The translations under genes were made by a program, and so were the position numbers. From NCBI RefSeq assembly GCF_031759225.1, contig NZ_CP134494.1:2664501-2728500 (forward strand): DNA of 64,000 nt, given 5' to 3'. Source of the DNA: Mesobacillus jeotgali (GTDB lineage Bacteria; Bacillota; Bacilli; Bacillales; Cytobacillaceae). The notes under the pieces were generated by a model, which saw only the letters and a list, made by a program, of their open reading frames with translations, did not search any database and had not been told where the DNA came from. Positions 1 through 64,000 of this stretch are shown piece after piece. How positions within the stretch are numbered: position 1 is the stretch's first letter; every line of letters starts with the position of its first letter.

Positions 1-878
1 AGCGCCTGCCATGATGCCCCATGCACTTGGGGAATGCATCTTAATGAATAGGCGTCCTGGACCCTTTTTTCACCTTGCCGAGTCGTCAGCTTGCTGCCTG
101 CCAGTAAATCCCTCATGCGCTCCGCTACATCCGTTTGCTGCTGGTAGCCGCGCGCTTTATGAATCGCGGGATGGAATGCGTCAATGACACCTTCCAAACC
201 TTCCATTGTAAGGGCAGCAATCCATTCTGATTGATGTCCCAGATCTTTTGCTTCGATCCAGTTGACCACACCCATTGCCGTCATTGCCTGCGTTCCATTA
301 ATCAGCGCCAAGCCTTCTTTAGCCTGTAATACAATTGGCTCAAGACCTTCTTTTTTATATGCTTCTTCTGTCGGGCATACCCTTCCCTGATAGAAGACCT
401 TACCCTCACCTAACAATACTAATGCCAGATGCGAGAGTGGCGCTAAATCACCAGAAGCACCAAGTGAGCCCTGCTGCGGGACAACCGGATGGATCCGCAG
501 GTTGAGCAAATCCCTCAACCTTTCAGCGATGAGCGGCCTGATACCGGAAAAACCTTTAATCAACGCATTCAGCCTGAGTAAAATCATCGCACGTGAAACG
601 ACCTCGGGGAACGGCTCTCCTACTCCGCAGGCATGAGACCTGATCAGGTTTAACTGCAATGCATTGACATCTTGTTCATCAATGATGACATCGCTGAATT
701 TACCGAATCCTGTATTGATTCCATAGATTGTACGCTTGTCGGCAACGATCTTCTCTACTGCTTCCCTGCTCTCGGTAACCTTCTTCATGCTTTCGGGACT
801 GATGGCGACTGCCTCGTCGAAGTAGCAGACCTGCCTGATTTGCTCCAAAGATAACGTTTCTCCCGTTAAAACAACCAT
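1..878 (-). CDS. hutH: Histidine ammonia-lyase, C-terminal part off the window
   Basis: The gene runs off the left edge; 292 codons of the roughly 505 usual for the family are present. HutH deaminates histidine to urocanate, the first step of cytoplasmic histidine breakdown. The Ala-Ser-Gly triad that cyclises to the MIO cofactor is at residues 141-143 within [11 protein letters not shown], exactly where expected, and an [13 protein letters not shown] block lies at the cut end. The start at 878 is set by AGGAGG nine bases upstream. It lies downstream of hutP, separated by a terminator that HutP probably controls. Identity is certain from the sequence. Confidence 0.97.
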
Positions 879-900
879 TAAAGTAACCTCCTGATCGGAT

Positions 901-947
901 AAAATAAAAAGGAGACGACAATGGCATACTTAACCATCATCGCCTCC
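901..947 (-). terminator. Conditional terminator between hutP and hutH
   Basis: Reading the reverse strand, a 14-bp stem with three G-U pairs (arms 934-947 and 911-924) is followed by a T-rich tract at 901-910. It sits between hutP and the hutH ribosome-binding site. In B. subtilis, HutP bound to histidine and Mg opens such a terminator. The stem is seen directly; HutP control is by analogy. Confidence 0.85.
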
Positions 948-975
948 TACTGACTAGTGGACTATAGGCAATGCA
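948..975 (-). promoter_or_regulatory. Possible HutP-binding UAG triplets
   Basis: Just before the terminator the transcript contains two UAG triplets separated by four bases (UAGUCAGUAG), the spacing known for HutP RNA sites. A further UAG lies five bases upstream instead of four, so the site is imperfect. Confidence 0.55.
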
Positions 976-978
976 ACT

Positions 979-1413
979 TTATATGTGATTAATTCCTAAA
1001 CCGACCGTTTCGTGTTCAGATCCTTTTACAGGCGCGCCAATCGTTCCATAAAAAGCGACGGCGATCCATTCTCCTTCTTCTTCATCGGAAAATGGTGTAC
1101 CACGGACAACCGCAAAACGAAGGCCGACAGTACGGCTCATTTCACCAATGGACAGATGGCCTCGTGTCACCCCTTCCATGCCTTCCATGATTGCATGGTA
1201 TAACGCATGGGTTTCACGATACAAATTTGGATGGATGAGACCATGACGTTTGGCAGCTGTCTCCACTGCTGAAATAACTTTTTGCATATTCATCGATCCT
1301 ACTTTGCCAAGGCAATAGCTTACCCCTTTTAAAGTATCCTGAAAAAAAGCCATTTCTGCTTCTGTGAATGATGCCAGCAGGATCGCTGTTTTCCCAATCG
1401 CTAATTTACTCAT
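979..1413 (-). CDS. hutP: HutP, histidine-responsive antiterminator of the hut operon
   Basis: This 144-residue protein has the full length and sequence of HutP, including [20 protein letters not shown] and the C-terminal [22 protein letters not shown]. HutP is a hexameric RNA-binding protein. With L-histidine and Mg it binds UAG-type triplets and destabilises a terminator, letting transcription enter hutH. Both elements lie immediately downstream here. The SD is GGGG about seven bases before the ATG. A CodY-like box overlaps the upstream region. Confidence 0.95.
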
Positions 1414-1422
1414 GACCGACCC

Positions 1423-1437
1423 CGTTTTCTGAATTTT
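1423..1437 (-). promoter_or_regulatory. CodY-like box before hutP
   Basis: The reverse strand reads AAAATTCAGAAAACG, 11 of 15 matches to the CodY consensus AATTTTCWGAAAATT. It lies between the predicted promoter and the hutP start. CodY represses hut in B. subtilis; here this is inferred from the motif only. Confidence 0.4.
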
Positions 1438-1462
1438 ACCTATTGACTAATAACTTATATTA

Positions 1463-1491
1463 AGTTTATGTTTCCTTGATGTGAATGTCAA
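1463..1491 (-). promoter_or_regulatory. Predicted sigma-A promoter of hutPH
   Basis: The reverse strand has a perfect TTGACA (1486-1491) with a 17-bp spacer to TAAACT (1463-1468). The -10 box matches four of six positions. Confidence 0.5.
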
Positions 1492-1551
1492 CAGATATGG
1501 TAAATTTTAGTATTCTAATATAGTAGTATGATACCATGTTAAAGCATTGAA

Positions 1552-1575
1552 AAAAGCGCCCATCCAGGCGCTTTT
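1552..1575 (-). terminator. Terminator of the gene at 1579-2160
   Basis: A 9-bp stem, AAAAGCGCC with GGCGCTTTT and a six-base loop, followed on the reverse strand by T's. It could also act on the forward strand. Confidence 0.75.
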
Positions 1576-1578
1576 CGG

Positions 1579-2160
1579 TTATCTATTTTCCATTGACTCT
1601 GCAAGACCAAAAAGAAATCCATAGATCAGATTATAAGCCTCTCCGATGGATAGATCCTCCTTGTATCCTTCAATTCCATTGAATGCGAAATTCAAGCTCC
1701 ATACTCCTTCATTTGCATCAAAGATCAAATCGAATCTAGAACCCTCACCATGCAGGTTTTCCCCCAGGTATTTCTTGATGTCCGATTCATATTTCTTTTG
1801 AAGCTTTAGTCCGAGCATGACATCAAATGTACCGAATACATCATCCTTCTCAAAACTGACGGCATCCACTCCAATCAAGTCAAACCACCTGGATTCCAAA
1901 TACATGAATTCATTTTTTCGTTCTTTGAAATAACCAATTGGCTGACTAAGGAATTGGGATGATTCTTCACCGAGGAACTCTTCAGTCTCTTTGTTGCCTC
2001 TTTCTATATATGCATCTCTGAACCGAGCTCCGTGCTCTAATTCTTTTACATGAACCCCATTAAGAAGTCCATGACGTTCTGCATATTCTTTTTCTTCATT
2101 ATGTAATTCAACTGTACCCCCTTGAGATCCTATATACTTCTCTACCTGTTCTTTCAACAT
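1579..2160 (-). CDS. Hypothetical cytoplasmic protein
   Basis: The protein has 193 residues if it starts at the Met preceded by AAGGAGG at eight bases; an upstream in-frame Met at 2223 lacks such a site. It is soluble, acidic and charged, with no signal peptide or membrane segment. I do not recognise a catalytic motif. The C-terminal part (SIGEAYNLIYGFLFGLAE) looks like an amphipathic helix. It is a single gene closed by the terminator at 1552. Similar proteins occur in Bacillus genomes without known function; no role is assigned. Confidence 0.8.
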   Translation of the reverse strand: MLKEQVEKYIGSQGGTVELHNEEKEYAERHGLLNGVHVKELEHGARFRDAYIERGNKETEEFLGEESSQFLSQPIGYFKERKNEFMYLESRWFDLIGVDAVSFEKDDVFGTFDVMLGLKLQKKYESDIKKYLGENLHGEGSRFDLIFDANEGVWSLNFAFNGIEGYKEDLSIGEAYNLIYGFLFGLAESMENR

Positions 2161-2286
2161 TTGGATGGCCTCCTTAATCGTTTTGGTGATATTTATATTG
2201 AATGTAAAATAGGCAAATAGCAAATTTTCTAGATCAGTTTTCCCAGAATTTCTTTAAGAATTTCTTTTGTATAGTCACATCCCCAT

Positions 2287-2314
2287 ACAAACCACTGCTT
2301 TTCCCCATATCTTG
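2287..2314 (+). promoter_or_regulatory. Sigma-K-like promoter of the coat gene
   Basis: AC at 2287-2288, a 17-bp gap, then CATATCTTG at 2306-2314, one mismatch from the sigma-K pattern AC-N16/17-CATANNNTA. It fits a late mother-cell coat gene but is a short motif. Confidence 0.45.
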
Positions 2315-2355
2315 TTAGTATAACACCACTCTATAAGAAAGGAGAGGCGCGTTTT

Positions 2356-3045
2356 ATGAATTATTATTACAAAAATGACCATCGACCTGACGATGATTAC
2401 GATCATAAAAAGGAAAAGTCCAGGGACCGCAATATGGGTAAGCGTAAAAAATATGATGACCATAAGGATTGGGATGATCATAAGGATTGGGAGAAGCAAA
2501 AAGACAAAGATAAGCATAAAGATTGGGATGATGACGATTGTGGCTGCCAAAAAGGCCACCATGATGATAAACATTCCCATCATTGTGTGTGCAAAAAGGT
2601 CAGGGACATTAATGATGCACAGCATAAAGTAAAGCAGAATAAAGATGGTTGTGATGTCAGCTGTGAAAGATCAATCAGAGAACTCTTAAATCAGTGCAAA
2701 CAGTCGAATTACGATACCATTCCATTCAAACTATTATGCGGATGCAGCAAAGGCGACTGTGAGACCTTCGTGGGTACCGGCGTTGTAAAAATCGATGGAT
2801 GCTTTTATGATATCAAGTCTACTTTTTTCCGTGTAGTTGATTTTACAAAGGGTTCCAAATGCTGTGCGATCCTCGAGTTGCTCTGCCCGGAACGTTGTGA
2901 AGGGAAACAACATGGAATTGAAGGCTTCGTAAGGACGGGGGCTTGTTTCGAAGTAGATTTAAAAGATTTCGTCGGCATTACCTGCTTCCCGCCAGTAAAA
3001 GCGAAGAAAATGGATCCTAAGAAGCTATTATGCTCTGGACGTTGA
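2356..3045 (+). CDS. CotY/CotZ-family spore coat protein with Asp/Lys/His-rich N-terminus
   Basis: The C-terminal two thirds (from about residue 75) follow the CotY/CotZ/ExsY plan of cysteine-rich proteins that crosslink into the spore crust or exosporium. The features are CVCKKV, NLLNQC-like spacing, DTIPFKLLCG, a paired Cys in KCCAILELL, and CFEVDLKDFVGITCF. The first 75 residues are an unusual extension with repeated DHKDW units and almost only D, K, H, W and R. The SD AAAGGAGAGG fixes the start. A strong terminator follows. The neighbours are CsxC-like spore-surface genes, supporting a spore-surface role. Confidence 0.88.
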   Translation: MNYYYKNDHRPDDDYDHKKEKSRDRNMGKRKKYDDHKDWDDHKDWEKQKDKDKHKDWDDDDCGCQKGHHDDKHSHHCVCKKVRDINDAQHKVKQNKDGCDVSCERSIRELLNQCKQSNYDTIPFKLLCGCSKGDCETFVGTGVVKIDGCFYDIKSTFFRVVDFTKGSKCCAILELLCPERCEGKQHGIEGFVRTGACFEVDLKDFVGITCFPPVKAKKMDPKKLLCSGR

Positions 3046-3062
3046 TTTTCCTGAATAAGTAA

Positions 3063-3105
3063 ACAAAACACCCACCCCACATCTATGTGGGGTTCTGTTT
3101 TGCGT
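3063..3105 (+). terminator. Terminator of the CotY/CotZ-type gene
   Basis: A 9-bp perfect stem, ACCCCACAT/ATGTGGGGT with a two-base loop, is flanked by AAAACA and TGTTTTG that extend the pairing. Confidence 0.8.
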
Positions 3106-3292
3106 TTGAATCTCAGCACTTGTCCCGAATCCTATTAACTCCACTTCCCTGATAATAAAAATATGTGATTGCCCTCTATCATTCGTCTATTCATTTAGTG
3201 TAGTACTGGCATATAAAATAGTAAGTCAAAAGAAAGGAGCAGACTTATACTGTTTCTTACTGCTTTTGATTAAAAAAAAAGGAGTGAAAGAT

Positions 3293-4105
3293 ATGAAGAG
3301 AAATACAGGTTGCAATTCAAACCATGGCTGCCCGCCACAGCTTTCATGTGATGAAGCTAAGACGCTTCGGGTTGATTGCGATAATGATTCTTACTATCCT
3401 TATGGCAATTACCTTCAGTATCCAGTCGCTGACATTGATGTAGCGCTAGCTGAAGTTGAGCTGCAAGTTGAGGTAGAAAGCGACATTGAACTTCCTACAG
3501 CAGCACGCGAGATCAAGCATATGCGCAGGAATGTATCTCTTACACAATGTAAGGCAATCCGTTCAGCAATGGACTATGACAAGGTTAAACTCTATATAAC
3601 TGGAGTTGTCCACAAGAATATCCAATATGTAGAACAGTGTAGCGGAGTATTGAAGGACTACAGCGTCGATGTACCATTCACTTGCAGCCAGGCTGTCAAA
3701 GTTTACAATTACCCAGATTACGAACACTTGAGCCAAAAGAACACTGTGTACGAAAGAAGATTCATTGACAAGAAAGGCCATGGTGCTGATAACTGTACTT
3801 CTGGTGCGTATACGTATGAGTACTACAATGAGCCGATTGACTGCAAATTGCTTGCATCTTTTGTCAATGACCTTGACCTTTACAAGGATTTTGACAACTG
3901 GGGCCGATTCAGCAGAATCACAGAAAAGATGGAAGTCGGCTTATTCTTCAAATTGCTTCAGAAACAGCAGGTAAATTTAGGGTACTGCTATGGCGGCAAA
4001 GAAGAAGAATCCTCTTCTTCCTGCGACACAGGCTACAAGATGGACCATCAGCCTAAGAGCATGAAAGACAGGATGAAAGAACTAATGAAGCGGCATGAAA
4101 GTTAA
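3293..4105 (+). CDS. CsxC-family spore-surface protein (paralogue 1)
   Basis: The protein has 270 residues from the Met that follows AAGGAG by eight bases; an earlier Met at 3266 lacks an SD. The core ADIDVALAEVELQVEV, EIKHMRRNVSLTQCKAI, ITGVVHKNIQYV and YSVDVPFTC matches the two paralogues at 5386 and 6498. I relate this family to the CsxC exosporium proteins, whose VxKNIQY block also resembles the SPOCS fold. The N-terminus has several Cys and Tyr residues and the tail is Ser- and Lys-rich. Placement beside the coat gene suggests deposition on the spore. Function beyond structure is unknown. Confidence 0.8.
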   Translation: MKRNTGCNSNHGCPPQLSCDEAKTLRVDCDNDSYYPYGNYLQYPVADIDVALAEVELQVEVESDIELPTAAREIKHMRRNVSLTQCKAIRSAMDYDKVKLYITGVVHKNIQYVEQCSGVLKDYSVDVPFTCSQAVKVYNYPDYEHLSQKNTVYERRFIDKKGHGADNCTSGAYTYEYYNEPIDCKLLASFVNDLDLYKDFDNWGRFSRITEKMEVGLFFKLLQKQQVNLGYCYGGKEEESSSSCDTGYKMDHQPKSMKDRMKELMKRHES

Positions 4106-4114
4106 CACGCAAGC

Positions 4115-4146
4115 AAGGGTGTCTCACCTGAGGCACCCTTTTTTTC
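4115..4146. terminator. Bidirectional terminator between convergent spore genes
   Basis: A 12-bp stem (4115-4126 with 4129-4140, one G-T pair) with a CC loop, followed by seven T's. It serves the forward gene ending at 4105; the reverse gene starting at 5263 ends nearby at 4148. Confidence 0.85.
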
Positions 4147-4147
4147 C

Positions 4148-5263
4148 TTATAGAGAAAGCAGCTTTTGTAAGTCGAGGGATTGTTTCTGATAGAGATCAA
4201 TTTGCATCCTTGCCGTACCCTGGATCATGACTCTGTCGTTTTGTATGAATTGTTCATTCCATATACAATGCAAGCCTGATAGGCTAATTTCCACTTTTTC
4301 AACTAAACTCTCACGATACTCGCGGGTATAACCTTCTTCCATTCCAAGACTAGAAGTGAATAAATATTCCTTGTTATTCTTGGAAGATAGCTCGGGCTGA
4401 TGGATCCATTTTACCGGAATGATCTTTTTCCATGGGATGTGAATCATGAGAGAGTGCATGGTCCCTGATTTATCAGTACATGCATAATCGATATTCAACA
4501 GAAGGGTGCCTTTGGTGAATAAGCTGGCTGAAGGCAGCAATACCTCAGCATCAATCGAGTGAAGTGAACACTCTACATTAGACACAGCCGAAATTGGTCT
4601 CGCAAGTGTGAATGTGTCAAAAATGTCAATTTCAAGATCTACATCTGCCAGGTGTAACGGCAGCCTCACTTTCGTCATTTCCGTCTTTGAATTCTTTCCA
4701 CTATATGCGGCAGTTGCTAATTTCATAGGGTCCGAGGACGATTCAGCGGATTCATATTGATAGTCAGTGGATTCATAATGATTTTCAACTGATTCATCAA
4801 GGTCTTCATAATAATAAGGTTCGTCCGTGGATTCATCTAAAGCTAATAACTGATCTGCAACCTTATCTGAAAGATTGCTGGACTCATCAAATAGTATTTC
4901 ACTAGAGGATTCCTCATAATTTTCCTGCGGTTCCTCTTCTATATAATCCTCGATTCCGCCCACAACCTCTAATAAGTCACTTGATTCTTCCTCGACTTCC
5001 TCCATTGTAAATTGTCTCCTAGAAGAAGGTTTTTCTTCGACACTTTTAATAACAGGAGGAGCGAGAATCAACGGCTTCCCTGAACTCTTTCCCTTAGGCC
5101 TGAATCCAGTTTCATTGAAATCTCGGGCTAGAACCTTATCGATTTCATCGAATACTTCATCCATTTCTGAGTCAACCCTCGATTCCTCATGACCCAATGA
5201 ATGATTTCGCCAATTGCCCTGGAATAAATTCATTTCATGTAACGTTCTATTTCTTTTTTCCAT
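4148..5263 (-). CDS. Divergent CsxC-like protein with long acidic Ser/Glu-rich N-terminus (paralogue 4)
   Basis: The protein has 371 residues. Residues 1-190 are acidic and low in complexity, with repeated Glu-Ser-Ser and Tyr-Glu-Ser units. The rest resembles the CsxC-like core in order and spacing (RLPLHLADVDLEIDIF, ECSLHSIDAEVLLPSASLF, KGTLLLNIDYAC, MIHIPWKKI, VEISLSGLHCI). The KNIQY motif is replaced by LNIDYAC, so it is distant. No strong SD precedes the Met at 5263; an in-frame stop lies eight codons upstream, so the start is close to this. It is probably a spore-surface protein; that is inferred from context and similarity. Confidence 0.7.
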   Translation of the reverse strand: MEKRNRTLHEMNLFQGNWRNHSLGHEESRVDSEMDEVFDEIDKVLARDFNETGFRPKGKSSGKPLILAPPVIKSVEEKPSSRRQFTMEEVEEESSDLLEVVGGIEDYIEEEPQENYEESSSEILFDESSNLSDKVADQLLALDESTDEPYYYEDLDESVENHYESTDYQYESAESSSDPMKLATAAYSGKNSKTEMTKVRLPLHLADVDLEIDIFDTFTLARPISAVSNVECSLHSIDAEVLLPSASLFTKGTLLLNIDYACTDKSGTMHSLMIHIPWKKIIPVKWIHQPELSSKNNKEYLFTSSLGMEEGYTREYRESLVEKVEISLSGLHCIWNEQFIQNDRVMIQGTARMQIDLYQKQSLDLQKLLSL

Positions 5264-5385
5264 CTTTAATGGAAGGGTCTGCTTTTATTGCAACCTATCC
5301 CTGCCCTCCTTTCTCTAGAGAGGTCAAAACATAAAGGGGCATATACTAATGATGCCTAGTATAATACCCCGCCTTAAACTGTTAT

Positions 5386-6165
5386 TTATTCTGATTCGTC
5401 ATAGCAATCTGGATCATTTGTTGCTGAAGAAACGCGGATTTGTTGATTTTGAAGAACACGTACAGTAAAGTCGATGACCATTTTCTCTTCGATTGTCTGG
5501 AAATATCCTTCATCAATTGGATGAGATGTTGGAAGCGGCTGACGGTCAATTGCTTCATCCCATTCGATGATTTGGCTTGAAACTAATTCACAGAAAGGCA
5601 ATTCATTATAATGTTGAGAGCTTTCCTGGTGGAATTGGCTCAGGTCACTTGTCAGCAATTCATCTTTTTCCGGGAATCCAGTTGACAAAGGTTTAGAGAC
5701 GAAGAAATCAAATTCCTTCCGGTTGTTCACTTGCGGCATGACAGGATGGGAAAGGAAGTGCTTTACCTCTGTCACTACCTGGAACGGAATGTCAACAGTA
5801 TATGAGTGCAGGTCAGAAGCTACTGATGAGGATGTAGAAGCTTCAATTTCCTGGCTCGGACTTGCATATTGGATGTTCTTCCTTACAAACCCTTTGATAA
5901 ATAATTTATTCGTTGGCAATAGCAGTCTGCATTGAGTCAATTTGATCCTCTTTTTAATATCCTTAATCTCTAGCACCGGCTCTGGGAAATTGATCATCGT
6001 ATCCAGATTCACGTGCAGGGTCAGCTCCGCCAGGACGACTGGAACTTTCGTTACGACCTTTCCTAGGCTTACATGTGGATGGTGATGCTTTGGTGTGCAT
6101 TCAAAGTGATCTGTTGAAGGCTTACACTCAAAATCAGGCTTTTTATTTTTATCTAGTTCAAACAT
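5386..6165 (-). CDS. CsxC-family spore-surface protein (paralogue 2)
   Basis: The protein has 259 residues, with AAGGAGG well placed before the Met. After a Cys/His-rich start (FECKPSTDHFECTPKHHH) comes the shared core: VPVVLAELTLHV, EPVLEIKDIKKRIKLTQC, LFIKGFVRKNIQYA, YTVDIPFQV and a second block ending VRVLQNQQIRVSS. It is closest to the protein at 6498 and both lie on the reverse strand, suggesting tandem duplication. A sequence matching the sigma-K pattern exactly lies upstream, so expression late in the mother cell is likely. Role: exosporium or coat component, by family. Confidence 0.83.
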   Translation of the reverse strand: MFELDKNKKPDFECKPSTDHFECTPKHHHPHVSLGKVVTKVPVVLAELTLHVNLDTMINFPEPVLEIKDIKKRIKLTQCRLLLPTNKLFIKGFVRKNIQYASPSQEIEASTSSSVASDLHSYTVDIPFQVVTEVKHFLSHPVMPQVNNRKEFDFFVSKPLSTGFPEKDELLTSDLSQFHQESSQHYNELPFCELVSSQIIEWDEAIDRQPLPTSHPIDEGYFQTIEEKMVIDFTVRVLQNQQIRVSSATNDPDCYDESE

Positions 6166-6205
6166 ACATGGCTCCTCCTTAGAACTCCTTAGAGTGAAGA
6201 TGTTC

Positions 6206-6232
6206 TATCCTATGCGCTTAGACTTTTTGGGT
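6206..6232 (-). promoter_or_regulatory. Sigma-K promoter of the CsxC-like gene at 5386
   Basis: The reverse strand reads AC, 16 bases, then CATAGGATA (6206-6214), an exact match to AC-N16/17-CATANNNTA, about 40 bases before the start codon. Confidence 0.65.
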
Positions 6233-6408
6233 CTAGGCGTATGCCCCTATGTTTTCGGGAAATTCAAGACAGATACCCGGTGTGAACCCTTTATTTATTT
6301 GTGATGTACTGGCCAAACACCCACACAAAAAATTTTTTGACGCTTTTTTTCCTTCTATTGTCAATTAGCAAAAAGTGTTAATCGTGAATATGTATGGAAC
6401 ATAAAGAC

Positions 6409-6456
6409 AAAAAAACATGGCGGCGCCAGATTTTTCTGGACTTCGCCATGCTTTTA
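6409..6456 (-). terminator. Terminator of the gene at 6498-7265
   Basis: On the reverse strand GCATGGCG and CGCCATGT close a long stem with an inner CCAGA/TCTGG helix, followed by seven T's. The remaining part of the gap 6166-6497 holds only the promoter of the gene to its left; no gene was seen. Confidence 0.85.
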
Positions 6457-6497
6457 TCGCCTTGAAAGTTTCTGTATTAATGGAATCCTGCTACTTC

Positions 6498-7265
6498 TTA
6501 ATCCCCATCGAATAAATCAGAGATATCGATTTGCTGGTTTTGATAAACTCTCACACGAAATTGCAGGAATGTTTTTTCAATGATCGTTTGGAATGTCCCT
6601 TCCTCGAATGGCCCATTATTAGGCAGCGGATAACGGTCGATTGCTTCATCCCATTGTACAATGCTGCTTTCCACTAATTCACAATATGTGATTGGGTTAT
6701 AGTTCTGAGTGCTTACCTGATGGAATTGTGACAAGTCGCTTGATAATAATTCGTCCTTTTCAGGGAATCCATGTCCTAGCTTTTGAGCTCTGAAGAAATC
6801 AAACTCATCACGAGTATTCGCTACAGGTAAAATTGGTCCTCTAATGAAGCGATCGCGTGTCAGGACAGTTACACACTCAAAAGGAACATCAACAGTCAAT
6901 GACCGGATTTCTGATGATACACAATCACTCTTAGCGTGATGGCAAGGTGTAGCATACTGGATATTCTTCCGGATGTAGCCTTTGATGAACAACGGGACGC
7001 CTGCTGTAGGGAATGTAGTCCCTAGAAGCAATCTGCATTGGACAATTTTCACCCGCTTTTTAATATCCTTAATTTCAAGTACTGGGTCAGGGAAGTGGAT
7101 TTCTGCTACAAGATGATCTGTTACTCTGACATCAGCCAGTGTTATAGGAAGGTTGGCAAGAGGTCCTACTCCAGCAGGAACCGCCCTAACATTTTCGCAT
7201 TCCGGCATTGAAGCAGATTTATTCACATTCACACAACCACGTGAACCTTTATGATCATTAGTCAT
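6498..7265 (-). CDS. CsxC-family spore-surface protein (paralogue 3)
   Basis: The protein has 255 residues; GGAGG lies eight bases before the ATG at 7265. It contains LPITLADVRVTDHLV, PVLEIKDIKKRVKIVQCRLL, LFIKGYIRKNIQYATP, LTVDVPFECVTVL, GFPEKDELLSSDLSQFHQ and VRVYQNQQIDISDLF. The GFPEKDELL-DLSQFHQ block is shared almost exactly with the protein at 5386. Upstream there is AATAGGATA, one base from a sigma-K -10, but no properly spaced AC. Spore-surface location is inferred from family and neighbourhood. Confidence 0.83.
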   Translation of the reverse strand: MTNDHKGSRGCVNVNKSASMPECENVRAVPAGVGPLANLPITLADVRVTDHLVAEIHFPDPVLEIKDIKKRVKIVQCRLLLGTTFPTAGVPLFIKGYIRKNIQYATPCHHAKSDCVSSEIRSLTVDVPFECVTVLTRDRFIRGPILPVANTRDEFDFFRAQKLGHGFPEKDELLSSDLSQFHQVSTQNYNPITYCELVESSIVQWDEAIDRYPLPNNGPFEEGTFQTIIEKTFLQFRVRVYQNQQIDISDLFDGD

Positions 7266-7468
7266 TCATATTTCCTCCTTTTTAATTTCTTGTACAATTT
7301 ATCCTATTCCTGCCAGGTTTTTTGGACTAGATGAATGAATCAGTACAAATGCGGATTTTTTCGCATTCTTTGAATTTTACACGATTGTAATTCTTTCATT
7401 CTATAAAAATTAGGTACTTGCACAATTGAACATGCATTTTGCATAGGATTCAAAAGGAGGAGGATAAA

Positions 7469-8659
7469 ATGAACAATTTTAATTATTTCGCAGTCGACAT
7501 AGGCAACAGCTGGTATAAAGTCCTGGCCTCTGACCAAGGAGAGCTCAGGGAGTACCAAATGCCAAACGCCATCGCATTGTATGATGACGAGTTTTATGAA
7601 AAGCCCTATGACGAGGAAGATATTGAACTAGAGGAAAATTTGATCGTAGAGATAAAAAGCCCGGCGATCACAAACAAAAGAGAAATTTTTTATGCTGGAA
7701 AGGCTGCTGCCAAGCAAAGAAATGTCAGCCTGACCGCAAGCAATAATCAAAAAGCTGACGAAGACCGCACATATATCCTTCTGTTTGCCGCTGCAGCCTA
7801 CCATGCTTCTGTCATAAATTCAACCGATATAGAATTAAACTACTGCATCGACCAATTAGCTGTCTCTCTTCCAACCACACAATATAAGGAGAGAAAAGAA
7901 TTACTGAAGCAGAAGTTGATTGGCAGCCATACCATTACTCTCCATAAAGTGGCAGGAATTCCTGAGCCAAAAGAACTGATTGTCAAACTGGAAATCAAGG
8001 ATGTGATTGTCGGTGCGGAAGGAGCATGTGCCTATTTAGGTTTAATTCGGGACATTGACACATTGACAATAAAGGACGACAACCTGGTGAAGGATTCCAA
8101 GAAAGGAATCATCATTGGTGACCTTGGCGGGGATTCAGTAGACTTTGTTGGAATCAAGAACAGTAAACCTGTTGCCTCAGTTGAAGGTGACCATTTTGGA
8201 ATCAACTTATTCTTGGATACGATCATAAAAAAAGTAAGCAAGAATGAATTATACACTTTTGATTCTCGGTCAGAGCTAGAAGAAAAGCTTTTCGCCGGCC
8301 AATCAGAATGGTATGTCGAACCCTTTGCCGGTGTCAGGAAAGACATCAGCAAATATGTGATTCCACAATTGAGAATCATGGCTATAAAGTATCTTGAGCA
8401 CTTTGACCGCGCCAGAAGCAGTTCCAGCGAAATCAAAGGGGCATCACGCTACATCGCCGTGGGCGGTGCGGCAAAATTGGCACAAAAACAAATTCAGGAA
8501 GCTGCAGTAAGATGGGCTGATAAGGGGCGCCCGATTGAGCTGACTTTTCCAGAGAACCTGGAAAAACTGAACGTCTTCGGACTCATGATTTTAGCCAAAA
8601 TGAACCAGCTTAAAAAACAACATGAGAATACCGAGGAACTAATTTCCATTGAAGGATGA
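7469..8659 (+). CDS. ParM-like actin-family ATPase
   Basis: The protein has 396 residues from the ATG after AAGGAGGAGG. It has the actin/Hsp70 ATPase layout: phosphate-1 loop FAVDIGNSWYKV at residues 7-18, phosphate-2 loop IIIGDLGGDSVDF near 215, and adenosine motif YIAVGGAAKLA near 328. This is the ParM/Alp/AlfA group of filament-forming proteins, which move plasmid DNA. The next gene starts five bases after this one ends, as adaptor genes (ParR) do. No plasmid or phage genes surround it; it sits beside spore-surface genes. A centromere-like repeat was not found. Role in DNA segregation is inferred. Confidence 0.82.
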   Translation: MNNFNYFAVDIGNSWYKVLASDQGELREYQMPNAIALYDDEFYEKPYDEEDIELEENLIVEIKSPAITNKREIFYAGKAAAKQRNVSLTASNNQKADEDRTYILLFAAAAYHASVINSTDIELNYCIDQLAVSLPTTQYKERKELLKQKLIGSHTITLHKVAGIPEPKELIVKLEIKDVIVGAEGACAYLGLIRDIDTLTIKDDNLVKDSKKGIIIGDLGGDSVDFVGIKNSKPVASVEGDHFGINLFLDTIIKKVSKNELYTFDSRSELEEKLFAGQSEWYVEPFAGVRKDISKYVIPQLRIMAIKYLEHFDRARSSSSEIKGASRYIAVGGAAKLAQKQIQEAAVRWADKGRPIELTFPENLEKLNVFGLMILAKMNQLKKQHENTEELISIEG

Positions 8660-8664
8660 TCGGT

Positions 8665-9039
8665 ATGTCAAACACCTATACGGATTATGTTAATAAAATC
8701 GCGATAACTGTCCCTGAACGATATATTGATGTCAAAACCGGTGAGTCTTATTCGGTTTCACAAAAAATCGTTGACCAAATCGAATATCATGCCGAAAACA
8801 GTTCGCTGGGTCATCTTGTTCTCTCCGCTCTCCATCACTACCTAACGCCCAAACCCGTATTGAGTGGAGGGTCTGCTGAAATCCTCCAGCAGCTAGCTGA
8901 CATACGATCAATGCTGGAAAATGGCAGCTATCTTATCCAGCCACCTGTTAAGGCAAGAACCATGAATGAACAAACAGATGCTGCAAAACTACTCAACATG
9001 AAGGAAGTTGAGGATATACTTGAAGCATTCGGGGGCTAG
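8665..9039 (+). CDS. Small partner of the ParM-like protein (possible ParR-type adaptor)
   Basis: The protein has 124 residues. GAAGG at the end of the upstream gene is nine bases before the ATG at 8665; another Met at 8656 has no SD. The N-terminus (KIAITVPERYIDVKTGE) looks like a short beta-strand followed by helices, as in ribbon-helix-helix adaptors. The C-terminus (AAKLLNMKEVEDILEAFGG) is a helix of the kind that contacts ParM filaments. There is no strong similarity I can name. The assignment rests on position and size. Confidence 0.6.
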   Translation: MSNTYTDYVNKIAITVPERYIDVKTGESYSVSQKIVDQIEYHAENSSLGHLVLSALHHYLTPKPVLSGGSAEILQQLADIRSMLENGSYLIQPPVKARTMNEQTDAAKLLNMKEVEDILEAFGG

Positions 9040-9078
9040 TACAAAAAGCGCAAGCGCCTTGTATAATTTCTTCTATAA

Positions 9079-9125
9079 CAAAAAGCAAAGGACGGTACTC
9101 ATGTACTCGTCCTTCACTTTTGCTT
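9079..9125 (-). terminator. Terminator of the glutaminase gene
   Basis: On the reverse strand AAGCA...AAGGACG-GTAC pairs with GTAC-GTCCTT-TGCTT around a four-base loop with one bulge, followed by TTTTTG. Confidence 0.6.
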
Positions 9126-9164
9126 CTGACTGATTGCTTTTTTATGTTAACAAACCCAATACCA

Positions 9165-10091
9165 TTAAAACATGCTCATATTATATTTGTCAGACATTCT
9201 CTCCAGCAGCTTGATTCCGCCAATGCTATTTCCTTTTTCGTCCAGGGCTGGCCCTAAAATGCCAATTCCAAATCTGTTTGGTACTGATCCCATAATACCG
9301 CCTGATACACCACTTTTCGCAGGAATCCCTACCCTGACAGCAAATTCTCCTGAGGCGTTGTACATCCCACAAGTAACCATGAACGTTTTACAAAGGCGAG
9401 CGACATGGGCAGGTATCAACCTTCGATTTGTGACTGGCTCCAAACCATCCATTGCGAACACGCAGCCAATACGTGCAAGATCGAGGCAGTCCATTTCGAT
9501 TGCACATTGCTTCGTATAAACCTTCAGTAATTCTTCCACATCCTCATCAATCACACCATGTTGCCTCAAAAAATAGCATAAGGCCCTATTGAGATCAGAA
9601 GTTTCATACTCTGAATCCGCGACTTCCAATGAATAACCAATAGAAGAATTTCCAGCCAGATCCTGAATGAAAGAAAGAATCCGTTCGAATCGTTCCTCTG
9701 CGTCCTTCCCTTTGATCATATGGGTAACGGCTAAAGCGCCAGCGTTAATCATGGGATTCAACGGTTTCGAAGGGCTGAATTCCAGCTTGACAATTGAATT
9801 GAATGGATCGCCAGTTGGCTCATAACCCACCTTGTTGAACACAGCTTCTTCCCCGTAATCAATCAGGGCAAGCGCAAGCGTCAGCACTTTGGAAACACTT
9901 TGCAATGTCAGTTTTTGATGAATGTCTCCAGCTGAAACACAAGTTCCATCATCATGAAAAATAGCGACAGACAACTCCTCAGGATTCGCTTTCGCCAAAG
10001 CAGGAATATAGTCTGCAACCTTTCCGCCATCAGTGTATTTTTTTGCTTCATCTACCAGTTCGTTCAGTTCATCAGTAGTCCTGCAAGGCAT
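9165..10091 (-). CDS. glsA: Glutaminase
   Basis: The enzyme hydrolyses glutamine to glutamate and ammonia in the cytoplasm. At 308 residues it has the family's length. The serine-hydrolase motif SVSK (within [16 protein letters not shown], near residue 65) gives the catalytic Ser and Lys. Further family blocks are [35 protein letters not shown] and the final [26 protein letters not shown] precedes the ATG by seven bases. It is transcribed alone. Bacillus genomes often hold two copies, so the symbol denotes the family, not a specific paralogue. Confidence 0.95.
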
Positions 10092-10137
10092 AATAAACTC
10101 CTCCGAATAAAATTCAAAAATATATTCTATCTATTTT

Positions 10138-10173
10138 CATAAAAAATAGGCAATGGGGTCAACACTGCCTATT
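10138..10173 (-). terminator. Terminator of the AarF operon
   Basis: The reverse strand reads AATAGGCA, a 12-base loop, then TGCCTATT and a T tract. Confidence 0.75.
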
Positions 10174-10184
10174 CTAAAGTCTTA

Positions 10185-11861
10185 TCAAAAGCGACCCGAC
10201 TTTAATATAGAATAAATAATCCATAAGAACATTCCGAATGCAATGATAAACCCGACTTCAATAGCAGGTACGCTCGTCAGTATAGTATTATTGCCAAATG
10301 TTGCCCCGACAATCAGCCCAAGGACAACAATACTGAAAGCAAGCAGTGTCAAACTGAAAGAAACCTGGTTGCTGATCCTGTCAAACTTATGGAGAATCCG
10401 ATTTATTTCCGATAAACTTATTTCAAATTTCAAATCCCCTTTGGAAGCCTGATCCAGAACATTTTCAACTTGATTTGGAATATTGGTGATTGTATCCGTT
10501 AAGTCCTCCGCCTGATTCCAAAGCCGTTTGCCCATTTTTATCGGATCATACCGCTCCCTCATGATCTGCTCTCCATAAGGCCTGGCCAGCTCAATCATGT
10601 CAAGGCTTGGATCGATTTCAGAAATGATGCCCTCAATCGTAATCAGCGCTTTTCCCATCATAGTCATTTCCTTAGGCAGGATAATCCGATGTTCCTGTGC
10701 AGCCGCAAACAATTCTTTGACCGTAATTCCTAAGCTCAATCCCTCTTTTGATGACCTTTCAACCGTCTTCCTGATTCCATCTACCCGGTCATAAAAATGC
10801 TGGTCATCAATGTCTGAAGGAACATAGGCCATACTGTATATCGACTTGACGATTCGGTGGGTATCCTCTTGCATAATGCCCATCATCATTGAGGCAGTAT
10901 CATATCTCAAGCTTGCTGACAAACGGCCTACTTGTCCAAAATCGATGAATATTAGCTGTTGAGCTTCAGGGTTATATAAAATATTGCCAGGATGTGGATC
11001 ACCGTGAAAAAAACCTTCCCTTAAAATTTGAGTAATGAATGCACTTACCAATAGTTCGGCAATCCTTCGCCTTTCCTCGTCCTGAATCATAGTCCTATTC
11101 AATTCATTGAGTTTGATTCCTTCAACCTTCTCCATGGTCAAAATTTGGGGCGTCGAAAAATCATGGAAAACGACAGGAACTTTGATAGAATCGCAATCTT
11201 CAAACTGCATCTGGACCATATCCGTATTTCGTGCTTCTTCTGTATAATCGAGTTCCCTGCGAATGGATTCAGACAGCTCTTCAACCATGTCTGTAATATT
11301 GTAATATTGAGCCCATTCATATCTTTGTTCGATCAATCTTGCTATGTCCCTTAGAATTTCAAGGTCTGTATGAACAGTCCGGATAATGCCTGGCCGCTGG
11401 ACCTTGACCATGACAGATTCTCCTGTTACCAATAAGGCTTCATGAACCTGTCCAATCGACGCGGCAGCAACGTAATCCTCGTTAAAATAGCGGAACACAT
11501 CCTCAACAGGCCTGCCAAACTCATGATGGAGCTTTTCCTTTATTTCATCCACAGGCACTGGGGGAACTTGATCTTGAAGCAATTCCAATTCCTTAACAAT
11601 CTCTTCAGGCACCATGTCACTCCTGATGCTCAGGAGCTGGCCGAGCTTAATAAAAGCTGGCCCCAATTCCTCCAGCATGCACCTTATACGATAACCCGCT
11701 TCCTTTGTGTTTCCGCTCTTCACATCAGCAGCAATCCTATCCTTCAAAGAAAGGACATGGAACAGCCCCACCTCTTCAAGTACATAGCCAAACCCATACT
11801 TAACAAAGGTTGATGCGATCTCTCTGTATCTATTTAAACGTCTCAGTCGGTCCGTCAACAT
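10185..11861 (-). CDS. AarF/UbiB-family (ABC1) protein kinase-like protein
   Basis: The protein has 558 residues with all UbiB hallmarks: FIKLGQLLSIRSDMVPEE (KxGQ motif), AAASIGQVHEA (Ala-rich loop replacing the Gly-rich loop), VMVKVQRPG, the catalytic-loop FHGDPHPGNI and the metal-binding FIDFGQVGRL. Two membrane helices end the protein (VSFSLTLLAFSIVVLGLIVG and a second). UbiB proteins support isoprenoid quinone metabolism; in Bacillus the exact role is unclear. It starts 14 bases after the phasin-like gene and so forms an operon with it. SD GGTGAT. Confidence 0.9.
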   Translation of the reverse strand: MLTDRLRRLNRYREIASTFVKYGFGYVLEEVGLFHVLSLKDRIAADVKSGNTKEAGYRIRCMLEELGPAFIKLGQLLSIRSDMVPEEIVKELELLQDQVPPVPVDEIKEKLHHEFGRPVEDVFRYFNEDYVAAASIGQVHEALLVTGESVMVKVQRPGIIRTVHTDLEILRDIARLIEQRYEWAQYYNITDMVEELSESIRRELDYTEEARNTDMVQMQFEDCDSIKVPVVFHDFSTPQILTMEKVEGIKLNELNRTMIQDEERRRIAELLVSAFITQILREGFFHGDPHPGNILYNPEAQQLIFIDFGQVGRLSASLRYDTASMMMGIMQEDTHRIVKSIYSMAYVPSDIDDQHFYDRVDGIRKTVERSSKEGLSLGITVKELFAAAQEHRIILPKEMTMMGKALITIEGIISEIDPSLDMIELARPYGEQIMRERYDPIKMGKRLWNQAEDLTDTITNIPNQVENVLDQASKGDLKFEISLSEINRILHKFDRISNQVSFSLTLLAFSIVVLGLIVGATFGNNTILTSVPAIEVGFIIAFGMFLWIIYSILKSGRF

Positions 11862-11875
11862 TCCATCACCTGCTG

Positions 11876-12259
11876 CTAATCAATGTCTTTTGAAAATCCA
11901 GGAGGAACATTCTCCATTCTGTTTTCAACCTGGTCAATATCCTTATTCAATCCGCCATTGCGCAATTGTGAAATTTCTTTTTGCAAAAGCACAAGCTGCG
12001 CCTTGACAGTGTCTAATTCTTCCCTTGTTACAAATCCAAGGTCTGATAGCTGGTTTCTCGCCATCTCTTTGAATTCTCCATTCCATTCCTCGCTCTTCGA
12101 TTCACCTTTTTTAAAAAAGTCGTCGAAAATCGTGTCTGCTTCAGCCTGAGTCATATTCCCCTTTTCCACCAGCTTCATGATGGTTTCATCTACTTTTTCC
12201 TTGCCGGCGACCGCAGCTCCAAGTCCGAGTAAAAAGCCGCTCTTCAGAAAGTTATTCAT
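11876..12259 (-). CDS. Phasin-like small protein upstream of aarF
   Basis: The protein has 127 residues. It has a short hydrophobic start (FLKSGFLLGLGAAVAGKEKV), then a long amphipathic helical part with a coiled-coil-like stretch (ELDTVKAQLVLLQKEISQL). This pattern is annotated as phasin or PHA-granule regulator family. GAGGAGG precedes the ATG. In other Bacillaceae it also sits beside AarF-like kinases. No polyhydroxyalkanoate synthesis gene is in the window, so a granule role is not supported by context. Confidence 0.75.
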   Translation of the reverse strand: MNNFLKSGFLLGLGAAVAGKEKVDETIMKLVEKGNMTQAEADTIFDDFFKKGESKSEEWNGEFKEMARNQLSDLGFVTREELDTVKAQLVLLQKEISQLRNGGLNKDIDQVENRMENVPPGFSKDID

Positions 12260-12332
12260 TTCATCGACCTCCTCTTATATGAATCAATTTACTTACTAAT
12301 ACCCCAAAAGAGCAGGCAATTACCCTATTAAG

Positions 12333-12366
12333 TAAAAAAAGCACCTGTTTGACGAAAAAACAGGTA
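12333..12366 (-). terminator. Terminator of the SleL-like gene
   Basis: The reverse strand has ACCTGTTT, a seven-base loop, AAACAGGT, then a T-rich tract. Confidence 0.8.
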
Positions 12367-12450
12367 CTTACTATGAAGTGTCAAATCCCCTCTCAACCTG
12401 CTCTCCTTAGGCATTGAATTAGCCACAAGTTGGGACGATTCATGAAGAAT

Positions 12451-13716
12451 TCATCGTTTGATGACATTGACCTTATCCAGGTAAGCCCAATTTTGTGGAG
12501 CCTTCAAACTAAGCTGCCAGTAGGTTGCGCCATAAAGCTCATATAAATCAATCAGTCTATATTTTTCAATATAGCTCCGGATATCCTCAAACCAGACAAT
12601 ATGCTCTTCAGCCCCTTTCCAGTACCGGAACCATGGTGACCTGGCTGCGGTATCATATTGGATGACTGCACCGGTAGAAATAGCAAGATTCTGGGCGTCA
12701 AGGACTGACAGAGCACGATATTGATTGGTCGAAACCACCTTATCATGACCATAAAGTGGAAGACCGATTTGTAATTTCTCACGGGGAATCAAGGTCAATG
12801 AGTATCTGACAACTAGTGCAATCCACCATAAGGGAGAAACGGGATCGGGCGGACCTCCAGGGTAACCGTAATCAATTGTCATGACGGCCACAATGTCAGC
12901 AATCTCACCAATTGATTTATAGTCATAGGCTCCAATGATTGGATTGGTTGGGATATCTTCAGTCTTCGCGTGGACATTCACATGTAAAATAAGATTGCCC
13001 ATTGCCGCTTTCAGTTCACGGAGGAAGCTATTGAAATCTTCTCTCTGAGGTGGAGGAATAAATTCCAAGTCCACGCTTATACCGCCATACCCTCTTTGAT
13101 TCGCTAAATTGACCAGACTGGCAACCAGGTTCCTGCGGTATATCGGGGAGGCCAGGACATCGCCTGCCAGTTCTTTGCTGAAACCGGCCGAAGTAGTGTT
13201 TTGGATCAATAATAAGGGGATGATATTCAATTCTTGGCTTCTGCGGACAATGGGGCCATCATCGCCAATCACATAGGCATAACCTTCTTTCGTGAAGGAA
13301 AATGCTGCAACAGCAATGAAAGTTAGATTAGGCGCCATTCTGTCCAAATCGGCAAGGAAGGTTGGAGAGGAGCCTGGTACGATAAATCCAAGTGTTGAAA
13401 ACTGTGGTTGAACTGGGGAAGGAATATTGATGTTCTGGCCAATATACAAATTATTTGGATCCAGTCCCGGATTCGCATTCATGATGCTGCTGACACTCGT
13501 CCTAAACTGTAAAGAAATTCGCCACAGTGTATCGCCAGCCTTGATTTTATAATAGCGAATAATAGGCTGCTGATCTGGAATATATAGTGCCAGTCCCGGA
13601 ATGATTAAGCTAGTGGAAGGAAGCCCATTGACATCGACAATGCTTTGGATCGATACACCATATGCCACGGCAATTGCCCAAAGGTTTTCGCCAGACCTAA
13701 CTACATGGACAGTCAT
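12451..13716 (-). CDS. LysM-GH18 spore cortex-fragment hydrolase (SleL/YaaH type)
   Basis: The protein has 421 residues. Two N-terminal LysM repeats (residues 2-47 and 53-97, both with GDTLW/GENLW starts) bind peptidoglycan. The rest is a glycoside hydrolase family 18 barrel with the catalytic segment GGISVDLEF, where Glu is the acid/base. SleL and YaaH are N-acetylglucosaminidases that degrade cortex fragments during germination; they act in the spore coat region and lack a signal peptide, as here. A sigma-E-like promoter lies upstream. The first Asp of the usual DxxDxDxE motif is Gly/Ser here, as in many spore members. Confidence 0.88.
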   Translation of the reverse strand: MTVHVVRSGENLWAIAVAYGVSIQSIVDVNGLPSTSLIIPGLALYIPDQQPIIRYYKIKAGDTLWRISLQFRTSVSSIMNANPGLDPNNLYIGQNINIPSPVQPQFSTLGFIVPGSSPTFLADLDRMAPNLTFIAVAAFSFTKEGYAYVIGDDGPIVRRSQELNIIPLLLIQNTTSAGFSKELAGDVLASPIYRRNLVASLVNLANQRGYGGISVDLEFIPPPQREDFNSFLRELKAAMGNLILHVNVHAKTEDIPTNPIIGAYDYKSIGEIADIVAVMTIDYGYPGGPPDPVSPLWWIALVVRYSLTLIPREKLQIGLPLYGHDKVVSTNQYRALSVLDAQNLAISTGAVIQYDTAARSPWFRYWKGAEEHIVWFEDIRSYIEKYRLIDLYELYGATYWQLSLKAPQNWAYLDKVNVIKR

Positions 13717-13748
13717 CTGATCACACCTTTTTATTTTTTCCTTCTATA

Positions 13749-13777
13749 ATCATATGGCGGTTGAGCTATTATATACT
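13749..13777 (-). promoter_or_regulatory. Sigma-E-like promoter of the SleL-like gene
   Basis: The reverse strand has an ATAT-containing -35 (13770-13777), 13 bases, then CATATGAT (13749-13756), close to the sigma-E -10 CATACAAT. SleL/YaaH genes are known to belong to the sigma-E regulon. The motif is short and only partly matched. Confidence 0.4.
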
Positions 13778-13784
13778 ACTGTAC

Positions 13785-13816
13785 CTAAAAGAAGCAGGGC
13801 TTCTTTTCGAAGCCCT
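13785..13816 (-). terminator. Terminator of the SUV3-type helicase gene
   Basis: The 10-bp stem GCAGGGCTTC/GAAGCCCTGC with a TTTT-side loop is followed on the reverse strand by TTCTTTT. Confidence 0.8.
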
Positions 13817-13828
13817 GCCCACAGCAGC

Positions 13829-16405
13829 CTATCTCCATCGATCCCTGTTGTCTGCCCTTTTCCTGTTTCTTGCTGAGTAGCAGGAATCACAAATTTGATA
13901 TGGGGAATCGACATGAATTCCCTTTCCACAATGCCTGCATTTCTTTTTATAATTTTTGACTTCTGACTTTAAGAACTCATGGACATCGTCGCTTAACTCC
14001 GTACGAACCCTTTCCCAGTAAACAGCCTCTGTTTTCCTTCCAAGCTTGTATAAAAACAACAGATGGAGGCCAATAGCTTTGTAAGACAGCTCCAGCTCCT
14101 CCAAAGAAGAAGTTTTGACAGGTGGTTCGGGCAATTCTTCATCTGCGACGATTGCTTTGATCGTTTCGAGCCATTGTTCAATGAGGGCAGGTTCTTTGGA
14201 TGAAAAAGGCAAGTGAAGAAATCCATATAGCTCCATCATCGGCAGTCTGGCTTCGATTTCAGTATCCCTGACGTACTCATACAGCTCCCTTTCTTCCGAA
14301 AGTGAAGCTTTATTCGTCCCTTTAGGGCTCTCGAATTTATCCCATAGTTCAAAAAATACCGCAAGAGAACGGTGATATTTTTGGAATCTCTCAAAAATCC
14401 CGGAGGTGGGAGCAATCGAAAACGTTTCTACCGGTTTATCTTCTTTTTCGAGCAGCTTTGTCATCAACCCTATATCTGAGGTAAAAGCAACCCGGCCAAC
14501 ATTGTAAATGCCCTTTCTGCCGGCACGTCCTGCTATTTGCTTTACTTCCTGGGAAGTCAACCTCCTTCGTCTTGTTCCATCGAATTTTTCATTTTCTAAA
14601 AAGATGATTCTCCTGATTGGCAAATTCAGTCCCATTCCAATCGCGTCGGTTGCAACCACGACGCTTGTTTCTCCCTTGATGAAACGGTCCATTTGCTTTT
14701 TCCTTGTTTCTGGCGGCATGCTTCCATAAATCATACTCACCTGGCGGCCGCTGTTCTGCAGTTTCGATGCATTTTCAAGCACCTGTTTCCTGGAAAAACA
14801 AACAAGAGCATCGCCTTTCTTCGTATGCTTCAGGCTGAACTCTTTATTCTCGACCTGGAGCGGGATATCACGGGTATATTCGTAAATCTCTGCCACTGCA
14901 TCATCCAGCAGGTCCATCATCATGGATTTGATATTTTTGCTGCCGATGATGTGGACTTCTTCTGCATTTGCATTTGTAATGGCTTTGAACCAGGAAAATC
15001 CTCTATCCTTATCAGCGATCATCTGGGACTCATCAATGACAAACACTTCATAAAAGTCTTTTTCATGGAACATTTCAACCGTGCAGGATATATGGTTGGC
15101 ACCTTCTACAGGCTTTTCTTCCTCTCCCGTTTTAAGGGAACATGGTACACCCTCAGAATTGAGTTTTTCATACACCTCAAGAGCAAGCAGACGAAGCGGT
15201 GCCAAATACAAGCCAGTTCTCGCTTCCTTCATCCTTTCGAGAGCGTGATGAGTCTTGCCTGTATTTGTATCTCCGATATGAAGAATATATCGAACATTTC
15301 TCCTAAGTGAAGGATTGTATTCACGGCCGAAAATGTCCTCCAGCATGCGAGCTTCTTCTTCCCTTTTCCGCTCAAGTTCCGCCCTCTCTTCTTCTTTCCT
15401 GCGCATCCTCTCCCGAAGGTCACTTTCATATATTGCTCGATGTCCAGCTTCATCAAATTCTGTATCAGCGAGGTTCATTAAATCCGTTACATACTCTTCC
15501 TGCAGCTTGAAAAGAAAACCGTCTAAATAAGCTTCAGTGAGGTCTTTAATGATTCGTTTCAACTCTCCAGCTGAAAGTTTGTCCTCGAACACATCCTCAT
15601 ACTCGCTGAGCAGTTGCTGATCCAGACTTCCCATTATCTTTTCTGCAGCTACCTGGGAAAAATACTCTAAGACTTTTTTTTCGAAATGATACTCATAGGT
15701 CTCATATTCAAAATAAAAGCGCCCCCAGCTAGCTATTTGGTGAATCTGGCCGGTCAATTCATCATAAAAGTCAGCCATGGTCCTATAATCATCCGGATTG
15801 AAAGACCCAATCACAGTCAATCTCTCTTCCAGCATATATGTATCGATATCCTCATATTTCTGATTCTCATTAAAAATCTTCTTTAATTCCTTTGCCATCA
15901 TATGCCTGATTTTTAAATAGGCTGACTCCTGGAAGTCACTTAAGACCGTTTGGGCAACCTGGTATATTTTTTCCTTGATGCCTGCTTTATGCTCAAGCAA
16001 CCGATCTTCCTCCACTTTTTTGAGGAACTTCTTTCTTGCGTTGTAGTATTGTTCTTCCCAGTTTTGTTCATCAATCCTGGACTTTACCCACCCCATGGTA
16101 TTGAAGGGCTCATAGTCTCTCATTTCATTTCTGAAAAGCTTATTGATCAGCTTTCGGTCCACACCTTCAACTACATATCCGCGCTCACTTAAAAAAGCCT
16201 TCTTATCACGCTTAGAAAAGTCATTCGTGGATTTTGTCAGCCACACATTCAGCCAAATCTGGCTGATATAAGTACTTCTATTATCTAAATACTCCTTGAA
16301 ATCAGGAAGGGCTTCCTTTTCACCGAGGAATTTCTCGATGTCATCCATTATTTTAGTTTTGGTATTTTCCACGGCCTGCTGGTGGATCATGTCAATTTGC
16401 TTCAT
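13829..16405 (-). CDS. SUV3-type superfamily 2 RNA helicase with zinc-ribbon tail
   Basis: The protein has 858 residues from the Met after AAGGGG; upstream in-frame Met codons lack an SD. A helical N-terminal 360 residues of unknown fold precede the helicase core: Walker A HIGDTNTGKTHHAL near 375, motif II VIDESQM near 457, VVVATDAIGMGLNLP and motif VI QIAGRAGRKG near 623. DESQ, not DEAD/DEAH, and the order of blocks match SUV3, the mitochondrial RNA-degradosome helicase. A CxxC...CxxC ribbon (CRHCGKG, CDSC) lies near 837. Substrate RNA is unknown; partners are not encoded here. Confidence 0.85.
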   Translation of the reverse strand: MKQIDMIHQQAVENTKTKIMDDIEKFLGEKEALPDFKEYLDNRSTYISQIWLNVWLTKSTNDFSKRDKKAFLSERGYVVEGVDRKLINKLFRNEMRDYEPFNTMGWVKSRIDEQNWEEQYYNARKKFLKKVEEDRLLEHKAGIKEKIYQVAQTVLSDFQESAYLKIRHMMAKELKKIFNENQKYEDIDTYMLEERLTVIGSFNPDDYRTMADFYDELTGQIHQIASWGRFYFEYETYEYHFEKKVLEYFSQVAAEKIMGSLDQQLLSEYEDVFEDKLSAGELKRIIKDLTEAYLDGFLFKLQEEYVTDLMNLADTEFDEAGHRAIYESDLRERMRRKEEERAELERKREEEARMLEDIFGREYNPSLRRNVRYILHIGDTNTGKTHHALERMKEARTGLYLAPLRLLALEVYEKLNSEGVPCSLKTGEEEKPVEGANHISCTVEMFHEKDFYEVFVIDESQMIADKDRGFSWFKAITNANAEEVHIIGSKNIKSMMMDLLDDAVAEIYEYTRDIPLQVENKEFSLKHTKKGDALVCFSRKQVLENASKLQNSGRQVSMIYGSMPPETRKKQMDRFIKGETSVVVATDAIGMGLNLPIRRIIFLENEKFDGTRRRRLTSQEVKQIAGRAGRKGIYNVGRVAFTSDIGLMTKLLEKEDKPVETFSIAPTSGIFERFQKYHRSLAVFFELWDKFESPKGTNKASLSEERELYEYVRDTEIEARLPMMELYGFLHLPFSSKEPALIEQWLETIKAIVADEELPEPPVKTSSLEELELSYKAIGLHLLFLYKLGRKTEAVYWERVRTELSDDVHEFLKSEVKNYKKKCRHCGKGIHVDSPYQICDSCYSARNRKRADNRDRWR

Positions 16406-16546
16406 AGCTGAACCCCTTAAAATATGTAAATTAAGCAATAAAAAAGCACGAGAAGAGCTTTGAAAAATACCTAAAGAAAGGGCCGCACAAATACTGTGCA
16501 TGCCCTTCCATCTGGTATGATTCTTAAATACAGCGGAACGGCTTGA

Positions 16547-16981
16547 CTAGGCGTTCTTCACTTTCAACTTTTGCATGACTTTGGTTTGAACCTTTTTGTC
16601 ATCCTTAGTAAAACTTTTAGGCTTGATTGGTGACACCGGTTTAATTTTATCAACATTCTCGACGCTCAGGATCTCAAGATAGAACGGACTGCTCTGTCTG
16701 TTGCCTTTTAAGTATCCCTTAAGTATTTTCATTTTTTCAGAGGTACCTGTAAAAGGACCCTGATAATCCCATTCTATTTCATTTGCATATTTTGAATCCA
16801 TTTTTTCTTTTAAAGCAAATGCTTCTGATAATGCATCCTCAGGTGTCATGAAATAGGATTGCGTTCTCCTCAATCCCTTTTTTTTGCTTCCATCTCCTGC
16901 TTTTGCCTGGTAAAGTTTCACTAACATTTCCCTCATCCTCTCTGGTTTGGTCTCACGCCTTCTCATGGTAAGTGGAAACAC
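16547..16981 (-). CDS. Hypothetical basic protein
   Basis: The protein has 144 residues beginning with GTG; no clear SD is visible, and the Met six codons in could be used instead. It is rich in Lys and Arg at both ends (MRRRETKPERMREM and the final KKVQTKVMQKLKVK), which suggests nucleic-acid contact, but no domain is recognised. It lies upstream of the SUV3-type helicase gene with a 141-base gap and may be cotranscribed with it. Confidence 0.6.
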   Translation of the reverse strand: MFPLTMRRRETKPERMREMLVKLYQAKAGDGSKKKGLRRTQSYFMTPEDALSEAFALKEKMDSKYANEIEWDYQGPFTGTSEKMKILKGYLKGNRQSSPFYLEILSVENVDKIKPVSPIKPKSFTKDDKKVQTKVMQKLKVKNA

Positions 16982-17071
16982 CAGAAGACCCGAGGAATTG
17001 CGTATATAGTTTAGTATACCCTTTTTTCCATCAGTTACCTATTAATAAGGAAATAATCATGATGAATTGAA

Positions 17072-17098
17072 GGGAGCGCGATATTAAATCACGCTCCC
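17072..17098 (-). terminator. Probable terminator of the ccpN-ppsR-ppdK operon
   Basis: A GC-rich stem GGGAGCG/CGCTCCC with an inner GAT/ATC pair lies just after the ppdK stop. The T tract behind it is weak (TTCAATT). Confidence 0.5.
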
Positions 17099-17107
17099 CA
17101 TTAAGGA

Positions 17108-19780
17108 TTATTTCGCTATAACAGCCTCTTTTTCGTTGTTTCTCTCGTGGCGGATTGTTGCCTGAGCAGCAGCCAGCCTCGCAAGCGGTACACGGTATGG
17201 CGAACAGCTTACGTAGTCAAGCCCTGCATTGTAGCAGAATTCAATCGAACTCTTTTCACCGCCATGCTCCCCGCAAATCCCAGTCTTTAAGCCCGGCTTT
17301 GTCTTGCGGCCAAGTTCTACACCCGTCTCAACCAATTTGCCTACTCCTTCACGATCAAGTACGGCAAATGGGTTTTCAGGGAGTACTTTCTGTTCAATAT
17401 ATGCTTGAAGGAACTTGCCTTCTGCATCGTCGCGGCTGTAGCCGAATGTTGTTTGTGTAAGGTCATTCGTACCAAATGAGAAGAAGTCTGCTTCCTCAGC
17501 TATTTGATCCGCAGTCAAAGCTGCACGCGGAATCTCAATCATTGTTCCGACCGTGTATTCAAAGTTCTTCCCGGTTTCTTCCTTGATGCTTTGCGCAGCT
17601 GCGTTCACTAGCTCACGCATTTCCTTCAATTCATTCACATGGCCAACTAACGGAATCATGATTTCAGGCTGAGCATCAATTCCTTTATCAGCTAAGTTAG
17701 CTACAGCGTAGAAAATGGCTCTCGCCTGCATTTCATAGATTTCAGGGTGAATCATTCCAAGGCGGCAGCCACGGTGGCCAAGCATCGGATTGAATTCATC
17801 CAATTGTCGCACTTTCTTTAACAGCGCTTCCTTTTCCTTTAGCACTTTCGATTCAGGGTCCAGGATTTGCAGTTTTGTAATTTCAACCAAGAGCTCTTCT
17901 TTATCAGGCAAGAATTCATGCAAAGGCGGATCGAGCAAACGAATGGTTACAGGCAATCCCTGCATCACTTCAAGGATGCCCTCAAAGTCTTCCCTCTGCA
18001 TCGGCAATAGTTCATCCAATGCGGCATTCCGCTCCTCAAACGTTTCGGCAAGAATCATCTTCTGGACAATTGGGACCCTTGCAGCGTCCATGAACATATG
18101 CTCAGTACGGCAAAGTCCGATACCACCCGCACCAAATTCCAGTGCCTTGGCAGAATCCTCAGGATTATCCGCATTGGCGCGAACGCCGATTTTACGCTCT
18201 TCATCGGCCCATGAAAGGAGAAGCTGGAACTCCTCTGAAAGTTCAGGTTCAATCATCGGGATTTCACCAAGCATGATTTCACCGGTTCCACCGTCGATCG
18301 TAATGATATCACTATGCTTTACTACCACATCGCCAACGCGAAATTGCTTTTCGTGCAAGTCGATTTTCATCGCTTCGCAGCCACAGATACAAGCCTTACC
18401 CATACCTCGCGCTACTACAGCGGCATGGCTTGTCATTCCTCCGCGGCTTGTGACGACCGCCTGGGCAGCAATGATTCCATGGATATCATCCGGAGTTGTT
18501 TCAGGCCTTACAAGAATGACTTTTTGACCTTCATTTGCAAGAAGTTCAGCCTCATCGGCATCAAATACCACTTTCCCAGTGGCAGCCCCTGGTGAAGCAG
18601 GCAGTCCTTTTGCCAGTTGGTTCCGCTCAAAATCCTCATCGATACGGCGGTGCAGAAGCTGATCGAGCTGTTCCGGATCCACACGAAGAAGGGCTGTCTT
18701 TTTATCAATGATCCCTTCATTTACAAGTTCTGTCGCAATACGGATAGCTGCTTGAGCAGTACGCTTCCCGGTACGGGTCTGTAGGATGAACAACTCCCCG
18801 CGTTCAACTGTGAATTCAATATCCTGCATATCCTCATAATGCTGTTCGAGGCGATTGCATGTTTCAACGAATTGCTGATAAACGGCAGGCATTTCATTTT
18901 TCAATGTTTGGATTGGCTGAGGTGTCCTTATGCCAGCTACGACATCTTCGCCTTGCGCATTGATCAAGTATTCGCCATACAGGATGCTCTCACCGGTAGA
19001 CGGGTCACGAGTAAAAGCAACACCAGTTCCTGAATCATCACCCATATTTCCGAATACCATGCTCTGGATATTAACAGCAGTCCCCAGATGGGAAGGGATT
19101 TTATTCAAACGGCGGTAAACAATTGCACGCTGATTATTCCAGGAATCAAACACAGCATTGATAGAAAGGAATAGCTGTTCCTTTGGATCCTGAGGAAATG
19201 GTTTTCTTGTATGTTTCGTAACGATATTTTTATAGCCCTGGATAACTTCTTTCCAGTCTTCCGCGGTCATTTCCGGATCTGCTGTGTAGCCTTTCGCTTC
19301 CCTTGTTTCTTCCAGTAATCGCTCGAAGAAAAAGACATCAACATCGAGAACGACGTCACTGAACATCTGGATAAAGCGACGGTATGAATCATATGCAAAA
19401 CGTGGATTATTGGTTAGTTTGGCCATACCCTCGACGGTCTCATCATTCATGCCAAGGTTCAGGATGGTATCCATCATCCCGGGCATTGAAAATACTGCAC
19501 CAGAACGTACTGATACCAGCAGCGGGTTCTCCGGATTCCCCAGCTTCTTGCCGGTTTTCGCTTCAAGTTCAGCAAGAGCTTCAAGAACCTGCGCCTGTAC
19601 TTCTGCAGGAATTGTCTTGCCTGCGTCATAATAGGCATTACATGCTTCCGTGGAAATCGTGAATCCGAACGGTACAGGAAGCCCGATACGCGTCATTTCT
19701 GCCAGGTTCGCTCCCTTACCTCCAAGGATTTCTTTCATTCCGCTATTTCCTTCATTAAAAAGATAAACAAATTTAGACAT
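17108..19780 (-). CDS. ppdK: Pyruvate, phosphate dikinase
   Basis: The enzyme interconverts pyruvate, ATP and phosphate with PEP, AMP and pyrophosphate. At 890 residues it is full length: the N-terminal ATP-grasp part starts LFNEGNSGMKEILGGKGANLAEM. The swivelling phosphohistidine domain carries GGMTSHAAVVARGMGK (catalytic His, with the Thr that the regulatory kinase phosphorylates). The C-terminal PEP barrel includes GLCRTEHMF and the catalytic Cys in KTGICGEHGG. Its ATG overlaps the ppsR stop by one base (TGATG), so the two are translationally coupled. This gives a route to PEP under gluconeogenic control by CcpN. Confidence 0.97.
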   Translation of the reverse strand: MSKFVYLFNEGNSGMKEILGGKGANLAEMTRIGLPVPFGFTISTEACNAYYDAGKTIPAEVQAQVLEALAELEAKTGKKLGNPENPLLVSVRSGAVFSMPGMMDTILNLGMNDETVEGMAKLTNNPRFAYDSYRRFIQMFSDVVLDVDVFFFERLLEETREAKGYTADPEMTAEDWKEVIQGYKNIVTKHTRKPFPQDPKEQLFLSINAVFDSWNNQRAIVYRRLNKIPSHLGTAVNIQSMVFGNMGDDSGTGVAFTRDPSTGESILYGEYLINAQGEDVVAGIRTPQPIQTLKNEMPAVYQQFVETCNRLEQHYEDMQDIEFTVERGELFILQTRTGKRTAQAAIRIATELVNEGIIDKKTALLRVDPEQLDQLLHRRIDEDFERNQLAKGLPASPGAATGKVVFDADEAELLANEGQKVILVRPETTPDDIHGIIAAQAVVTSRGGMTSHAAVVARGMGKACICGCEAMKIDLHEKQFRVGDVVVKHSDIITIDGGTGEIMLGEIPMIEPELSEEFQLLLSWADEERKIGVRANADNPEDSAKALEFGAGGIGLCRTEHMFMDAARVPIVQKMILAETFEERNAALDELLPMQREDFEGILEVMQGLPVTIRLLDPPLHEFLPDKEELLVEITKLQILDPESKVLKEKEALLKKVRQLDEFNPMLGHRGCRLGMIHPEIYEMQARAIFYAVANLADKGIDAQPEIMIPLVGHVNELKEMRELVNAAAQSIKEETGKNFEYTVGTMIEIPRAALTADQIAEEADFFSFGTNDLTQTTFGYSRDDAEGKFLQAYIEQKVLPENPFAVLDREGVGKLVETGVELGRKTKPGLKTGICGEHGGEKSSIEFCYNAGLDYVSCSPYRVPLARLAAAQATIRHERNNEKEAVIAK

Positions 19781-20598
19781 CAGCCAAAACTCCTCTCACT
19801 TTTTAAAATATCAAGTATCAATCCTGCTGTTTCTTCAATCGCCTTGTTGGAAACATTGATGACAGGGCAGCCCACACGTTTCATGATTTTTTCAGCATAA
19901 TCAAGCTCTTCCAGGATTCGTTCATAGCTTGCGTAATTCGCCCTCGCACCCAGCCCAAGCGCTTTCAGCCTTTCCGTCCTGATTTCATTCAGCTTATCAG
20001 GCGAAATGATCAAACCTACACATTTGCTCCTAGGTACTTGAAACAGTTCATCTGGCGGCTTGACTTCAGGAACGATCGGTACATTGGCGACCTTATAGCG
20101 CTTGTGGGCAAGATACATCGACAAAGGTGTTTTTGAAGTACGGGAAACGCCAACAAGTACGATATCCGCTCTTAAAATGCCGCGAGGGTCTCTGCCATCA
20201 TCGTATTTGACCGCAAACTCAATCGCTTCAATTTTACGGAAGTACTCATCATCCAGCTTGCGCATCATGCCTGGCCGATGGTTTGGCTCCTTATTGAACT
20301 TCTTTTCAAAGGCATTCATCAATGGATTGAGCAAATCAACCGCATAGATTCCTTCCTCCTGAGCCCTTTTATCGAGATAGGCCTTGAGAGATGGAACGAC
20401 AATGGTATATGCGATAATGGAACGCCCTTGCTTCGCAACCATGATGACATCCTCAATGTCTTCCTCATCCTCCACATATGAATTCCTTCTGATATCGACC
20501 TGTCCTCCATTAAATTGGGTCGCCACAGCCTTAACTACAAATTCCGCCGTTTCCCCGACTGAATCAGATACTACGTAAACAACTTCCTTCATATCCAA
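19780..20598 (-). CDS. ppsR: PPDK regulatory kinase/pyrophosphorylase
   Basis: The protein has 272 residues of the DUF299 (PDRP1/YqfL) family. It inactivates PPDK by ADP-dependent phosphorylation of the active-site Thr and reactivates it with phosphate. The start VYVVSDSVGETAEFVVKA and the P-loop-like LVGVSRTSKTPLSMYLA are characteristic. The start is either TTG at 20598 or ATG at 20592. It lies 14 bases after ccpN and overlaps ppdK. In B. subtilis, which lacks ppdK, YqfL also modulates CcpN; both targets are adjacent here. Confidence 0.95.
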   Translation of the reverse strand: MDMKEVVYVVSDSVGETAEFVVKAVATQFNGGQVDIRRNSYVEDEEDIEDVIMVAKQGRSIIAYTIVVPSLKAYLDKRAQEEGIYAVDLLNPLMNAFEKKFNKEPNHRPGMMRKLDDEYFRKIEAIEFAVKYDDGRDPRGILRADIVLVGVSRTSKTPLSMYLAHKRYKVANVPIVPEVKPPDELFQVPRSKCVGLIISPDKLNEIRTERLKALGLGARANYASYERILEELDYAEKIMKRVGCPVINVSNKAIEETAGLILDILKSERSFG

Positions 20599-20612
20599 AA
20601 TGCGCTCACTTC

Positions 20613-21266
20613 CTAGACAGATTTTTGCTCTGCTATTTCTAAATAAACCTTAGTTATGGTTGTTTTGGTAATTCGTCCGATGACTTCATATGAATCGGAT
20701 TTATTTGAGAGTTCCCGGACGACAGGGAGAGAATCAATCCTGTTCGTCACAAGCTTCTTAGCAGCCTGGACAAGTGTTTCCTCGGGTTTCACAGTGATAA
20801 TGTTTGGCATCCTCGTCATGATGACGCTAACAGGAAGATCCTCCAGATTCTTGTTCCCGATCGCAGCTCTCAGCAAATCTTTTCTTGAGATGACCCCAGC
20901 AAGACAGCCTTCCGAATCAACTGCATATAGCGTCCCTACATCCTCAAGGAACATCTGGACAATCGCATCATAAACGGAAGATGATTTCTGGACGACAATC
21001 GGATGGCCTTTATAATCATTTACCTTGAGATTAAGAACTTCAGTAGGTTCAAACAGCCTCTCTTTTTCCTTATTGAAAAAATAACCCACTCTTGGCCTCG
21101 CCTCCAGGCTCCCTGCCATCGTCAGAATCGCCAGGTCTGGCCGGAGAGTCGCCCGCGTCAGCTTAAGCTTTTCGGCAATCTGCTCACCTGTAATAGGGCC
21201 ATCCTCTTTGACAATTTGAACGATTTCTTCCTGCCGTTTTGTTAGTTTAATAGAACTCACCACCAA
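20613..21266 (-). CDS. ccpN: CcpN, repressor of gluconeogenic genes
   Basis: The protein has 217 residues. An N-terminal helix-turn-helix (LTKRQEEIVQIVKEDGPITGEQIAEKLKLTRATLRPDLAIL) is followed by two CBS domains (about 80-140 and 145-212; ISRKDLLRA, VIMTRMPNIITV). This is the layout and near sequence of B. subtilis CcpN, which represses gapB and pckA on glycolytic carbon sources and senses ATP/ADP through the CBS pair. The start appears to be TTG or one of two following GTG codons after GGGGG. It leads the operon with ppsR and ppdK. Confidence 0.95.
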   Translation of the reverse strand: MVVSSIKLTKRQEEIVQIVKEDGPITGEQIAEKLKLTRATLRPDLAILTMAGSLEARPRVGYFFNKEKERLFEPTEVLNLKVNDYKGHPIVVQKSSSVYDAIVQMFLEDVGTLYAVDSEGCLAGVISRKDLLRAAIGNKNLEDLPVSVIMTRMPNIITVKPEETLVQAAKKLVTNRIDSLPVVRELSNKSDSYEVIGRITKTTITKVYLEIAEQKSV

Positions 21267-21548
21267 CGTACCCCCAATAATTAATATGTAATTATTATCA
21301 AGGATTTTTTAATGTGTTATCCTTATTAACTTATAGTATATAACATTTAACCAAAAAGCAAAAGGAAAGGTTTTGATAATTCTTTGAATTTATTAAAATA
21401 GCAGAGTATCATAGTGTCTAATGGGAAGATTTTTTATTTAATCAACTTAAATATGTCATACTGTTACTTATTTCTGGTTGGCCGAACCTGGGGCTGCTTC
21501 TATCAGCTTTAAGAGAAAACAGCGATAAGCTGTCCAAACTCGAGATAA

Positions 21549-21581
21549 AAAAATCCCCGGAGCACAGCTCAGGGGATTCAA
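21549..21581 (-). terminator. Terminator of exoA
   Basis: The reverse strand has AATCCCC...GGGGATT followed by seven T's. The rest of the gap 21267-21586 is AT-rich upstream sequence of ccpN with no gene seen. Confidence 0.8.
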
Positions 21582-21586
21582 TCACT

Positions 21587-22157
21587 TTATAGACTTAATT
21601 CAAGTGTCACGGGGCAGTGGTCGCTGCCCATGACAAAACATTCTGCGCCTGCAGTTTTGATTGCAGAGGCCAGTTTTTCAGAAACGATAAAATAGTCGAT
21701 ACGCCATCCGATGTTCTTTTCTCTTACTTTAGACATATAAGACCACCAGGTATAGACATCTTTCACTTCAGGATGCAGATGTCTGAAGGAATCTACGAAG
21801 CCGCTGGCTAGAAGTTCAGTCATCTTGCCTCGTTCTTCGTCTGTAAAACCAGAGTTCCCCCGGTTCGGTTTTGGATTTTTCAAATCGATCTCATTATGGG
21901 CGACGTTCAAATCACCGCAAAGAATTACAGGCTTCGTCTTCTCCAATTCCAGCAAGTATTCCTTGAGCAGTTCTTCCCAGGATAGGCGGTAGCCGAGGCG
22001 CGCCAGATCACGCTGGGAATTAGGAGTATAGACATTGACAAGATAAAATTCCTCGAACTCCGCAGTTATGGCTCGACCCTCATGGTCATGCTCAGCTGAT
22101 CCGATGCCATACCTCACTGAAAGTGGCTGTTTTTTTGAAAACACAGCCGTTCCGGAG
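21587..22157 (-). pseudogene. exoA: exoA 3' fragment (exodeoxyribonuclease III), cut by an IS
   Basis: This piece encodes the C-terminal part of ExoA, from SGTAVFSKKQPLSV to the end. It includes catalytic blocks LCGDLNVAHNEIDL (Asp, Asn), WWSY and the final GSDHCPV (His). The N-terminal part is at 24036-24229, and the two are separated by a 1.88-kb IS1182-type element. Joining them at the duplicated CGTTCCGGAG restores the normal KKGYSGTAVF. The intact enzyme is an AP endonuclease/3'-phosphatase. This fragment alone lacks the N-terminal metal ligands and should be inactive. Confidence 0.95.
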
Positions 22158-22207
22158 CAGGCCACTGAAAATCTGCCGATTTTTTAGATTTTCATGATAA
22201 CCAAACA

Positions 22208-22258
22208 AAAAAGCCGATCCAACTCCATATTTTTGGAATTGAATCGGCTTTTTTTCCA
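22208..22258. terminator. Terminator after the IS transposase
   Basis: AAAGCCGAT...ATCGGCTTT with an inner helix and T or A tracts on both sides, so it can act in either direction. Confidence 0.8.
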
Positions 22259-22279
22259 GTTTCTTGTCCCCTTTGGCCT

Positions 22280-23746
22280 CTATTGTTGCCCTTTCAGTTT
22301 TAAAATTCTTTTTAAATTGACCGTGAAAATGGCCATGGCGCCTTGCATTTCCATGCCAATTAGACCCGAGGATGTGGCTACATCATACCCGTGTCTGTGT
22401 TTCAACTCGCTATTCTTCGCTTCAATCTTATAGCGCTCCTTGGACTTCTGCTTAAAGTATTCACTTTCCTGAAACTCTGCCTGGTCTAGGTGTTCAGTTG
22501 ACTTCAAGGAAACAGAATACGTCTTACTTTTCGCACCTTCTTTATAACAGCCTTCCCTTAAGGGGCAACGCTTGCACTTATCAATATCAAAATAATAGGT
22601 ATCTACCTGGTTCGTTCCAGTGTTTTTCTTTCCGGTTCGAGCCTTTCTGATTGCGAGGTGTCCTGCTTTACAGACATACATCCCAGCGTCCTTATTAAAT
22701 TCGAATTCGTCTTCCTTTGAGCGGAATCCCTGGGTAACACTTGGATTCAATTTTGCGACCAAGTTTATTTTGTTTGTTTTACTGTACTTAATATTGTCTT
22801 TTTCTGAATACGCCGCATCGCCGATCACAGTCTCAACCTGTATACCTGCGTCTTCGCTTTTCTCAATAAGAGTTTGAAGTTGCTTGCCATCGTTTTTCTC
22901 GCCTGTCGTAATGACAGCTGCCGTTATGATTCGTTCCTCGCTCATTGCCAGGTGGGTCTTGTATCCAAAGAAAGAGGAATCTGCCGTCTTGTGTCCCACT
23001 TTCGCATCATGATCCTTTGAGCATTTGATCTGTTCAAGGTCATCTGCGACCGTCTCTTTCAATAAGTTAAGCTGTTCTTTTACTACCGGGTATTGAATCA
23101 GGGTCTCTTCCTTTTCAATCACTTCAATGAGTTTCTGTGAATAGGCAATTTCATCCTCCAACACATCAGTCTTTGTCTTGGAAGGAAATTTGGATTTCAT
23201 GGATTCATCGATTTGGTAAATTGCCTTCCTTAGCTTCTTGGAACGCTCCATCAGAACTTCTTTCGGTTTCATCTGATTATAACGGGCTTTTGTATGAGTG
23301 GCATCGACAATAATGGATTTGCTTTTGATGATCTCTTTTTCTAAAGCAATCTCCACCGTTTTATTAATAAGCAGATCCAGGAGGTTAATATCCTTTAACC
23401 TCAATTTACGGAATTTGGTCAGGGAGCTCGGGTCTATAACTTCCTCTTCTGGAGTCATATCCAGAAAATATTTGAACGACATATCATACTTCGAACGATC
23501 AACAATATCCACGTCCGAAAGGTCATGGATGGTTTTTAATAATAGATATTTGAACATGCGAATGGGATCGATTGCGTTCCTGCCGTTATCAAGGCAATAC
23601 TTATCCTTGAGCTCTTCATAAACAAAGGTAAAGTCAACCAGATCATTAATCTGACGCAACATATTATCCTTTGGCACGATAAGGTCATAGAGACCCATAT
23701 AAGGACTTAGTTTGATTGATTGTTGCATTGACATCATTGGAACCAC
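22280..23746 (-). CDS. IS1182-family DDE transposase
   Basis: The full-length transposase has 488 residues. The N-terminal SPYMGLYDLIVPKDNMLRQIN is typical of the IS1182/IS5-like group. The DDE acids are seen in SIIVDATHTKAR, VIGDAAYSEKD and RYKIEAKNSELKHRHGYD. A Cys cluster (CKRCPLREGC) lies before the last acid. It begins with GTG, but Met-4 or Met-5 fit the GGTGG site better. No frameshift or stop is seen, so the element may be active. Confidence 0.95.
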   Translation of the reverse strand: MVPMMSMQQSIKLSPYMGLYDLIVPKDNMLRQINDLVDFTFVYEELKDKYCLDNGRNAIDPIRMFKYLLLKTIHDLSDVDIVDRSKYDMSFKYFLDMTPEEEVIDPSSLTKFRKLRLKDINLLDLLINKTVEIALEKEIIKSKSIIVDATHTKARYNQMKPKEVLMERSKKLRKAIYQIDESMKSKFPSKTKTDVLEDEIAYSQKLIEVIEKEETLIQYPVVKEQLNLLKETVADDLEQIKCSKDHDAKVGHKTADSSFFGYKTHLAMSEERIITAAVITTGEKNDGKQLQTLIEKSEDAGIQVETVIGDAAYSEKDNIKYSKTNKINLVAKLNPSVTQGFRSKEDEFEFNKDAGMYVCKAGHLAIRKARTGKKNTGTNQVDTYYFDIDKCKRCPLREGCYKEGAKSKTYSVSLKSTEHLDQAEFQESEYFKQKSKERYKIEAKNSELKHRHGYDVATSSGLIGMEMQGAMAIFTVNLKRILKLKGQQ

Positions 23747-23778
23747 CCATTTCAGCTAAATTAATTCTATTATAAAAT

Positions 23779-23824
23779 AAAAACCGCCCAAATCCCTTAA
23801 AAAAGTCAGGATTTGAACGGTTTA
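23779..23824. repeat. Hairpin upstream of the IS transposase
   Basis: A 15-bp inverted repeat with two mismatches (AAACCG..CAAATCC and GGATTTG..CGGTTT) lies between the transposase start and the GC-rich repeat. Such hairpins often shield a transposase from outside transcription; that role is inferred. Confidence 0.55.
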
Positions 23825-23855
23825 TAGTTTGTCTAAATAAGGTTTAGTAGCACTA

Positions 23856-23989
23856 GGTTGATTGGAACGGAAGGTGCGTAGACTCCTGCGGGATCAGCGG
23901 GACAGGTGAGACCCCGCAGGCGCTTTAGCGCTGAGGAGGCTCACCGCACGCCCCGCGGAAAGCGAAGCAACCTGGAGTGGAAATCAACC
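23856..23989 (+). repeat. Dispersed GC-rich palindromic repeat, copy A
   Basis: A 134-bp segment with GGTTGATT and AATCAACC ends, and inner arms CTCCTGCGGGATCAGCGGG, CCCCGCAGGCGC, GAGGAGGCTCACCGC and CCCCGCGGAAAGCGAAGC that can fold into a long hairpin. It is clearly richer in G+C than the surroundings. A second, interrupted copy in the other orientation is at 52671-52865. Very similar repeats occur in many Bacillus genomes. This copy is inside the IS element. Confidence 0.85.
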
Positions 23990-24035
23990 GGTCCTATTTA
24001 ACAAGCTATCCAGTGGGGACTTTTTCAGTGGCCTC

Positions 24036-24229
24036 GTTCCGGAGTACCCCTTTTTTTCAGCATAATTCCAGAGCTGATGATACCCTTCAAGTTCAAGGGA
24101 AATCTGGCCCTCCTGCAATTTCGTTTCCTGTATACAAAAAAGGTCTGCGTCCGCCTCTTTGAAAAAATCCATGAACCCTTTACGTACGCATGCCCTTATG
24201 CCATTAACATTCCAAGATACTAATTTCAT
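24036..24229 (-). pseudogene. exoA: exoA 5' fragment (exodeoxyribonuclease III)
   Basis: The first 65 codons of exoA: MKLVSWNVNGIRACVRKGF with the metal-binding Asn, and LFCIQETKLQEGQI with the catalytic Glu. AAGGAG is 11 bases before the ATG. Beyond GYSGT the frame runs 16 codons into the IS. The C-terminal two thirds of the enzyme are at 21587-22157. Confidence 0.95.
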
Positions 24230-24274
24230 ATAAACATATTCTCCTTATTTAAAAACTCATATTCTTGTATTCTA

Positions 24275-25681
24275 TCAGTCTTCAATCAGCGATTCTAATA
24301 TGGCGATCCCCTTAATGAGATCCTCAACTGGTGCATTCGCAAAAGAAAGCCGGAAATTCTGCATTTTTTGGGTGGCATAAATTCGCCCGGGGTTGATTAA
24401 CACTCCATGTGCGAGGGCTTTTCGGTATAAATCAGACAGGGATATATCCGAATTCATTTTTACCCATATGAAAAATCCGCCTTCAGGCTTTTCCCATTCT
24501 GCATAATTGCCCAAGTGTTTTTGCAATGCTTCCAGGGCAGCATTTCTTCGCACCTTTAAATGCTCCCTGACGTTGGTTAAATGCTTCTCATACAATCCGC
24601 TTGACAGCCATTCTGCAGCTGCTCGCTGCGATAAAGAGCTCGAACCGTAGTCTGTTTGCATTTTCAGGTCAGCCAGCCGGTCGATGACTGCTTCTGGACC
24701 GGCAACCCACCCGATTCTCAACCCAGGATTCAGGCTCTTCGAAAGGCTCCCAAGATATAGAACATTTCCGTGCCTGTCATGAGATTTAATAGGAGACGGC
24801 GGCGGAGAATCCAGCCAGAGATCTCCGTAAACATCATCCTCAATGATTGGAAGCTGAGCTGTCTCTGCCAGTCTAAGCAGCTCATGCCTTCTGGTTTCTC
24901 CCATAAGAGTACCGGTGGGATTATGAAAATTCGGATGGCAGTATAACACAGAATTTTTGCTTTGATGGGCTTCCTTTATCATCTCAGGGATGATCCCCTC
25001 AGTATCCATCGAGATACCATGAAGTTTCATGCCTGCAGACTGGAAGGTGGACAAGGATTGCACATAAGATGGATTCTCAAGGAAAACGGTTGATTCCCTT
25101 TCCAATAACCCGATGGAAATGAGGTGCAATGCCTGTAAAGCACCAGATACGACTAAAATGGATGAAGCATCAACCATTATTCCTTTTTGAGCGAGGTATT
25201 GAGCAATCGCTTCCCTAAGCTGCCGGTTTCCCTTTGGGTCTTCATATCCGAATGGCTCCAGTTCATGTCCAACTTTTATTAAAACAGACCTCATTTCCTC
25301 TAGCGGAAATAAATCCTGTGATAGTTCTCCTTTACTCAGCTGGATCAAACTCTTATCGGATTCTGCCAAATTTATAGTCTGAACTGTAGACAAACTTGCC
25401 TGATGAGTGCCCCGCCCTACCTGTACATTCCAATTAACAGGAGGCGCAGACCGCATGAGGGTCCAGGTATTGTTAATGACTATTGTACCCATCCCCAGCT
25501 TCCCCTCGAGCAGTCCATCAGCAGCCAACTCTTCCAGCGCTGTGACGACTGTGCTTCTGTTCACACCGAATTGTTTTGCAAGATCACGCTGACTCGGCAG
25601 CCTGCTGCCAACTGGCCATATCCCATGTGTAATCTGTTCTTTCACGTAATTGATTATTACTTTATACTTTGGCGCTTTCAT
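24275..25681 (-). CDS. MocR-type regulator (GntR domain fused to aminotransferase fold)
   Basis: The protein has 468 residues from the Met at 25681, which follows GGAG by seven bases; the longer form from 25738 would include the operator-like repeats. Residues 1-75 are a GntR winged helix (WPVGSRLPSQRDLAKQFGVNRSTVVTALEELAADGLLE). The rest is a fold-type I aminotransferase-like domain with the PLP lysine in YLGSLSKSLNPGLRIGW. MocR regulators usually control the neighbouring gene and themselves in response to PLP or amino compounds. The divergent gene is a DMT exporter, the likely target. Confidence 0.92.
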   Translation of the reverse strand: MKAPKYKVIINYVKEQITHGIWPVGSRLPSQRDLAKQFGVNRSTVVTALEELAADGLLEGKLGMGTIVINNTWTLMRSAPPVNWNVQVGRGTHQASLSTVQTINLAESDKSLIQLSKGELSQDLFPLEEMRSVLIKVGHELEPFGYEDPKGNRQLREAIAQYLAQKGIMVDASSILVVSGALQALHLISIGLLERESTVFLENPSYVQSLSTFQSAGMKLHGISMDTEGIIPEMIKEAHQSKNSVLYCHPNFHNPTGTLMGETRRHELLRLAETAQLPIIEDDVYGDLWLDSPPPSPIKSHDRHGNVLYLGSLSKSLNPGLRIGWVAGPEAVIDRLADLKMQTDYGSSSLSQRAAAEWLSSGLYEKHLTNVREHLKVRRNAALEALQKHLGNYAEWEKPEGGFFIWVKMNSDISLSDLYRKALAHGVLINPGRIYATQKMQNFRLSFANAPVEDLIKGIAILESLIED

Positions 25682-25699
25682 GAACCTGCTCCATTCATA

Positions 25700-25747
25700 A
25701 TTGGTTGGTTTTAAAATCCCCCTATTGGTTGGATACATTTTACCAAT
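25700..25747. promoter_or_regulatory. Probable MocR operator repeats
   Basis: ATTGGTTGG occurs at 25700-25708 and exactly again at 25724-25732, a 24-bp period, with an inverted ACCAAT at 25742-25747. A further ATTGGATGG lies at 25790-25798. They fill the divergent promoter region of the MocR gene and the exporter, as direct-repeat MocR operators do. Confidence 0.6.
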
Positions 25748-25817
25748 ACCTCGTTATATTTGAAAGATAAACCTGATACACAGGGTTAAATTGGATGGTT
25801 TTTTCGAGGTGAATTAC

Positions 25818-26711
25818 ATGGACATAAGGATGGCAGCTGCACATGTGCTCGTGATTTTATTATGGGGGTCGGCATTTGCGGGGATTCGGCATGGACTAGA
25901 AGGCTATTCTCCAGAACATTTGTCATTCCTTAGGCTTTTTATTGGCTCAGTGGCTCTTCTTTGCTACGCTGCACTAACAAAAATGAAGCTTCCAGAAAGA
26001 AAAGATTGGCCTGTAATATTCCTGTTCGGATTCCTGGGTTTCGCAGTTTACCAAACAGCCCTGAATTTTGGTGAACAAAGTGTCAGCGCCGGAGCCGCCA
26101 GCCTGCTTGTTTCTACCTCACCTGTTTTTATTGGTTTTTTGGGGAGAATTTTCTACCAGGAGAGTACCGGGAAATGGTACTGGGCCGGCGCTTCGATCAG
26201 CATGCTCGGAATCATTTTCATCTCGATGGGAGCTGAAGGAGGTTTTAATCTAGGTTTTGGTGTACTTCTAATATTAATTGCTTCATTATCCGAATCTCTT
26301 TATTTTGTGTTTCAAAAAAATTACTTGAACAAGTATGGTGCTCTTCCTTTTACAGCCTATACGATATGGGCAGCTACCTTGTTCATGGGTTTCCTTGCTC
26401 CAGGGATTGTGGATGAGATTGCTGAAGCCCCGATAGGAGCCACGATGAGCGCTATTTACCTCGGTCTCTTCCCAACGGTGGTTGCTTACTTTGCTTTAGC
26501 CTATATTACGGCAAAATCTGGTACCTCGGAAGCAGCAAGTTCTCTGTACCTTACTCCCGCTGCTTCTTTCATAATCGCTTGGATCTGGCTGGGAGAAGTA
26601 CCAGCATCCATGACAATAGCAGGCGGCATGATTACCCTAATCGGAGTTTCATTGACCTATTTTAAGGGGAGGAATGAAATGGCTGAATCCTCGTTAAATA
26701 TCAAAGGATAA
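25818..26711 (+). CDS. EamA/DMT-family exporter
   Basis: The protein has 297 residues with about ten membrane helices in two EamA repeats (first repeat LLWGSAFAGIRHGLEGYSPEHLSFLRL; second from FGVLLILIASLSESLYFV; end SLYLTPAASFIIAWIWLGEVP). GAGGTG precedes the ATG at 25818. Members export amino acids or small metabolites; the substrate here is unknown. Divergent to a MocR regulator with shared operator repeats. Its 3' end overlaps the convergent photolyase-like gene by 18 bases. Confidence 0.88.
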   Translation: MDIRMAAAHVLVILLWGSAFAGIRHGLEGYSPEHLSFLRLFIGSVALLCYAALTKMKLPERKDWPVIFLFGFLGFAVYQTALNFGEQSVSAGAASLLVSTSPVFIGFLGRIFYQESTGKWYWAGASISMLGIIFISMGAEGGFNLGFGVLLILIASLSESLYFVFQKNYLNKYGALPFTAYTIWAATLFMGFLAPGIVDEIAEAPIGATMSAIYLGLFPTVVAYFALAYITAKSGTSEAASSLYLTPAASFIIAWIWLGEVPASMTIAGGMITLIGVSLTYFKGRNEMAESSLNIKG

Positions 26712-28079
26712 CTGTTCGTCATCCCCTACTGTTTTTTGCCTGCCTGGCTTACCTCTGCCCATAAATTCATGATATTGAAGCCTGGCATATTTATTCACTT
26801 TTTTCACATCGACCATCGGAGCATCGTATCCAAGCTGATAAAAGCCAGGATATAGCCATGGTTCATGGATATATTCAGCCGGAAGCCTGCTTAATTCAGG
26901 TATGTACCGGCGAATAAAAGCTCCATCCGGATCAAGCTGCCTGCCAATTTTAACAGGGTCCATGATTTTCATTTTGCCGCGCAACCCAGAATATAGCTGG
27001 ATATAGTAATCATGTAAAGCTGGTTCATAATCCAAATAAAGCTCAGCCAGTGCAGTGGACGGTTTCTCTTCATCAAGGAGCAGTGAATTAGTGATGAAGG
27101 ATATTACCATACCCCGCAACGAAAAGTTCATCCATCCCGTTTTATCCAGACTCTTCATGGCTGCATCAATAATCGGGATCCCTGTTCTCCCTGCGAGCCA
27201 GCGCCGGTACCAATCTTCATTCCACTCCCTTTTGATTACACTTAGATCTGCAAGTTGTTCATTCTGCCTTTCCATACTGGAAACTTTAATCCTGGCAATG
27301 AGCTTTGATAAAAACTCATCAAGCTGTTTTTTACCTTCCTCCAGCTCACATGCTTGCGACTTTTCTGCTGTTTTTTGATAAATGGACCTGATTGAAATAT
27401 TTCCCCATGTAATATAAGCAGAAAGCCTTGAAGATGAAAGGGAGGAAGGCAGCGGTTTTTGGCTATTTTCGATATAGTTTGAAAATCTGCCTTCTAGAAA
27501 AGAATCCAGTGTTTCCTCCGCATTCCCTTCTCCCCCTTGCTGACCGAAGCGGATTTTATTTCCCTTGAACTTGAAATTTTTGAGTTTTTTTAAATCGGTC
27601 AGTAAAAAATCTGGTGTCTTTAACGGAACATCAATCTTGGATGGAACTTCTGCTAACATTTCTTTCAAGTAAGAGTTCAAACGATGATCGAACTGCTTAT
27701 CGCGAACATCTTCAAGTTCCGGACCAAAAGTAAAAAGAACCTGTTCATTTTGCTTCACCCATTTTTCAGCTTTGTCTATTAACCTATAATCCTTGTGGGC
27801 AAATAAGTTTATGGAGTCATAGATATCCAAGAGGTTATCCAGAACTCTTTCCACCTCATCAATTGCGTATAAGAGGCGTCCTCCCTTCCCCTCAATTCCT
27901 TTTGCCAGCTCTTCCAGACTTTCAACAATAAATTGAAAATGACGGGCGGAAAGAGCGGTCTCCTTCCATAGTGAAGGCTCAAATATATACAGCGGCAATA
28001 CCTCCCCCGCTTTAGCCGCTTCTGCCAGAGGCTGATGGTCGGAAATACGCAAATCTTTATTGAAAAGGACGATGTTCAT
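26694..28079 (-). CDS. Cryptochrome/DNA photolyase family protein
   Basis: The protein has 461 residues. The N-terminal Rossmann half starts IVLFNKDLRISDHQPLAEA. The FAD-binding helical half shows GRTGIPIIDAAMKSLDKTGWMNFSLRGMV and LDPDGAFIRRYIPELSRLP. Compared with class I photolyases, the GGWQW segment around the flavin is replaced by LHDYYIQLYSGLRG, so lesion repair is less certain than flavin binding. GGAG is eight bases before the ATG. Could be a photolyase or a cryptochrome-like sensor. Confidence 0.85.
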   Translation of the reverse strand: MNIVLFNKDLRISDHQPLAEAAKAGEVLPLYIFEPSLWKETALSARHFQFIVESLEELAKGIEGKGGRLLYAIDEVERVLDNLLDIYDSINLFAHKDYRLIDKAEKWVKQNEQVLFTFGPELEDVRDKQFDHRLNSYLKEMLAEVPSKIDVPLKTPDFLLTDLKKLKNFKFKGNKIRFGQQGGEGNAEETLDSFLEGRFSNYIENSQKPLPSSLSSSRLSAYITWGNISIRSIYQKTAEKSQACELEEGKKQLDEFLSKLIARIKVSSMERQNEQLADLSVIKREWNEDWYRRWLAGRTGIPIIDAAMKSLDKTGWMNFSLRGMVISFITNSLLLDEEKPSTALAELYLDYEPALHDYYIQLYSGLRGKMKIMDPVKIGRQLDPDGAFIRRYIPELSRLPAEYIHEPWLYPGFYQLGYDAPMVDVKKVNKYARLQYHEFMGRGKPGRQKTVGDDEQLSFDI

Positions 28080-28273
28080 TCAAATCACTCCGCTATTTAC
28101 TCATATACCTTGGCACTTTGAAAGCTGTTTCCAACTTTTTTGCCCCCTGGAGCTGGTACAAAGGGTTGCATCATCATTGCAGATTGTCTAAAGGCTTCGA
28201 TTGTAAAAATTGACTTTCATTTTTGCTTCAACTGCAAAATGTCTTTTAATTCAGCTTCAACTGAAAGTGACTC

Positions 28274-29146
28274 TTAATTTAATATTTCCCTTAAAAGAAT
28301 CCCAAACATGATTCCTAGGAACATGGACGTCAAAGTTCCCAGGAGAAAATACTCTGCCCAGTCACGATCATCCATCTGCTTAAAACGGGCGATTGATTTT
28401 GCGGTCACAATGAAGGCGATTGCCGGATATGAACTGTAGTACGTAAGCAAAATAACCAGAAGCCGCTCGATATACCCTATCAGCTTTCCGCGTGACATAT
28501 CGTGCTTATTGAAAATCATATAACTGTATTGTTCAGACAGTCCTCTGTCACCCATGCTCGTTTGTGGGTATGCCGGCTCCTTCAGTTCGTTTTTAAAGGT
28601 ATATTTCCCTTCAAAGGTTAACAGCTGCCCGGGCAGAGAGCCTAGAAGGATCCGTATCATATGGCCGCTGACAGTTGTTCCCAATATTTAAATAATGACA
28701 ATCACCAGGATTGTACCAGAAGGGTCCAAATCCCTACCTTTCTCAAACAGAAGCCTTATGAATCTATCAATATTAGAAACGAGTGATATATTAAAAAATA
28801 ACTGCATCGCTACCAGTAGCATGAAAAGATGAAGCAGCTGGTCTACTATAAAAAACCATAGTTTATTTAAATTTTCACGTGCGGTAAGTTGATCCACAAG
28901 CTTGATCTTAACAAGGTCAATAATTAGATGTGAGCCTGGTATGAATAATAACGGCCAAATGATTGCCATCAAGGGATCATCCTGAGGGTAAAAAAATAAC
29001 CAGCCTGCACCAAGTACGGTTGAGTTCATCAGAAAATGATGAAAAATATGCTTTTTAATATTTTTCAGCTTGTCCTGTACCATAGTGTCCGTCTGCAGGT
29101 AAAAGTCGGCTAGTAGATGCGCTAAAATCAGACTCAATAAAAGCAT
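28274..29146 (-). pseudogene. DUF3307 membrane protein gene with an in-frame ochre stop
   Basis: The first part (from ATG 29146 after AAAGGAG) encodes the DUF3307 start AHLLADFYLQTDTMVQDKL, membrane helices and a second helix block with DQLLHLFML. A TAA at 28688-28690 stops it. Reading on in the same frame gives the family's C-terminal part: YIERLLVILL, AIAFIVTAKSIARFK and YFLLGTLTSMF. The usual protein is one chain of this total size. Either the gene is broken or the stop is a sequence error or suppressed. It lies 21 bases after a SatD-like gene, a pairing seen elsewhere. Confidence 0.8.
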
Positions 29147-29167
29147 GCATGCTCCTTTCACCAGAAT

Positions 29168-29911
29168 CTAGAGGTTGAACATGTGCTGCACCTGGCTTTT
29201 TAGATTTGTTCTTATGGATTCTTCAAGCGTATTCATTTGCTTATATTCCTTATTTGGGAACTCATGTGCTTCACTGTCATCCAAAACACTGACAATTTCA
29301 CGATAACTTCGGAGGATCTGCTCGCAGTGCCCTTTTTTATAATGGCTGTAAACCGTAGGAGCTGAGCGATCGAGAAGCTGTGCCACAGTATTTTGTTTGC
29401 CATAAATAAGATAGAGCGAGCATACAAGCCGCTGTATATCAGTCTGCTCCATTCTTAGTACATTCTGCAGGCTAAGCATCCCATTAATTAATGTTTGCAA
29501 ACCTGGCTCCTTGTCGGGAATTTGAAAACAAAAGGTTTCCCTGTCCTTCTGTTTTTTAATATGCTCGTTCGCATTTCTTGCCTGCTTCACCAATGGATGA
29601 ATCCACTTTTCAATATCAATTTCTTTTACTTTCTTATCGAGTCTGCCATAGGCAAGCCCAAAATACGGAAGGTTTTTTTCGTAGCTCCAGATCGAGCTGA
29701 TATAAAAAGCTGTGATGAAGGCTGATGAGTATCCTTCACTCAGAAAAATGAGCTCGTCTCCAGACCGGTGTTTAACCTGTACGGAACCAATTTTTCCATA
29801 CCAATTTTTTATATTTGTCTCGAGCTTCCCTAAATAATCACTCAACTCCTCACCATAACCTGCAGAAGAAGAATCCGTAACATCCATTATGAAAACAGAT
29901 ACTGGCTCCAT
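29168..29911 (-). CDS. SatD-like protein
   Basis: The protein has 247 residues starting from Met at 29911, which AGGTGG precedes by seven bases. The N-terminal half (SVFIMDVTDSS, VKHRSGDELIFLSEG, FYISSIW) resembles the nucleotide-cyclase-like core of SatD proteins. The C-terminal part (LLDRSAPTVYSHYKKGHCEQILRSYREIV) looks like a helix-turn-helix. SatD was named in a streptococcal acid-tolerance locus; its biochemical role is not established. It sits just upstream of the DUF3307 gene. Confidence 0.7.
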   Translation of the reverse strand: MEPVSVFIMDVTDSSSAGYGEELSDYLGKLETNIKNWYGKIGSVQVKHRSGDELIFLSEGYSSAFITAFYISSIWSYEKNLPYFGLAYGRLDKKVKEIDIEKWIHPLVKQARNANEHIKKQKDRETFCFQIPDKEPGLQTLINGMLSLQNVLRMEQTDIQRLVCSLYLIYGKQNTVAQLLDRSAPTVYSHYKKGHCEQILRSYREIVSVLDDSEAHEFPNKEYKQMNTLEESIRTNLKSQVQHMFNL

Positions 29912-30082
29912 TGCCATTCCACCTAACCATTTAAATTCGACTATTTTATATAATTTTAAATAAATTAGATAGTATAGTCAAATTTATTAAATATTAGACT
30001 CTTGAATTTAACATTGTAGACAATTTTCTTTTGAATTCATTTTAACAAGAGCGTACGTTCGCTTCAATGGGTAAATAAGAAC

Positions 30083-30112
30083 AAAAAAAGAGCCATCAGG
30101 CTCTTTTTTATG
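30083..30112 (-). terminator. Terminator of ppiB
   Basis: AAAAAGAGCC atca GGCTCTTTTTT; a strong stem with T's on the reverse strand. Confidence 0.88.
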
Positions 30113-30115
30113 ATC

Positions 30116-30553
30116 CTATTCTTCTGATACAACTACCTTTTCCATAACATCACCGTTGCTCATCGCTTTAGCCGCTTCCAAATTAGAAGTAACTTTACCG
30201 AATACAGTGTGCACGCCATTTAAGTGTGGCTGTGACTCATGTACGATGAAGAACTGGCTGCCGCCTGTATCTTTACCTGCGTGTGCCATAGAAAGTGAAC
30301 CTGGTACATGCTTGTGCGGGTTGCCTTCTGTTTCACATTTGATTGTGTAGCCAGGACCGCCAGTACCAGTACCGTGAGGGCATCCTCCCTGACTGACAAA
30401 ACCAGGAATTACACGGTGGAAGTTCAATCCGTTATAGAAGCCTTCGTTAGCTAGCTTCTCAAAGTTCGCAACTGTACCAGGTGCTTCGTTTGGGTATAGT
30501 TCGAATTCGATTTTTTCACCGTTTTGCATTTGTATGTATCCTTTTTTAGCCAT
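30116..30553 (-). CDS. ppiB: Cyclophilin-type peptidyl-prolyl isomerase
   Basis: The protein has 145 residues; AAGGAG precedes the Met at 30553. It is a cytoplasmic proline isomerase that helps protein folding. The cyclophilin signature is complete: [16 protein letters not shown] (catalytic Arg), [20 protein letters not shown] (Gln-Phe) and [11 protein letters not shown]. Matches the length and sequence of Bacillus PpiB. Single gene with its own terminator. Confidence 0.96.
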
Positions 30554-30655
30554 GTAAATCATCTCCTTGTGTTAAAATCACTGTTATCATACCACTATTA
30601 CAAATAAAAATAAAAGTATCCACCTTAAAATTGTATTTTTCCAACATGATTGTGT

Positions 30656-30790
30656 TAAAATATAACTGCCTCTGCCGGACATTCGCTTGTTGCGGGACAC
30701 TTAACCACTGTACGGACGGCAGGGGCCCTGCCTTGGCAGGATGATGTAATACATATTCTAAAACCTTGCCATGTGGCAAGGTTTTTATTT
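30656..30790 (+). ncRNA. Candidate structured RNA (sRNA or leader) ending in a strong terminator
   Basis: Between ppiB and the vanZ-like gene lies a GC-rich stretch without a convincing ORF. GCCTCTGCCG (30668-30677) pairs over ten bases with CGGCAGGGGC (30717-30726). Next is CCTGCC/GGCAGG (30727-30740), then the 11-bp terminator stem AAACCTTGCCA/TGGCAAGGTTT (30761-30784) and T's. A -10-like TAAAAT is at 30656. It may be a free sRNA or an attenuator for the genes starting 127 bases downstream. I do not recognise a known riboswitch class. Confidence 0.55.
30761..30790 (+). terminator. Intrinsic terminator of the candidate RNA
   Basis: A perfect 11-bp stem with a two-base loop, then TTTTTATTT. 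Confidence 0.85.
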
Positions 30791-30916
30791 AATTACTAAT
30801 AAGTATAATTTTCTATTTAATTTTTTGCCGGTTTGGGTAACTAATATCTGATATGTCTTTTTAACTAAAGCCTATGTATCTTTTAAAATATCTTCGTGAT
30901 CACCAAAGGAGAATTT

Positions 30917-31408
30917 ATGATAAATATAATAGATATTAAGTACAAGAAATGGATTTCAGCTATATCCTATACTTTATTCATTTTGTACATTATCATTGCC
31001 GTCATTTTATTATTTCTCAGCCCATACAGGCAGGCTGCGTATGAAATCAATTCTACAGGAACCAACCCTTATAACATCATCCCATTTAAAACAATCACAG
31101 ATTACATAAAAGCTTCTTCTCACATCAATCAAAATATCTGGAAGTCCAACTTATTAGGCAATGTTCTTGCCTTTTTCCCGTTAGGAATCTTCCTTCCCTG
31201 GCTGTTTAAAAGCCACATCGGATTTTGGCGGACGGCCACTTCTGTTTTTCTGGCAACTTCATCCGTAGAGATCCTCCAGTTTGCCACAAGGGTTGGCAGT
31301 TTCGACATCGATGATATCATTCTTAATACAGTAGGCGGTGCTTTGGGGTATCTCTTAATCAAAATCACATATCGATTATTATATAAGGGGAAAACACATG
31401 AACATTAG
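30917..31408 (+). CDS. VanZ-family membrane protein
   Basis: The protein has 163 residues from the Met after AAAGGAG. It has four predicted helices with the VanZ pattern: NIIPFKTI, LLGNVLAFFPLGIFLPWLF and TSSVEILQFATRVGSFDIDDIILNTVGGALGY. VanZ proteins are widespread; VanZ of the vancomycin cluster gives low teicoplanin resistance, but chromosomal relatives have no proven role. The next gene overlaps it by 11 bases, so they form an operon. Confidence 0.88.
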   Translation: MINIIDIKYKKWISAISYTLFILYIIIAVILLFLSPYRQAAYEINSTGTNPYNIIPFKTITDYIKASSHINQNIWKSNLLGNVLAFFPLGIFLPWLFKSHIGFWRTATSVFLATSSVEILQFATRVGSFDIDDIILNTVGGALGYLLIKITYRLLYKGKTHEH

Positions 31409-31856
31409 AATGTTAAAAGAAGGCGAACAGCCTCCCTGGAAATTGCTGCTCATGGCTGATCCTTCTAAAGCTTTAGTTTCGAGGTATTTAGATGAAGGCT
31501 TATGCTATGTTACGGAGTCAGAAAATGGGGAAACAATTGGGGTAATCGTACTTGTCCCGGTCAGTGACCATATCATCGAAATTATGAACCTGGCTGTCGA
31601 CGAATCTCACCAAGGCAAAGGTTTAGGTACCTTACTGCTTAAACATGGAATTCAAACCTCAGCCGAGAACGGTTACGATACGATTGAAATCGGTACAGGG
31701 AATTCAAGTATCAACCAACTGGCTCTTTATCAAAAAGTTGGCTTCAGAATCACCGGAATAGAACATGATTTTTTTATAAGGAATTATGAAGAACCTATTT
31801 TCGAGAATGGGATTCAGTGCAGAGATATGATTCGATTGTCGATGCCCTTGTCATAG
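31398..31856 (+). CDS. GNAT-family N-acetyltransferase
   Basis: The protein has 152 residues with the GNAT acetyl-CoA loop ESHQGKGLGTLLLKHGIQ (Q/RxxGxG/A) and the C-terminal LALYQKVGFRITG motif. SD AAGGGGA is inside the upstream vanZ-like gene. Substrate unknown. Confidence 0.9.
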   Translation: MNIRMLKEGEQPPWKLLLMADPSKALVSRYLDEGLCYVTESENGETIGVIVLVPVSDHIIEIMNLAVDESHQGKGLGTLLLKHGIQTSAENGYDTIEIGTGNSSINQLALYQKVGFRITGIEHDFFIRNYEEPIFENGIQCRDMIRLSMPLS

Positions 31857-31932
31857 TAAATAAATGGAGCACATCAGGTTCGTGAAATTGCACACAAACT
31901 CTGGTATAGTTAAGTCCCTAGAATAATAATAA

Positions 31933-31970
31933 GCACCCTTATCGGAATTGGTTACTCGATAAAAGGGTGC
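31933..31970. repeat. Inverted repeat between convergent genes
   Basis: GCACCCTT-ATCG pairs with CGAT-AA-AAGGGTGC. It lies between the GNAT gene and mug, where a terminator is expected, but no T tract follows on either strand. Confidence 0.45.
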
Positions 31971-32062
31971 GATTAGCTCCTAAATGTGCCCCTATGGAAG
32001 GCGATTTCAAGCCCATAAGAGCACTTTATGAACTCGGCTTCTCTACATCTCAGTTCCTTTTT

Positions 32063-32581
32063 TTATTTGGATTTTAAACCATCCCTTAAGAGAGGGAGTT
32101 CTTTATAAATCCTCACTACTTCATCCATTTTCATCCTTACGAGTCCGCTTGAGGATGGGGCGACGAAATCGACAGTGCCTCTCACAACGGATTCTTTCTG
32201 CTTTCCCCACGGTATATCTTTTTTTCCGCTATATTGCTGGTAAACGCCCTTTCCGACGAAACAAACGATTTTCGGCCTGTATTTTTGGACTTTTTTCTTT
32301 AGCTCCTCCTTGCCCTGCTGGTATTCCTCTTTTGTAATTTCATCCGCAGCTTTAGTCGGACGGGCTACGATGTTCGTCATCCCGCAGCCTAATTCCAGCA
32401 GCTTATAATCCTCGGAAGATACATATTTTCTAGGTGTGATCCCTGCTTCAAAAAGTATCTTCCAAAATCGGTTGTTTGGATTTGCGTAATGATGACCAGT
32501 TTCCGAAGAACGGATGCTTGGGTTGAAACCGACAAAAATAACGTCCAGGTTCTCCATTAAATGATCTGAGATCGGCTCCAT
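32063..32581 (-). CDS. mug: G/U mismatch-specific DNA glycosylase
   Basis: The protein has 172 residues of the family 2 uracil-DNA glycosylases. The catalytic-site motif GFNPS (18-22), then YANPNNRFWKILFEAG, and the intercalation-loop motif SSSGLVRM near the end are present. The enzyme removes uracil or ethenocytosine opposite guanine. AGGAG is eight bases before the ATG. It lies in the same window as the broken exoA, whose product would normally process the resulting AP sites. Confidence 0.92.
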   Translation of the reverse strand: MEPISDHLMENLDVIFVGFNPSIRSSETGHHYANPNNRFWKILFEAGITPRKYVSSEDYKLLELGCGMTNIVARPTKAADEITKEEYQQGKEELKKKVQKYRPKIVCFVGKGVYQQYSGKKDIPWGKQKESVVRGTVDFVAPSSSGLVRMKMDEVVRIYKELPLLRDGLKSK

Positions 32582-32621
32582 ATTCTCAACTCCTCTCCCT
32601 TGTTATCTATCTACAAAAACA

Positions 32622-32867
32622 TCACCAATACCGGTGAGGAAGCTCATTATTCTTGGTGATACTCTTGAAAACCCTTAGGTGGAACAAGAACTCGTCATAA
32701 AACATGCTTTCGGCACTTTCAAATGAATAAGCGTCCGAAAAATGATCCAATAGTTCGACATCAATGCTATCTTCAAGACCGCTCAGCCACATTTTATAGC
32801 CATGCTGCTCATATACATCTGTTAAACCTGCCCATTCGAACATATCTTGCATTTCCTTTTCACCCAT
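32622..32867 (-). CDS. Hypothetical small acidic protein
   Basis: The protein has 81 residues with AAGGAG before the ATG. It is acidic with many aromatic residues and predicted helices; no family recognised. It lies 40 bases upstream of mug on the same strand and may be cotranscribed with it. Confidence 0.65.
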   Translation of the reverse strand: MGEKEMQDMFEWAGLTDVYEQHGYKMWLSGLEDSIDVELLDHFSDAYSFESAESMFYDEFLFHLRVFKSITKNNELPHRYW

Positions 32868-33073
32868 TCTATCACTCCTTCTGCTATCACCTCCATTTTC
32901 CCATACTTTTACTTACCTTATACCAAAATCTCCCTCTTACCTCGATCCCGAAAACCAGCAAAAACAATCAATCAGATAAACGGAAGAAAACGAACCCTCG
33001 AAAATCCAACGTTCATTGCCACTGGAACAAAAATATAAGCCCTTCCTGAGAGGAAAGACTCTGTTAAGATACA

Positions 33074-33496
33074 TTATAAAAAACGGCATGAATCATTTTC
33101 TATTTCCTCAGAGGAAAGAATATAAAGTATATTCCCCCTGCCTGTCTTCATTCTTGAAAAACCAAAGCGTTCTAAATCCGGAAAATCACCTTTAACGATG
33201 ATTGCAGAAGCAAAGAGTAATGCCTGCAAATGAAATAAAGAAACATCCACATGCTCTGCCAGGGAATTCACAGGTTTGAGGTCGGTCAGTACGGTAATCC
33301 TGCCTCGTATTTCGAGGCTTTCATAAACATATTCGATAGCCTCTCCCATAGTGTCTGATATGGCTGTCGCAGTATGTATGATGTCATTCCAATTTTCATC
33401 AAATACATAAGCATGCCATGGATCCAGTGTTGGTGCTGGTATAAAATCAATTTTAAGAAATTGCTGATCTGTATCAAAATGATAAACCGTTTTCAT
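33074..33496 (-). CDS. Hypothetical protein
   Basis: The protein has 140 residues from the ATG at 33496; a TTG at 33505 is an alternative and the SD is not well placed for either. It is soluble, of mixed alpha/beta composition (MKTVYHFDTDQQFLKIDFIP, HLQALLFASAIIV). No known domain or catalytic motif is visible. Confidence 0.6.
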   Translation of the reverse strand: MKTVYHFDTDQQFLKIDFIPAPTLDPWHAYVFDENWNDIIHTATAISDTMGEAIEYVYESLEIRGRITVLTDLKPVNSLAEHVDVSLFHLQALLFASAIIVKGDFPDLERFGFSRMKTGRGNILYILSSEEIENDSCRFL

Positions 33497-33668
33497 TCCA
33501 TCCAAAACTCCCCTCAGTCAAAGTAACATTAGTTTCCCACAGCAATCCAGGTTAATGAATTTATTTGCATGATTTAATATCAATAGCAAATACTTACAAC
33601 AAGTTATCTCAAGCATGATTCTTGTTGAAAAGGGAATGAAGGAATAAAAGCCTAAGGAGGAATAATTC

Positions 33669-33827
33669 ATGGAGCAAAAACAGAGTCATCATAAGAAGAC
33701 AAATGAGGAAAATGAACAACAGCATAGCATGGTCTGCAATGATCAACTTTTCTTTCAGGAATTAAGAATAGCAGCTGAGGATGCAGAACGCGACCGCGAT
33801 AATAGTGACCAGGACCAGACAAAATAA
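33669..33827 (+). CDS. Small hydrophilic protein, 52 residues
   Basis: AAGGAGG lies eight bases before ATG. The product is very hydrophilic, rich in Gln, Glu, Asp, Lys and His, beginning MEQKQSHHKK, with a short central hydrophobic stretch (MVCNDQLFFQELRIAA). A hairpin follows the stop. Small proteins of this type are common in sporulating Bacillaceae; no function is known. Confidence 0.6.
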   Translation: MEQKQSHHKKTNEENEQQHSMVCNDQLFFQELRIAAEDAERDRDNSDQDQTK

Positions 33828-33828
33828 A

Positions 33829-33856
33829 AGAGAAAGGCTTACTTGCCTTTCTCTCC
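33829..33856. terminator. Hairpin terminator after the 52-residue protein
   Basis: AGAGAAAGGC ttactt GCCTTTCTCT; a ten-bp perfect stem without a long T tract, between convergent genes. Confidence 0.6.
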
Positions 33857-33890
33857 CTAAAATACCTCATATGTGTTTGACAACATAAAT

Positions 33891-34133
33891 TCAACTAATG
33901 AATCGGTCTCTTTCCGCAGCATCTTCCTCACGCTGTGCTTCCCGTTCCTCGTACCAGAATTTAATATGGGTTAAGATAGAGAAGACAAGGAAAAAGTTCA
34001 TCGACCAGACACTTACAAACGGGGCCATCCCTCCGAACTCAATCGTCTCATACTGTTTTAAAACCATCACAATATATGACTCAATGAACACAAGGACAAA
34101 GCCGGCTACACCTGCAATTGCCATTCGCATCAT
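33891..34133 (-). CDS. Small membrane protein with charged tail
   Basis: The protein has 80 residues from the Met after AAGGTGG. Two membrane helices (MAIAGVAGFVLVFIESYIVMVL and WSMNFFLVFSILTHIKFWY) are followed by a strongly charged tail (EEREAQREEDAAERDRF). An inverted repeat CGTATTAT...ATAATACG lies upstream. No family recognised. Confidence 0.65.
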   Translation of the reverse strand: MMRMAIAGVAGFVLVFIESYIVMVLKQYETIEFGGMAPFVSVWSMNFFLVFSILTHIKFWYEEREAQREEDAAERDRFIS

Positions 34134-34395
34134 AATCAATAACCACCTTATCGTATTATCAGATTATTTAAATAATACGACTTATTATTGATTAGTGCAA
34201 CTGTTTTGTTCACTAATTCGCCATATTTGTACGTTGACAATTTGACATAGTTCTTTTTGCTCATATTTCATTTCGAAAAACATTCTAGCTCTCCAAAAAA
34301 TCCGAGCGTGATCTAAATGTTGTGAGGAAGTCTCAACGTAAAAGAATTACGATAATTTATGTGTCAACAGTAAAGCATTGATTCAAGAGGGGATC

Positions 34396-34584
34396 TTATC
34401 TATTCAACTTTTTTTGTTTTTGCATGATCTCATATGATTTTTCGATAATATCTGTCAAAACATCGCCTTTATATATTCTTCCGATTTTTGTATTCTCCTG
34501 ATAATATTCGACAATCTCATCAAGCTTATCAGATGTTTCCTTGGACACTCTTACGTTCAATTGAATTCTCTGGGCCTCATTCAT
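34396..34584 (-). CDS. Ribbon-helix-helix-like DNA-binding protein
   Basis: The protein has 62 residues from Met at 34584 with GGAGG upstream; a longer form from 34632 is possible. The sequence IQLNVRVSKETSDKLDEIVEYY has the alternating strand then helix of RHH (CopG/Arc-type) repressors, followed by a second helix. Two copies of TATGTCGCT upstream could be its operator. No toxin partner is seen next to it. Confidence 0.6.
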   Translation of the reverse strand: MNEAQRIQLNVRVSKETSDKLDEIVEYYQENTKIGRIYKGDVLTDIIEKSYEIMQKQKKLNR

Positions 34585-34669
34585 GGAATAGATTTCCCTC
34601 CAAATCCTACTACTTCTATGTAAAAAATACAATTCATCACATTGCTAGCAGTCTGATATTATGTAGATA

Positions 34670-34740
34670 TATGTCGCTAACCACGAACTTTATTTTAACA
34701 TAATCTATCAATTTACAACACTATGTCGCTTCAAATACCG
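34670..34740 (-). promoter_or_regulatory. Direct repeats that may be the RHH operator
   Basis: TATGTCGCT occurs at 34670-34678 and again at 34732-34740, flanking an AT-rich stretch that contains TAAAAT on the reverse strand. The spacing suggests autoregulation by the RHH protein; this is inference. Confidence 0.35.
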
Positions 34741-34864
34741 GTTTTCCTTTAGCCTTTTAGGGTATCTAATATGGAGAATTCTTTAATCTGTTTTATTACC
34801 ATAATGCATAAATAGCGGCTTTCAATCTTACCCCTATTATTTTCGAAAAACATGGAGACTTTCT

Positions 34865-35113
34865 ATGAAGCTTACAAATTGGTCGTACACAAAGAGGTAT
34901 AATATCAAAGGACAATTTGATGTTTTTCCGAACTCGATTGTGATCTTCCGTAAAATCAAAGATTACTATTTTGTCTATACCATTAATTGGTCATTGAGTG
35001 ACCCGGTTGTCTCGAAATCTGATTTACAGGAAATGGAGAGACTGCTGAATGCAGAACTCGGCACCCTTGAAAGCTATTACCAAAGGAAATTCTTCGGGAA
35101 TGATTCCGAATGA
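34865..35113 (+). CDS. Hypothetical small protein
   Basis: The protein has 82 residues with GGAG seven bases before ATG. It is aromatic-rich with likely beta-strands (YNIKGQFDVFPNSIVIFRKIKDYYFVYTINW) then a helix (SDLQEMERLLNAELGTLESYYQRKF). No known family. It lies alone upstream of the TPP riboswitch. Confidence 0.6.
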   Translation: MKLTNWSYTKRYNIKGQFDVFPNSIVIFRKIKDYYFVYTINWSLSDPVVSKSDLQEMERLLNAELGTLESYYQRKFFGNDSE

Positions 35114-35193
35114 TTTAAATTTTTTAAAATTAGCCATTTACATTTAGATTCATTTCCCTTAAGATGATTTTGGAAACAACAACTGCATAGTTA

Positions 35194-35278
35194 TACGCAC
35201 TAGGGGAGCTTTTGGCTGAGAAGAACATTGTTCTGACCCTTATCACCCGATCTGGATAATACCAGCGTGGGGAAGTGC
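35194..35278 (+). promoter_or_regulatory. TPP riboswitch aptamer
   Basis: The THI-box order is complete: ACTAGGGGAGC, GGCTGAGA, GACCCTT, ACCCGATCTGGATAATACCA and GCGTGGGGAA. Thiamine pyrophosphate binding should favour the terminator at 35324, shutting off ykoFEDC. An intermediate TTCGTTAT/ATAACGAA helix lies between the aptamer and the terminator and may be part of the switch. Confidence 0.95.
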
Positions 35279-35323
35279 AGGCGAAGCTCTTCGTTATGCC
35301 TCTTTTAAATAACGAATGAATTC

Positions 35324-35360
35324 AACTGCATCCACCACGCTGGATGCAGTTTTTTGTTTT
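35324..35360 (+). terminator. Terminator of the TPP riboswitch
   Basis: AACTGCATCCA, a six-base loop, TGGATGCAGTT, then six T's. It is 30 bases before the ykoF start. Confidence 0.93.
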
Positions 35361-35390
35361 TCATTCAATTAAAAAAGGAGCTGAAGTAAA

Positions 35391-35990
35391 ATGAAAGAGT
35401 TTTGCGGTACTAGCGAGATTACTGGCGCGAGGTTTTCAATTTACCCTATGTCAGACAGATTCGTGGAAATTATCCTCTCCTCCCTTAAGGAAGTAGACAC
35501 TTCAAAAGTTTGGATGGGGACAGATGATGTCAGCACATGTGTGCGAGGCCGGTCTGAACATGTATTTGATGTAGTTAAAACGATTTTCCTGAATGCTTCA
35601 AAGGATGGAGACCATGTAGTACTCAACGCTACCTTCTCAAATGGATGTCCTGGTGACAGTGCCGGTGATACCTTCATGGCGGAAGATTCTGTCTTAATGA
35701 ACCACGAGCTTACTAAAAAAATCAGCCAGGAGGTCGCAACACAGTTTGCCCTCTATCCATTAGGTATTCCAGGATATATGGATGTCATTATGGAACAGAT
35801 AAAGACTGTAGAACAGCAAGGTGTTTTTAACGGAGGAGTTCATTATGCTTCGAGATTAGATGGTGATGCCAATAAAGTTTTTACCGCCTTGGAAAGCGCT
35901 TTTGAAGGTGCACGCAAAAGTGACTCTTCCCATATCGTCATGACCGTAACCATGTCAGCAAATAGCCCTACTCGTAAGGAGGGCCAATAA
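35391..35990 (+). CDS. ykoF: YkoF, thiamine/HMP-binding protein
   Basis: The protein has 199 residues, a tandem of two homologous halves (GARFSIYPMSDRFVEIILSS and VATQFALYPLGIPGYMDVIM), as in YkoF, which binds thiamine through two ferredoxin-like domains. Present in the same order as the known ykoFEDC operon and controlled by the TPP riboswitch. YkoF probably helps the ECF-like importer take up thiamine or hydroxymethylpyrimidine. SD GGAG. Confidence 0.93.
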   Translation: MKEFCGTSEITGARFSIYPMSDRFVEIILSSLKEVDTSKVWMGTDDVSTCVRGRSEHVFDVVKTIFLNASKDGDHVVLNATFSNGCPGDSAGDTFMAEDSVLMNHELTKKISQEVATQFALYPLGIPGYMDVIMEQIKTVEQQGVFNGGVHYASRLDGDANKVFTALESAFEGARKSDSSHIVMTVTMSANSPTRKEGQ

Positions 35991-36586
35991 TGCTTGCTAA
36001 CTGGAAGCTTCGTGAGGTTGTTGTCTTATCCGTCCTGGCAGTCGTTTTCGGCGTAATTTACCTCCTTTTCCTACAGTTCGGCAATTTGCTAGTGGGGCTA
36101 TTCGGCCTGATCGGTTATGACTTCATATTCGGCATCTGGTTCATTGTATCCATCATAGCTGCCTATATTATCAGGAAGCCTGGGGCCGCGGTTCTCTCAG
36201 AAACGATAGCTGCAACAATTGAAGTCATGCTGGGTAATGCGGTTGGTCCAAGGTTGATCCTGGCTGGCATTATTCAGGGATTAGGAGCAGAAGCAGCCTT
36301 TGCGGCAACCAAGTGGAAAAACTACTCAACATGGGTGCTTGTAGCAGCTGGAATGGGGGCATCAGTCACTAGCTTCATATGGGGCTACTTTTTGGGCGGC
36401 TTTGCCGCACTTTCACCTGGTTATGTGGCTGCAATGTTTTTCACCAGGCTTGTGAGTGGTGCTATTTTGGCCGGCCTACTAGGCAAATACATAAGTGACA
36501 GCCTCGCTAAAACAGGAGCGTTGAATAGCTTCCCCCTTGGAAAGGAAGCGAGAAAGGCTAAGCAGGACAATGAGATCTCAGCCTAG
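35990..36586 (+). CDS. ykoE: YkoE, substrate-binding membrane component of the thiamine-precursor transporter
   Basis: The protein has 198 residues with six predicted helices; it acts as the S-component-like unit of the YkoEDC transporter. AAGGAGG is inside the end of ykoF, and the ykoF stop and this ATG overlap (TAATG). Blocks such as LLVGLFGLIGYDFIFGIWF and ATIEVMLGN match YkoE. A basic tail (KEARKAKQDN) follows. Confidence 0.93.
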   Translation: MLANWKLREVVVLSVLAVVFGVIYLLFLQFGNLLVGLFGLIGYDFIFGIWFIVSIIAAYIIRKPGAAVLSETIAATIEVMLGNAVGPRLILAGIIQGLGAEAAFAATKWKNYSTWVLVAAGMGASVTSFIWGYFLGGFAALSPGYVAAMFFTRLVSGAILAGLLGKYISDSLAKTGALNSFPLGKEARKAKQDNEISA

Positions 36587-38261
36587 TCTTCCCTTAATTG
36601 AAGTCTCAGACCTAACGTTCCGTTTCGATTCAGACAAGGAGAATGTTTTGAAGAATATCAGTTTTGATATTTACGAAAATGAAAATATTCTTGTATTGGG
36701 ACCTAGCGGCTCAGGTAAAAGCACACTCGCATACTGCATGAACAATCTATATCCATCTTCAGTGGATGGAATAATGAATGGCGTAATTACTTATAGAGGA
36801 CGTGCTTTAACCTCTTTTGGGCCCGGAGAGATTAATCGAAAAATCGGATTGGTCATGCAGGATCCTGATGCACAGTTTTGCATGCTGACGGTCGAGGAAG
36901 AGATCGCATTTGTACTAGAAAATATACACTGTCCCAAGATAAAAATGGAAGAAAAAATTGATCATGCCCTTGATTTAGTTGACATGGCAGGATATAAAAA
37001 CAGGCTGATCCATTCCCTATCCGGCGGGCAAAAGCAAAAGCTTGCGATTGCCTGTGCACTGGCAATGGATCCAGAATTATTGATTCTTGACGAACCTACC
37101 GCTAATCTGGACCCTGCTTCCAGTATTGAATTAGTAAAGACATTAAAAAAATTGAAGAATGACCACACCTTCAGCATCCTGGTTATCGAACATAATCTGG
37201 ATTACTGGCTTGAAACGGTGGAACGCTGCATCATATTGAATTCTGATGGGGAGCTATTTTTTGATGGTCATACTGGTGATTGCTTTGCTGAATATGCCCA
37301 GGAATTGAAAAGAGAAGGGATATGGCTTCCCCGCTCTATAGACGCGGGGCTGAATCTCCTGGAAGCTGGCTTGCTAAAGTCCTCTTCCCTGCCACTGACA
37401 ATCAATGAGCTTATTGAAAACAGTAAAGATGTAAGCAGGACAATTGATTATTTATCTGCTAATATCCGCAGGTCAAAGCAAAATTCTCCTGATTCAATTT
37501 TCGAAGCATCTGATGTTGGTTTTACAAAAGGTGGCCAATCGATCCTCCAGGATATTACTTTATCCATAAATGCAGGTGAATTCATTGCAATTGCCGGTTC
37601 AAATGGATCAGGAAAAACGACTCTCTCTAAATGCTTGTCCGGATTAGTTTCTTCACAAGGCGAATTAAAATTTTATGGCCACCCTTTAAGAGATTGGCAC
37701 GAACAGAAGAAATGGAGCAAGCTAGGATACGTATTCCAGAATCCTGAGCATCAATTTATTACTGATTCAGTGATCGAAGAAATTAATTACAGCCTGCATG
37801 CGAAACATGGAACGCTAAAATATAAAAATAGAGATATTTTGGAAAGGCTTCGAATGGACGACCACTTATACAGCCACCCATTTGCGTTGAGCCAGGGCCA
37901 AAAAAGAAGGCTAAGTGTGGCTGTGATGCTGGTGAATGGACAGGAAGTCCTGACCATGGACGAACCTACGTTCGGACAGGATGCAATCACCTCAAAGGAA
38001 ATCATCGATTTTGCTTTGGAGGCTGTACCAGAGATGGGCAGCATGATTATTATTACTCACGATATGGATTTAATTGATCGTGTCGCAGATAGAGTTTTGG
38101 TACTTGATCAAGGAAAAATGATATTTTACGATTCTCCTGACAAGCTTTGGAAACAGCCTGAGATTTTGGCAAGAGCAAATTTAAGGCTGCCTTTCCTCAG
38201 GGAATTGGAGAAGCATCTGGAGGGAAGCTATGCAGTTAAATGCGATGAATCCAAGCATTAA
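36570..38261 (+). CDS. ykoD: YkoD, double ATPase of the thiamine-precursor transporter
   Basis: The protein has 563 residues with two ABC domains in one chain. First: Walker A GPSGSGKST, signature LSGGQKQKLA, Walker B LLILDEPTANLDP. Second: Walker A GSNGSGKTT, LSQGQKRRLS, VLTMDEPTFGQD. The most likely start is ATG 36570 inside the end of ykoE; an upstream TTG also exists. It powers import through YkoE and YkoC. Confidence 0.94.
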   Translation: MRSQPSLPLIEVSDLTFRFDSDKENVLKNISFDIYENENILVLGPSGSGKSTLAYCMNNLYPSSVDGIMNGVITYRGRALTSFGPGEINRKIGLVMQDPDAQFCMLTVEEEIAFVLENIHCPKIKMEEKIDHALDLVDMAGYKNRLIHSLSGGQKQKLAIACALAMDPELLILDEPTANLDPASSIELVKTLKKLKNDHTFSILVIEHNLDYWLETVERCIILNSDGELFFDGHTGDCFAEYAQELKREGIWLPRSIDAGLNLLEAGLLKSSSLPLTINELIENSKDVSRTIDYLSANIRRSKQNSPDSIFEASDVGFTKGGQSILQDITLSINAGEFIAIAGSNGSGKTTLSKCLSGLVSSQGELKFYGHPLRDWHEQKKWSKLGYVFQNPEHQFITDSVIEEINYSLHAKHGTLKYKNRDILERLRMDDHLYSHPFALSQGQKRRLSVAVMLVNGQEVLTMDEPTFGQDAITSKEIIDFALEAVPEMGSMIIITHDMDLIDRVADRVLVLDQGKMIFYDSPDKLWKQPEILARANLRLPFLRELEKHLEGSYAVKCDESKH

Positions 38262-39009
38262 AGCCCTAAGCATTCTTGTCAGCATCTTGCTGTTGTCAAT
38301 ATTTTTCGATCCAGTCACCCCCTTGCTAAGTCTCATTTTAACTATTGCGGTCACTTTTATTTTTGGCAAGGTCAGCTTCAAAAAGTGGATACTATTATTC
38401 TCTCCTTTTCTTTTTATGGGCATTGTCTATATGTGGTCATCTCTATTGTTTCCAAGAGTATCTTCAGAAGAAAGCATAATCTGGGAGTGGTCTTTCATTT
38501 CTATCACTTCAGAAGGGTTTGAAAGAAGCTTATCGCTCGGATTAAGAGTGCTGAGCTTTGCTTCCCTTTCACTGCTTTTTGCCCTTACGACAAATCCGAT
38601 TAATTTCTTGCTTAGCTTGATGCAGCAATGCAGGCTTTCCCCAAAAATTGCTTATTCCATCATGGCGGGCTATCAATTCCTTCCCTTGATAAAAGAAGAA
38701 TTCGAGATTATCAGAAGTGCCCATCGAATACGAGGTGCAGGAAGAAACATCACACTTTCGGATAAGATCAGGCAAATAAAGCAGTACGCGATTCCCCTGC
38801 TTGCGAGCGGGATCAGGAAAGCTGAAAGAACCGCCATTGCAATGGAGTCAAAAGGTTTTACCGGAAGTAGGTCCCGAGAATTTCACAAAGTCATCACCGT
38901 CTCCAAAAAGGACTGGCTGCTGCTATGCCTGATGGTCAGCATTGTTCTTATAAGTGCTTTTACCTCATACATGCTAGGTTACCTTGATCTGTACAAAGGT
39001 GAACTATAA
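38230..39009 (+). CDS. ykoC: YkoC, transmembrane coupling (T) component
   Basis: The protein has 259 residues with five to six helices. It carries the EcfT-type coupling helices with Ala-Arg-Gly-like motifs (RSAHRIRGAGRNITL and MESKGFTGS). SD GGAGGG is inside ykoD; the genes overlap by 32 bases. It links YkoE to the ATPase YkoD. Confidence 0.93.
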   Translation: MQLNAMNPSIKALSILVSILLLSIFFDPVTPLLSLILTIAVTFIFGKVSFKKWILLFSPFLFMGIVYMWSSLLFPRVSSEESIIWEWSFISITSEGFERSLSLGLRVLSFASLSLLFALTTNPINFLLSLMQQCRLSPKIAYSIMAGYQFLPLIKEEFEIIRSAHRIRGAGRNITLSDKIRQIKQYAIPLLASGIRKAERTAIAMESKGFTGSRSREFHKVITVSKKDWLLLCLMVSIVLISAFTSYMLGYLDLYKGEL

Positions 39010-39048
39010 AAAATCAGCACCTGAACATCATCCAGGTGCTGGTTTTTG
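39008..39048. terminator. Bidirectional terminator between ykoC and the cytochrome gene
   Basis: CAGCACCTG and CAGGTGCTG with a nine-base loop, A's on one side and T's on the other. Confidence 0.85.
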
Positions 39049-39053
39049 CTTTT

Positions 39054-39986
39054 TTAATTTTTCACAGAAAGAATGGCTTCCCAGTCGATTGTACCGTTTT
39101 TGACTTGTTCGCGTTTTTCCTTATTCATGATGTCAGCCGGCCTTCCGCCTTTTGGCCAGTCAGCTTCATGTCCCTTGAATTCAGGTCGGTCATGGGAAAG
39201 GATATAGGCAGCAACATCAATCGCTTGCTGATCAGTTAAGGTTCCTCCCTGACCTTTAGGCATGTTTTTCTGCACATATCCCGCCATTTTCGTCAGTCTT
39301 GACATACCTGCACCGTCATTGAATGAATTTTCTCCCCAAACAGCTGGGCCTGTATTTGTTCCCGTACCGGAACCATCAGCAGCATGGCAGCTAGCACATG
39401 ATTGTGCATAAAGCTTTTCACCATCTTCTACACTAGGGACAGGGAATTGTTTTGGCTCTTTTGGCGCTCTCCACGGAAGTTCCGCACCAGCCGGCACACC
39501 TTCTGACATGTATTGCAGGTAAGCGATCATTGCACGCATTTCCTTACTGTCCGTAGGGAACATTTTTCCATTCATGCTACGGATCATACACCCATTGATT
39601 CGATCTTCCAGAGTGTAAACCTCTCCCTCGCGCGGCCTGTATTCAGGATAAACCGCAGAAAGCCCAATCATTGGTGCTTCTTCTTTTACTGTGCCTCCAT
39701 TCGCATGGCAGCTGGCGCATGAGAGATTATTGCCTACATATTCATCGGCAACTGTATTCGTTTCCATCACTAGTTCATGTCCATATTTAATACTTTCTCC
39801 AAGAGGTCCATCAGGGATGTCCTCCATGCTTGGCGGGTTGAATTCAATTTCTTTGCTTGAACTCTCAGTTTGCGGCTGAGGCGCATTGGCTGTCTCGGCT
39901 GCCCCAAGGTCCTGGCTTATTTTCCAGCCAACAAATAATGAGCCGAAGATTAAAAATCCAATTATAATTGCGAGACTGTTTTTCAT
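39054..39986 (-). CDS. Dihaem c-type cytochrome, thiosulfate dehydrogenase (TsdA)-like
   Basis: The protein has 310 residues: an N-terminal membrane anchor (residues 4-22), a Ser/Gln-rich linker, then two cytochrome c domains with CASCH at 90-94 and 197-201. Between them is YPEYRPREGE and RINGCMIRSMNG; in TsdA the Cys of this motif (133 here) ligates the active-site haem. TsdA oxidises thiosulfate to tetrathionate or the reverse on the outer face of the membrane. The direction here is unknown, and a simple electron-transfer cytochrome is possible. SD AAGGAGG. Confidence 0.85.
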   Translation of the reverse strand: MKNSLAIIIGFLIFGSLFVGWKISQDLGAAETANAPQPQTESSSKEIEFNPPSMEDIPDGPLGESIKYGHELVMETNTVADEYVGNNLSCASCHANGGTVKEEAPMIGLSAVYPEYRPREGEVYTLEDRINGCMIRSMNGKMFPTDSKEMRAMIAYLQYMSEGVPAGAELPWRAPKEPKQFPVPSVEDGEKLYAQSCASCHAADGSGTGTNTGPAVWGENSFNDGAGMSRLTKMAGYVQKNMPKGQGGTLTDQQAIDVAAYILSHDRPEFKGHEADWPKGGRPADIMNKEKREQVKNGTIDWEAILSVKN

Positions 39987-40094
39987 TTTTGTTCCTCCTT
40001 ATGTAAATTTGCTTTTCATTTGCTCTATACCCATTCTAGTATAAGTTATAGACCTATTTTTATATTAAATATGTAGAAATAGTGAAAACTATAA

Positions 40095-40128
40095 AAATAG
40101 GAAAAGGAGCTGGAATTAACCAGCTCCT
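40095..40128 (-). terminator. Terminator of the ferritin-like gene
   Basis: AGGAGCTGG, six-base loop, CCAGCTCCT and TTTTCC; the stem begins within the stop codon. Confidence 0.8.
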
Positions 40129-40555
40129 ACTTCTCTTTCCCAATATAATAGAGGAACCACACAGCGTGGTTCTGTTCATCAAAAGCTGCACGCCTGAACA
40201 CTTCTTTTATGACCGGATCAGTAGCTTCATCCGCTACCTCGTGATAAAAATCCGTCGTTTTTTGCTCATCCTTGAAAGATGATTCAAGTCCTTGCCTATA
40301 CGTGTCGCTGCATTCTTCAGTCATCTGCAGCTGTGGCTGCTTTCCTGTCAATGTTGTATAAATTTGTGTAAATTGACGCAAATGCCTTTTCTCATCTTCT
40401 AGTATTTCTTTGATCTGGTCCCTCTGTTCTGAATTAGGTGCCAGCCCGGCAAGTTTTTCGTAGCATTGTGTTGCACTGTATTCACCATTAATCGCTTTAA
40501 TCAGGGCACTTATAAGCTTTTGGTTCTGTCTGTAATGGTCATAATATGGATACAT
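40127..40555 (-). CDS. Ferritin-like (YhjR-type) protein
   Basis: The protein has 142 residues forming a predicted four-helix bundle. Candidate di-iron ligands are spaced as in rubrerythrins: Glu25 in GEYSATQCYE, Glu55/His58 in EDEKRH, Glu97 in KDEQKTTDFY, Glu127/His130 in FDEQNH. The closest Bacillus relative I recall is YhjR. Role in iron or peroxide handling is inferred from the ligand pattern. GGGGAGG precedes the ATG. Confidence 0.75.
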   Translation of the reverse strand: MYPYYDHYRQNQKLISALIKAINGEYSATQCYEKLAGLAPNSEQRDQIKEILEDEKRHLRQFTQIYTTLTGKQPQLQMTEECSDTYRQGLESSFKDEQKTTDFYHEVADEATDPVIKEVFRRAAFDEQNHAVWFLYYIGKEK

Positions 40556-40619
40556 GTCAAACCTCCCCAGACTATTTTTATTAGTCTATGGAGAGAGTGA
40601 AATGATGTGCCTGGCCGGC

Positions 40620-41219
40620 TTATCCTGGATTAACTCCCTCGTATTCAACAAAAACACCCTTAAAATACTTCTTTTCTTTCACCAATTCGATTCCGGATTC
40701 TTCCATATACCGTCCTGTATCCCTGTTTAAATGGCAACCATCACACAACCTTTTCCACGCGGGAGTAAGGAAATCCTGCAGGGCAGCAAGCGATTTTGAT
40801 TCCGTTCTTACGTGCTCGAAAAGGACAATTTTCCCGCCTTTTTTGCACACCCTTCTCATTTCCTTAAACACCTTTTGCGGATCGCTCACCGAACATAGAA
40901 CAAGTGTGGCTACCACAATATCAAACTCCCCATCCTTAAATGGAAGGGATTCTGCTCTCCCTTCATAGAACTCGACAGGCAAGTCAAGTTCTTTGGCCCT
41001 GTCTTTTGCCTGTTCAAGCATATAAGGATTTGGCTCCAATGAAGCAAGCCTTTCCAACTTCCCCTTTGAATAATATGGGAAATTCGCTCCTGTTCCTGCT
41101 CCTATTTCCAGTACATTTCCCTCTAATCCAGAAACTATTTTTTTCCGGACACTCGCAATCCATTTCTTTTCAAGAGGCCCCATGAGTTTATCATAAAAAA
41201 ACGCAAACATTTTTCCCAA
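40620..41219 (-). CDS. Class I SAM-dependent methyltransferase
   Basis: The protein has 199 residues starting with TTG (AGGAG eight bases upstream); the Met three codons later lacks an SD. SAM-binding motif NVLEIGAGTGANFPYY, acidic loop LASLEPNPYMLEQA, and post-motif FDIVVATLVLCSV. It belongs to the UbiE/Methyltransf_11 group. Substrate unknown. A Cys-rich segment (RLCDGCHLNRDTG) near the end occurs in this subgroup. Confidence 0.87.
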   Translation of the reverse strand: MGKMFAFFYDKLMGPLEKKWIASVRKKIVSGLEGNVLEIGAGTGANFPYYSKGKLERLASLEPNPYMLEQAKDRAKELDLPVEFYEGRAESLPFKDGEFDIVVATLVLCSVSDPQKVFKEMRRVCKKGGKIVLFEHVRTESKSLAALQDFLTPAWKRLCDGCHLNRDTGRYMEESGIELVKEKKYFKGVFVEYEGVNPG

Positions 41220-41262
41220 TATTAGTGCTCCTAACCGTTACCTTTTTGTCCATTATAATAAA

Positions 41263-41302
41263 CAAGGTCCTGAAAAAGCTATTGCTTTATCCAGGACCTT
41301 TG
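41263..41302 (-). terminator. Terminator of the alcohol dehydrogenase gene
   Basis: CAAGGTCCTG and CAGGACCTTTG with a 19-base loop; the reverse strand continues TTGTTTATT. Confidence 0.6.
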
Positions 41303-41361
41303 TATATAACTTCCAGACTTTACTTTTGCCCATTTCATAATCCAGATATAAACCTAAACTC

Positions 41362-42495
41362 TTAAGGCTTTAAAACAACCTTGATACAGTCGTCTTTCCG
41401 ATCATTGAACATCTCATATCCTTTTGCTGCATCCTCTAACGGAATTTTATGAGTGATAATGTCAGTTGGGTCGAATTCTCCGTTTGTGACCATATCGAAC
41501 AGTTTCGGCATATAGTGAATTACCGGAGCCTGGCCCATTTTCATCGTAATATTGCGTTCGAAGAATCGGCCAAGGGGGAACATATTGTATCTTAAGCCAT
41601 AAACACCTGTAATTTGCACAGTACCGAATTTCCTTACTGCTGTATGGGCGATTTCCAGAGCGGAAAGAGTTCCTCCCTGAAGCTTCAGTTTTTGTTCTAC
41701 CTTTTCCACGACAGACTTCTTTCCGTCCATTCCCACACAATCAATTACCACGTCCGCTCCGCCATCAGTCAAGTTTTGCAGGAATTTCCCAGGATCATCT
41801 TCCTGTGTAAAATCAAATATCTCTACATTATTGGTCTTTCTAGCATGCATCAGTCTGTAGTCTAGGTGATCGACAGCGATGACACGCTTTGCCCCTTTCA
41901 TCCAGGCAAATTTTTGAGTCATCAATCCTACCGGACCGCTGCCTAGTACAATAACCGTATCCCCTTTTTTTACACCCGCGTGTTCCACACTCCACCATGC
42001 AGTTGGGATGACATCGGAGAGGAACAGAAGCGATTCATCCTCCAGCTCACATGATTCAGGAACGACGAATGATGTAAAATCAGCGTAAGGCACTTTTAGA
42101 TATTCTGCCTGCCCACCCGGATGGTTGCCATACTGCTCTGTGTAACCAAAATAGGCACCGGTATCCTTATAATCATTGGTGTTATCACACTGACTTTCCA
42201 TCTGGTTCTGGCAGTAAAAACACTCACCACATGAAACGTTGAAAGGAATGACCACTCGATCTCCCTTTTTCAATTTTTTCACTCCAGGGCCCACTTCTTC
42301 GACGATACCCATTGGCTCATGCCCAATGATGTAGCCTGGTCTAAGTGGCATATTGCCTTGATACAGATGGAGGTCCGATCCGCATATAGCCGTTGAAGTA
42401 ATCTTCACTATCATATCTTGTTCATGTTCAATCTTTGGTGCTTCTACATTTTTAACTTGTACATCCTTAGAACCCTGATAAGTAACTGCTTTCAT
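41362..42495 (-). CDS. Zinc-dependent alcohol dehydrogenase (formaldehyde-dehydrogenase-like)
   Basis: The protein has 377 residues of the MDR family. Catalytic zinc ligands are in AICGSDLHLYQGNM and GHEPMG; the structural zinc cysteines are in SCGECFYCQNQMESQC. The Rossmann motif VIVLGSGPVGLMTQ binds NAD(P). The YFGYTEQYGNHPGGQAEYL block is typical of the glutathione-independent formaldehyde dehydrogenase-like subgroup. Substrate cannot be fixed from sequence. GGGTGG precedes the ATG at 42495 by seven bases. Confidence 0.9.
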   Translation of the reverse strand: MKAVTYQGSKDVQVKNVEAPKIEHEQDMIVKITSTAICGSDLHLYQGNMPLRPGYIIGHEPMGIVEEVGPGVKKLKKGDRVVIPFNVSCGECFYCQNQMESQCDNTNDYKDTGAYFGYTEQYGNHPGGQAEYLKVPYADFTSFVVPESCELEDESLLFLSDVIPTAWWSVEHAGVKKGDTVIVLGSGPVGLMTQKFAWMKGAKRVIAVDHLDYRLMHARKTNNVEIFDFTQEDDPGKFLQNLTDGGADVVIDCVGMDGKKSVVEKVEQKLKLQGGTLSALEIAHTAVRKFGTVQITGVYGLRYNMFPLGRFFERNITMKMGQAPVIHYMPKLFDMVTNGEFDPTDIITHKIPLEDAAKGYEMFNDRKDDCIKVVLKP

Positions 42496-42642
42496 CAATT
42501 CGCCACCCCATTCCTATTAAGTACATTTTATGTTTCCCTGCAAGGAACAAGAGAAAACACTTATGGAAGGTTTTCCAATAATTAGCTGTGTACATAAATT
42601 ACTCTTTACTTATGCAACTTATAAATATGGAGGTGTTCAAAA

Positions 42643-42843
42643 ATGGAGCCTAAACAGCCCGGAAATAAAAGACTGCCTGATTTCAAGGAAATGACCGACC
42701 GAGTGATCGGAGAACCTGCTAAAGGACCGCAGCTGGTCATCAAAACAAATTTGGATCCAAGTGATGCAACTGAGGAGAATCCATATTACCAAAATGATCA
42801 AATAACTGATTCCGATCAATTCAAAGAGTATTTCAAGGAGTAG
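42643..42843 (+). CDS. Small protein encoded before csgA
   Basis: The protein has 66 residues; GGAGG is well placed. It is acidic and polar (RLPDFKEMTDRVIGEPAKGPQLVIKTNLDP) with no membrane segment. It lies three bases before csgA and is surely cotranscribed with it, which suggests forespore expression. No known family. Confidence 0.7.
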   Translation: MEPKQPGNKRLPDFKEMTDRVIGEPAKGPQLVIKTNLDPSDATEENPYYQNDQITDSDQFKEYFKE

Positions 42844-42846
42844 ACA

Positions 42847-43098
42847 ATGGAAAAAACACAGGCTTATCTACGCGAAATCATATCCAACTATACAGAGACC
42901 TATCCACTTAGCAAGAAGATTTATAGTCGCTTGGAACATGGTAATTACCCTTCTGAAGGTGACTTTGTTAAAGACCTAACCGCCGAGGAAATTGAATTTT
43001 TGAATAAAATTCTTCCTGAAGCCATTGAATATGCCAAAAACGAAATGGACGATAAACGCTCACAGCAATTGAATGAAGTTTATGAATTGCTCTATTAA
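42847..43098 (+). CDS. csgA: CsgA, sigma-G-dependent sporulation SASP-like protein
   Basis: The protein has 83 residues. It follows B. subtilis CsgA closely: TQAYLREIISNY, EGDFVKDLTAEEIEFLNKIL, AIEYAKNEMDDKRSQQLNEVYELLY. It is a forespore protein of unknown exact role. AAGGAG overlaps the end of the upstream gene. A long hairpin (43123-43173) follows. Confidence 0.92.
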   Translation: MEKTQAYLREIISNYTETYPLSKKIYSRLEHGNYPSEGDFVKDLTAEEIEFLNKILPEAIEYAKNEMDDKRSQQLNEVYELLY

Positions 43099-43122
43099 AT
43101 ACGACTTTACTTTTGCAGTTTC

Positions 43123-43173
43123 TTCGAAATGCGGATGACTCTATTTTTTTCGATAGTCAGGACGCATTTCGAA
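43123..43173. repeat. Long inverted repeat downstream of csgA
   Basis: TTCGAAATGCG (43123-43133) and CGCATTTCGAA (43163-43173) pair perfectly, with inner GACT/AGTC and a T-rich loop. It may stop transcription from csgA, but no T tract follows the stem. Confidence 0.5.
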
Positions 43174-43203
43174 TTCACCCATTGTAATTCAATAAAAGTC
43201 CAT

Positions 43204-43233
43204 AAAAAAACAGCAGAGGATCTGCTGTTTTTT
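43204..43233. terminator. Bidirectional terminator between csgA and yihY
   Basis: AAAAAACAGCAGA, three-base loop, TCTGCTGTTTTTT. Confidence 0.88.
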
Positions 43234-43289
43234 CTATGGCTCTTTTGAATAAAGGATTGATTTTCCCAAAGAAACTTTCTTGAAATATC

Positions 43290-44150
43290 TTAAGCGTTGA
43301 CTGATTCTCCATGCTCTTCTACCGGCTCTTCACCTGTCTTATCCCTGTGGTAAATTGCGTTGATCTCACCGCCAAGAACAAGTGCAAGTCCTGTCAGGAA
43401 CAGCCATAGCATCAAGACGATGACACCACCAATACTTCCATATGTGGCTGAATAGTTTCCGAAATTGCTAACGTAAAAAGAAAATCCAAGAGAAATCAGC
43501 TGCCAGACAATTGTTGCGAATATAGCTCCCGGTATTACATGCTTGAATGGATAATGTTTATTTGGTGCTACTCGATATAAACCTGCCAACACTGCAGACA
43601 TAACGACAATTGCGACAATCCACCTTACAATGTTGAACACAATATCATATGGTTCCGGAATATGGATGACCGATTGCACCGTATCCAGTATTACTTTTCC
43701 GAAGACAGGCAACAGGAGTGCAACAATAAATGCAAGGATTAGACCGAAAGTCAGCATAATCGAGACAAGTCTTGCCTTGATAAAAGATCTCGTTTCCTCA
43801 ACATCAAAAGCAATATTCATCGCTCGAATAAAAGCGTTCATTCCATTGGATGCTGACCATATCGTACCAATGATACCAAAAGTAAGCAGGCCGCCATTCC
43901 GTTCACTTACTAATTTGACAACATTATCCCTTAATAATTCGGCCGATTCCGAAGGCAGTAATGAATTCACGACATTTATTGCTTTCTGGGGATCGATATT
44001 CAAATAAGGCACTATTGCAATCAACAGAATCAGCAATGGAAACAAAGCAAGCATATAATAATACGCTTGTTGAGCAGCAAGGCCGGTCGCTCTGTCTTTT
44101 TTGAGTTCTGCCATTAAACTCTTGCCATAATACTTAAGTTTCTTTTTCAA
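43290..44150 (-). CDS. YihY/BrkB-family membrane protein
   Basis: The protein has 286 residues if it starts at TTG 44150, which has AGAGGTGA at eight bases; ATG 44168 has no SD. About six membrane helices. Family motifs: GLAAQQAYYYMLALFPLLILLIA, TIWSASNGMNAFIRAMNIAFDVEETRSF and SIGGVIVLMLWLFLTGLALVLGGEINA. Members are often misannotated as ribonuclease BN; the real function is not known. The acidic tail is cytoplasmic by prediction. Confidence 0.88.
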   Translation of the reverse strand: MKKKLKYYGKSLMAELKKDRATGLAAQQAYYYMLALFPLLILLIAIVPYLNIDPQKAINVVNSLLPSESAELLRDNVVKLVSERNGGLLTFGIIGTIWSASNGMNAFIRAMNIAFDVEETRSFIKARLVSIMLTFGLILAFIVALLLPVFGKVILDTVQSVIHIPEPYDIVFNIVRWIVAIVVMSAVLAGLYRVAPNKHYPFKHVIPGAIFATIVWQLISLGFSFYVSNFGNYSATYGSIGGVIVLMLWLFLTGLALVLGGEINAIYHRDKTGEEPVEEHGESVNA

Positions 44151-44242
44151 TGATGATTCACCTCTCATAGCCCATTCAGTATACTTGTCTTTTCCCTGTC
44201 ATGGGATGTTTTAATCCTGACAAAACATCCAATAGATATGTA

Positions 44243-44271
44243 ATAAAAAAAAAGACCATTTCTGGTCTTTT
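44243..44271 (-). terminator. Terminator of the YteA-like gene
   Basis: AAAAGACCA tttc TGGTCTTTT, then nine T's on the reverse strand. Confidence 0.88.
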
Positions 44272-44278
44272 GGTAGAA

Positions 44279-45034
44279 CTATTTATCGTCCTCTACATAT
44301 GGGTCATGTTCATAAGCAGGAAGATCACCAAATGTTGTCATGATTCCCTCTTCATCCAATGCGCTTTCGTATTTCTCATGCTGCTTATTTGGATAAACCG
44401 TTACTTCCTTGCCTGTAATATCGTTGCCGATGAAATTCTCAAAATCTTCAACATAGCCTACATTTTCTTCAGATTCAATATAGGTGTCATTATAGTGATC
44501 CTGAGGCGTCATAAAATCAGATGGTGTTTCAGAAGTTCCCCAACTGGATACCTCTTGCCAGGCATCTTCGGCATCATAAGCAACATTTTCATCCTTGTTA
44601 TCCAAATCAAACTTTCCAAAAGGCGGCATTAGCACACCCTCTTCTATTGGGCGGTTATGAGAAACAGTCCGGTCTGGGGTATGCTCTACACAAAATGTCG
44701 TTTCCGGGACGGCCTGAAGTCGCTCATATGGAATCTCTTGCCCACATATTTCGCATTTGCCATAAGTTCCTTTATCAATGGCCTGGACAGCTTTTTCTAT
44801 ACTTTGGATCTGATATTCAATATGGTCATTCAGCGCGATATCTTTCTCCCGCTCATATAGCTCGGTACCCTCATCACCAGGATGGTTATCATAGCTTGAA
44901 AGTTCGCCGGTTGACTCATGTGCATGACCGCTTCTTAGGTCAAAATGGTCATTCTCGTCAAGGTGGGACTCAAGATCTTGTTTATTTTTGAGAAGCTCTG
45001 CCTTGAATGCCGACAGTTGCCCTTGTGTTAGCAT
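44279..45034 (-). CDS. yteA: YteA-like TraR/DksA-type zinc-finger protein
   Basis: The protein has 251 residues. An N-terminal coiled coil (residues 1-30) and the DksA-like zinc site C94xxC97...C115xxH118 (KCEICGQEIP, TFCVEH) are followed by a long acidic tail rich in Asp, Glu and Tyr. This is the YteA family, seen only in spore formers and annotated as sporulation-linked. SD AAGGAG. Interaction with RNA polymerase is possible by relation to DksA but unproven. Confidence 0.85.
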   Translation of the reverse strand: MLTQGQLSAFKAELLKNKQDLESHLDENDHFDLRSGHAHESTGELSSYDNHPGDEGTELYEREKDIALNDHIEYQIQSIEKAVQAIDKGTYGKCEICGQEIPYERLQAVPETTFCVEHTPDRTVSHNRPIEEGVLMPPFGKFDLDNKDENVAYDAEDAWQEVSSWGTSETPSDFMTPQDHYNDTYIESEENVGYVEDFENFIGNDITGKEVTVYPNKQHEKYESALDEEGIMTTFGDLPAYEHDPYVEDDK

Positions 45035-45185
45035 AACAGCTGCTCCTTTCTTTAGTGCAATTTTTATTAGCTTGCTGCAATCTGCTCCATTTAATAAAAG
45101 GTAATAAGTGTTATCTTTTCCGCCGGTACCACTTTTTCAGCAGAAGTCATAATATATATGACAACTTATTACAGGAGTGATGCCT

Positions 45186-45965
45186 ATGCCTATATTCGTC
45201 AATGGATTTATTTCACCACAGGTTTTTAGTAATACGGACGAAGTCACAGAACAGAGTAACCAGGAGAAGTTCCGTCTCAATTATTTACAAGAAATACTGA
45301 ATGAGCAGCAAAAGCTGAATGATGAATTGACAGGAAGCGTAACAAACTATAACCGTTCCCTGGAGGAAAGCAGAAAAGAACAAATCACTCAATTTCAAGA
45401 AATGGTTTCTTTGTTGGCGAAACAGGAGGATTTTTCAGAAAAAGTTATGGAAAACATCTCTGAGCAAAAGGAATCCACAACTGAAATCGATGATAAACTG
45501 ATTAAACTCGAAAAGATGCACGAGCAATTTTCCAAGGACCTCGTGAATCGTGAACTGACGAGCGAAGTGATATTAAACCAGCTTGCCCATCAGCAAGCAA
45601 TGATTCAGGATCTGAACCGGAAGCTTCTTGAATATGAAGATGTGACTGAAGCATTGGCTATACAGGCTAAAAAGCAGGAAGAATTGCAGGAGATGCTTTC
45701 AAAACATGCAGATTTACAAGGAATATTCCATGAAACAATCATGGAACGACTCGGAAAACAGGATGCTGCAGGAGAAACAATAAATGAACAACTTTCCGAA
45801 ATCAAGACCTCTATTTCCCAGAAAGCTAACATAGTCCTTGAAAAAATCGAAGAACAATACTCCAGATTCACACAGTTTTTCTTAAGTCTTATCTTGCCCA
45901 ATATCACTCAAAAGAAAGTTATCAATGGTAAAACGTTTAAAACGAAAGCGAAACAGGAAAAATAA
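45186..45965 (+). CDS. Coiled-coil protein with C-terminal hydrophobic segment
   Basis: The protein has 259 residues from the ATG that AGGAG precedes by eight bases. After a short apolar start (MPIFVNGFISPQVFS) nearly the whole protein is heptad-rich coiled coil (residues 25-220; LNEQQKLNDEL, KLIKLEKMHEQF, KQEELQEMLSKH). A brief hydrophobic patch FTQFFLSLILPN and a basic tail end it. No known domain. It could be a structural or spore-associated protein; this is only a guess from the shape. Confidence 0.65.
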   Translation: MPIFVNGFISPQVFSNTDEVTEQSNQEKFRLNYLQEILNEQQKLNDELTGSVTNYNRSLEESRKEQITQFQEMVSLLAKQEDFSEKVMENISEQKESTTEIDDKLIKLEKMHEQFSKDLVNRELTSEVILNQLAHQQAMIQDLNRKLLEYEDVTEALAIQAKKQEELQEMLSKHADLQGIFHETIMERLGKQDAAGETINEQLSEIKTSISQKANIVLEKIEEQYSRFTQFFLSLILPNITQKKVINGKTFKTKAKQEK

Positions 45966-45967
45966 AA

Positions 45968-46018
45968 AAACTACACCTCCAATTGTTAGGTAGGACTAAC
46001 AATCGGGGTGCAGTTCAA
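45968..46018 (-). terminator. Terminator of the LysM-3D gene
   Basis: AACTGCACC..AATTGTTAG-type arms pair over about 18 bases and the reverse strand ends in TTTTTTTATTTTT. Confidence 0.8.
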
Positions 46019-46043
46019 AATTCCAATGCTTTCTAACAGCAAT

Positions 46044-46817
46044 TTAATCCAAAATCGTCACTTTCACTTGTTTTCTTCCCCATTGAATTGCTTCATTTTG
46101 AGTTGGGATGAAGACATCGATTCGATTTCCTTTAATAGCTCCGCCAATGTCTTCTGCTGTAGCATAGCCATAGCCTTCAACATATACTTTTGATCCTAAA
46201 GGAATGACAGTTGGGTCAACGGCAATTACTTTTGCGTTAGGGTTAGCTTTCAAATCCACACCCGTCTTCGTAATTCCAGAGCAACCCGTACAATTCGCTG
46301 TATAAGCCGTAGCTTCAACAGTAATTTGGTTTGATGGTGCTGCAGGCTTTGTTGCAGCTGGTTTTGCTTCTGCCTGGCTTGCTGGAGCGGCTGTAGTCGT
46401 AGCTGCTGGTGTTGCGGCCGGCTTAACATCATTCGTTTTCTCAACTTTCATTTCAGCCGGCATATTTGTATAAACTGCCAGGCTCATCCCCGGATGGATT
46501 AAGTCAGATGATAATTTATTCCAGCCTTTAAGATCATTTACTGTAACACCATATGCCTTTGCAATACTCCAAAGCGTATCGCCTTTTCTGACTTGTGCAT
46601 ATTTAATAGGAGATACTTCTAGTAAGTCGTTTGGATGGATGATATCACTCTTTAAGTTATTCCATTTTTTAAGTGAATCTACTGTTACGCCGTATTCCTT
46701 AGAAATACCCCAAAGTGTATCTCCCTTATGTACGACGATTTCCTCTGCCTGTGCTTGAGTCCCGGCAGCTCCAGAAATTGCCGCTGCTGCAACCAAAGAT
46801 AATAATGATTTTTTCAT
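46044..46817 (-). CDS. Secreted LysM-3D domain cell-wall protein (YocH type)
   Basis: The protein has 257 residues from Met at 46817 after GGGAGG. Signal peptide (KKSLLSLVAAAAISGAAGTQAQA), two LysM repeats (IVVHKGDTLWGIS and AQVRKGDTLWSIA), an Ala/Pro/Thr linker, then a 3D domain with VEATAYTANCTGCSGITKTG, VIAVDPTVIPLGSKVYVEGYG, AEDIGGAIKGNRIDVF. The three Asp residues are those of the MltA-like lytic fold. YocH is a wall hydrolase controlled by WalKR in B. subtilis; no WalR box was checked here. Confidence 0.9.
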   Translation of the reverse strand: MKKSLLSLVAAAAISGAAGTQAQAEEIVVHKGDTLWGISKEYGVTVDSLKKWNNLKSDIIHPNDLLEVSPIKYAQVRKGDTLWSIAKAYGVTVNDLKGWNKLSSDLIHPGMSLAVYTNMPAEMKVEKTNDVKPAATPAATTTAAPASQAEAKPAATKPAAPSNQITVEATAYTANCTGCSGITKTGVDLKANPNAKVIAVDPTVIPLGSKVYVEGYGYATAEDIGGAIKGNRIDVFIPTQNEAIQWGRKQVKVTILD

Positions 46818-47049
46818 TTGTTTGCCTCCCATCGGCTAATTTTTATCACGTGAATTATCGTAACATAGAATTTCGGTACAAAAAGAACAGCCATATTTAA
46901 ATTGGATTACGAGAATAACAGATTTATAACGAGAACATGTCATATTTACTGAATATTCAGTCTAAATGAAGCTTTCGTAGGAATAATTTCTAGTTAATTA
47001 GAAATTAATTCTATTGTTTTCTTGTAATACCATTTTTTTCTTAATGCTC

Positions 47050-47055
47050 CCCAGT
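47050..47055 (+). repeat. Left target-site duplication CCCAGT
   Basis: CCCAGT immediately precedes the left transposon end and recurs immediately after the right end at 50334-50339. Confidence 0.85.
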
Positions 47056-47061
47056 TGTTAA

Positions 47062-47126
47062 TGACGTTCTACAATGTCCAGAACTTGACGATGTTAATTG
47101 TCCTAAAACTGACGGAACTACTGTCC
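47062..47126 (+). repeat. Left-end triple 24-bp repeats (transposase sites)
   Basis: TGACG at 47062, 47086, 47110 and TGTCC at 47075, 47099, 47122; the third unit is one base shorter. They match the inverted set at the right end. Confidence 0.85.
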
Positions 47127-47167
47127 AAAATTGAAAGGGAAGCAGTTCACATGCTTCCCAAAAGTTT

Positions 47168-47404
47168 TTACAAATCAACTTGATAGGTCTCATTTTTCTT
47201 AAGATAGAATCTAACGTCATTTCGGCCGGTAAGAATATACCAATCTCTGCCCAGCTCCAGGCGGCAGGAAAGGGTCCGACCATTTCCTAGATGTAAATCA
47301 AACCATTCACCACATCGCATCTTATAGCCGGAGTTCTCTCCCCAAAACACAACCCAACAATCCAATTCTTCATTATAATTCATCTCTTTCCAGCGGGTTT
47401 TCAT
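47168..47404 (-). CDS. DUF5348-like small protein of the transposon
   Basis: The protein has 78 residues; AGGGGGA is six bases before the ATG, which overlaps the ATPase stop (ATGA). A small beta-rich protein (CWVVFWGENSGYKMRCGEWFDL, LELGRDWYILTGRNDVRFYL). I place it in DUF5348 by pattern and by its usual position beside ExeA-type ATPase genes. Function in transposition unknown. Confidence 0.7.
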   Translation of the reverse strand: MKTRWKEMNYNEELDCWVVFWGENSGYKMRCGEWFDLHLGNGRTLSCRLELGRDWYILTGRNDVRFYLKKNETYQVDL

Positions 47405-48201
47405 GAAAGTTCCCCCTGGATGACTTGCTTGATCATATGATCATCAATGATCCTTCGGCCATTTTGTGAACCATAGAGAAGACTATGTGTACAGAGCTTA
47501 TTAATGAGCCTTGCGGCACCACCAGAGAAGCGATGAATCTCGTCAAGTGCTCCATCAGAGAATATTGGTTGATCAACACCGGCATATCGAAGGTGCCTAG
47601 AAACATATTCTTCAACCTGGGCACGGTCGAGATGTCCTAGCTGAAACTGGATATCGATTCTTTGGCGTATGGCTGCGTATGATTGGAGTCGAAGCCGATC
47701 CCATAATTCACTTTGACCGACCAGGATAAGCGCCATCGGGCTTTGCGAATCCATTTTGAAGTTCAGTAGGAAACGAACCTCTTCAAGCATTTCCCGGTCC
47801 AGAAGATGAGCTTCATCCACTACCACTACAGGTTGTAGCCCTCGTATGCCTTTCATTAATTCAATCTCACGATGAAGCTGCCGTTTTGCATCTCCTCGAT
47901 AAAACTTCGCTTCAGAGCCTAACTGTTCCAAAAGACCTTTGTAAAAATGACGAGGCGTTAACTTAGAGTCGGACAGGTAAAGGATATGGAATTTCCCTTT
48001 ATCCAATTTGTCCACAAACTTACGGATGGTTGTGGTCTTTCCAGTACCACTATCCCCACTCAGAACGGCAAAAAGCTGTCTTTCAGCTGTGTACTTCAGC
48101 CTACCAAGGATTTCTTGCACCATGGAGGAATCATACAATTGATCAGTCGGAAGATCTCTGGCGAAAGGAGTGTTGTCCATTTCATAGAATGCTTCAAACA
48201 C
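47401..48201 (-). CDS. AAA ATPase of the transposon (ExeA/TniB/MuB-like)
   Basis: The protein has 266 residues from GTG 48201, which has GGAGG inside the transposase gene; longer forms to 48228 are possible. FYEMDNTPFARDLP starts the ExeA-type domain; Walker A GDSGTGKTT, Walker B VVVVDEAHLL, sensor ALILVGQSELWDRL, and arginine finger region AAIRQRIDIQF. In Mu, Tn7 and Tn402 such ATPases choose the target and activate the transposase. It overlaps the transposase gene. Confidence 0.9.
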   Translation of the reverse strand: MFEAFYEMDNTPFARDLPTDQLYDSSMVQEILGRLKYTAERQLFAVLSGDSGTGKTTTIRKFVDKLDKGKFHILYLSDSKLTPRHFYKGLLEQLGSEAKFYRGDAKRQLHREIELMKGIRGLQPVVVVDEAHLLDREMLEEVRFLLNFKMDSQSPMALILVGQSELWDRLRLQSYAAIRQRIDIQFQLGHLDRAQVEEYVSRHLRYAGVDQPIFSDGALDEIHRFSGGAARLINKLCTHSLLYGSQNGRRIIDDHMIKQVIQGELS

Positions 48202-49549
48202 GGGAATCTTCCTCCTTCCAAACGGCACGGAAGGTCACGGCAGGTTTCTGTTCGGTTAGGCGTTCCTGGTTCTTTCGTTCAGCTGCCTTTAATAGTCTTG
48301 AAGATTCTACACCCTGCACCTGCAGGTGCTCAGGTAATGCAGGACGCTTCCCAGCTCTTTCCCCAATGACAAGTTTCTTGGCTTTCCAAGGAGTATGATC
48401 CTCGAACTCAATGGTAAGCTCCTCGATATTCGCAGGATCATAAACCACCTCAACCTGTCGTCCAATGAAAGCCAGGCCGACCTCATATTTTTGATCCATG
48501 AAACTTATGCATCCTGATTTATCGACTTTCCTTGTTTCACAATGGAGGAATGCATTACTCAAGGTATCAGGATCGATGAACCTAATCGCTTTTTTATCTG
48601 AACGAAATGCCGTTTCCGGGCTGATTTTCTCCCCAAGTGCAGAATGAGGCTTATTCTGATAACACTCTGTGAGCCACACTTGGAAAAGCTCATTCAGACG
48701 ATCAAGTGTATTGGGCTTTTCGATGACAGCCTCACTAATGAATGAATCTATGATTCTATTGAAGCGTTCAATTTTCCCTTTTGATTCAGCTGAGTACGGC
48801 CGTGTGTAAGTAAGGCGGGTGCCTATTTTTGAGCAGGTACGCGACATCCATTTGGTTCGATATTGCTTTCCATTATCAAAATAAACAGCCTCTGGAACAC
48901 CATACTTCTGGATAGCCTGGCGGAAGGCATCCTCGATGATCCTTGAATCCAAGGTAGGATAGAAAGCTGCGTGAAGCACAAACCTGGTGGCGTCATCGAT
49001 AAAGGCGACAAGATACACTTGTTTCTTTATTCCATTCGGACCAATCGGCAAGTAGGGACCATACTTGATATCTGACTGCCAGAGTTGGTTGCGATGTCGC
49101 TTCTGAAATCTTCTGGCAGCTACTCCTGTCTGGGAATAGAGTCGCATATGCCGGGTGCTGTAACCTTTTTCAGCGAGCTTTTCCTGGAGCGTTGATCTTT
49201 TGATCTGCCCTGGTTCAGCCAACCCTTCCCATTCGAGTATCTGTATGATTTGAGCCACGCTCCGGCTCGGCACTTCCTTACGCAGAAGGATTGCCTGTTC
49301 CAATAAATGAGGAGGGATAGCCTCAGACTTTCGAGCACCTTTTCTTCCTTGTGGCTTTAGTCCCCCAAACCCATCTTCCTGAAATTGAGCCAAATATCGC
49401 CTGATGGTTCTTTCTGAAAGACCGCTGGCCTTCGCTATCTGGTCTCTTAATTCCTTTACTTTCCCAGCGTCAAGCCCCTCTGCTAATAAAGGGGATATTA
49501 GCTGAAAACGATGCACTGCCAATTCTTCTGATTTCTTATGATCACTCAT
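48194..49549 (-). CDS. Mu/Tn402-type DDE transposase (rve core)
   Basis: The protein has 451 residues. N-terminal helix-turn-helix regions (SGLSERTIRRYLAQF, RSVAQIIQILEWEG) bind the ends. The integrase core has DDE acids in LWQSDIKYGPY, AVYFDNGKQY and SAESKGKIERFNRI. A C-terminal Mu-type beta-barrel follows (YEVGLAFIGRQVEVVYDP) with a basic tail. GAGGAG precedes the ATG. The coupled ATPase gene and triple end repeats support a Mu/Tn402-like mechanism. Confidence 0.92.
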   Translation of the reverse strand: MSDHKKSEELAVHRFQLISPLLAEGLDAGKVKELRDQIAKASGLSERTIRRYLAQFQEDGFGGLKPQGRKGARKSEAIPPHLLEQAILLRKEVPSRSVAQIIQILEWEGLAEPGQIKRSTLQEKLAEKGYSTRHMRLYSQTGVAARRFQKRHRNQLWQSDIKYGPYLPIGPNGIKKQVYLVAFIDDATRFVLHAAFYPTLDSRIIEDAFRQAIQKYGVPEAVYFDNGKQYRTKWMSRTCSKIGTRLTYTRPYSAESKGKIERFNRIIDSFISEAVIEKPNTLDRLNELFQVWLTECYQNKPHSALGEKISPETAFRSDKKAIRFIDPDTLSNAFLHCETRKVDKSGCISFMDQKYEVGLAFIGRQVEVVYDPANIEELTIEFEDHTPWKAKKLVIGERAGKRPALPEHLQVQGVESSRLLKAAERKNQERLTEQKPAVTFRAVWKEEDSRV

Positions 49550-49593
49550 GATACACTCTCCTCTCTGTGTCTATCACGAGTGTAAATCAGGTG

Positions 49594-50124
49594 CTATTGG
49601 ACAATGAATGCGGAACGGGTATGTATCCATAAATTAATATTTACGATGGGCCGGACAATTCTTGTCAGCCATCCATTGGCATCTCCTGCCAAGCGTCCTA
49701 TCCTTTGAAGTGCGGTCCCTGAACATTTGGACGTGACATCCTGGGGGATATTTCCCTGGTTGGTCCTGATCATGATGGAATTCAAACAGCCAATCCAATA
49801 ATCCACAAATTGATGAAACCAGCCGTGCCATCTCGAAAGAGTGGAATCATCGGCAGCAACAATATGGGCGGACGGGTTCGTAAGAACGTCTTCGATACAT
49901 TCAGCCTCATAGCGTTTATAAGGAATCAATAAATCTGGAAGTTCATGATGGATGGTCTGACAATTGGTGCACTGCAATCTTCGGATGTTATATGTTTTAC
50001 TCTGACCTGTATGATCCTTGGCTTTTCGATTCTTTGTACCTCTAACCAACATGTCTTTACCACAGCATGGGGAAGGAATCCTCCCCGCACCCCTAACTAA
50101 AAACTCCAGTATGAGTGTTTTCAA
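49594..50124 (-). CDS. DUF6431-like zinc-finger protein of the transposon
   Basis: The protein has 176 residues starting at TTG with a weak SD, so the start is uncertain. Two CxxC knuckles (PSPCCGKDMLVRG, RRLQCTNCQTIHHELPDLLIPYKRY) are followed by a helix-turn-helix-like segment (DDSTLSRWHGWFHQF). This combination is the DUF6431 family, found with IS-type elements. It may bind DNA for regulation or target choice; no experimental role known to me. Confidence 0.72.
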   Translation of the reverse strand: MKTLILEFLVRGAGRIPSPCCGKDMLVRGTKNRKAKDHTGQSKTYNIRRLQCTNCQTIHHELPDLLIPYKRYEAECIEDVLTNPSAHIVAADDSTLSRWHGWFHQFVDYWIGCLNSIMIRTNQGNIPQDVTSKCSGTALQRIGRLAGDANGWLTRIVRPIVNINLWIHTRSAFIVQ

Positions 50125-50166
50125 TCAGCTGATAATCTGATACAATAACCATATACTTTTTGGTGG

Positions 50167-50216
50167 GACGTCTCCTGTATAACTGTTGGCGCAGTTATAC
50201 ATTTATGGGGGACGTC
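50167..50216. repeat. Inverted repeat before the DUF6431 gene
   Basis: GTATAACTG (50177-50185) and CAGTTATAC (50192-50200) form a perfect hairpin flanked by two GACGTC palindromes at 50167 and 50211. It lies in the leader of the DUF6431 gene inside the right end and could be an operator or attenuator. Confidence 0.5.
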
Positions 50217-50262
50217 TTTTCCTTTCTCCAGAATAAATGTCGAAATGTTTCGAATTATATAC

Positions 50263-50327
50263 GGACATTATAATCGACTAATTCTGGACAGGCAATACCG
50301 TCAACTTTCGGATAATTAATGGCGTCA
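50263..50327 (-). repeat. Right-end triple 24-bp repeats (transposase sites)
   Basis: CGTCA at 50323 and 50299, and CGACT at 50275, with GGATA/GGACA at 50310, 50286 and 50263; 24-bp period, inverted relative to the left end. Confidence 0.85.
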
Positions 50328-50333
50328 AAAACA

Positions 50334-50339
50334 CCCAGT
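50334..50339 (+). repeat. Right target-site duplication CCCAGT
   Basis: Exact copy of 47050-47055, directly abutting the right end of the transposon. Confidence 0.85.
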
Positions 50340-50415
50340 CATGAAATTAAAAAAAATCGCTGCTCATGACAATAAACATTAGTCAGAATCAATATAGAAA
50401 GTTCTCAGGACATAA

Positions 50416-50455
50416 AAAAAGCTAAAACCCCTTTTGCGGGATTTTAGCTTTTTAG
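50416..50455 (-). terminator. Terminator of fdhA
   Basis: AAGCTAAAA..CCCG / GGGG..TTTTAGCTT and a seven-T tract on the reverse strand. Confidence 0.85.
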
Positions 50456-50460
50456 CTTTA

Positions 50461-52521
50461 TTATGCAATGGTTTCGACTTTAACGGCACAAGCCTTAAAT
50501 TCTGCAGTACCTGAAATTGGGTCATACTCATTCAGTGTCAGTACGTTCGTTGGCACCTCGGACCAGTGGAAACTCATAAAAACGAGACCTGGTACAACCT
50601 GTTCTGTTATTTTCGCCTTAACTTCAAGAGTACCACGACGTGAACTGACTCTTACGAGATCTCCATCATTAATACCCAGTCGACTTGCATCTTCCTGATG
50701 GATATCCAGGGTTTCTTCAGTTTGTTTGATTTTCACTCCTGCTGCATAGTGTCGAGTTTGGGTATGAGTATTATATGACTCATACCTCCTGCCAGTCGTC
50801 AGGGTGAATGGATATTGTTCATCAGGCTGTTCTAAAGGTGGCGTGAATTCTACTGGCACGAAACTCGAGCGTTTCTTAGTTTCTTTTTCAGCGTGGAATC
50901 TTTCGTGAAGTACTTTCGTGCCAGGGTGATTTTCATCAGGACATGGATAGTGAATTCCATACTCTTTTTCAAGGCGTGGATATGATATGCCTCCATACAT
51001 CTCCCAGGCTAGTTCTCTTACTTCATTCCAGATCTCTTCACTGGAACTATACTCCATTTGATAGCCCATCCTTGTCGATAGTTCACACAATATCTCCCAA
51101 TCTTCTTTCACTCCAGCTTGGGCAGCGACCGCAGTACGTACCCGCTGGACTCTCCTGTCTGTATTCGTGTATGTCCCATCAACTTCCCCCCATGATTTGG
51201 CAGGCAGTACAACATCCGCCATCTCGGCTGTCTCTGTCATGAAAATATCCTGGACGATGAGTAAATCAAGCTTTTCCAATAAGCTTCTTGTATGGTTCAT
51301 ATGAACATCTGCGACTAATGGATTTTCACCTATGCAATACAAGGCCCTGATATCACCTGTTTCAATTTTATCGAAGGTCCTTGTCTGGGTGTCACCGACT
51401 TTTTTGCTGATTTGCATATTCCATGCTTTCTCAAAACGTGCACGGTATTCGTCATTCAATAAGCTGACTGCTCCTGTAAGCTGGTTCGGCAAACATCCCA
51501 TATCTCCGGCACCCTGGACATTATTCTGTCCCCTTAAAGGCATGATGCCAGAACCACTCTTGCCAATGTGGCCAGTAAGCAGAGCAAGATTAGCAATATC
51601 AAATACATTGTTCACTCCACAGTGGTGTTCAGTAATACCAAGTGTGTATGCAATCATAGACTTGCCGGCATTTGCGTATAGACGAGCAACCTCGATGATA
51701 TCTTCTGCCGCCAAACCGGTGATTTCTGCTGAATATTCTGGTGTATAGCGTTCGACCTTTGACAGCAAGGCGTCGAAATCTTCAGTATGCTTGCCAATGA
51801 ACTCCTGGTCATAGAGCTTTTCTTTGATGATAATTCGGATTATTGCGTTGATCAGCGCAATATCCGTTCCGACGTTAATTTGCAGATGCTTATGGGCAGA
51901 CTTGACCATGTCAATTTTTCTTGGATCAATGACAATTATCTTCAGACCGCCCTTGGCAGCCTTTTTCATTCTATTTCCTATGATTGGATGTGCTTCAGTC
52001 GTGTTCGACCCCATAAGTAAAAGCACTTCTGCTTCATCAATATCTTCCAATGTGTTTGTCGGGAAACCGCTTCCAAAAACAGTCGCCAGACCGGCGACAC
52101 TTGGAGCGTGTCAGGTTCGGTTACAGCCATCAATATTATTGCTTCTGATAGCAGTCCTCATGAACTTTTGTGTAATATAATTTGATTCATTGGTAGTCCT
52201 CGCGCATGCAAACATTGATATAGCATCTGGTCCAAAATCAGTTTTGATTTCAGATAATCGGCTTGCCATGTAAGTGTATGCTTCTTCCCATGTCGCCTTT
52301 ACCAACTTCCCTGCTTTCCTGATCATTGGAGTTTTCAATCTTTTTTGGGCATGGACATATTGATAAGCAAAAGCACCTTTTACGCATGTCTGTCCTTTAT
52401 TTACAGGTGCCTCCTTGTCTCCCCTGATTTTCACTATCGTATTATCTACTACATCTAATATTAAACCGCAGCCTGTTCCACAATAACCACAGACCGTCCT
52501 GACCTGGCTAATCGATGACAT
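50461..52521 (-). CDS. fdhA: Selenocysteine-containing formate dehydrogenase (FdhF/FdhA type)
   Basis: The enzyme oxidises formate to CO2 with a molybdopterin cofactor. 686 residues, start fixed by GGAGGGG before ATG 52521. The 4Fe-4S site is VCGYCGTGC plus TCVKG. Codon 137 is UGA (52111-52113) in the context GCNRT-UGA-HAPSVAGL, the exact place of Sec140 in E. coli FdhF (CCARV-U-HGPSVAGL). The frame continues without shift through SNTTEAHPIIG, LALLTGHIGKSGSG, MPLRGQNNVQGAGDMG and FMSFHWSEVPTN to a normal end. A SECIS-like hairpin follows the UGA. Ordinary annotation would split it at 52050/52111. No selA, selB or selC is in the window. Confidence 0.88.
52068..52108 (-). promoter_or_regulatory. 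Bacterial SECIS-like hairpin after the fdhA UGA
   Basis: On the transcript, two bases after UGA, CGCU-CCAA-GU-GUCGCC pairs with GGCGAC-UGUUU-UUGG-A-AGCG around a GGUCU apical loop. The loop sequence and its distance from the UGA (18 bases) are the same as in the E. coli fdhF SECIS that binds SelB. The lower stem has unequal internal loops. Conserved Ala-Gly-Leu codons explain part of the loop match; the pairing arms are the stronger evidence. Confidence 0.75.
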
Positions 52522-52670
52522 AGCTTCCCCTCCGGTAAATATTTTTAATAATTCCCTTAATTTCATAGTAGTCTAAATTTTCATTGCGATGTGAAAAAAT
52601 CATCAATTTTTTTGTCATATTTCCAACATTTTATCGACAAATTCTGATATTTAGAGTGTAATAATAGTCC

Positions 52671-52865
52671 GTTGATTTCCGTTCCATGCGCTTCGCTTTC
52701 CGCGGGGCTGACGCTGAGCCTCCTCGTCGCCTTTGGCGCCTGCGGGGTCTCAGATACCCAGCTAAGCCCGCAGGACTTTGAATAGGCTTCTTCGAGTTCG
52801 CCCACACACGATGGAAATGCGTTAGCATTTTCGGAGGAGTCTACACGCCTTCGACTTCAATCAAC
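52671..52865 (-). repeat. Dispersed GC-rich repeat, copy B (interrupted)
   Basis: It begins GTTGATTTCCGTTCCA and ends ACTTCAATCAAC. It matches the reverse of copy A (23856-23989) over GCTTCGCTTTCCGCGGGG, GAGCCTCCTC, GCGCCTGCGGGGTCTCA and GGAGTCTAC. About 60 bases of unrelated sequence split it after CCCGCAGGA. The gap between fdhA and the kinase (52522-52977) otherwise holds only the kinase terminator. Confidence 0.8.
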
Positions 52866-52935
52866 TCGGTATTAATTTGGAAGATCACTCCCTAATACAC
52901 AAACTTTTTTTATTAAATTCCACCTGAATAACATA

Positions 52936-52975
52936 ATAAAAGAGGCGACCTTCTGAGTCAGCCTCTTTTAAAATG
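52936..52975 (-). terminator. Terminator of the histidine kinase gene
   Basis: AAAAGAGGC, a loop of about 13 bases, GCCTCTTTT and T's on the reverse strand. Confidence 0.82.
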
Positions 52976-52977
52976 TA

Positions 52978-55137
52978 CTATGCAGTTTTTGCCGGCAGCA
53001 TAATTTTGAATGTTGTTCCTTTGTTTTGTTCGCTTTCGATATAAACCTTGCCATTGTGGCTTTCAATGATCTTGAAGCTTACCATCAGACCAAGTCCGTT
53101 TCCATTTTTCTTAGTGGTATAAAACGGTTCGCCAATTTTCTTAAGAGTTTCCGGCGGGATTCCTACACCTGTGTCCTTGATGGAAATGACAACATTATCA
53201 TCTTGTATCTCTGTTCTCACTTTCAGATCTCCGCCATCCGGCATTGCTTCGATTCCATTTTTAATGAAATTCAAGAATACTTGCTTCAGACGGTTCTCAT
53301 CGCACTCGATTTGGATAATTTCCTCTGTTGCATCAAAATCCAGCCTGACATTCCTTTTCCTAGCTTCGAATTTCAACATTGATACTACATTTTGGACAAT
53401 CGGAATGATATTCTGTTCCTCAAGCTCGACAGCCTTTGGTTTGGCAAGAACCATGAACTCCTCGACTATATTATTGACTCTGTCAATTTCGTCAAGAATG
53501 ATTTCTATAAACTCCTGGCGTTGTGGATCTGTTTCATCGAGCTGCAGGAATTCAGCATATCCTTTCATCGATGTCAGCGGATTCCTGATTTCATGGGCAA
53601 CACCAGCAGCCAGCTGTCCGACAGCAGCAAGTTTATCCTGGCGGTGCAGCATCTCTTCTGACTTTTTCTTTTCAGTGATGTCATTTCGTATTGCCAGGTA
53701 CTGATATGGCTTGCCATTTTCATTCAGGAAAGGAACAATCGTAGTAGCCACCCAGTAAAACGAACCATCCTTCGCCCTGTTCCGGATATCCCCTTTCCAA
53801 ACCTGGCCAGTACCGATGGTTTTCCAAAGATTCTTAAAGAACTCCTTTGAATGCAATCCGGAATTCAATATGCTATGGTCATTACCAATCAGTTCTTCCC
53901 TGGTGTATTTAGAAATTTCACAGAATTTATCATTCACACTTTTGATAATCCCCTTCTCATCGGTAAAAGCCACGATGGAAGATTGATCAAGCGCAAAATT
54001 AATGTCACTGACTTCTTTCAGTGTTTCTTTCAGGCTTGCTTCCGCCTGTTTTCTTAGCGTAATATCAGAACGAATCGAGACATATTGATATGGCCGTCCC
54101 TTACTATTCAAGAAGGGTACTATTGTCGTATCGACCCAATAATAAGAACCATCCTTCTTCTTATTACGGATCTCCCCCTTCCAAACCTCACCGGAGCCAA
54201 TTGTTTTCCACATTTGCTTAAAAAATTCCTTTGTATGCAAACCTGAATTCAAAATCGAGTGATTCTGGCCTAAAAGTTCACCCTCACTGTAGCCTGAGAT
54301 TTCAATGAACTTTTCATTAACATAAGTAATATTACCTTTAGGGTCAGTTATTGCAACGATCGAAGATGAGTTTAGTGCATCGGTTATATCCTTTAAGTTC
54401 GTATCAGTAACTGCAAGCCTTTTGCTGATTAATGCACTTGAACCGATCAAACCAGCAAGGATGAGTACGGAAATAAAAACAATTAGATAGCTGATTAAGG
54501 ACTCTGGTATTCCGGTCTGCTCAACGATACCGTTCTTCGTATTAATTGAGGATGCTCTTGTTAAAAGGAAATGTCCTTCAGCAATAGCAGCGGTTACGAA
54601 AAGAGCACTTAGCGGTTTAATCCACCCATGGTCTCCTTGAGTGAAGCCTTTCGAAAAGAACAGCATCCAAAAGGAAAAGTAAAATGACACGAATACAAGT
54701 ATAAGAGCAATAATCAGGATCGATGGTTCATAACTGAAATCCAACCTCATTGAGTACATACCCAGGATATGGACAACCAGGACTGCAAGCATCATGAATA
54801 AACTTCCAGCAATCAAATTGCTCTTTTTCAACGTCTTGCCAGTCAGTGTATAAAACGCCATCGCTGTAAAAGAAATAACAAGGATAATGGATAATACGGT
54901 TATTGGAATTCGATACGAAACAGTGCCATTGATATTCATGGCAAGCATTCCAAAGAAGTTCATAACCCAAATCCCAATACCAAGTGAAAATGTCCCACCC
55001 AGAAACAGGAATCTTTTATTACGGTCTGAAGATTTAATAAGACTGAACAAATCAAGTGCTGTATAAGATGACATTACTGTCAATAAGATAGCTGCAAACA
55101 ATAGTATTGGATTGAAGGATAATTCCGGATTATCCAT
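52978..55137 (-). CDS. Membrane PAS-PAS sensor histidine kinase
   Basis: The protein has 719 residues. Seven helices fill residues 10-245 with MHYT-like segments (GIGIWVMNFFGMLAMNI), although His of the motif is Asn here. Two near-identical PAS-PAC units follow (each with NHSILNSGLHxKEFFK..MWKTIG and DGSYYW/DGSFYW), then HisKA with the phospho-His at 515 in VAHEIRNPLTSMKGY and an HATPase with NGIEAMPDGG, DTGVGIP and GNGLGL. This layout is like the KinC/KinE-type sporulation kinases. No response regulator is adjacent, as usual for orphan kinases feeding Spo0F; that role is inferred. Confidence 0.88.
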   Translation of the reverse strand: MDNPELSFNPILLFAAILLTVMSSYTALDLFSLIKSSDRNKRFLFLGGTFSLGIGIWVMNFFGMLAMNINGTVSYRIPITVLSIILVISFTAMAFYTLTGKTLKKSNLIAGSLFMMLAVLVVHILGMYSMRLDFSYEPSILIIALILVFVSFYFSFWMLFFSKGFTQGDHGWIKPLSALFVTAAIAEGHFLLTRASSINTKNGIVEQTGIPESLISYLIVFISVLILAGLIGSSALISKRLAVTDTNLKDITDALNSSSIVAITDPKGNITYVNEKFIEISGYSEGELLGQNHSILNSGLHTKEFFKQMWKTIGSGEVWKGEIRNKKKDGSYYWVDTTIVPFLNSKGRPYQYVSIRSDITLRKQAEASLKETLKEVSDINFALDQSSIVAFTDEKGIIKSVNDKFCEISKYTREELIGNDHSILNSGLHSKEFFKNLWKTIGTGQVWKGDIRNRAKDGSFYWVATTIVPFLNENGKPYQYLAIRNDITEKKKSEEMLHRQDKLAAVGQLAAGVAHEIRNPLTSMKGYAEFLQLDETDPQRQEFIEIILDEIDRVNNIVEEFMVLAKPKAVELEEQNIIPIVQNVVSMLKFEARKRNVRLDFDATEEIIQIECDENRLKQVFLNFIKNGIEAMPDGGDLKVRTEIQDDNVVISIKDTGVGIPPETLKKIGEPFYTTKKNGNGLGLMVSFKIIESHNGKVYIESEQNKGTTFKIMLPAKTA

Positions 55138-55472
55138 TTAGGCATCATTCCCCATTTAAAGTTTCATCTCGATTGTATGTTAAAACAGGAAAGAATAAAA
55201 GGGTTTATTAAATATAATGTAATAAATTTGTCACTTTTATCTATTGACTTTTAAGACTATTGGTAATTACTGGTTTTGACTTCTTTCAGGCTTCCACAAA
55301 AAGAAATCAACCTTCCCTCCAAATGACTAATACCCTAACTCAATGATATGAACAAACACCTATTTTTTAATTTTTTCAAAAAAAGGCTACACAAATTATC
55401 AGATAATGTTTATACTGTACTATAACAGGTTAAATAAAATATAAATTGTACTATAAAAGGAGGAGTTTTAGA
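55138..55472. other. AT-rich intergenic region between divergent genes
   Basis: 335 bases without a gene. A 10-bp direct repeat TGTACTATAA lies at 55416-55425 and 55447-55456 just before the YhfH-like gene, the first near a TATACT -10-like box. Nothing else stands out. Confidence 0.4.
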
Positions 55473-55604
55473 ATGATGAGTCCGGTGGAATTTTTTCGTA
55501 ACTTACCAAAAAAGGTGTGCCCTGAATGTGGTGAAGGCATGCAGGAACAAGCAGAATCATATTTAATGGAATGTGATCGTTGCTTATCGAAAAAAGAGGA
55601 GTAA
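55473..55604 (+). CDS. yhfH: YhfH-like small zinc-ribbon protein
   Basis: The protein has 43 residues: FFRNLPKKVCPECGEGMQEQ followed by MECDRCLSKKEE. The two CxxC pairs (16/19 and 34/37) form a zinc ribbon as in B. subtilis YhfH. AAGGAGGAG precedes two consecutive Met codons. Function unknown. A clear terminator follows. Confidence 0.8.
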   Translation: MMSPVEFFRNLPKKVCPECGEGMQEQAESYLMECDRCLSKKEE

Positions 55605-55610
55605 CCTAAC

Positions 55611-55641
55611 AAGGCACCTTTCTTGAGAAAGGTGCCTTTTC
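55611..55641 (+). terminator. Terminator of the YhfH-like gene
   Basis: AAGGCACCTTTC ttga GAAAGGTGCCTT then TT. Confidence 0.85.
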
Positions 55642-55698
55642 AGATTTAAACAGAAGTATATTTACAAAGAAAAAGAAGCTCATATTCGAGCTTCTTTC

Positions 55699-56296
55699 TT
55701 AACATCTTAGGAGACCCAACCAGCATCAGCCCAAAACTTTTTTTGGAACTATTGAGTTGTATGATCCTCTTACTATAGCCGATGTGTGCTTGTTCCGCAT
55801 TAAAGGTGCCATTTAAAAGGTTTCTCTCATACTGACCACCTTTACAAACACATTTTTCGGTATAATCACCGAGAGACTCATTATCCTCTATAGTGTTAGC
55901 TGTTTTTTCTTCAATTGTGTCATGCATCCCAACTGACCACTCGCTTTGAATGGCAACTGCTTACAAGGAGCGACGATCCTAAGACTGTTTCACCTGAAAT
56001 TTGTTGACTTCCTTTTGAATCGGTGCCATTCCAAGTATCAATTGATTACCTTGATTCTCTTTTGGTAAGAAGCTTCTTTCCAGCGTACAAGTCTTTAGTA
56101 GGCTGAACATCTGCTTTTTCCCTTTTGAATTGCTCCATCGGAAGAACAACATCAATCTGGTTAACTTGCGAATAGGTATTGATCCCTGCAACTGGTGATG
56201 CTGACTTTTTGAAGATGAACTTGCAACACTTTAGGAATAACCAATTTTCGTTCACTACGGAACGAACACATTTGGTTGAGCCTCCTAAGATGTTAA
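55699..56296 (-). repeat. 598-bp segment bounded by 23-bp inverted repeats, degenerate ORFs
   Basis: TTAACATCTTAGGAGACCCAACC (55699) recurs inverted at 56274-56296 with two mismatches. Inside, short reverse-strand ORFs overlap in different frames: one of about 70 codons (SPVAGINTYSQVNQIDVVLP) breaks and seems to continue in another frame (NQGNQLILGMAPIQKEVNK), and another of 93 codons lies to the left. None has a recognisable domain. It looks like a decayed gene or small non-autonomous element. No target duplication was found. Confidence 0.5.
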
Positions 56297-56452
56297 ATAC
56301 TTTCTTTCTACACTTTTATTATACCACCACATCAGAATGTAAACCCTTACATTTGTGACGAATTAGTGTCTATTCCAAGAATTACGAACTAAATAATAGG
56401 CTGTATATCCTTTATCTCAATACAAAAACTACCCTTATCAGGGGGTGAAATA

Positions 56453-56623
56453 ATGGACGCTGAAAAAGATGATTTGAAAAGAGAGAAAGATTCATTCAGT
56501 TCAACATATACTCCAAATCAACGATATGTGCCTGGCGGATCTGTTGATGAGCATCGCGATTTTGAAGCAGGAAATATCATCCTAACGGGTGATGAAATAA
56601 AACAGCAAAATGAGAATTTATAG
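56453..56623 (+). CDS. Small hydrophilic protein, 56 residues
   Basis: GGGGGTG precedes ATG by five bases. Product is acidic and polar (DAEKDDLKREKDSFSSTYTP, RYVPGGSVDEHRDFEAGN). No known family. Probably one of the many small spore-former proteins. Confidence 0.6.
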   Translation: MDAEKDDLKREKDSFSSTYTPNQRYVPGGSVDEHRDFEAGNIILTGDEIKQQNENL

Positions 56624-56723
56624 ATGGTTCTCTTCACCTGCCAATAAGGACTAGGAAATATGCTTTCCATGTGACAGATTTTCGTAAGTCCAAACACTGA
56701 AACTCTCGAAAGGGGATATTCAA

Positions 56724-56972
56724 ATGGATGTAATCGACCCGAAAAACTTGAAGTTTGGTGATGAAGTATATGTCATTTACCGAAACCCGCATGTACCTTC
56801 TGTATCAAACATAAAAGCTGGCGAAATTGTCCAGCACCCGAAAGACCCTAATGCGTTTGCACTATTCCTGAATGAGACCCTGCATGTAATTGAGGATGAT
56901 GATGCTCTCTTTGCTACACAGGATGCAGCGGAAAAAGCTTATTTTGAAGCAACGGATCCTTATCATTCTTAG
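56724..56972 (+). CDS. splA: SplA-like transcriptional regulator
   Basis: The protein has 82 residues and follows B. subtilis SplA: FGDEVYVIYRNPHVPSVSNIKAGEIVQHPKDPNAFALFLNETLHVIEDDDALF. SplA is a TRAP-like small regulator that lowers expression of splB, the spore photoproduct lyase gene placed just behind it in B. subtilis. Here no splB follows; a 39-residue ORF and a methyltransferase do. SD CGAAAGGGG. Confidence 0.82.
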   Translation: MDVIDPKNLKFGDEVYVIYRNPHVPSVSNIKAGEIVQHPKDPNAFALFLNETLHVIEDDDALFATQDAAEKAYFEATDPYHS

Positions 56973-57058
56973 GTATCGATCCTATTTTTTGAAGTTTTAA
57001 CAACTTTTCTGAAGGGTAAAATTATTACGCAAGCCAATTCTTTCTAGGAGGGATGAAG

Positions 57059-57178
57059 ATGAAGGTTATATCAGCATCTTCTAAGCTCGTCTTTGGCTCT
57101 GCACTCGAAGGAGGATTTGTCTATCTAAAGAAAGGCACCCTAACCCCCAAAAAAGTGATACGACGCGGAAAGCTTTAA
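57059..57178 (+). CDS. Very small basic protein, 39 residues
   Basis: AGGAGG lies seven bases before ATG 57059; ATG 57053 is also possible. Sequence starts KVISASSKLVFGSALEGGFV and ends with a basic RRGKL. A terminator follows. No family recognised. It stands where splB would be expected. Confidence 0.5.
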   Translation: MKVISASSKLVFGSALEGGFVYLKKGTLTPKKVIRRGKL

Positions 57179-57196
57179 ATGAACAAATCCTCTTTC

Positions 57197-57230
57197 CAAA
57201 AAGCGCATCCACTAAAGGATGTGCTTTTTT
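57197..57230 (+). terminator. Terminator after the 39-residue ORF
   Basis: AAAAGCGCATCC, six-base loop, GGATGTGCTTTTTT. Confidence 0.85.
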
Positions 57231-57310
57231 GTAATTTCCAGCTATTTTAAAGGGTTTTATTCACCTTGACTCGAATTAAGTTAACAATAAATGGATTTGG
57301 GGTGATGTGT

Positions 57311-58342
57311 TTGCTTCAATTAGGTATGGAAACTGACATTCAGCTAAATGAAACCCGCTTGCAGCCTTCGCACAGAATGGATCTCAGGAATTTTTCCGAA
57401 AAGGACTACAATAAGTTTGTAAAACTGAATACCGTGAATGATTGGAGTCAGCTGCGTTGGAAAGATATAGGAAGACCATATGAGGTAACTTCCTTCGCTA
57501 AGGAAAAAAAAGATTGGGAAGAAGAACATCAACAAAGTCTTCCAGCGAACGTATCATGGCAAATGTTCAATAAATCATTCCACGAGTGGTTCGTCAAGGA
57601 TGTTCCTGCTGAAATGGATATGTCGAAACGGAATTTCATGAAGAGCCTAAGTAATTTCAAGCTCGCAGAAACAAAGTCTGCATTAGGTGAACTGATCAGG
57701 ATTCACCTTTGGAATTACGCACACAGGATTGAGGATGGGATCTGGGACCCGAGGGGCAAGCGCGCTTTATTCGAAGGATTGGATTTAATCAAGCCTAGAA
57801 TCCTTTTTCTCGGAGCTGCCGAAGGATATGAAGCCATGCAGTTAAGTGCCATGTATCCTGGCGGCGAAATTGTGTTTGTGGATTATGACCCATTCTGTAA
57901 GGATACAAGGTTCAGGGATTTTCCTGATACCTATCCCTTTCTCGGAAGCAATCCTTCAACAGGAGGAAATAAAGTCTATCATAAAAAGGATTTTGAGACT
58001 GAGTACATTGTTGAAGATATTCGCAATCTTCCTTTTGGCCATGAATTTGACATCGTCCTAAGTGTCGGGTTGCTTGAGCACTTTCCGGATACTTTAAAAA
58101 GCGAAGTCGTGGATTGGCATAAGAGATTCCTAAAAACAGGCGGATATATCATCATGACAACACCGAGAGCTCAATTAAAATCCAAGCTGTACTATGAAAT
58201 CATGGCCGATGTCATGAACCACACATACCGGGAACTGATGACCGTCGAGCAGATGGGACTCTATTTATACGAAAACGGATTGGATATCCTGAAACATGGT
58301 TTTATCAAGGTCCATAACGGGATCGTAGCCCGCCCCAGATAG
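57311..58342 (+). CDS. SAM-dependent methyltransferase-like protein
   Basis: The protein has 343 residues from a TTG that GGGGTG precedes by six bases; ATG at 57305 or 57326 are alternatives. The first 170 residues are of unknown fold. The rest carries a class I methyltransferase core: ILFLGAAEGYEAMQLSAMYP (motif I-like), IVFVDYDPF, FDIVLSVGLLEHFPD and LKTGGYIIMTTPRAQLK. Substrate unknown. Two hairpins isolate it from neighbours. Confidence 0.78.
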   Translation: MLQLGMETDIQLNETRLQPSHRMDLRNFSEKDYNKFVKLNTVNDWSQLRWKDIGRPYEVTSFAKEKKDWEEEHQQSLPANVSWQMFNKSFHEWFVKDVPAEMDMSKRNFMKSLSNFKLAETKSALGELIRIHLWNYAHRIEDGIWDPRGKRALFEGLDLIKPRILFLGAAEGYEAMQLSAMYPGGEIVFVDYDPFCKDTRFRDFPDTYPFLGSNPSTGGNKVYHKKDFETEYIVEDIRNLPFGHEFDIVLSVGLLEHFPDTLKSEVVDWHKRFLKTGGYIIMTTPRAQLKSKLYYEIMADVMNHTYRELMTVEQMGLYLYENGLDILKHGFIKVHNGIVARPR

Positions 58343-58346
58343 AAAC

Positions 58347-58376
58347 AGGCCCTTTTTTTACAAGGGCCTGCAATTT
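58347..58376 (+). terminator. Terminator of the methyltransferase gene
   Basis: CAGGCCCTT, six-base loop, AAGGGCCTG then CAATTTT. Confidence 0.78.
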
Positions 58377-58535
58377 TCATAGATCCGATCTCTTGACCGG
58401 TTCTTCTTCGTTATTTGTCTGATTGCCAGTACTTGAAGTATAGCCTACTCGATAGACAAAGTCCTTCTTTTGCTTTAAGGCGTCCGGCATTTTGTATTGA
58501 TCGCGATTTGACTGGAATTCACCTTTATGTGACAC
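58377..58535 (-). CDS. Possible small protein behind yozQ, 52 residues
   Basis: A GTG codon after TAGGGGATC opens a frame starting SHKGEFQSNRDQYKMPDALK and ending EEEPVKRSDL; an internal Met is also present. It starts 20 bases after the yozQ stop and is hydrophilic like it. No family recognised, and the start is weak. Confidence 0.42.
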   Translation of the reverse strand: MSHKGEFQSNRDQYKMPDALKQKKDFVYRVGYTSSTGNQTNNEEEPVKRSDL

Positions 58536-58555
58536 TTGGATCCCCTACTTCCTGT

Positions 58556-58759
58556 TTACTGATATCCTCTGTTGTTCAATTCTTCTTCTGCACCGGACGA
58601 ACGTTCAATTTTCCCGCCGATTTGCCCTTCTACATAACTGTCGCTAGCCTGCTCATGTGTCATTGCAAGCCCATTCGAAAGTTCGTCATTTTTCTGATAA
58701 TCCGATGTATCATATATACGCCCTGCAAGCTCGGTATTTTTACCCTTATTCTCTCTCAT
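58556..58759 (-). CDS. yozQ: YozQ-like DUF4025 protein
   Basis: The protein has 67 residues from Met after AGGAGGG. Contains ELAGRIYDTSDYQKNDELSNGLA and MTHEQASDSYVEGQI, the DUF4025 pattern seen in B. subtilis YozQ. Small, hydrophilic, found in spore formers; function unknown. Confidence 0.8.
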   Translation of the reverse strand: MRENKGKNTELAGRIYDTSDYQKNDELSNGLAMTHEQASDSYVEGQIGGKIERSSGAEEELNNRGYQ

Positions 58760-58846
58760 GGAAAGTCCCTCCTTTCGTACTTCATTTATTTTTTGAAATA
58801 AACGCTGAATCCATACTACAGTTTTATATCCTATTGAAAGAAATAA

Positions 58847-58885
58847 CAAAGCCTGCCCTTCTATAATGGAGGACAGGCATTTGGG
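58847..58885 (-). terminator. Probable terminator of the MFS gene
   Basis: GCCTG.CCT and AGG.CAGGC with one unpaired base per arm, followed on the reverse strand by TTTGTTATTT. Confidence 0.5.
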
Positions 58886-58903
58886 AATACTTCATAAAAG
58901 ATC

Positions 58904-60082
58904 TTAGTTTGTAGTAATCTGTTTTGAATGACTTCTTTTTTCATCCTTTATTAACCAGACTGTCAGCAAAACTCCCATTAAGGTCAGCGAAGCAAAAAAG
59001 AGGTACACTCCATAAATATTGAATTCCTCAAAAACGATTCCGCCGAAGAATGTAAAAAACCAATTGCCCAAGCCATTGCCAACTGCAGAGTATATCGTCA
59101 CTGCTGTAGCCGTAATATGCAGTGGAGTGATATCGCGGATATACTGCAAACCCGCAGGAATGAACAGTCCAAGCGAAAACCCCTGGATCACAGCCGATGC
59201 GTAAACCAATGATAAATCCGGCTCTGTAAAATAAAAAATCCACCTTATTAATGAAACAATCGCTGCAATAAAAGCGACCTGCAGCAGTCCTAGTCTACGG
59301 ATCCAGCTTCCTGCAACCCTCATAAAGGGAATCTCAGATAACACCGCGATAAGAAAGGCGATTCCAATCCCTGTATAAGTACCACCCCTGTCTTCCACAA
59401 ACAGGCTGAAGTAAAAGTTGTTGGCGAGATTTGGTCCGAAAATCATGAATGTTACTCCTAGAAAGATAAGAAACTTCTTCATCCGCATTAAATCCTTCAT
59501 TCCTGAGAATAGTCCTGTTGGCCGACCTGAAGGTTCCTGAGGCATCTTTATTGAAATAGCTGCCGAAACCAATAAGGTCAGGAAGAAAGCGTAGAATATT
59601 ACTTGGGGGTTCCATTCAGACAATCTGCCCATCTCAAAAACCGCAAGTCCAAAACCAAGTGAACCAAATAATCGGACATTCCCATAATTGACTCCCGTTT
59701 TACTTGTATATTTTAAGGAAATACTATCCGATAACGGGATGATAGCACTTTGAAAAATCGCCAGGGTCGTTGCGATGATCATGAACGAAACAAAACCATC
59801 AAAGAAAACATAACCCAAAGCAGCCATACCTGTTACGAATGTAGTTAATGTAAGCAGCGCATTATGGGAATTTTTCATGTCGGCGAGCATTCCCCAAAAT
59901 GGCTGGAAGAAAATCATAATGACCGGACCAATCGACAGAATCAAACCAATCTGATATCCATTCAAGTTTTCAACTTCGCTTAAGTAAACACTTAACAAAG
60001 GAAATAAACTGCCTATACCAAAGAAGACAAAAAGATAAAAACCTTGCAATGTAAAGATATTGCGCTTAACGTGCCTGTCCAT
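58904..60082 (-). CDS. Major facilitator superfamily transporter (YwbF-like)
   Basis: The protein has 392 residues from Met after GGAGG; twelve predicted helices. Motifs FGIGSLFPLLSVYLSE, QPFWGMLAD (loop 2-3) and NYGNVRLFGSLGFGLA are those of the MFS_1-like/nucleoside-symporter-like group that includes B. subtilis YwbF. Substrate unknown. Monocistronic. Confidence 0.87.
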   Translation of the reverse strand: MDRHVKRNIFTLQGFYLFVFFGIGSLFPLLSVYLSEVENLNGYQIGLILSIGPVIMIFFQPFWGMLADMKNSHNALLTLTTFVTGMAALGYVFFDGFVSFMIIATTLAIFQSAIIPLSDSISLKYTSKTGVNYGNVRLFGSLGFGLAVFEMGRLSEWNPQVIFYAFFLTLLVSAAISIKMPQEPSGRPTGLFSGMKDLMRMKKFLIFLGVTFMIFGPNLANNFYFSLFVEDRGGTYTGIGIAFLIAVLSEIPFMRVAGSWIRRLGLLQVAFIAAIVSLIRWIFYFTEPDLSLVYASAVIQGFSLGLFIPAGLQYIRDITPLHITATAVTIYSAVGNGLGNWFFTFFGGIVFEEFNIYGVYLFFASLTLMGVLLTVWLIKDEKRSHSKQITTN

Positions 60083-60286
60083 AAAAATCCTCCGTACACG
60101 AGTTATAGAGTTATATCTTACCACTATTTTAATATAAGAATAGATTATTTCGTTTTATGTAATATATAAGAATAAATAAAGCGTTTTCATTTTATCTTGG
60201 TCATGTTAAAATAATGTTGCTAATTGATCAGACGTCTGTTCACTATATCATTTATTAACCATTTTGCCATAAGAGGCGGTGAAAAC

Positions 60287-60457
60287 ATGAAAGAAATCAT
60301 TTTAAGCTTAGTGGCTGGTGTAATAGTTGGGATTCTTTTTAAATTCCTGAAGCTGCCTCTTCCAGCACCTCCAGTTCTCGCAGGAGTCCTTGGAATCGTG
60401 GGAGTTTATTTAGGCGGGGTTGTTGGAGAGTGGATTTTGAATTCCTTTAAAGGTTGA
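60287..60457 (+). CDS. XapX-domain small membrane protein
   Basis: The protein has 56 residues from Met after GAGGCGG. Two helices with LVAGVIVGILFKFLKLPLPAPPVLAG and GIVGVYLGG; the PxPAPPxLAG block defines the XapX domain. Function unknown. Confidence 0.85.
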   Translation: MKEIILSLVAGVIVGILFKFLKLPLPAPPVLAGVLGIVGVYLGGVVGEWILNSFKG

Positions 60458-60595
60458 TCGTACCGCCTAAGCAAATAGCTCTATCATGAAACCCGCATTT
60501 AGGCATTTGCAATTTCTCTAAATGCCTAAAACTGAATGGAGCTATCAGATGCTATGATGAGCATGTTTTATTGAAATGATTAAATATAGCGATAA

Positions 60596-60632
60596 CAAAA
60601 AAATCCACGGAAATCCGCGGATTTTTTTTAGT
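60596..60632. terminator. Bidirectional terminator
   Basis: AAAAAAATCC.CGGA and TCCG.GGATTTTTTT; lies at the 3' end of the FNT channel gene. Confidence 0.85.
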
Positions 60633-61468
60633 TACATACGTTTTAGTAAATTTTGTCCATACACTGATCGGGCTGCTGTTTGATTCTCCTCGTTTGCAAC
60701 CCCTTTGGCATTCAGGTATACATAAAGAGTGCCGACAAAGAAAGCGCCGCCTATTATATTTCCCAATGTTACAGGCACCAGATTATACACGCTGCCGGCC
60801 ATACTGATGGTTTCAGGATGCGGCACGAGAAGCGCGACCGAAAAGAGTACCATGTTTGCGACACTGTGCTCGAAACCTGACACCACAAAAGCAAAGACCA
60901 AAAGCATTGTGACTCCTATTTTTGCTCCATCTCCTTTAATACTGAATGGAACCCACACAGCAAGGCAAACCAGCCAATTGCAAAGGATTGCTCGAAAGAA
61001 CAGTTGATAAGCCGGGGTGTTCATTTTCATGCTCACAGTTTCCATCATATATTGAGTTTTTTCTGGCGACATAAAGAGTCCCGACAGCATGATTAGAACT
61101 CCAAAAAACAATGCTCCCAATAGGTTTCCTGAATAACATGCAATCCAGTTTTCAATGGTATCTTTCCACGTCGTTGCCTTCTTCAAAGAACTGATCGTCA
61201 TCATCATTGTGTTGCTTGTGAACAATTCTCCCCCGCCATACAAAATCAAGACCAGTGCCAAACCGAAAAAAATCGAACTTGCGATAGGTGTTGCAGCTGA
61301 GTGAGCATCAGAAAAATATTCACCCAACCGATAAGAGACTATAATGCCGAAGCCGATATAAACACCAGCCAGCGCTGCACGCAAGAGGTACTTCCCCTTT
61401 GATTGCATGAGGTATTTCTTCTTTTTTAATGCAGTGGAGATGGCAATTTCGATTGGTTGTTCACTCAT
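60632..61468 (-). CDS. Formate/nitrite transporter (FNT) family channel
   Basis: The protein has 278 residues from Met after GAGGAG; upstream codons in the frame have no SD. Six helices of the FocA/NirC channel: AALAGVYIGFGIIVSY, GGGELFTSNTMMM, WIACYSGNLLGALFFG, AILCNWLVCLAVW, FEHSVANMV, and the last VTLGNIIGGAFFVGTLY. The central His lies in the FEHSVANM block. Could carry formate, nitrite or hydrosulfide. The fdhA gene in the same window makes formate attractive. A cre-like box lies upstream. Confidence 0.88.
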   Translation of the reverse strand: MSEQPIEIAISTALKKKKYLMQSKGKYLLRAALAGVYIGFGIIVSYRLGEYFSDAHSAATPIASSIFFGLALVLILYGGGELFTSNTMMMTISSLKKATTWKDTIENWIACYSGNLLGALFFGVLIMLSGLFMSPEKTQYMMETVSMKMNTPAYQLFFRAILCNWLVCLAVWVPFSIKGDGAKIGVTMLLVFAFVVSGFEHSVANMVLFSVALLVPHPETISMAGSVYNLVPVTLGNIIGGAFFVGTLYVYLNAKGVANEENQTAARSVYGQNLLKRM

Positions 61469-61581
61469 TGTTAAGACTCCTCTATTTGTGAATAAAGTCA
61501 CATTTTTTACTGTTAGATTCATCTTAAACCTCAACTCTAAGTTTGTTAATAGATAACCCCATGAACTGTTTATGTCCATTT

Positions 61582-61595
61582 TCGAAGCGTTTACA
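61582..61595 (-). promoter_or_regulatory. cre-like site upstream of the FNT gene
   Basis: The reverse strand reads TGTAAACGCTTCGA, 13 of 14 matches to TGWAARCGYTWNCW. A weaker second copy (TAAAAACGCTTAGG) is nearby at about 61605-61618. CcpA control is inferred. Confidence 0.55.
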
Positions 61596-61695
61596 TCCCT
61601 ATTCCTAAGCGTTTTTATTAGGAACTTGGTTGGAACCGAATAATATATAGGGGAAATCACTCAAGATATCACATAGAATTCGGACAAATTCGGAC

Positions 61696-61722
61696 AAAAG
61701 AGCCTTTTTTAAAGGCTCTCCA
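61696..61722 (-). terminator. Terminator of the mutS2-like gene
   Basis: AGAGCCTTT aaaa AAAGGCTCT then TTTTG on the reverse strand. Confidence 0.82.
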
Positions 61723-61746
61723 TACAGACATAACTAAAAAATAGAA

Positions 61747-63675
61747 CTAGATATCTTCTCGTATAATACTTTCTTCAATATGTTTTTTCTCCATCCTGTT
61801 CAATAGCTTTCGATGCTCTTTGGACTCAAATATAATACTGAAATCATAGTCTTCCGGATAAAGTTCTGAAGCAGGCAGATTCAGTTTAAGCCGTTTATAA
61901 TTCACTTCGATCTTACGCTCCCTGATCTGGACTAGATAATTCCCTTGACTGTCCGGTCCCTTGAAAATCACTCCCAGATCCCCTGTGCTTAATACATGCA
62001 CACTATCCCCCATCTCAAACACTTTCACTGGCTTCTTCGAGGCTTTGAATGACTTCTGTCTTTTGTGCCTGTTTGCGGTGATTTGCTGTTCTCTTTCTTT
62101 CAATGCAGCAGGGTCATCCACAAATAACGATGTGTAATCTTTATCCGTTTTATAGGTTATATGATGGGCCCGTTCCAGCAACTTTGGATGGATGCCTAAT
62201 TTCAGCGCAATGGCAAAAGCCTGGCTGTCCCCCCCTTTTCCTATTCGCAGACGGTAAGTAGGCTTAAGAGTTTCGAGATTGAATTCCATTGAACCATTCA
62301 TGAAATCCTCATGATGATCCGCGAAATCTTTAATCTCGCTGTAATGGGTTGTGGCAAATATAGTTGCCCCTTTATTGTTCAAGTTCTCAAGGATGGCTGT
62401 TGCTAGGCCCATCCCTTCTCCTGGATCAGTTCCTGAACCAAGTTCATCAAGAAGGACAAGCGTCTTGTCATTGGCTTCCTTCAATATTTCTATAATATTT
62501 ACAATCCTAGAACTAAAGGTGCTGAGGTTTTGCTCAATGCTTTGTCCGTCGCCTATATCGACTAGCACTTTATGAAAGATTCCCGCGGCACTCTCCTCAC
62601 CAACCGGCAAAAGCAATCCGCTTTGCGCCATTAATATCAGCAATCCTGCTATCTTGATTGACACAGTTTTTCCGCCTGTATTTGGTCCAGTAATGACGAG
62701 CGCATGATAATCTGTTCCAATTTCAATCCTTAACGGAACCGCTTTTTCTCCAAGCAACGGATGGCGTGCTTCATTAAATACAATGACTGGGTCATCATGA
62801 ATTTTAACTTTCTTCCCATCAATTGACCTGCAATATTTCGCTTTTGCAAACAGAAAGTCATAATGAGCCATTGTTTCCATAGCCATTCGGATTTCCTTCT
62901 CTTTTTCCTCTGCCAGGCCAGTCAAGTGAAACAGCACTTTTTCCACTTCTGCCTGTTCTTCTAAAAAGAGCCACTCCATTTGATCCTGGAAGAAGCCAAT
63001 TTCTTCAGGTTCCACAAAAAGAGTGGAGCCCGATGCTGAAGTATCAAGGACCGAACCTCTTACTTTCCCTCGATATTCCTTTTTTACAGGAACAACATAC
63101 CTGCCATTTCTTTGACTGATAACAGCTTCTTGAAGATATGGTTTTATTTTTGCGGATTTCAACAGTTGGTTAAGCTTTTCCTTCAATCGTTCTTCCTGGA
63201 TGCCAATTTGTTTCCGAACCTTTAATAGTTCCTTAGATGCATAATCATCAATTTGTCCGTTCCTGATACATCTTTGAATTTCTGCGGCTAGTTCGGGAAG
63301 CTCTTCGATCCCATACACATAAGCAGACACTCTTGGAGCGACAAACTCTTTATCCTTCATGAAACGGCGGATCTTATTGCAGGTTTCCAGGAAAGAAAGC
63401 AGGAGCACAAGTTGCTCCGCCCGAAGCGGGACTCCTTTATAAAATCCTTTAAGAATCATTTCCATACCTTCGAGACCGTGGATGGGGACACTGGAACTGA
63501 TTTTCAGGATTTCAATCGCTTCATAAACTTCCTCTTGCCACGATTCAATCTGCTTCTGATTCGTGGACGGCTGCATTTCCCGTGTTTTCACACGGCCTGA
63601 TTGTGTCAAAGCAAAGCCGGCTATCTCTTCCCTGATTTTATCGTAACCAAGAACCGTAAAAGTTTGTTCGTTCAA
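61747..63675 (-). CDS. MutS2-like ATPase lacking the Smr domain
   Basis: The protein has 642 residues starting at TTG 63675 with AAGGAGG upstream. It has the MutS core and ATPase: Walker A ITGPNTGGKTVSIK, STFSSRI, Walker B LVLLDELGSGTDPGEG, and ATTHYSEIK. Then a KOW-like segment (FEMGDSVHVLSTGDLGVIFKGPD). True MutS2 has about 785 residues with a C-terminal Smr nuclease; this ends before it, with no frame break visible. So it is a paralogue, perhaps in ribosome rescue or recombination control, without the endonuclease. Its leader carries a terminator. Confidence 0.87.
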   Translation of the reverse strand: MNEQTFTVLGYDKIREEIAGFALTQSGRVKTREMQPSTNQKQIESWQEEVYEAIEILKISSSVPIHGLEGMEMILKGFYKGVPLRAEQLVLLLSFLETCNKIRRFMKDKEFVAPRVSAYVYGIEELPELAAEIQRCIRNGQIDDYASKELLKVRKQIGIQEERLKEKLNQLLKSAKIKPYLQEAVISQRNGRYVVPVKKEYRGKVRGSVLDTSASGSTLFVEPEEIGFFQDQMEWLFLEEQAEVEKVLFHLTGLAEEKEKEIRMAMETMAHYDFLFAKAKYCRSIDGKKVKIHDDPVIVFNEARHPLLGEKAVPLRIEIGTDYHALVITGPNTGGKTVSIKIAGLLILMAQSGLLLPVGEESAAGIFHKVLVDIGDGQSIEQNLSTFSSRIVNIIEILKEANDKTLVLLDELGSGTDPGEGMGLATAILENLNNKGATIFATTHYSEIKDFADHHEDFMNGSMEFNLETLKPTYRLRIGKGGDSQAFAIALKLGIHPKLLERAHHITYKTDKDYTSLFVDDPAALKEREQQITANRHKRQKSFKASKKPVKVFEMGDSVHVLSTGDLGVIFKGPDSQGNYLVQIRERKIEVNYKRLKLNLPASELYPEDYDFSIIFESKEHRKLLNRMEKKHIEESIIREDI

Positions 63676-63694
63676 TTTCTTTACCTCCTTAGAA

Positions 63695-63803
63695 TATAAA
63701 AAAACCGCTATGGAACAAGTCCACAGCGGCTTAAAAATGCCTCGCAGCCATTGCTGCAGGCAAACCTCTCCATAAGAAAAAGCTGTGTACAAGGACACAG
63801 CTT
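63695..63803 (-). promoter_or_regulatory. Structured leader with terminator before the mutS2-like gene
   Basis: On the transcript, in order: AAGCTGTGT/ACACAGCTT hairpin (63780-63803), GCCTGCAGC/GCTGCGAGGC hairpin (63739-63761), then CCGCTGTGG/CCATAGCGG with a T tract (63695-63729) a few bases before the SD. ACACAGC of the first hairpin could pair with GCTGTGG of the terminator, an alternative fold. It looks like an attenuator; no T-box or known riboswitch core was recognised. Confidence 0.6.
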
Positions 63804-64000
63804 ATGCTCACGGATATCAAGCATGCTTTACTATGTTCATTGTTCTTAACATTCAATCCAGTGCATATTTAAATAAACCTATATCAGGCCTATAATAAAT
63901 CCGGATTGACCGTATGAAATTAACGGTTAGTTAAGAACGACACCTAACATAAAACATACTCCCTATTGAAAAATTTTTCTTCTATTATAGATTACTTCGT

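Follow-up and report, generated by a model that had tools for sequence, protein, structure and literature searches.

On the minus strand of a stretch of Mesobacillus jeotgali DNA (64,000 nucleotides of contig NZ_CP134494.1, hereafter the window), two open reading frames lie in the same frame and are divided by a UGA codon. Are they two genes, the remains of a broken gene, or a single gene in which UGA is read as selenocysteine (Sec)? The last possibility, with a formate dehydrogenase as the product, was the original prediction for this locus, and we assessed it by comparison with related genomes, with the Sec machinery of the same genome, and with known formate dehydrogenases.

Gene, reading frame and family

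Translation of the window DNA bore out that only the UGA at 52111-52113 parts the two reverse-strand ORFs: the minus-strand frame 52521-50461 contained exactly one TGA (52113-52111) and was otherwise open, from an ATG at 52521 to a TAA at 50463-50461. The features of the gene are as follows.

50461..52521, minus strand: fdhF-type formate dehydrogenase alpha subunit, 686 amino acids with UGA read as Sec
52111..52113, minus strand: UGA within the frame (Sec137 of the product), at the place that E. coli FdhF Sec140 takes in the alignment
52527..52533, minus strand: GGAGGGG, read by eye as a likely ribosome-binding site, 5 nt upstream of the ATG
50414..50450, minus strand: hairpin and T-run after the stop codon, a possible terminator, found by eye and rated weak because the terminator scan did not list the hairpin

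The 686-residue read-through product scored 795.4 bits against TIGR01591 (formate dehydrogenase subunit alpha; curated cut-off, 666.25), and three Pfam domains exceeded their cut-offs: PF04879 (Molybdop_Fe4S4), PF00384 (Molybdopterin), and PF01568 (Molydop_binding). In a pairwise alignment with FdhF from E. coli K-12, 274 of 678 aligned residues were identical (~40%), and residue 137 fell on residue 140, the codon of which is TGA in the E. coli gene; the residues flanking the recoded codon were GCNRT-U-HAPSVAGL, and the predicted alignment of these flanks with the Sec140 site thus held. Cys11/14/18/46, Lys48, U137, His138, and Arg330 corresponded to Cys8/11/15/42, Lys44, residue 140, His141, and Arg333 of the E. 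coli enzyme, which we take to be the residues that matter in E. coli FdhF. The features tested for membership of the Sec-containing FdhA/FdhF group were all present: a TIGR01591 score above the cut-off, the molybdopterin domains with an N-terminal [4Fe-4S] motif of four aligned Cys, a catalytic codon that is UGA in frame with His after it, an equivalent of Arg333, and the four sel genes (see below).

Among solved relatives, the highest scores were obtained with 7qv7 (687 bits), 9t1s (620), the formate dehydrogenase of 7bkb (567), and E. coli FDH-H, 1aa6 (539). The alignments with the FdhF subunit of HDCR (7qv7) and the F420-linked formate dehydrogenase (9t1s) spanned nearly the whole length, with Cys and X, respectively, at the Sec position. 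The protein resembled E. coli FDH-H in size class, in the UGA at the catalytic codon, and in the equivalents of the active-site residues, and differed from it in the identity of ~40% and in a genome without a match to NiFe hydrogenase (see below). Bacterial FdhA, as described by Zhang et al. 2006 (PMC1794560) and Peng et al. 2016 (PMC5029168), is the same family, and the excerpts of both papers available to us made no mention of Mesobacillus, Neobacillus, or clade-wide SelA. Judged by these features, the Mesobacillus FdhF is a member of the already known bacterial family of Sec formate dehydrogenases. We put at about 0.97 the probability that a single gene at this locus encodes a formate dehydrogenase dependent on molybdopterin and a [4Fe-4S] cluster, with selenocysteine as its predicted catalytic residue. 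The call is well supported by comparison, and enzyme activity and Sec content are predicted from sequence.

Conservation of the UGA codon and of the hairpin that follows it

Of 21 genomes in the genus, that of the window included, 20 contained an orthologue with exactly one TGA, at 80-100% identity; the sole genome without it was 66% complete. Across the family, FdhF matches at E <= 1e-200 were present in 129 of 193 genomes, and all 140 of these matches (per-genome counts summed by hand, 11 genomes having two) contained one TGA, with an extra TAG in one of them. In this survey, only 6 candidates were scored in most genomes, the presence of TGA was counted without aligning its codon position, and the threshold would hide more distant Cys forms. 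The position was checked codon by codon in 105 loci, which included the window's own (L050) and took some genomes twice, once from each of two collections: TGA was found in 98 (89 orthologues, 7 copies of a 51-52%-identical paralogue, and 2 Megasphaera loci), and TGC or TGT in 7, all of them Megasphaera/Veillonella relatives with 39-41% identity. The dN/dS values before the UGA were 0.105, 0.079, 0.055, and 0.040 (4 of 6 relatives computable), and those after it were 0.051 and 0.031 (2 of 6, dS being saturated in the rest).

Two side observations were made among these loci. A second FdhF paralogue with UGA (51-54% identity) occurred in some genomes of the family (L071-L077), and a search of the window's genome returned no such match. 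Records titled Chryseobacterium sp., Pseudomonas sp., and Paenibacillus sp. (L084, L125, and L095) contained fdhF that was 75-88% identical, and some of these titles are probably wrong.

A hairpin lies directly 3' of the UGA.

52082..52098, minus strand: SECIS upper hairpin, 6-bp stem GUCGCC/GGCGAC, apical loop GGUCU
52069..52107, minus strand: lower stem beneath that hairpin, more weakly kept (87% paired cells among relatives)

The hairpin started 12 nt downstream of the UGA, and the GGUCU loop 18 nt downstream of it, as in E. coli fdhF, in which the SECIS is likewise directly 3' of the codon. Since the fold of the single sequence gave weak evidence (z = -1.99, with 8 of 200 shuffles folding equally well, i.e., moderate evidence alone), we relied on comparative counts. 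These were made on 85 distinct TGA-containing sequences, consisting of 78 orthologues and 7 paralogues (bits >= 700) and leaving out the 7 Cys loci and the 2 Megasphaera TGA loci, the latter of which lacked U24. The six pairs of the upper stem were standard in 510 of 510 cells, while only 9-67% of stem cells were standard when the partner was slid by 1-3 bases, and the GGUCU loop was invariant (85/85); the hairpin originally proposed from the resemblance to the fdhF SECIS was thereby confirmed. With the U of UGA numbered as column 1, columns 18/30 were C-G in 37 sequences, U-A in 46, and U-G in 2, with no mismatch. These columns are third codon positions and changed ~7 times on a FastTree tree inferred from the remainder of the gene, and in 10,000 letter shuffles at most 74 of the 85 sequences were paired. 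Columns 19/29 were G-C in 78 sequences and A-U in 7, the latter being the paralogues. The lower stem, on the other hand, was not upheld: columns 9/43 and 12/39 failed often.

Suppression of synonymous change was found at the same place. Among the 78 distinct orthologues (drawn from the 105 loci through 89 orthologues with bits >= 880), relative synonymous diversity had a mean of 0.88 over 405 usable codons, and of all 476 windows of 16 codons, the three that started from codons 137-139 had the lowest values. Ala-Gly-Leu was encoded by GCC GGT CTG in 78/78. When E. coli fdhF and fdnG were added in a 12-row alignment, the 6-bp stem was 90.3% paired; the percentage paired, the covariation score, and the number of cells changed on both sides beat all 500 shuffles, and the two other of the five measures were reached by 80 and 497 of 500 shuffles. 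By these counts, the hairpin that adjoins the UGA on its 3' side is conserved and covarying and is real beyond chance.

A covariance model of the hairpin was used to search the genome, 150 of 1208 first-look candidates being scored. Strong matches were limited to fdhF and fdnG, both of which were in the training set, and three further matches had E values of 0.36-9.3. The model cannot be expected to catch SECIS elements of other shapes, such as those of selD and the SelW-like gene described below, and the search does not amount to a full selenoproteome. A pattern scan listed the hairpin 52082-52098 (minus strand), together with a T-run, as a terminator-like site; a SECIS element may be taken for a terminator in scans of this kind.

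One detail of the fold differed from the E. coli element. According to an excerpt of PMC8659212, U17 of the E. coli SECIS must be bulged, and the UGA is no longer read when U17 or G23 is mutated. In the 85 sequences, U17, G23, and U24 were each invariant, and the stem-loop immediately 3' of the UGA carried G23 and U24 in its apical loop, as in the E. coli fdhF type. The bulged U17 of that type was not seen: U17 stood opposite A31 (84 sequences) or G31 (1) and was paired in the predicted fold, with the Mesobacillus upper stem predicted as 6 uninterrupted pairs, a difference that is by prediction only. In E. coli fdhF and in fdnG of the present genome, U occupies columns 17 and 18 alike, and the program's folds left column 18 unpaired; since U17 and U18 are interchangeable there, the unpaired column 18 was taken as the same bulge. 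The fdhF of this clade might tentatively be regarded as a second SECIS architecture with a compact 6-bp stem, a 5-nt loop, and a base-paired U17, a residue that in E. coli is bulged and required by SelB, although we consider this doubtful. If it were true, one SelB would accept two shapes, the paired-U17 hairpin of fdhF and the bulge-type hairpin of fdnG. The paired-U17 hairpin would offer a simple test of the recognition requirements of SelB, and it is the only part of the present system that may be new.

Predicted selenocysteine use in the genome and its relatives

The original prediction held that the organism should own selA, selB, selC, and selD, and proposed a search for them; in the genome, a single contig of 4.63 Mb that is 99.96% complete, all were found, and the refuting condition attached to the prediction, a genome devoid of sel genes, did not apply. 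The bit scores (cut-offs) were 561 (268) for selA with TIGR00474, 368 (242) for selB with TIGR00475, and 400 (125) for selD with TIGR00476. The selB gene lies ~6 kb before the start of the window, and its product carries SelB winged-helix domains 2 and 3. For tRNA-Sec, one Rfam match was over the threshold (58.3 bits versus 47), with 10 more below it, and ARAGORN called this match tRNA-SeC with anticodon tca. As in established bacterial Sec biology, SelD would supply selenophosphate and SelA would turn Ser-tRNA-Sec into Sec-tRNA-Sec; SelB would bind both Sec-tRNA-Sec and the SECIS hairpin, and the ribosome would place Sec at the UGA rather than terminate.

Two further UGA-containing genes were noticed near one another. 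The selD gene is itself one (KAGUGCKISP, codon 18; L002:10866-11918, plus strand; about 2446865-2447917 of C1), and standard ORF calling drops its N-terminus. Between selA and selD, a protein of 80 residues from the SelT/SelW/SelH family (L002:10488-10730, minus strand) has a CMQU (CXXU) motif with an in-frame UGA, and both TIGR02174 and PF10262 exceeded their cut-offs.

Other readings of the UGA have to be weighed against a Sec codon. The two separate ORFs returned by standard ORF calling could reflect an error in sequencing or a nonsense mutation peculiar to this genome, the locus then being a pseudogene or the true codon TGC or TGT. Independent genomes have already refuted this reading, to which we attach a negligible probability: one TGA was present in nearly all genomes of the genus and in every close family match, TGA occupied this exact codon in the 89 orthologous loci, the window's included, and purifying selection acted on both sides of the UGA, with no other stop in the window's copy. 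If the locus instead encoded two proteins, a 136-residue iron-sulfur piece ending at the UGA and a second piece from a downstream TTG (52050), both would be open in frame, as observed, and pieces like the second are listed in databases for relatives. We rejected this highly improbable arrangement because the residues from the UGA to the TTG were largely conserved as protein and the covarying hairpin, with its suppressed synonymous change, directly follows the UGA; moreover, the [4Fe-4S] cysteines would be parted from the active site.

An open frame through the UGA is also compatible with the insertion of a standard amino acid (e.g., Trp), whether through near-cognate suppression or an altered genetic code. 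Against this, UGA stops other genes here, including selD, the homologues compared have Cys or a UGA codon at this position rather than Trp (one solved chain has X), and the complete Sec gene set is in the genome; this reading was rejected on these grounds, its probability being minute. Sec insertion into a single formate dehydrogenase was retained, and the last alternative, which concerns the role of this selenoprotein, is considered together with the genomic context below.

Sec use in relatives, the nearest named ones of which are Mesobacillus species, was judged from SelA alone. Reading of the match table gave a strong SelA in 172 of 193 family genomes, i.e., the 182 genomes with a match minus 10 with a best E above 1e-30 (G084, G108, G168, G172, G173, G174, G176, G177, G179, and G183), and the assumption that selenoproteins are uncommon in Bacillaceae failed in this clade. 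Among genomes drawn from the order, a strong SelA was found in 139 of 299. The clade of Mesobacillus, Neobacillus, and their kin provides Gram-positive hosts that are in culture and nearly all of which carry SelA. No bacterial selenoprotein family is commoner than FdhA (822 organisms and 1276 proteins; Table 3 of PMC5029168), and 3 selenoprotein families with 3 selenoproteins were counted for Bacillales in 2006 (Table 2 of PMC1794560). No report combining Mesobacillus or Neobacillus with selenocysteine was found in the open-access literature, which only weakly suggests that none has been published.

By hand counts, FdhF was present in 127 of the 172 genomes with a strong SelA versus 2 of the 21 without (Fisher p = 1e-8, uncorrected for kinship), and both of the latter two genomes were about 80% complete. 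Since 45 of the 172 had no FdhF orthologue at E <= 1e-200, the Sec machinery is not kept for FdhF alone. Whether by assembly error or by real loss, the SelA match was broken in the assemblies of 3 of 21 genomes of the genus, by internal stops in G001 and G009 (L036 and L037) and into two pieces in the one-contig G020 (G020:C1:1845726-1846827); G001 and G020 still have fdhF with TGA. In some genomes of the family (G108, G084, and the genus g20), SelA matches were weak or absent, and Sec decoding may have been lost in a subclade.

Genomic context, role and annotation

Two neighbors of fdhF in the window are relevant to its role.

52978..55137, minus strand: MHYT-PAS-PAS histidine kinase, upstream of fdhF, a neighbor in 61 of 70 loci
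60632..61588, minus strand: formate/nitrite transporter family (FNT) protein, PF01226 at 235 bits, start codon uncertain

The survey of neighbors covered 70 loci, some with cut flanks, and its 30 largest clusters, of which only the kinase was identified by Pfam. ORFs resembling MFS transporters followed fdhF in many relatives (35 and 32 of 70 loci) and appear NarK-like by reading only. In the window, a mobile element lies directly after fdhF (rve transposase, AAA/TniB-like, and DUF6431; 47401-50124, minus strand). The FNT protein may supply formate to FdhF.

A lone subunit of the FdhF type, of similar size and with the identity to E. coli FdhF given above, could be taken to play the part of E. 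coli FDH-H in formate hydrogenlyase. Such a role was rejected and is considered very unlikely: PF00374, the large subunit of NiFe hydrogenase, had no match in the genome under conditions in which the E. coli control was positive (the search was confined to NiFe, as opposed to FeFe, hydrogenases), so that the membrane partner is missing and FdhF is not part of a formate hydrogenlyase of the E. coli type. The same result sets the locus apart from 7qv7, a structure whose name assigns it to a hydrogen-dependent CO2 reductase. The Pfam scan found no TAT signal in FdhF; the selenoprotein would oxidize formate in the cytoplasm, and the electrons would go to a partner other than a NiFe hydrogenase. 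A separate enzyme of the FDH-N type is encoded at about 4.51 Mb, with a TAT signal, its own UGA, Fe-S and cytochrome b subunits, and FdhD. This fdhD and fdnGHI-like set occupies L158:5837-11207 (minus strand); it has a GGUCU hairpin, and its UGA is codon 192 when numbering starts from L158:10351.

The expectation that standard annotation breaks such genes proved correct for relatives. The best 120 of 8000 scored database proteins were all pieces of 482-541 amino acids (70-79% query coverage), among which there was no full-length record, which would be expected to score higher. One piece of 539 amino acids bears the NCBI name 'formate dehydrogenase H subunit alpha, selenocysteine-containing'. 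These 120 entries were without the N-terminal part, which contains the [4Fe-4S] motif and the catalytic residue, and the formate metabolism of these bacteria is therefore easily misread.

Elsewhere in the window, a TPP riboswitch (35192-35290, plus strand; 81 bits) was the sole match over the Rfam gathering threshold, and the ORFs after it include, by reading, a transporter set.
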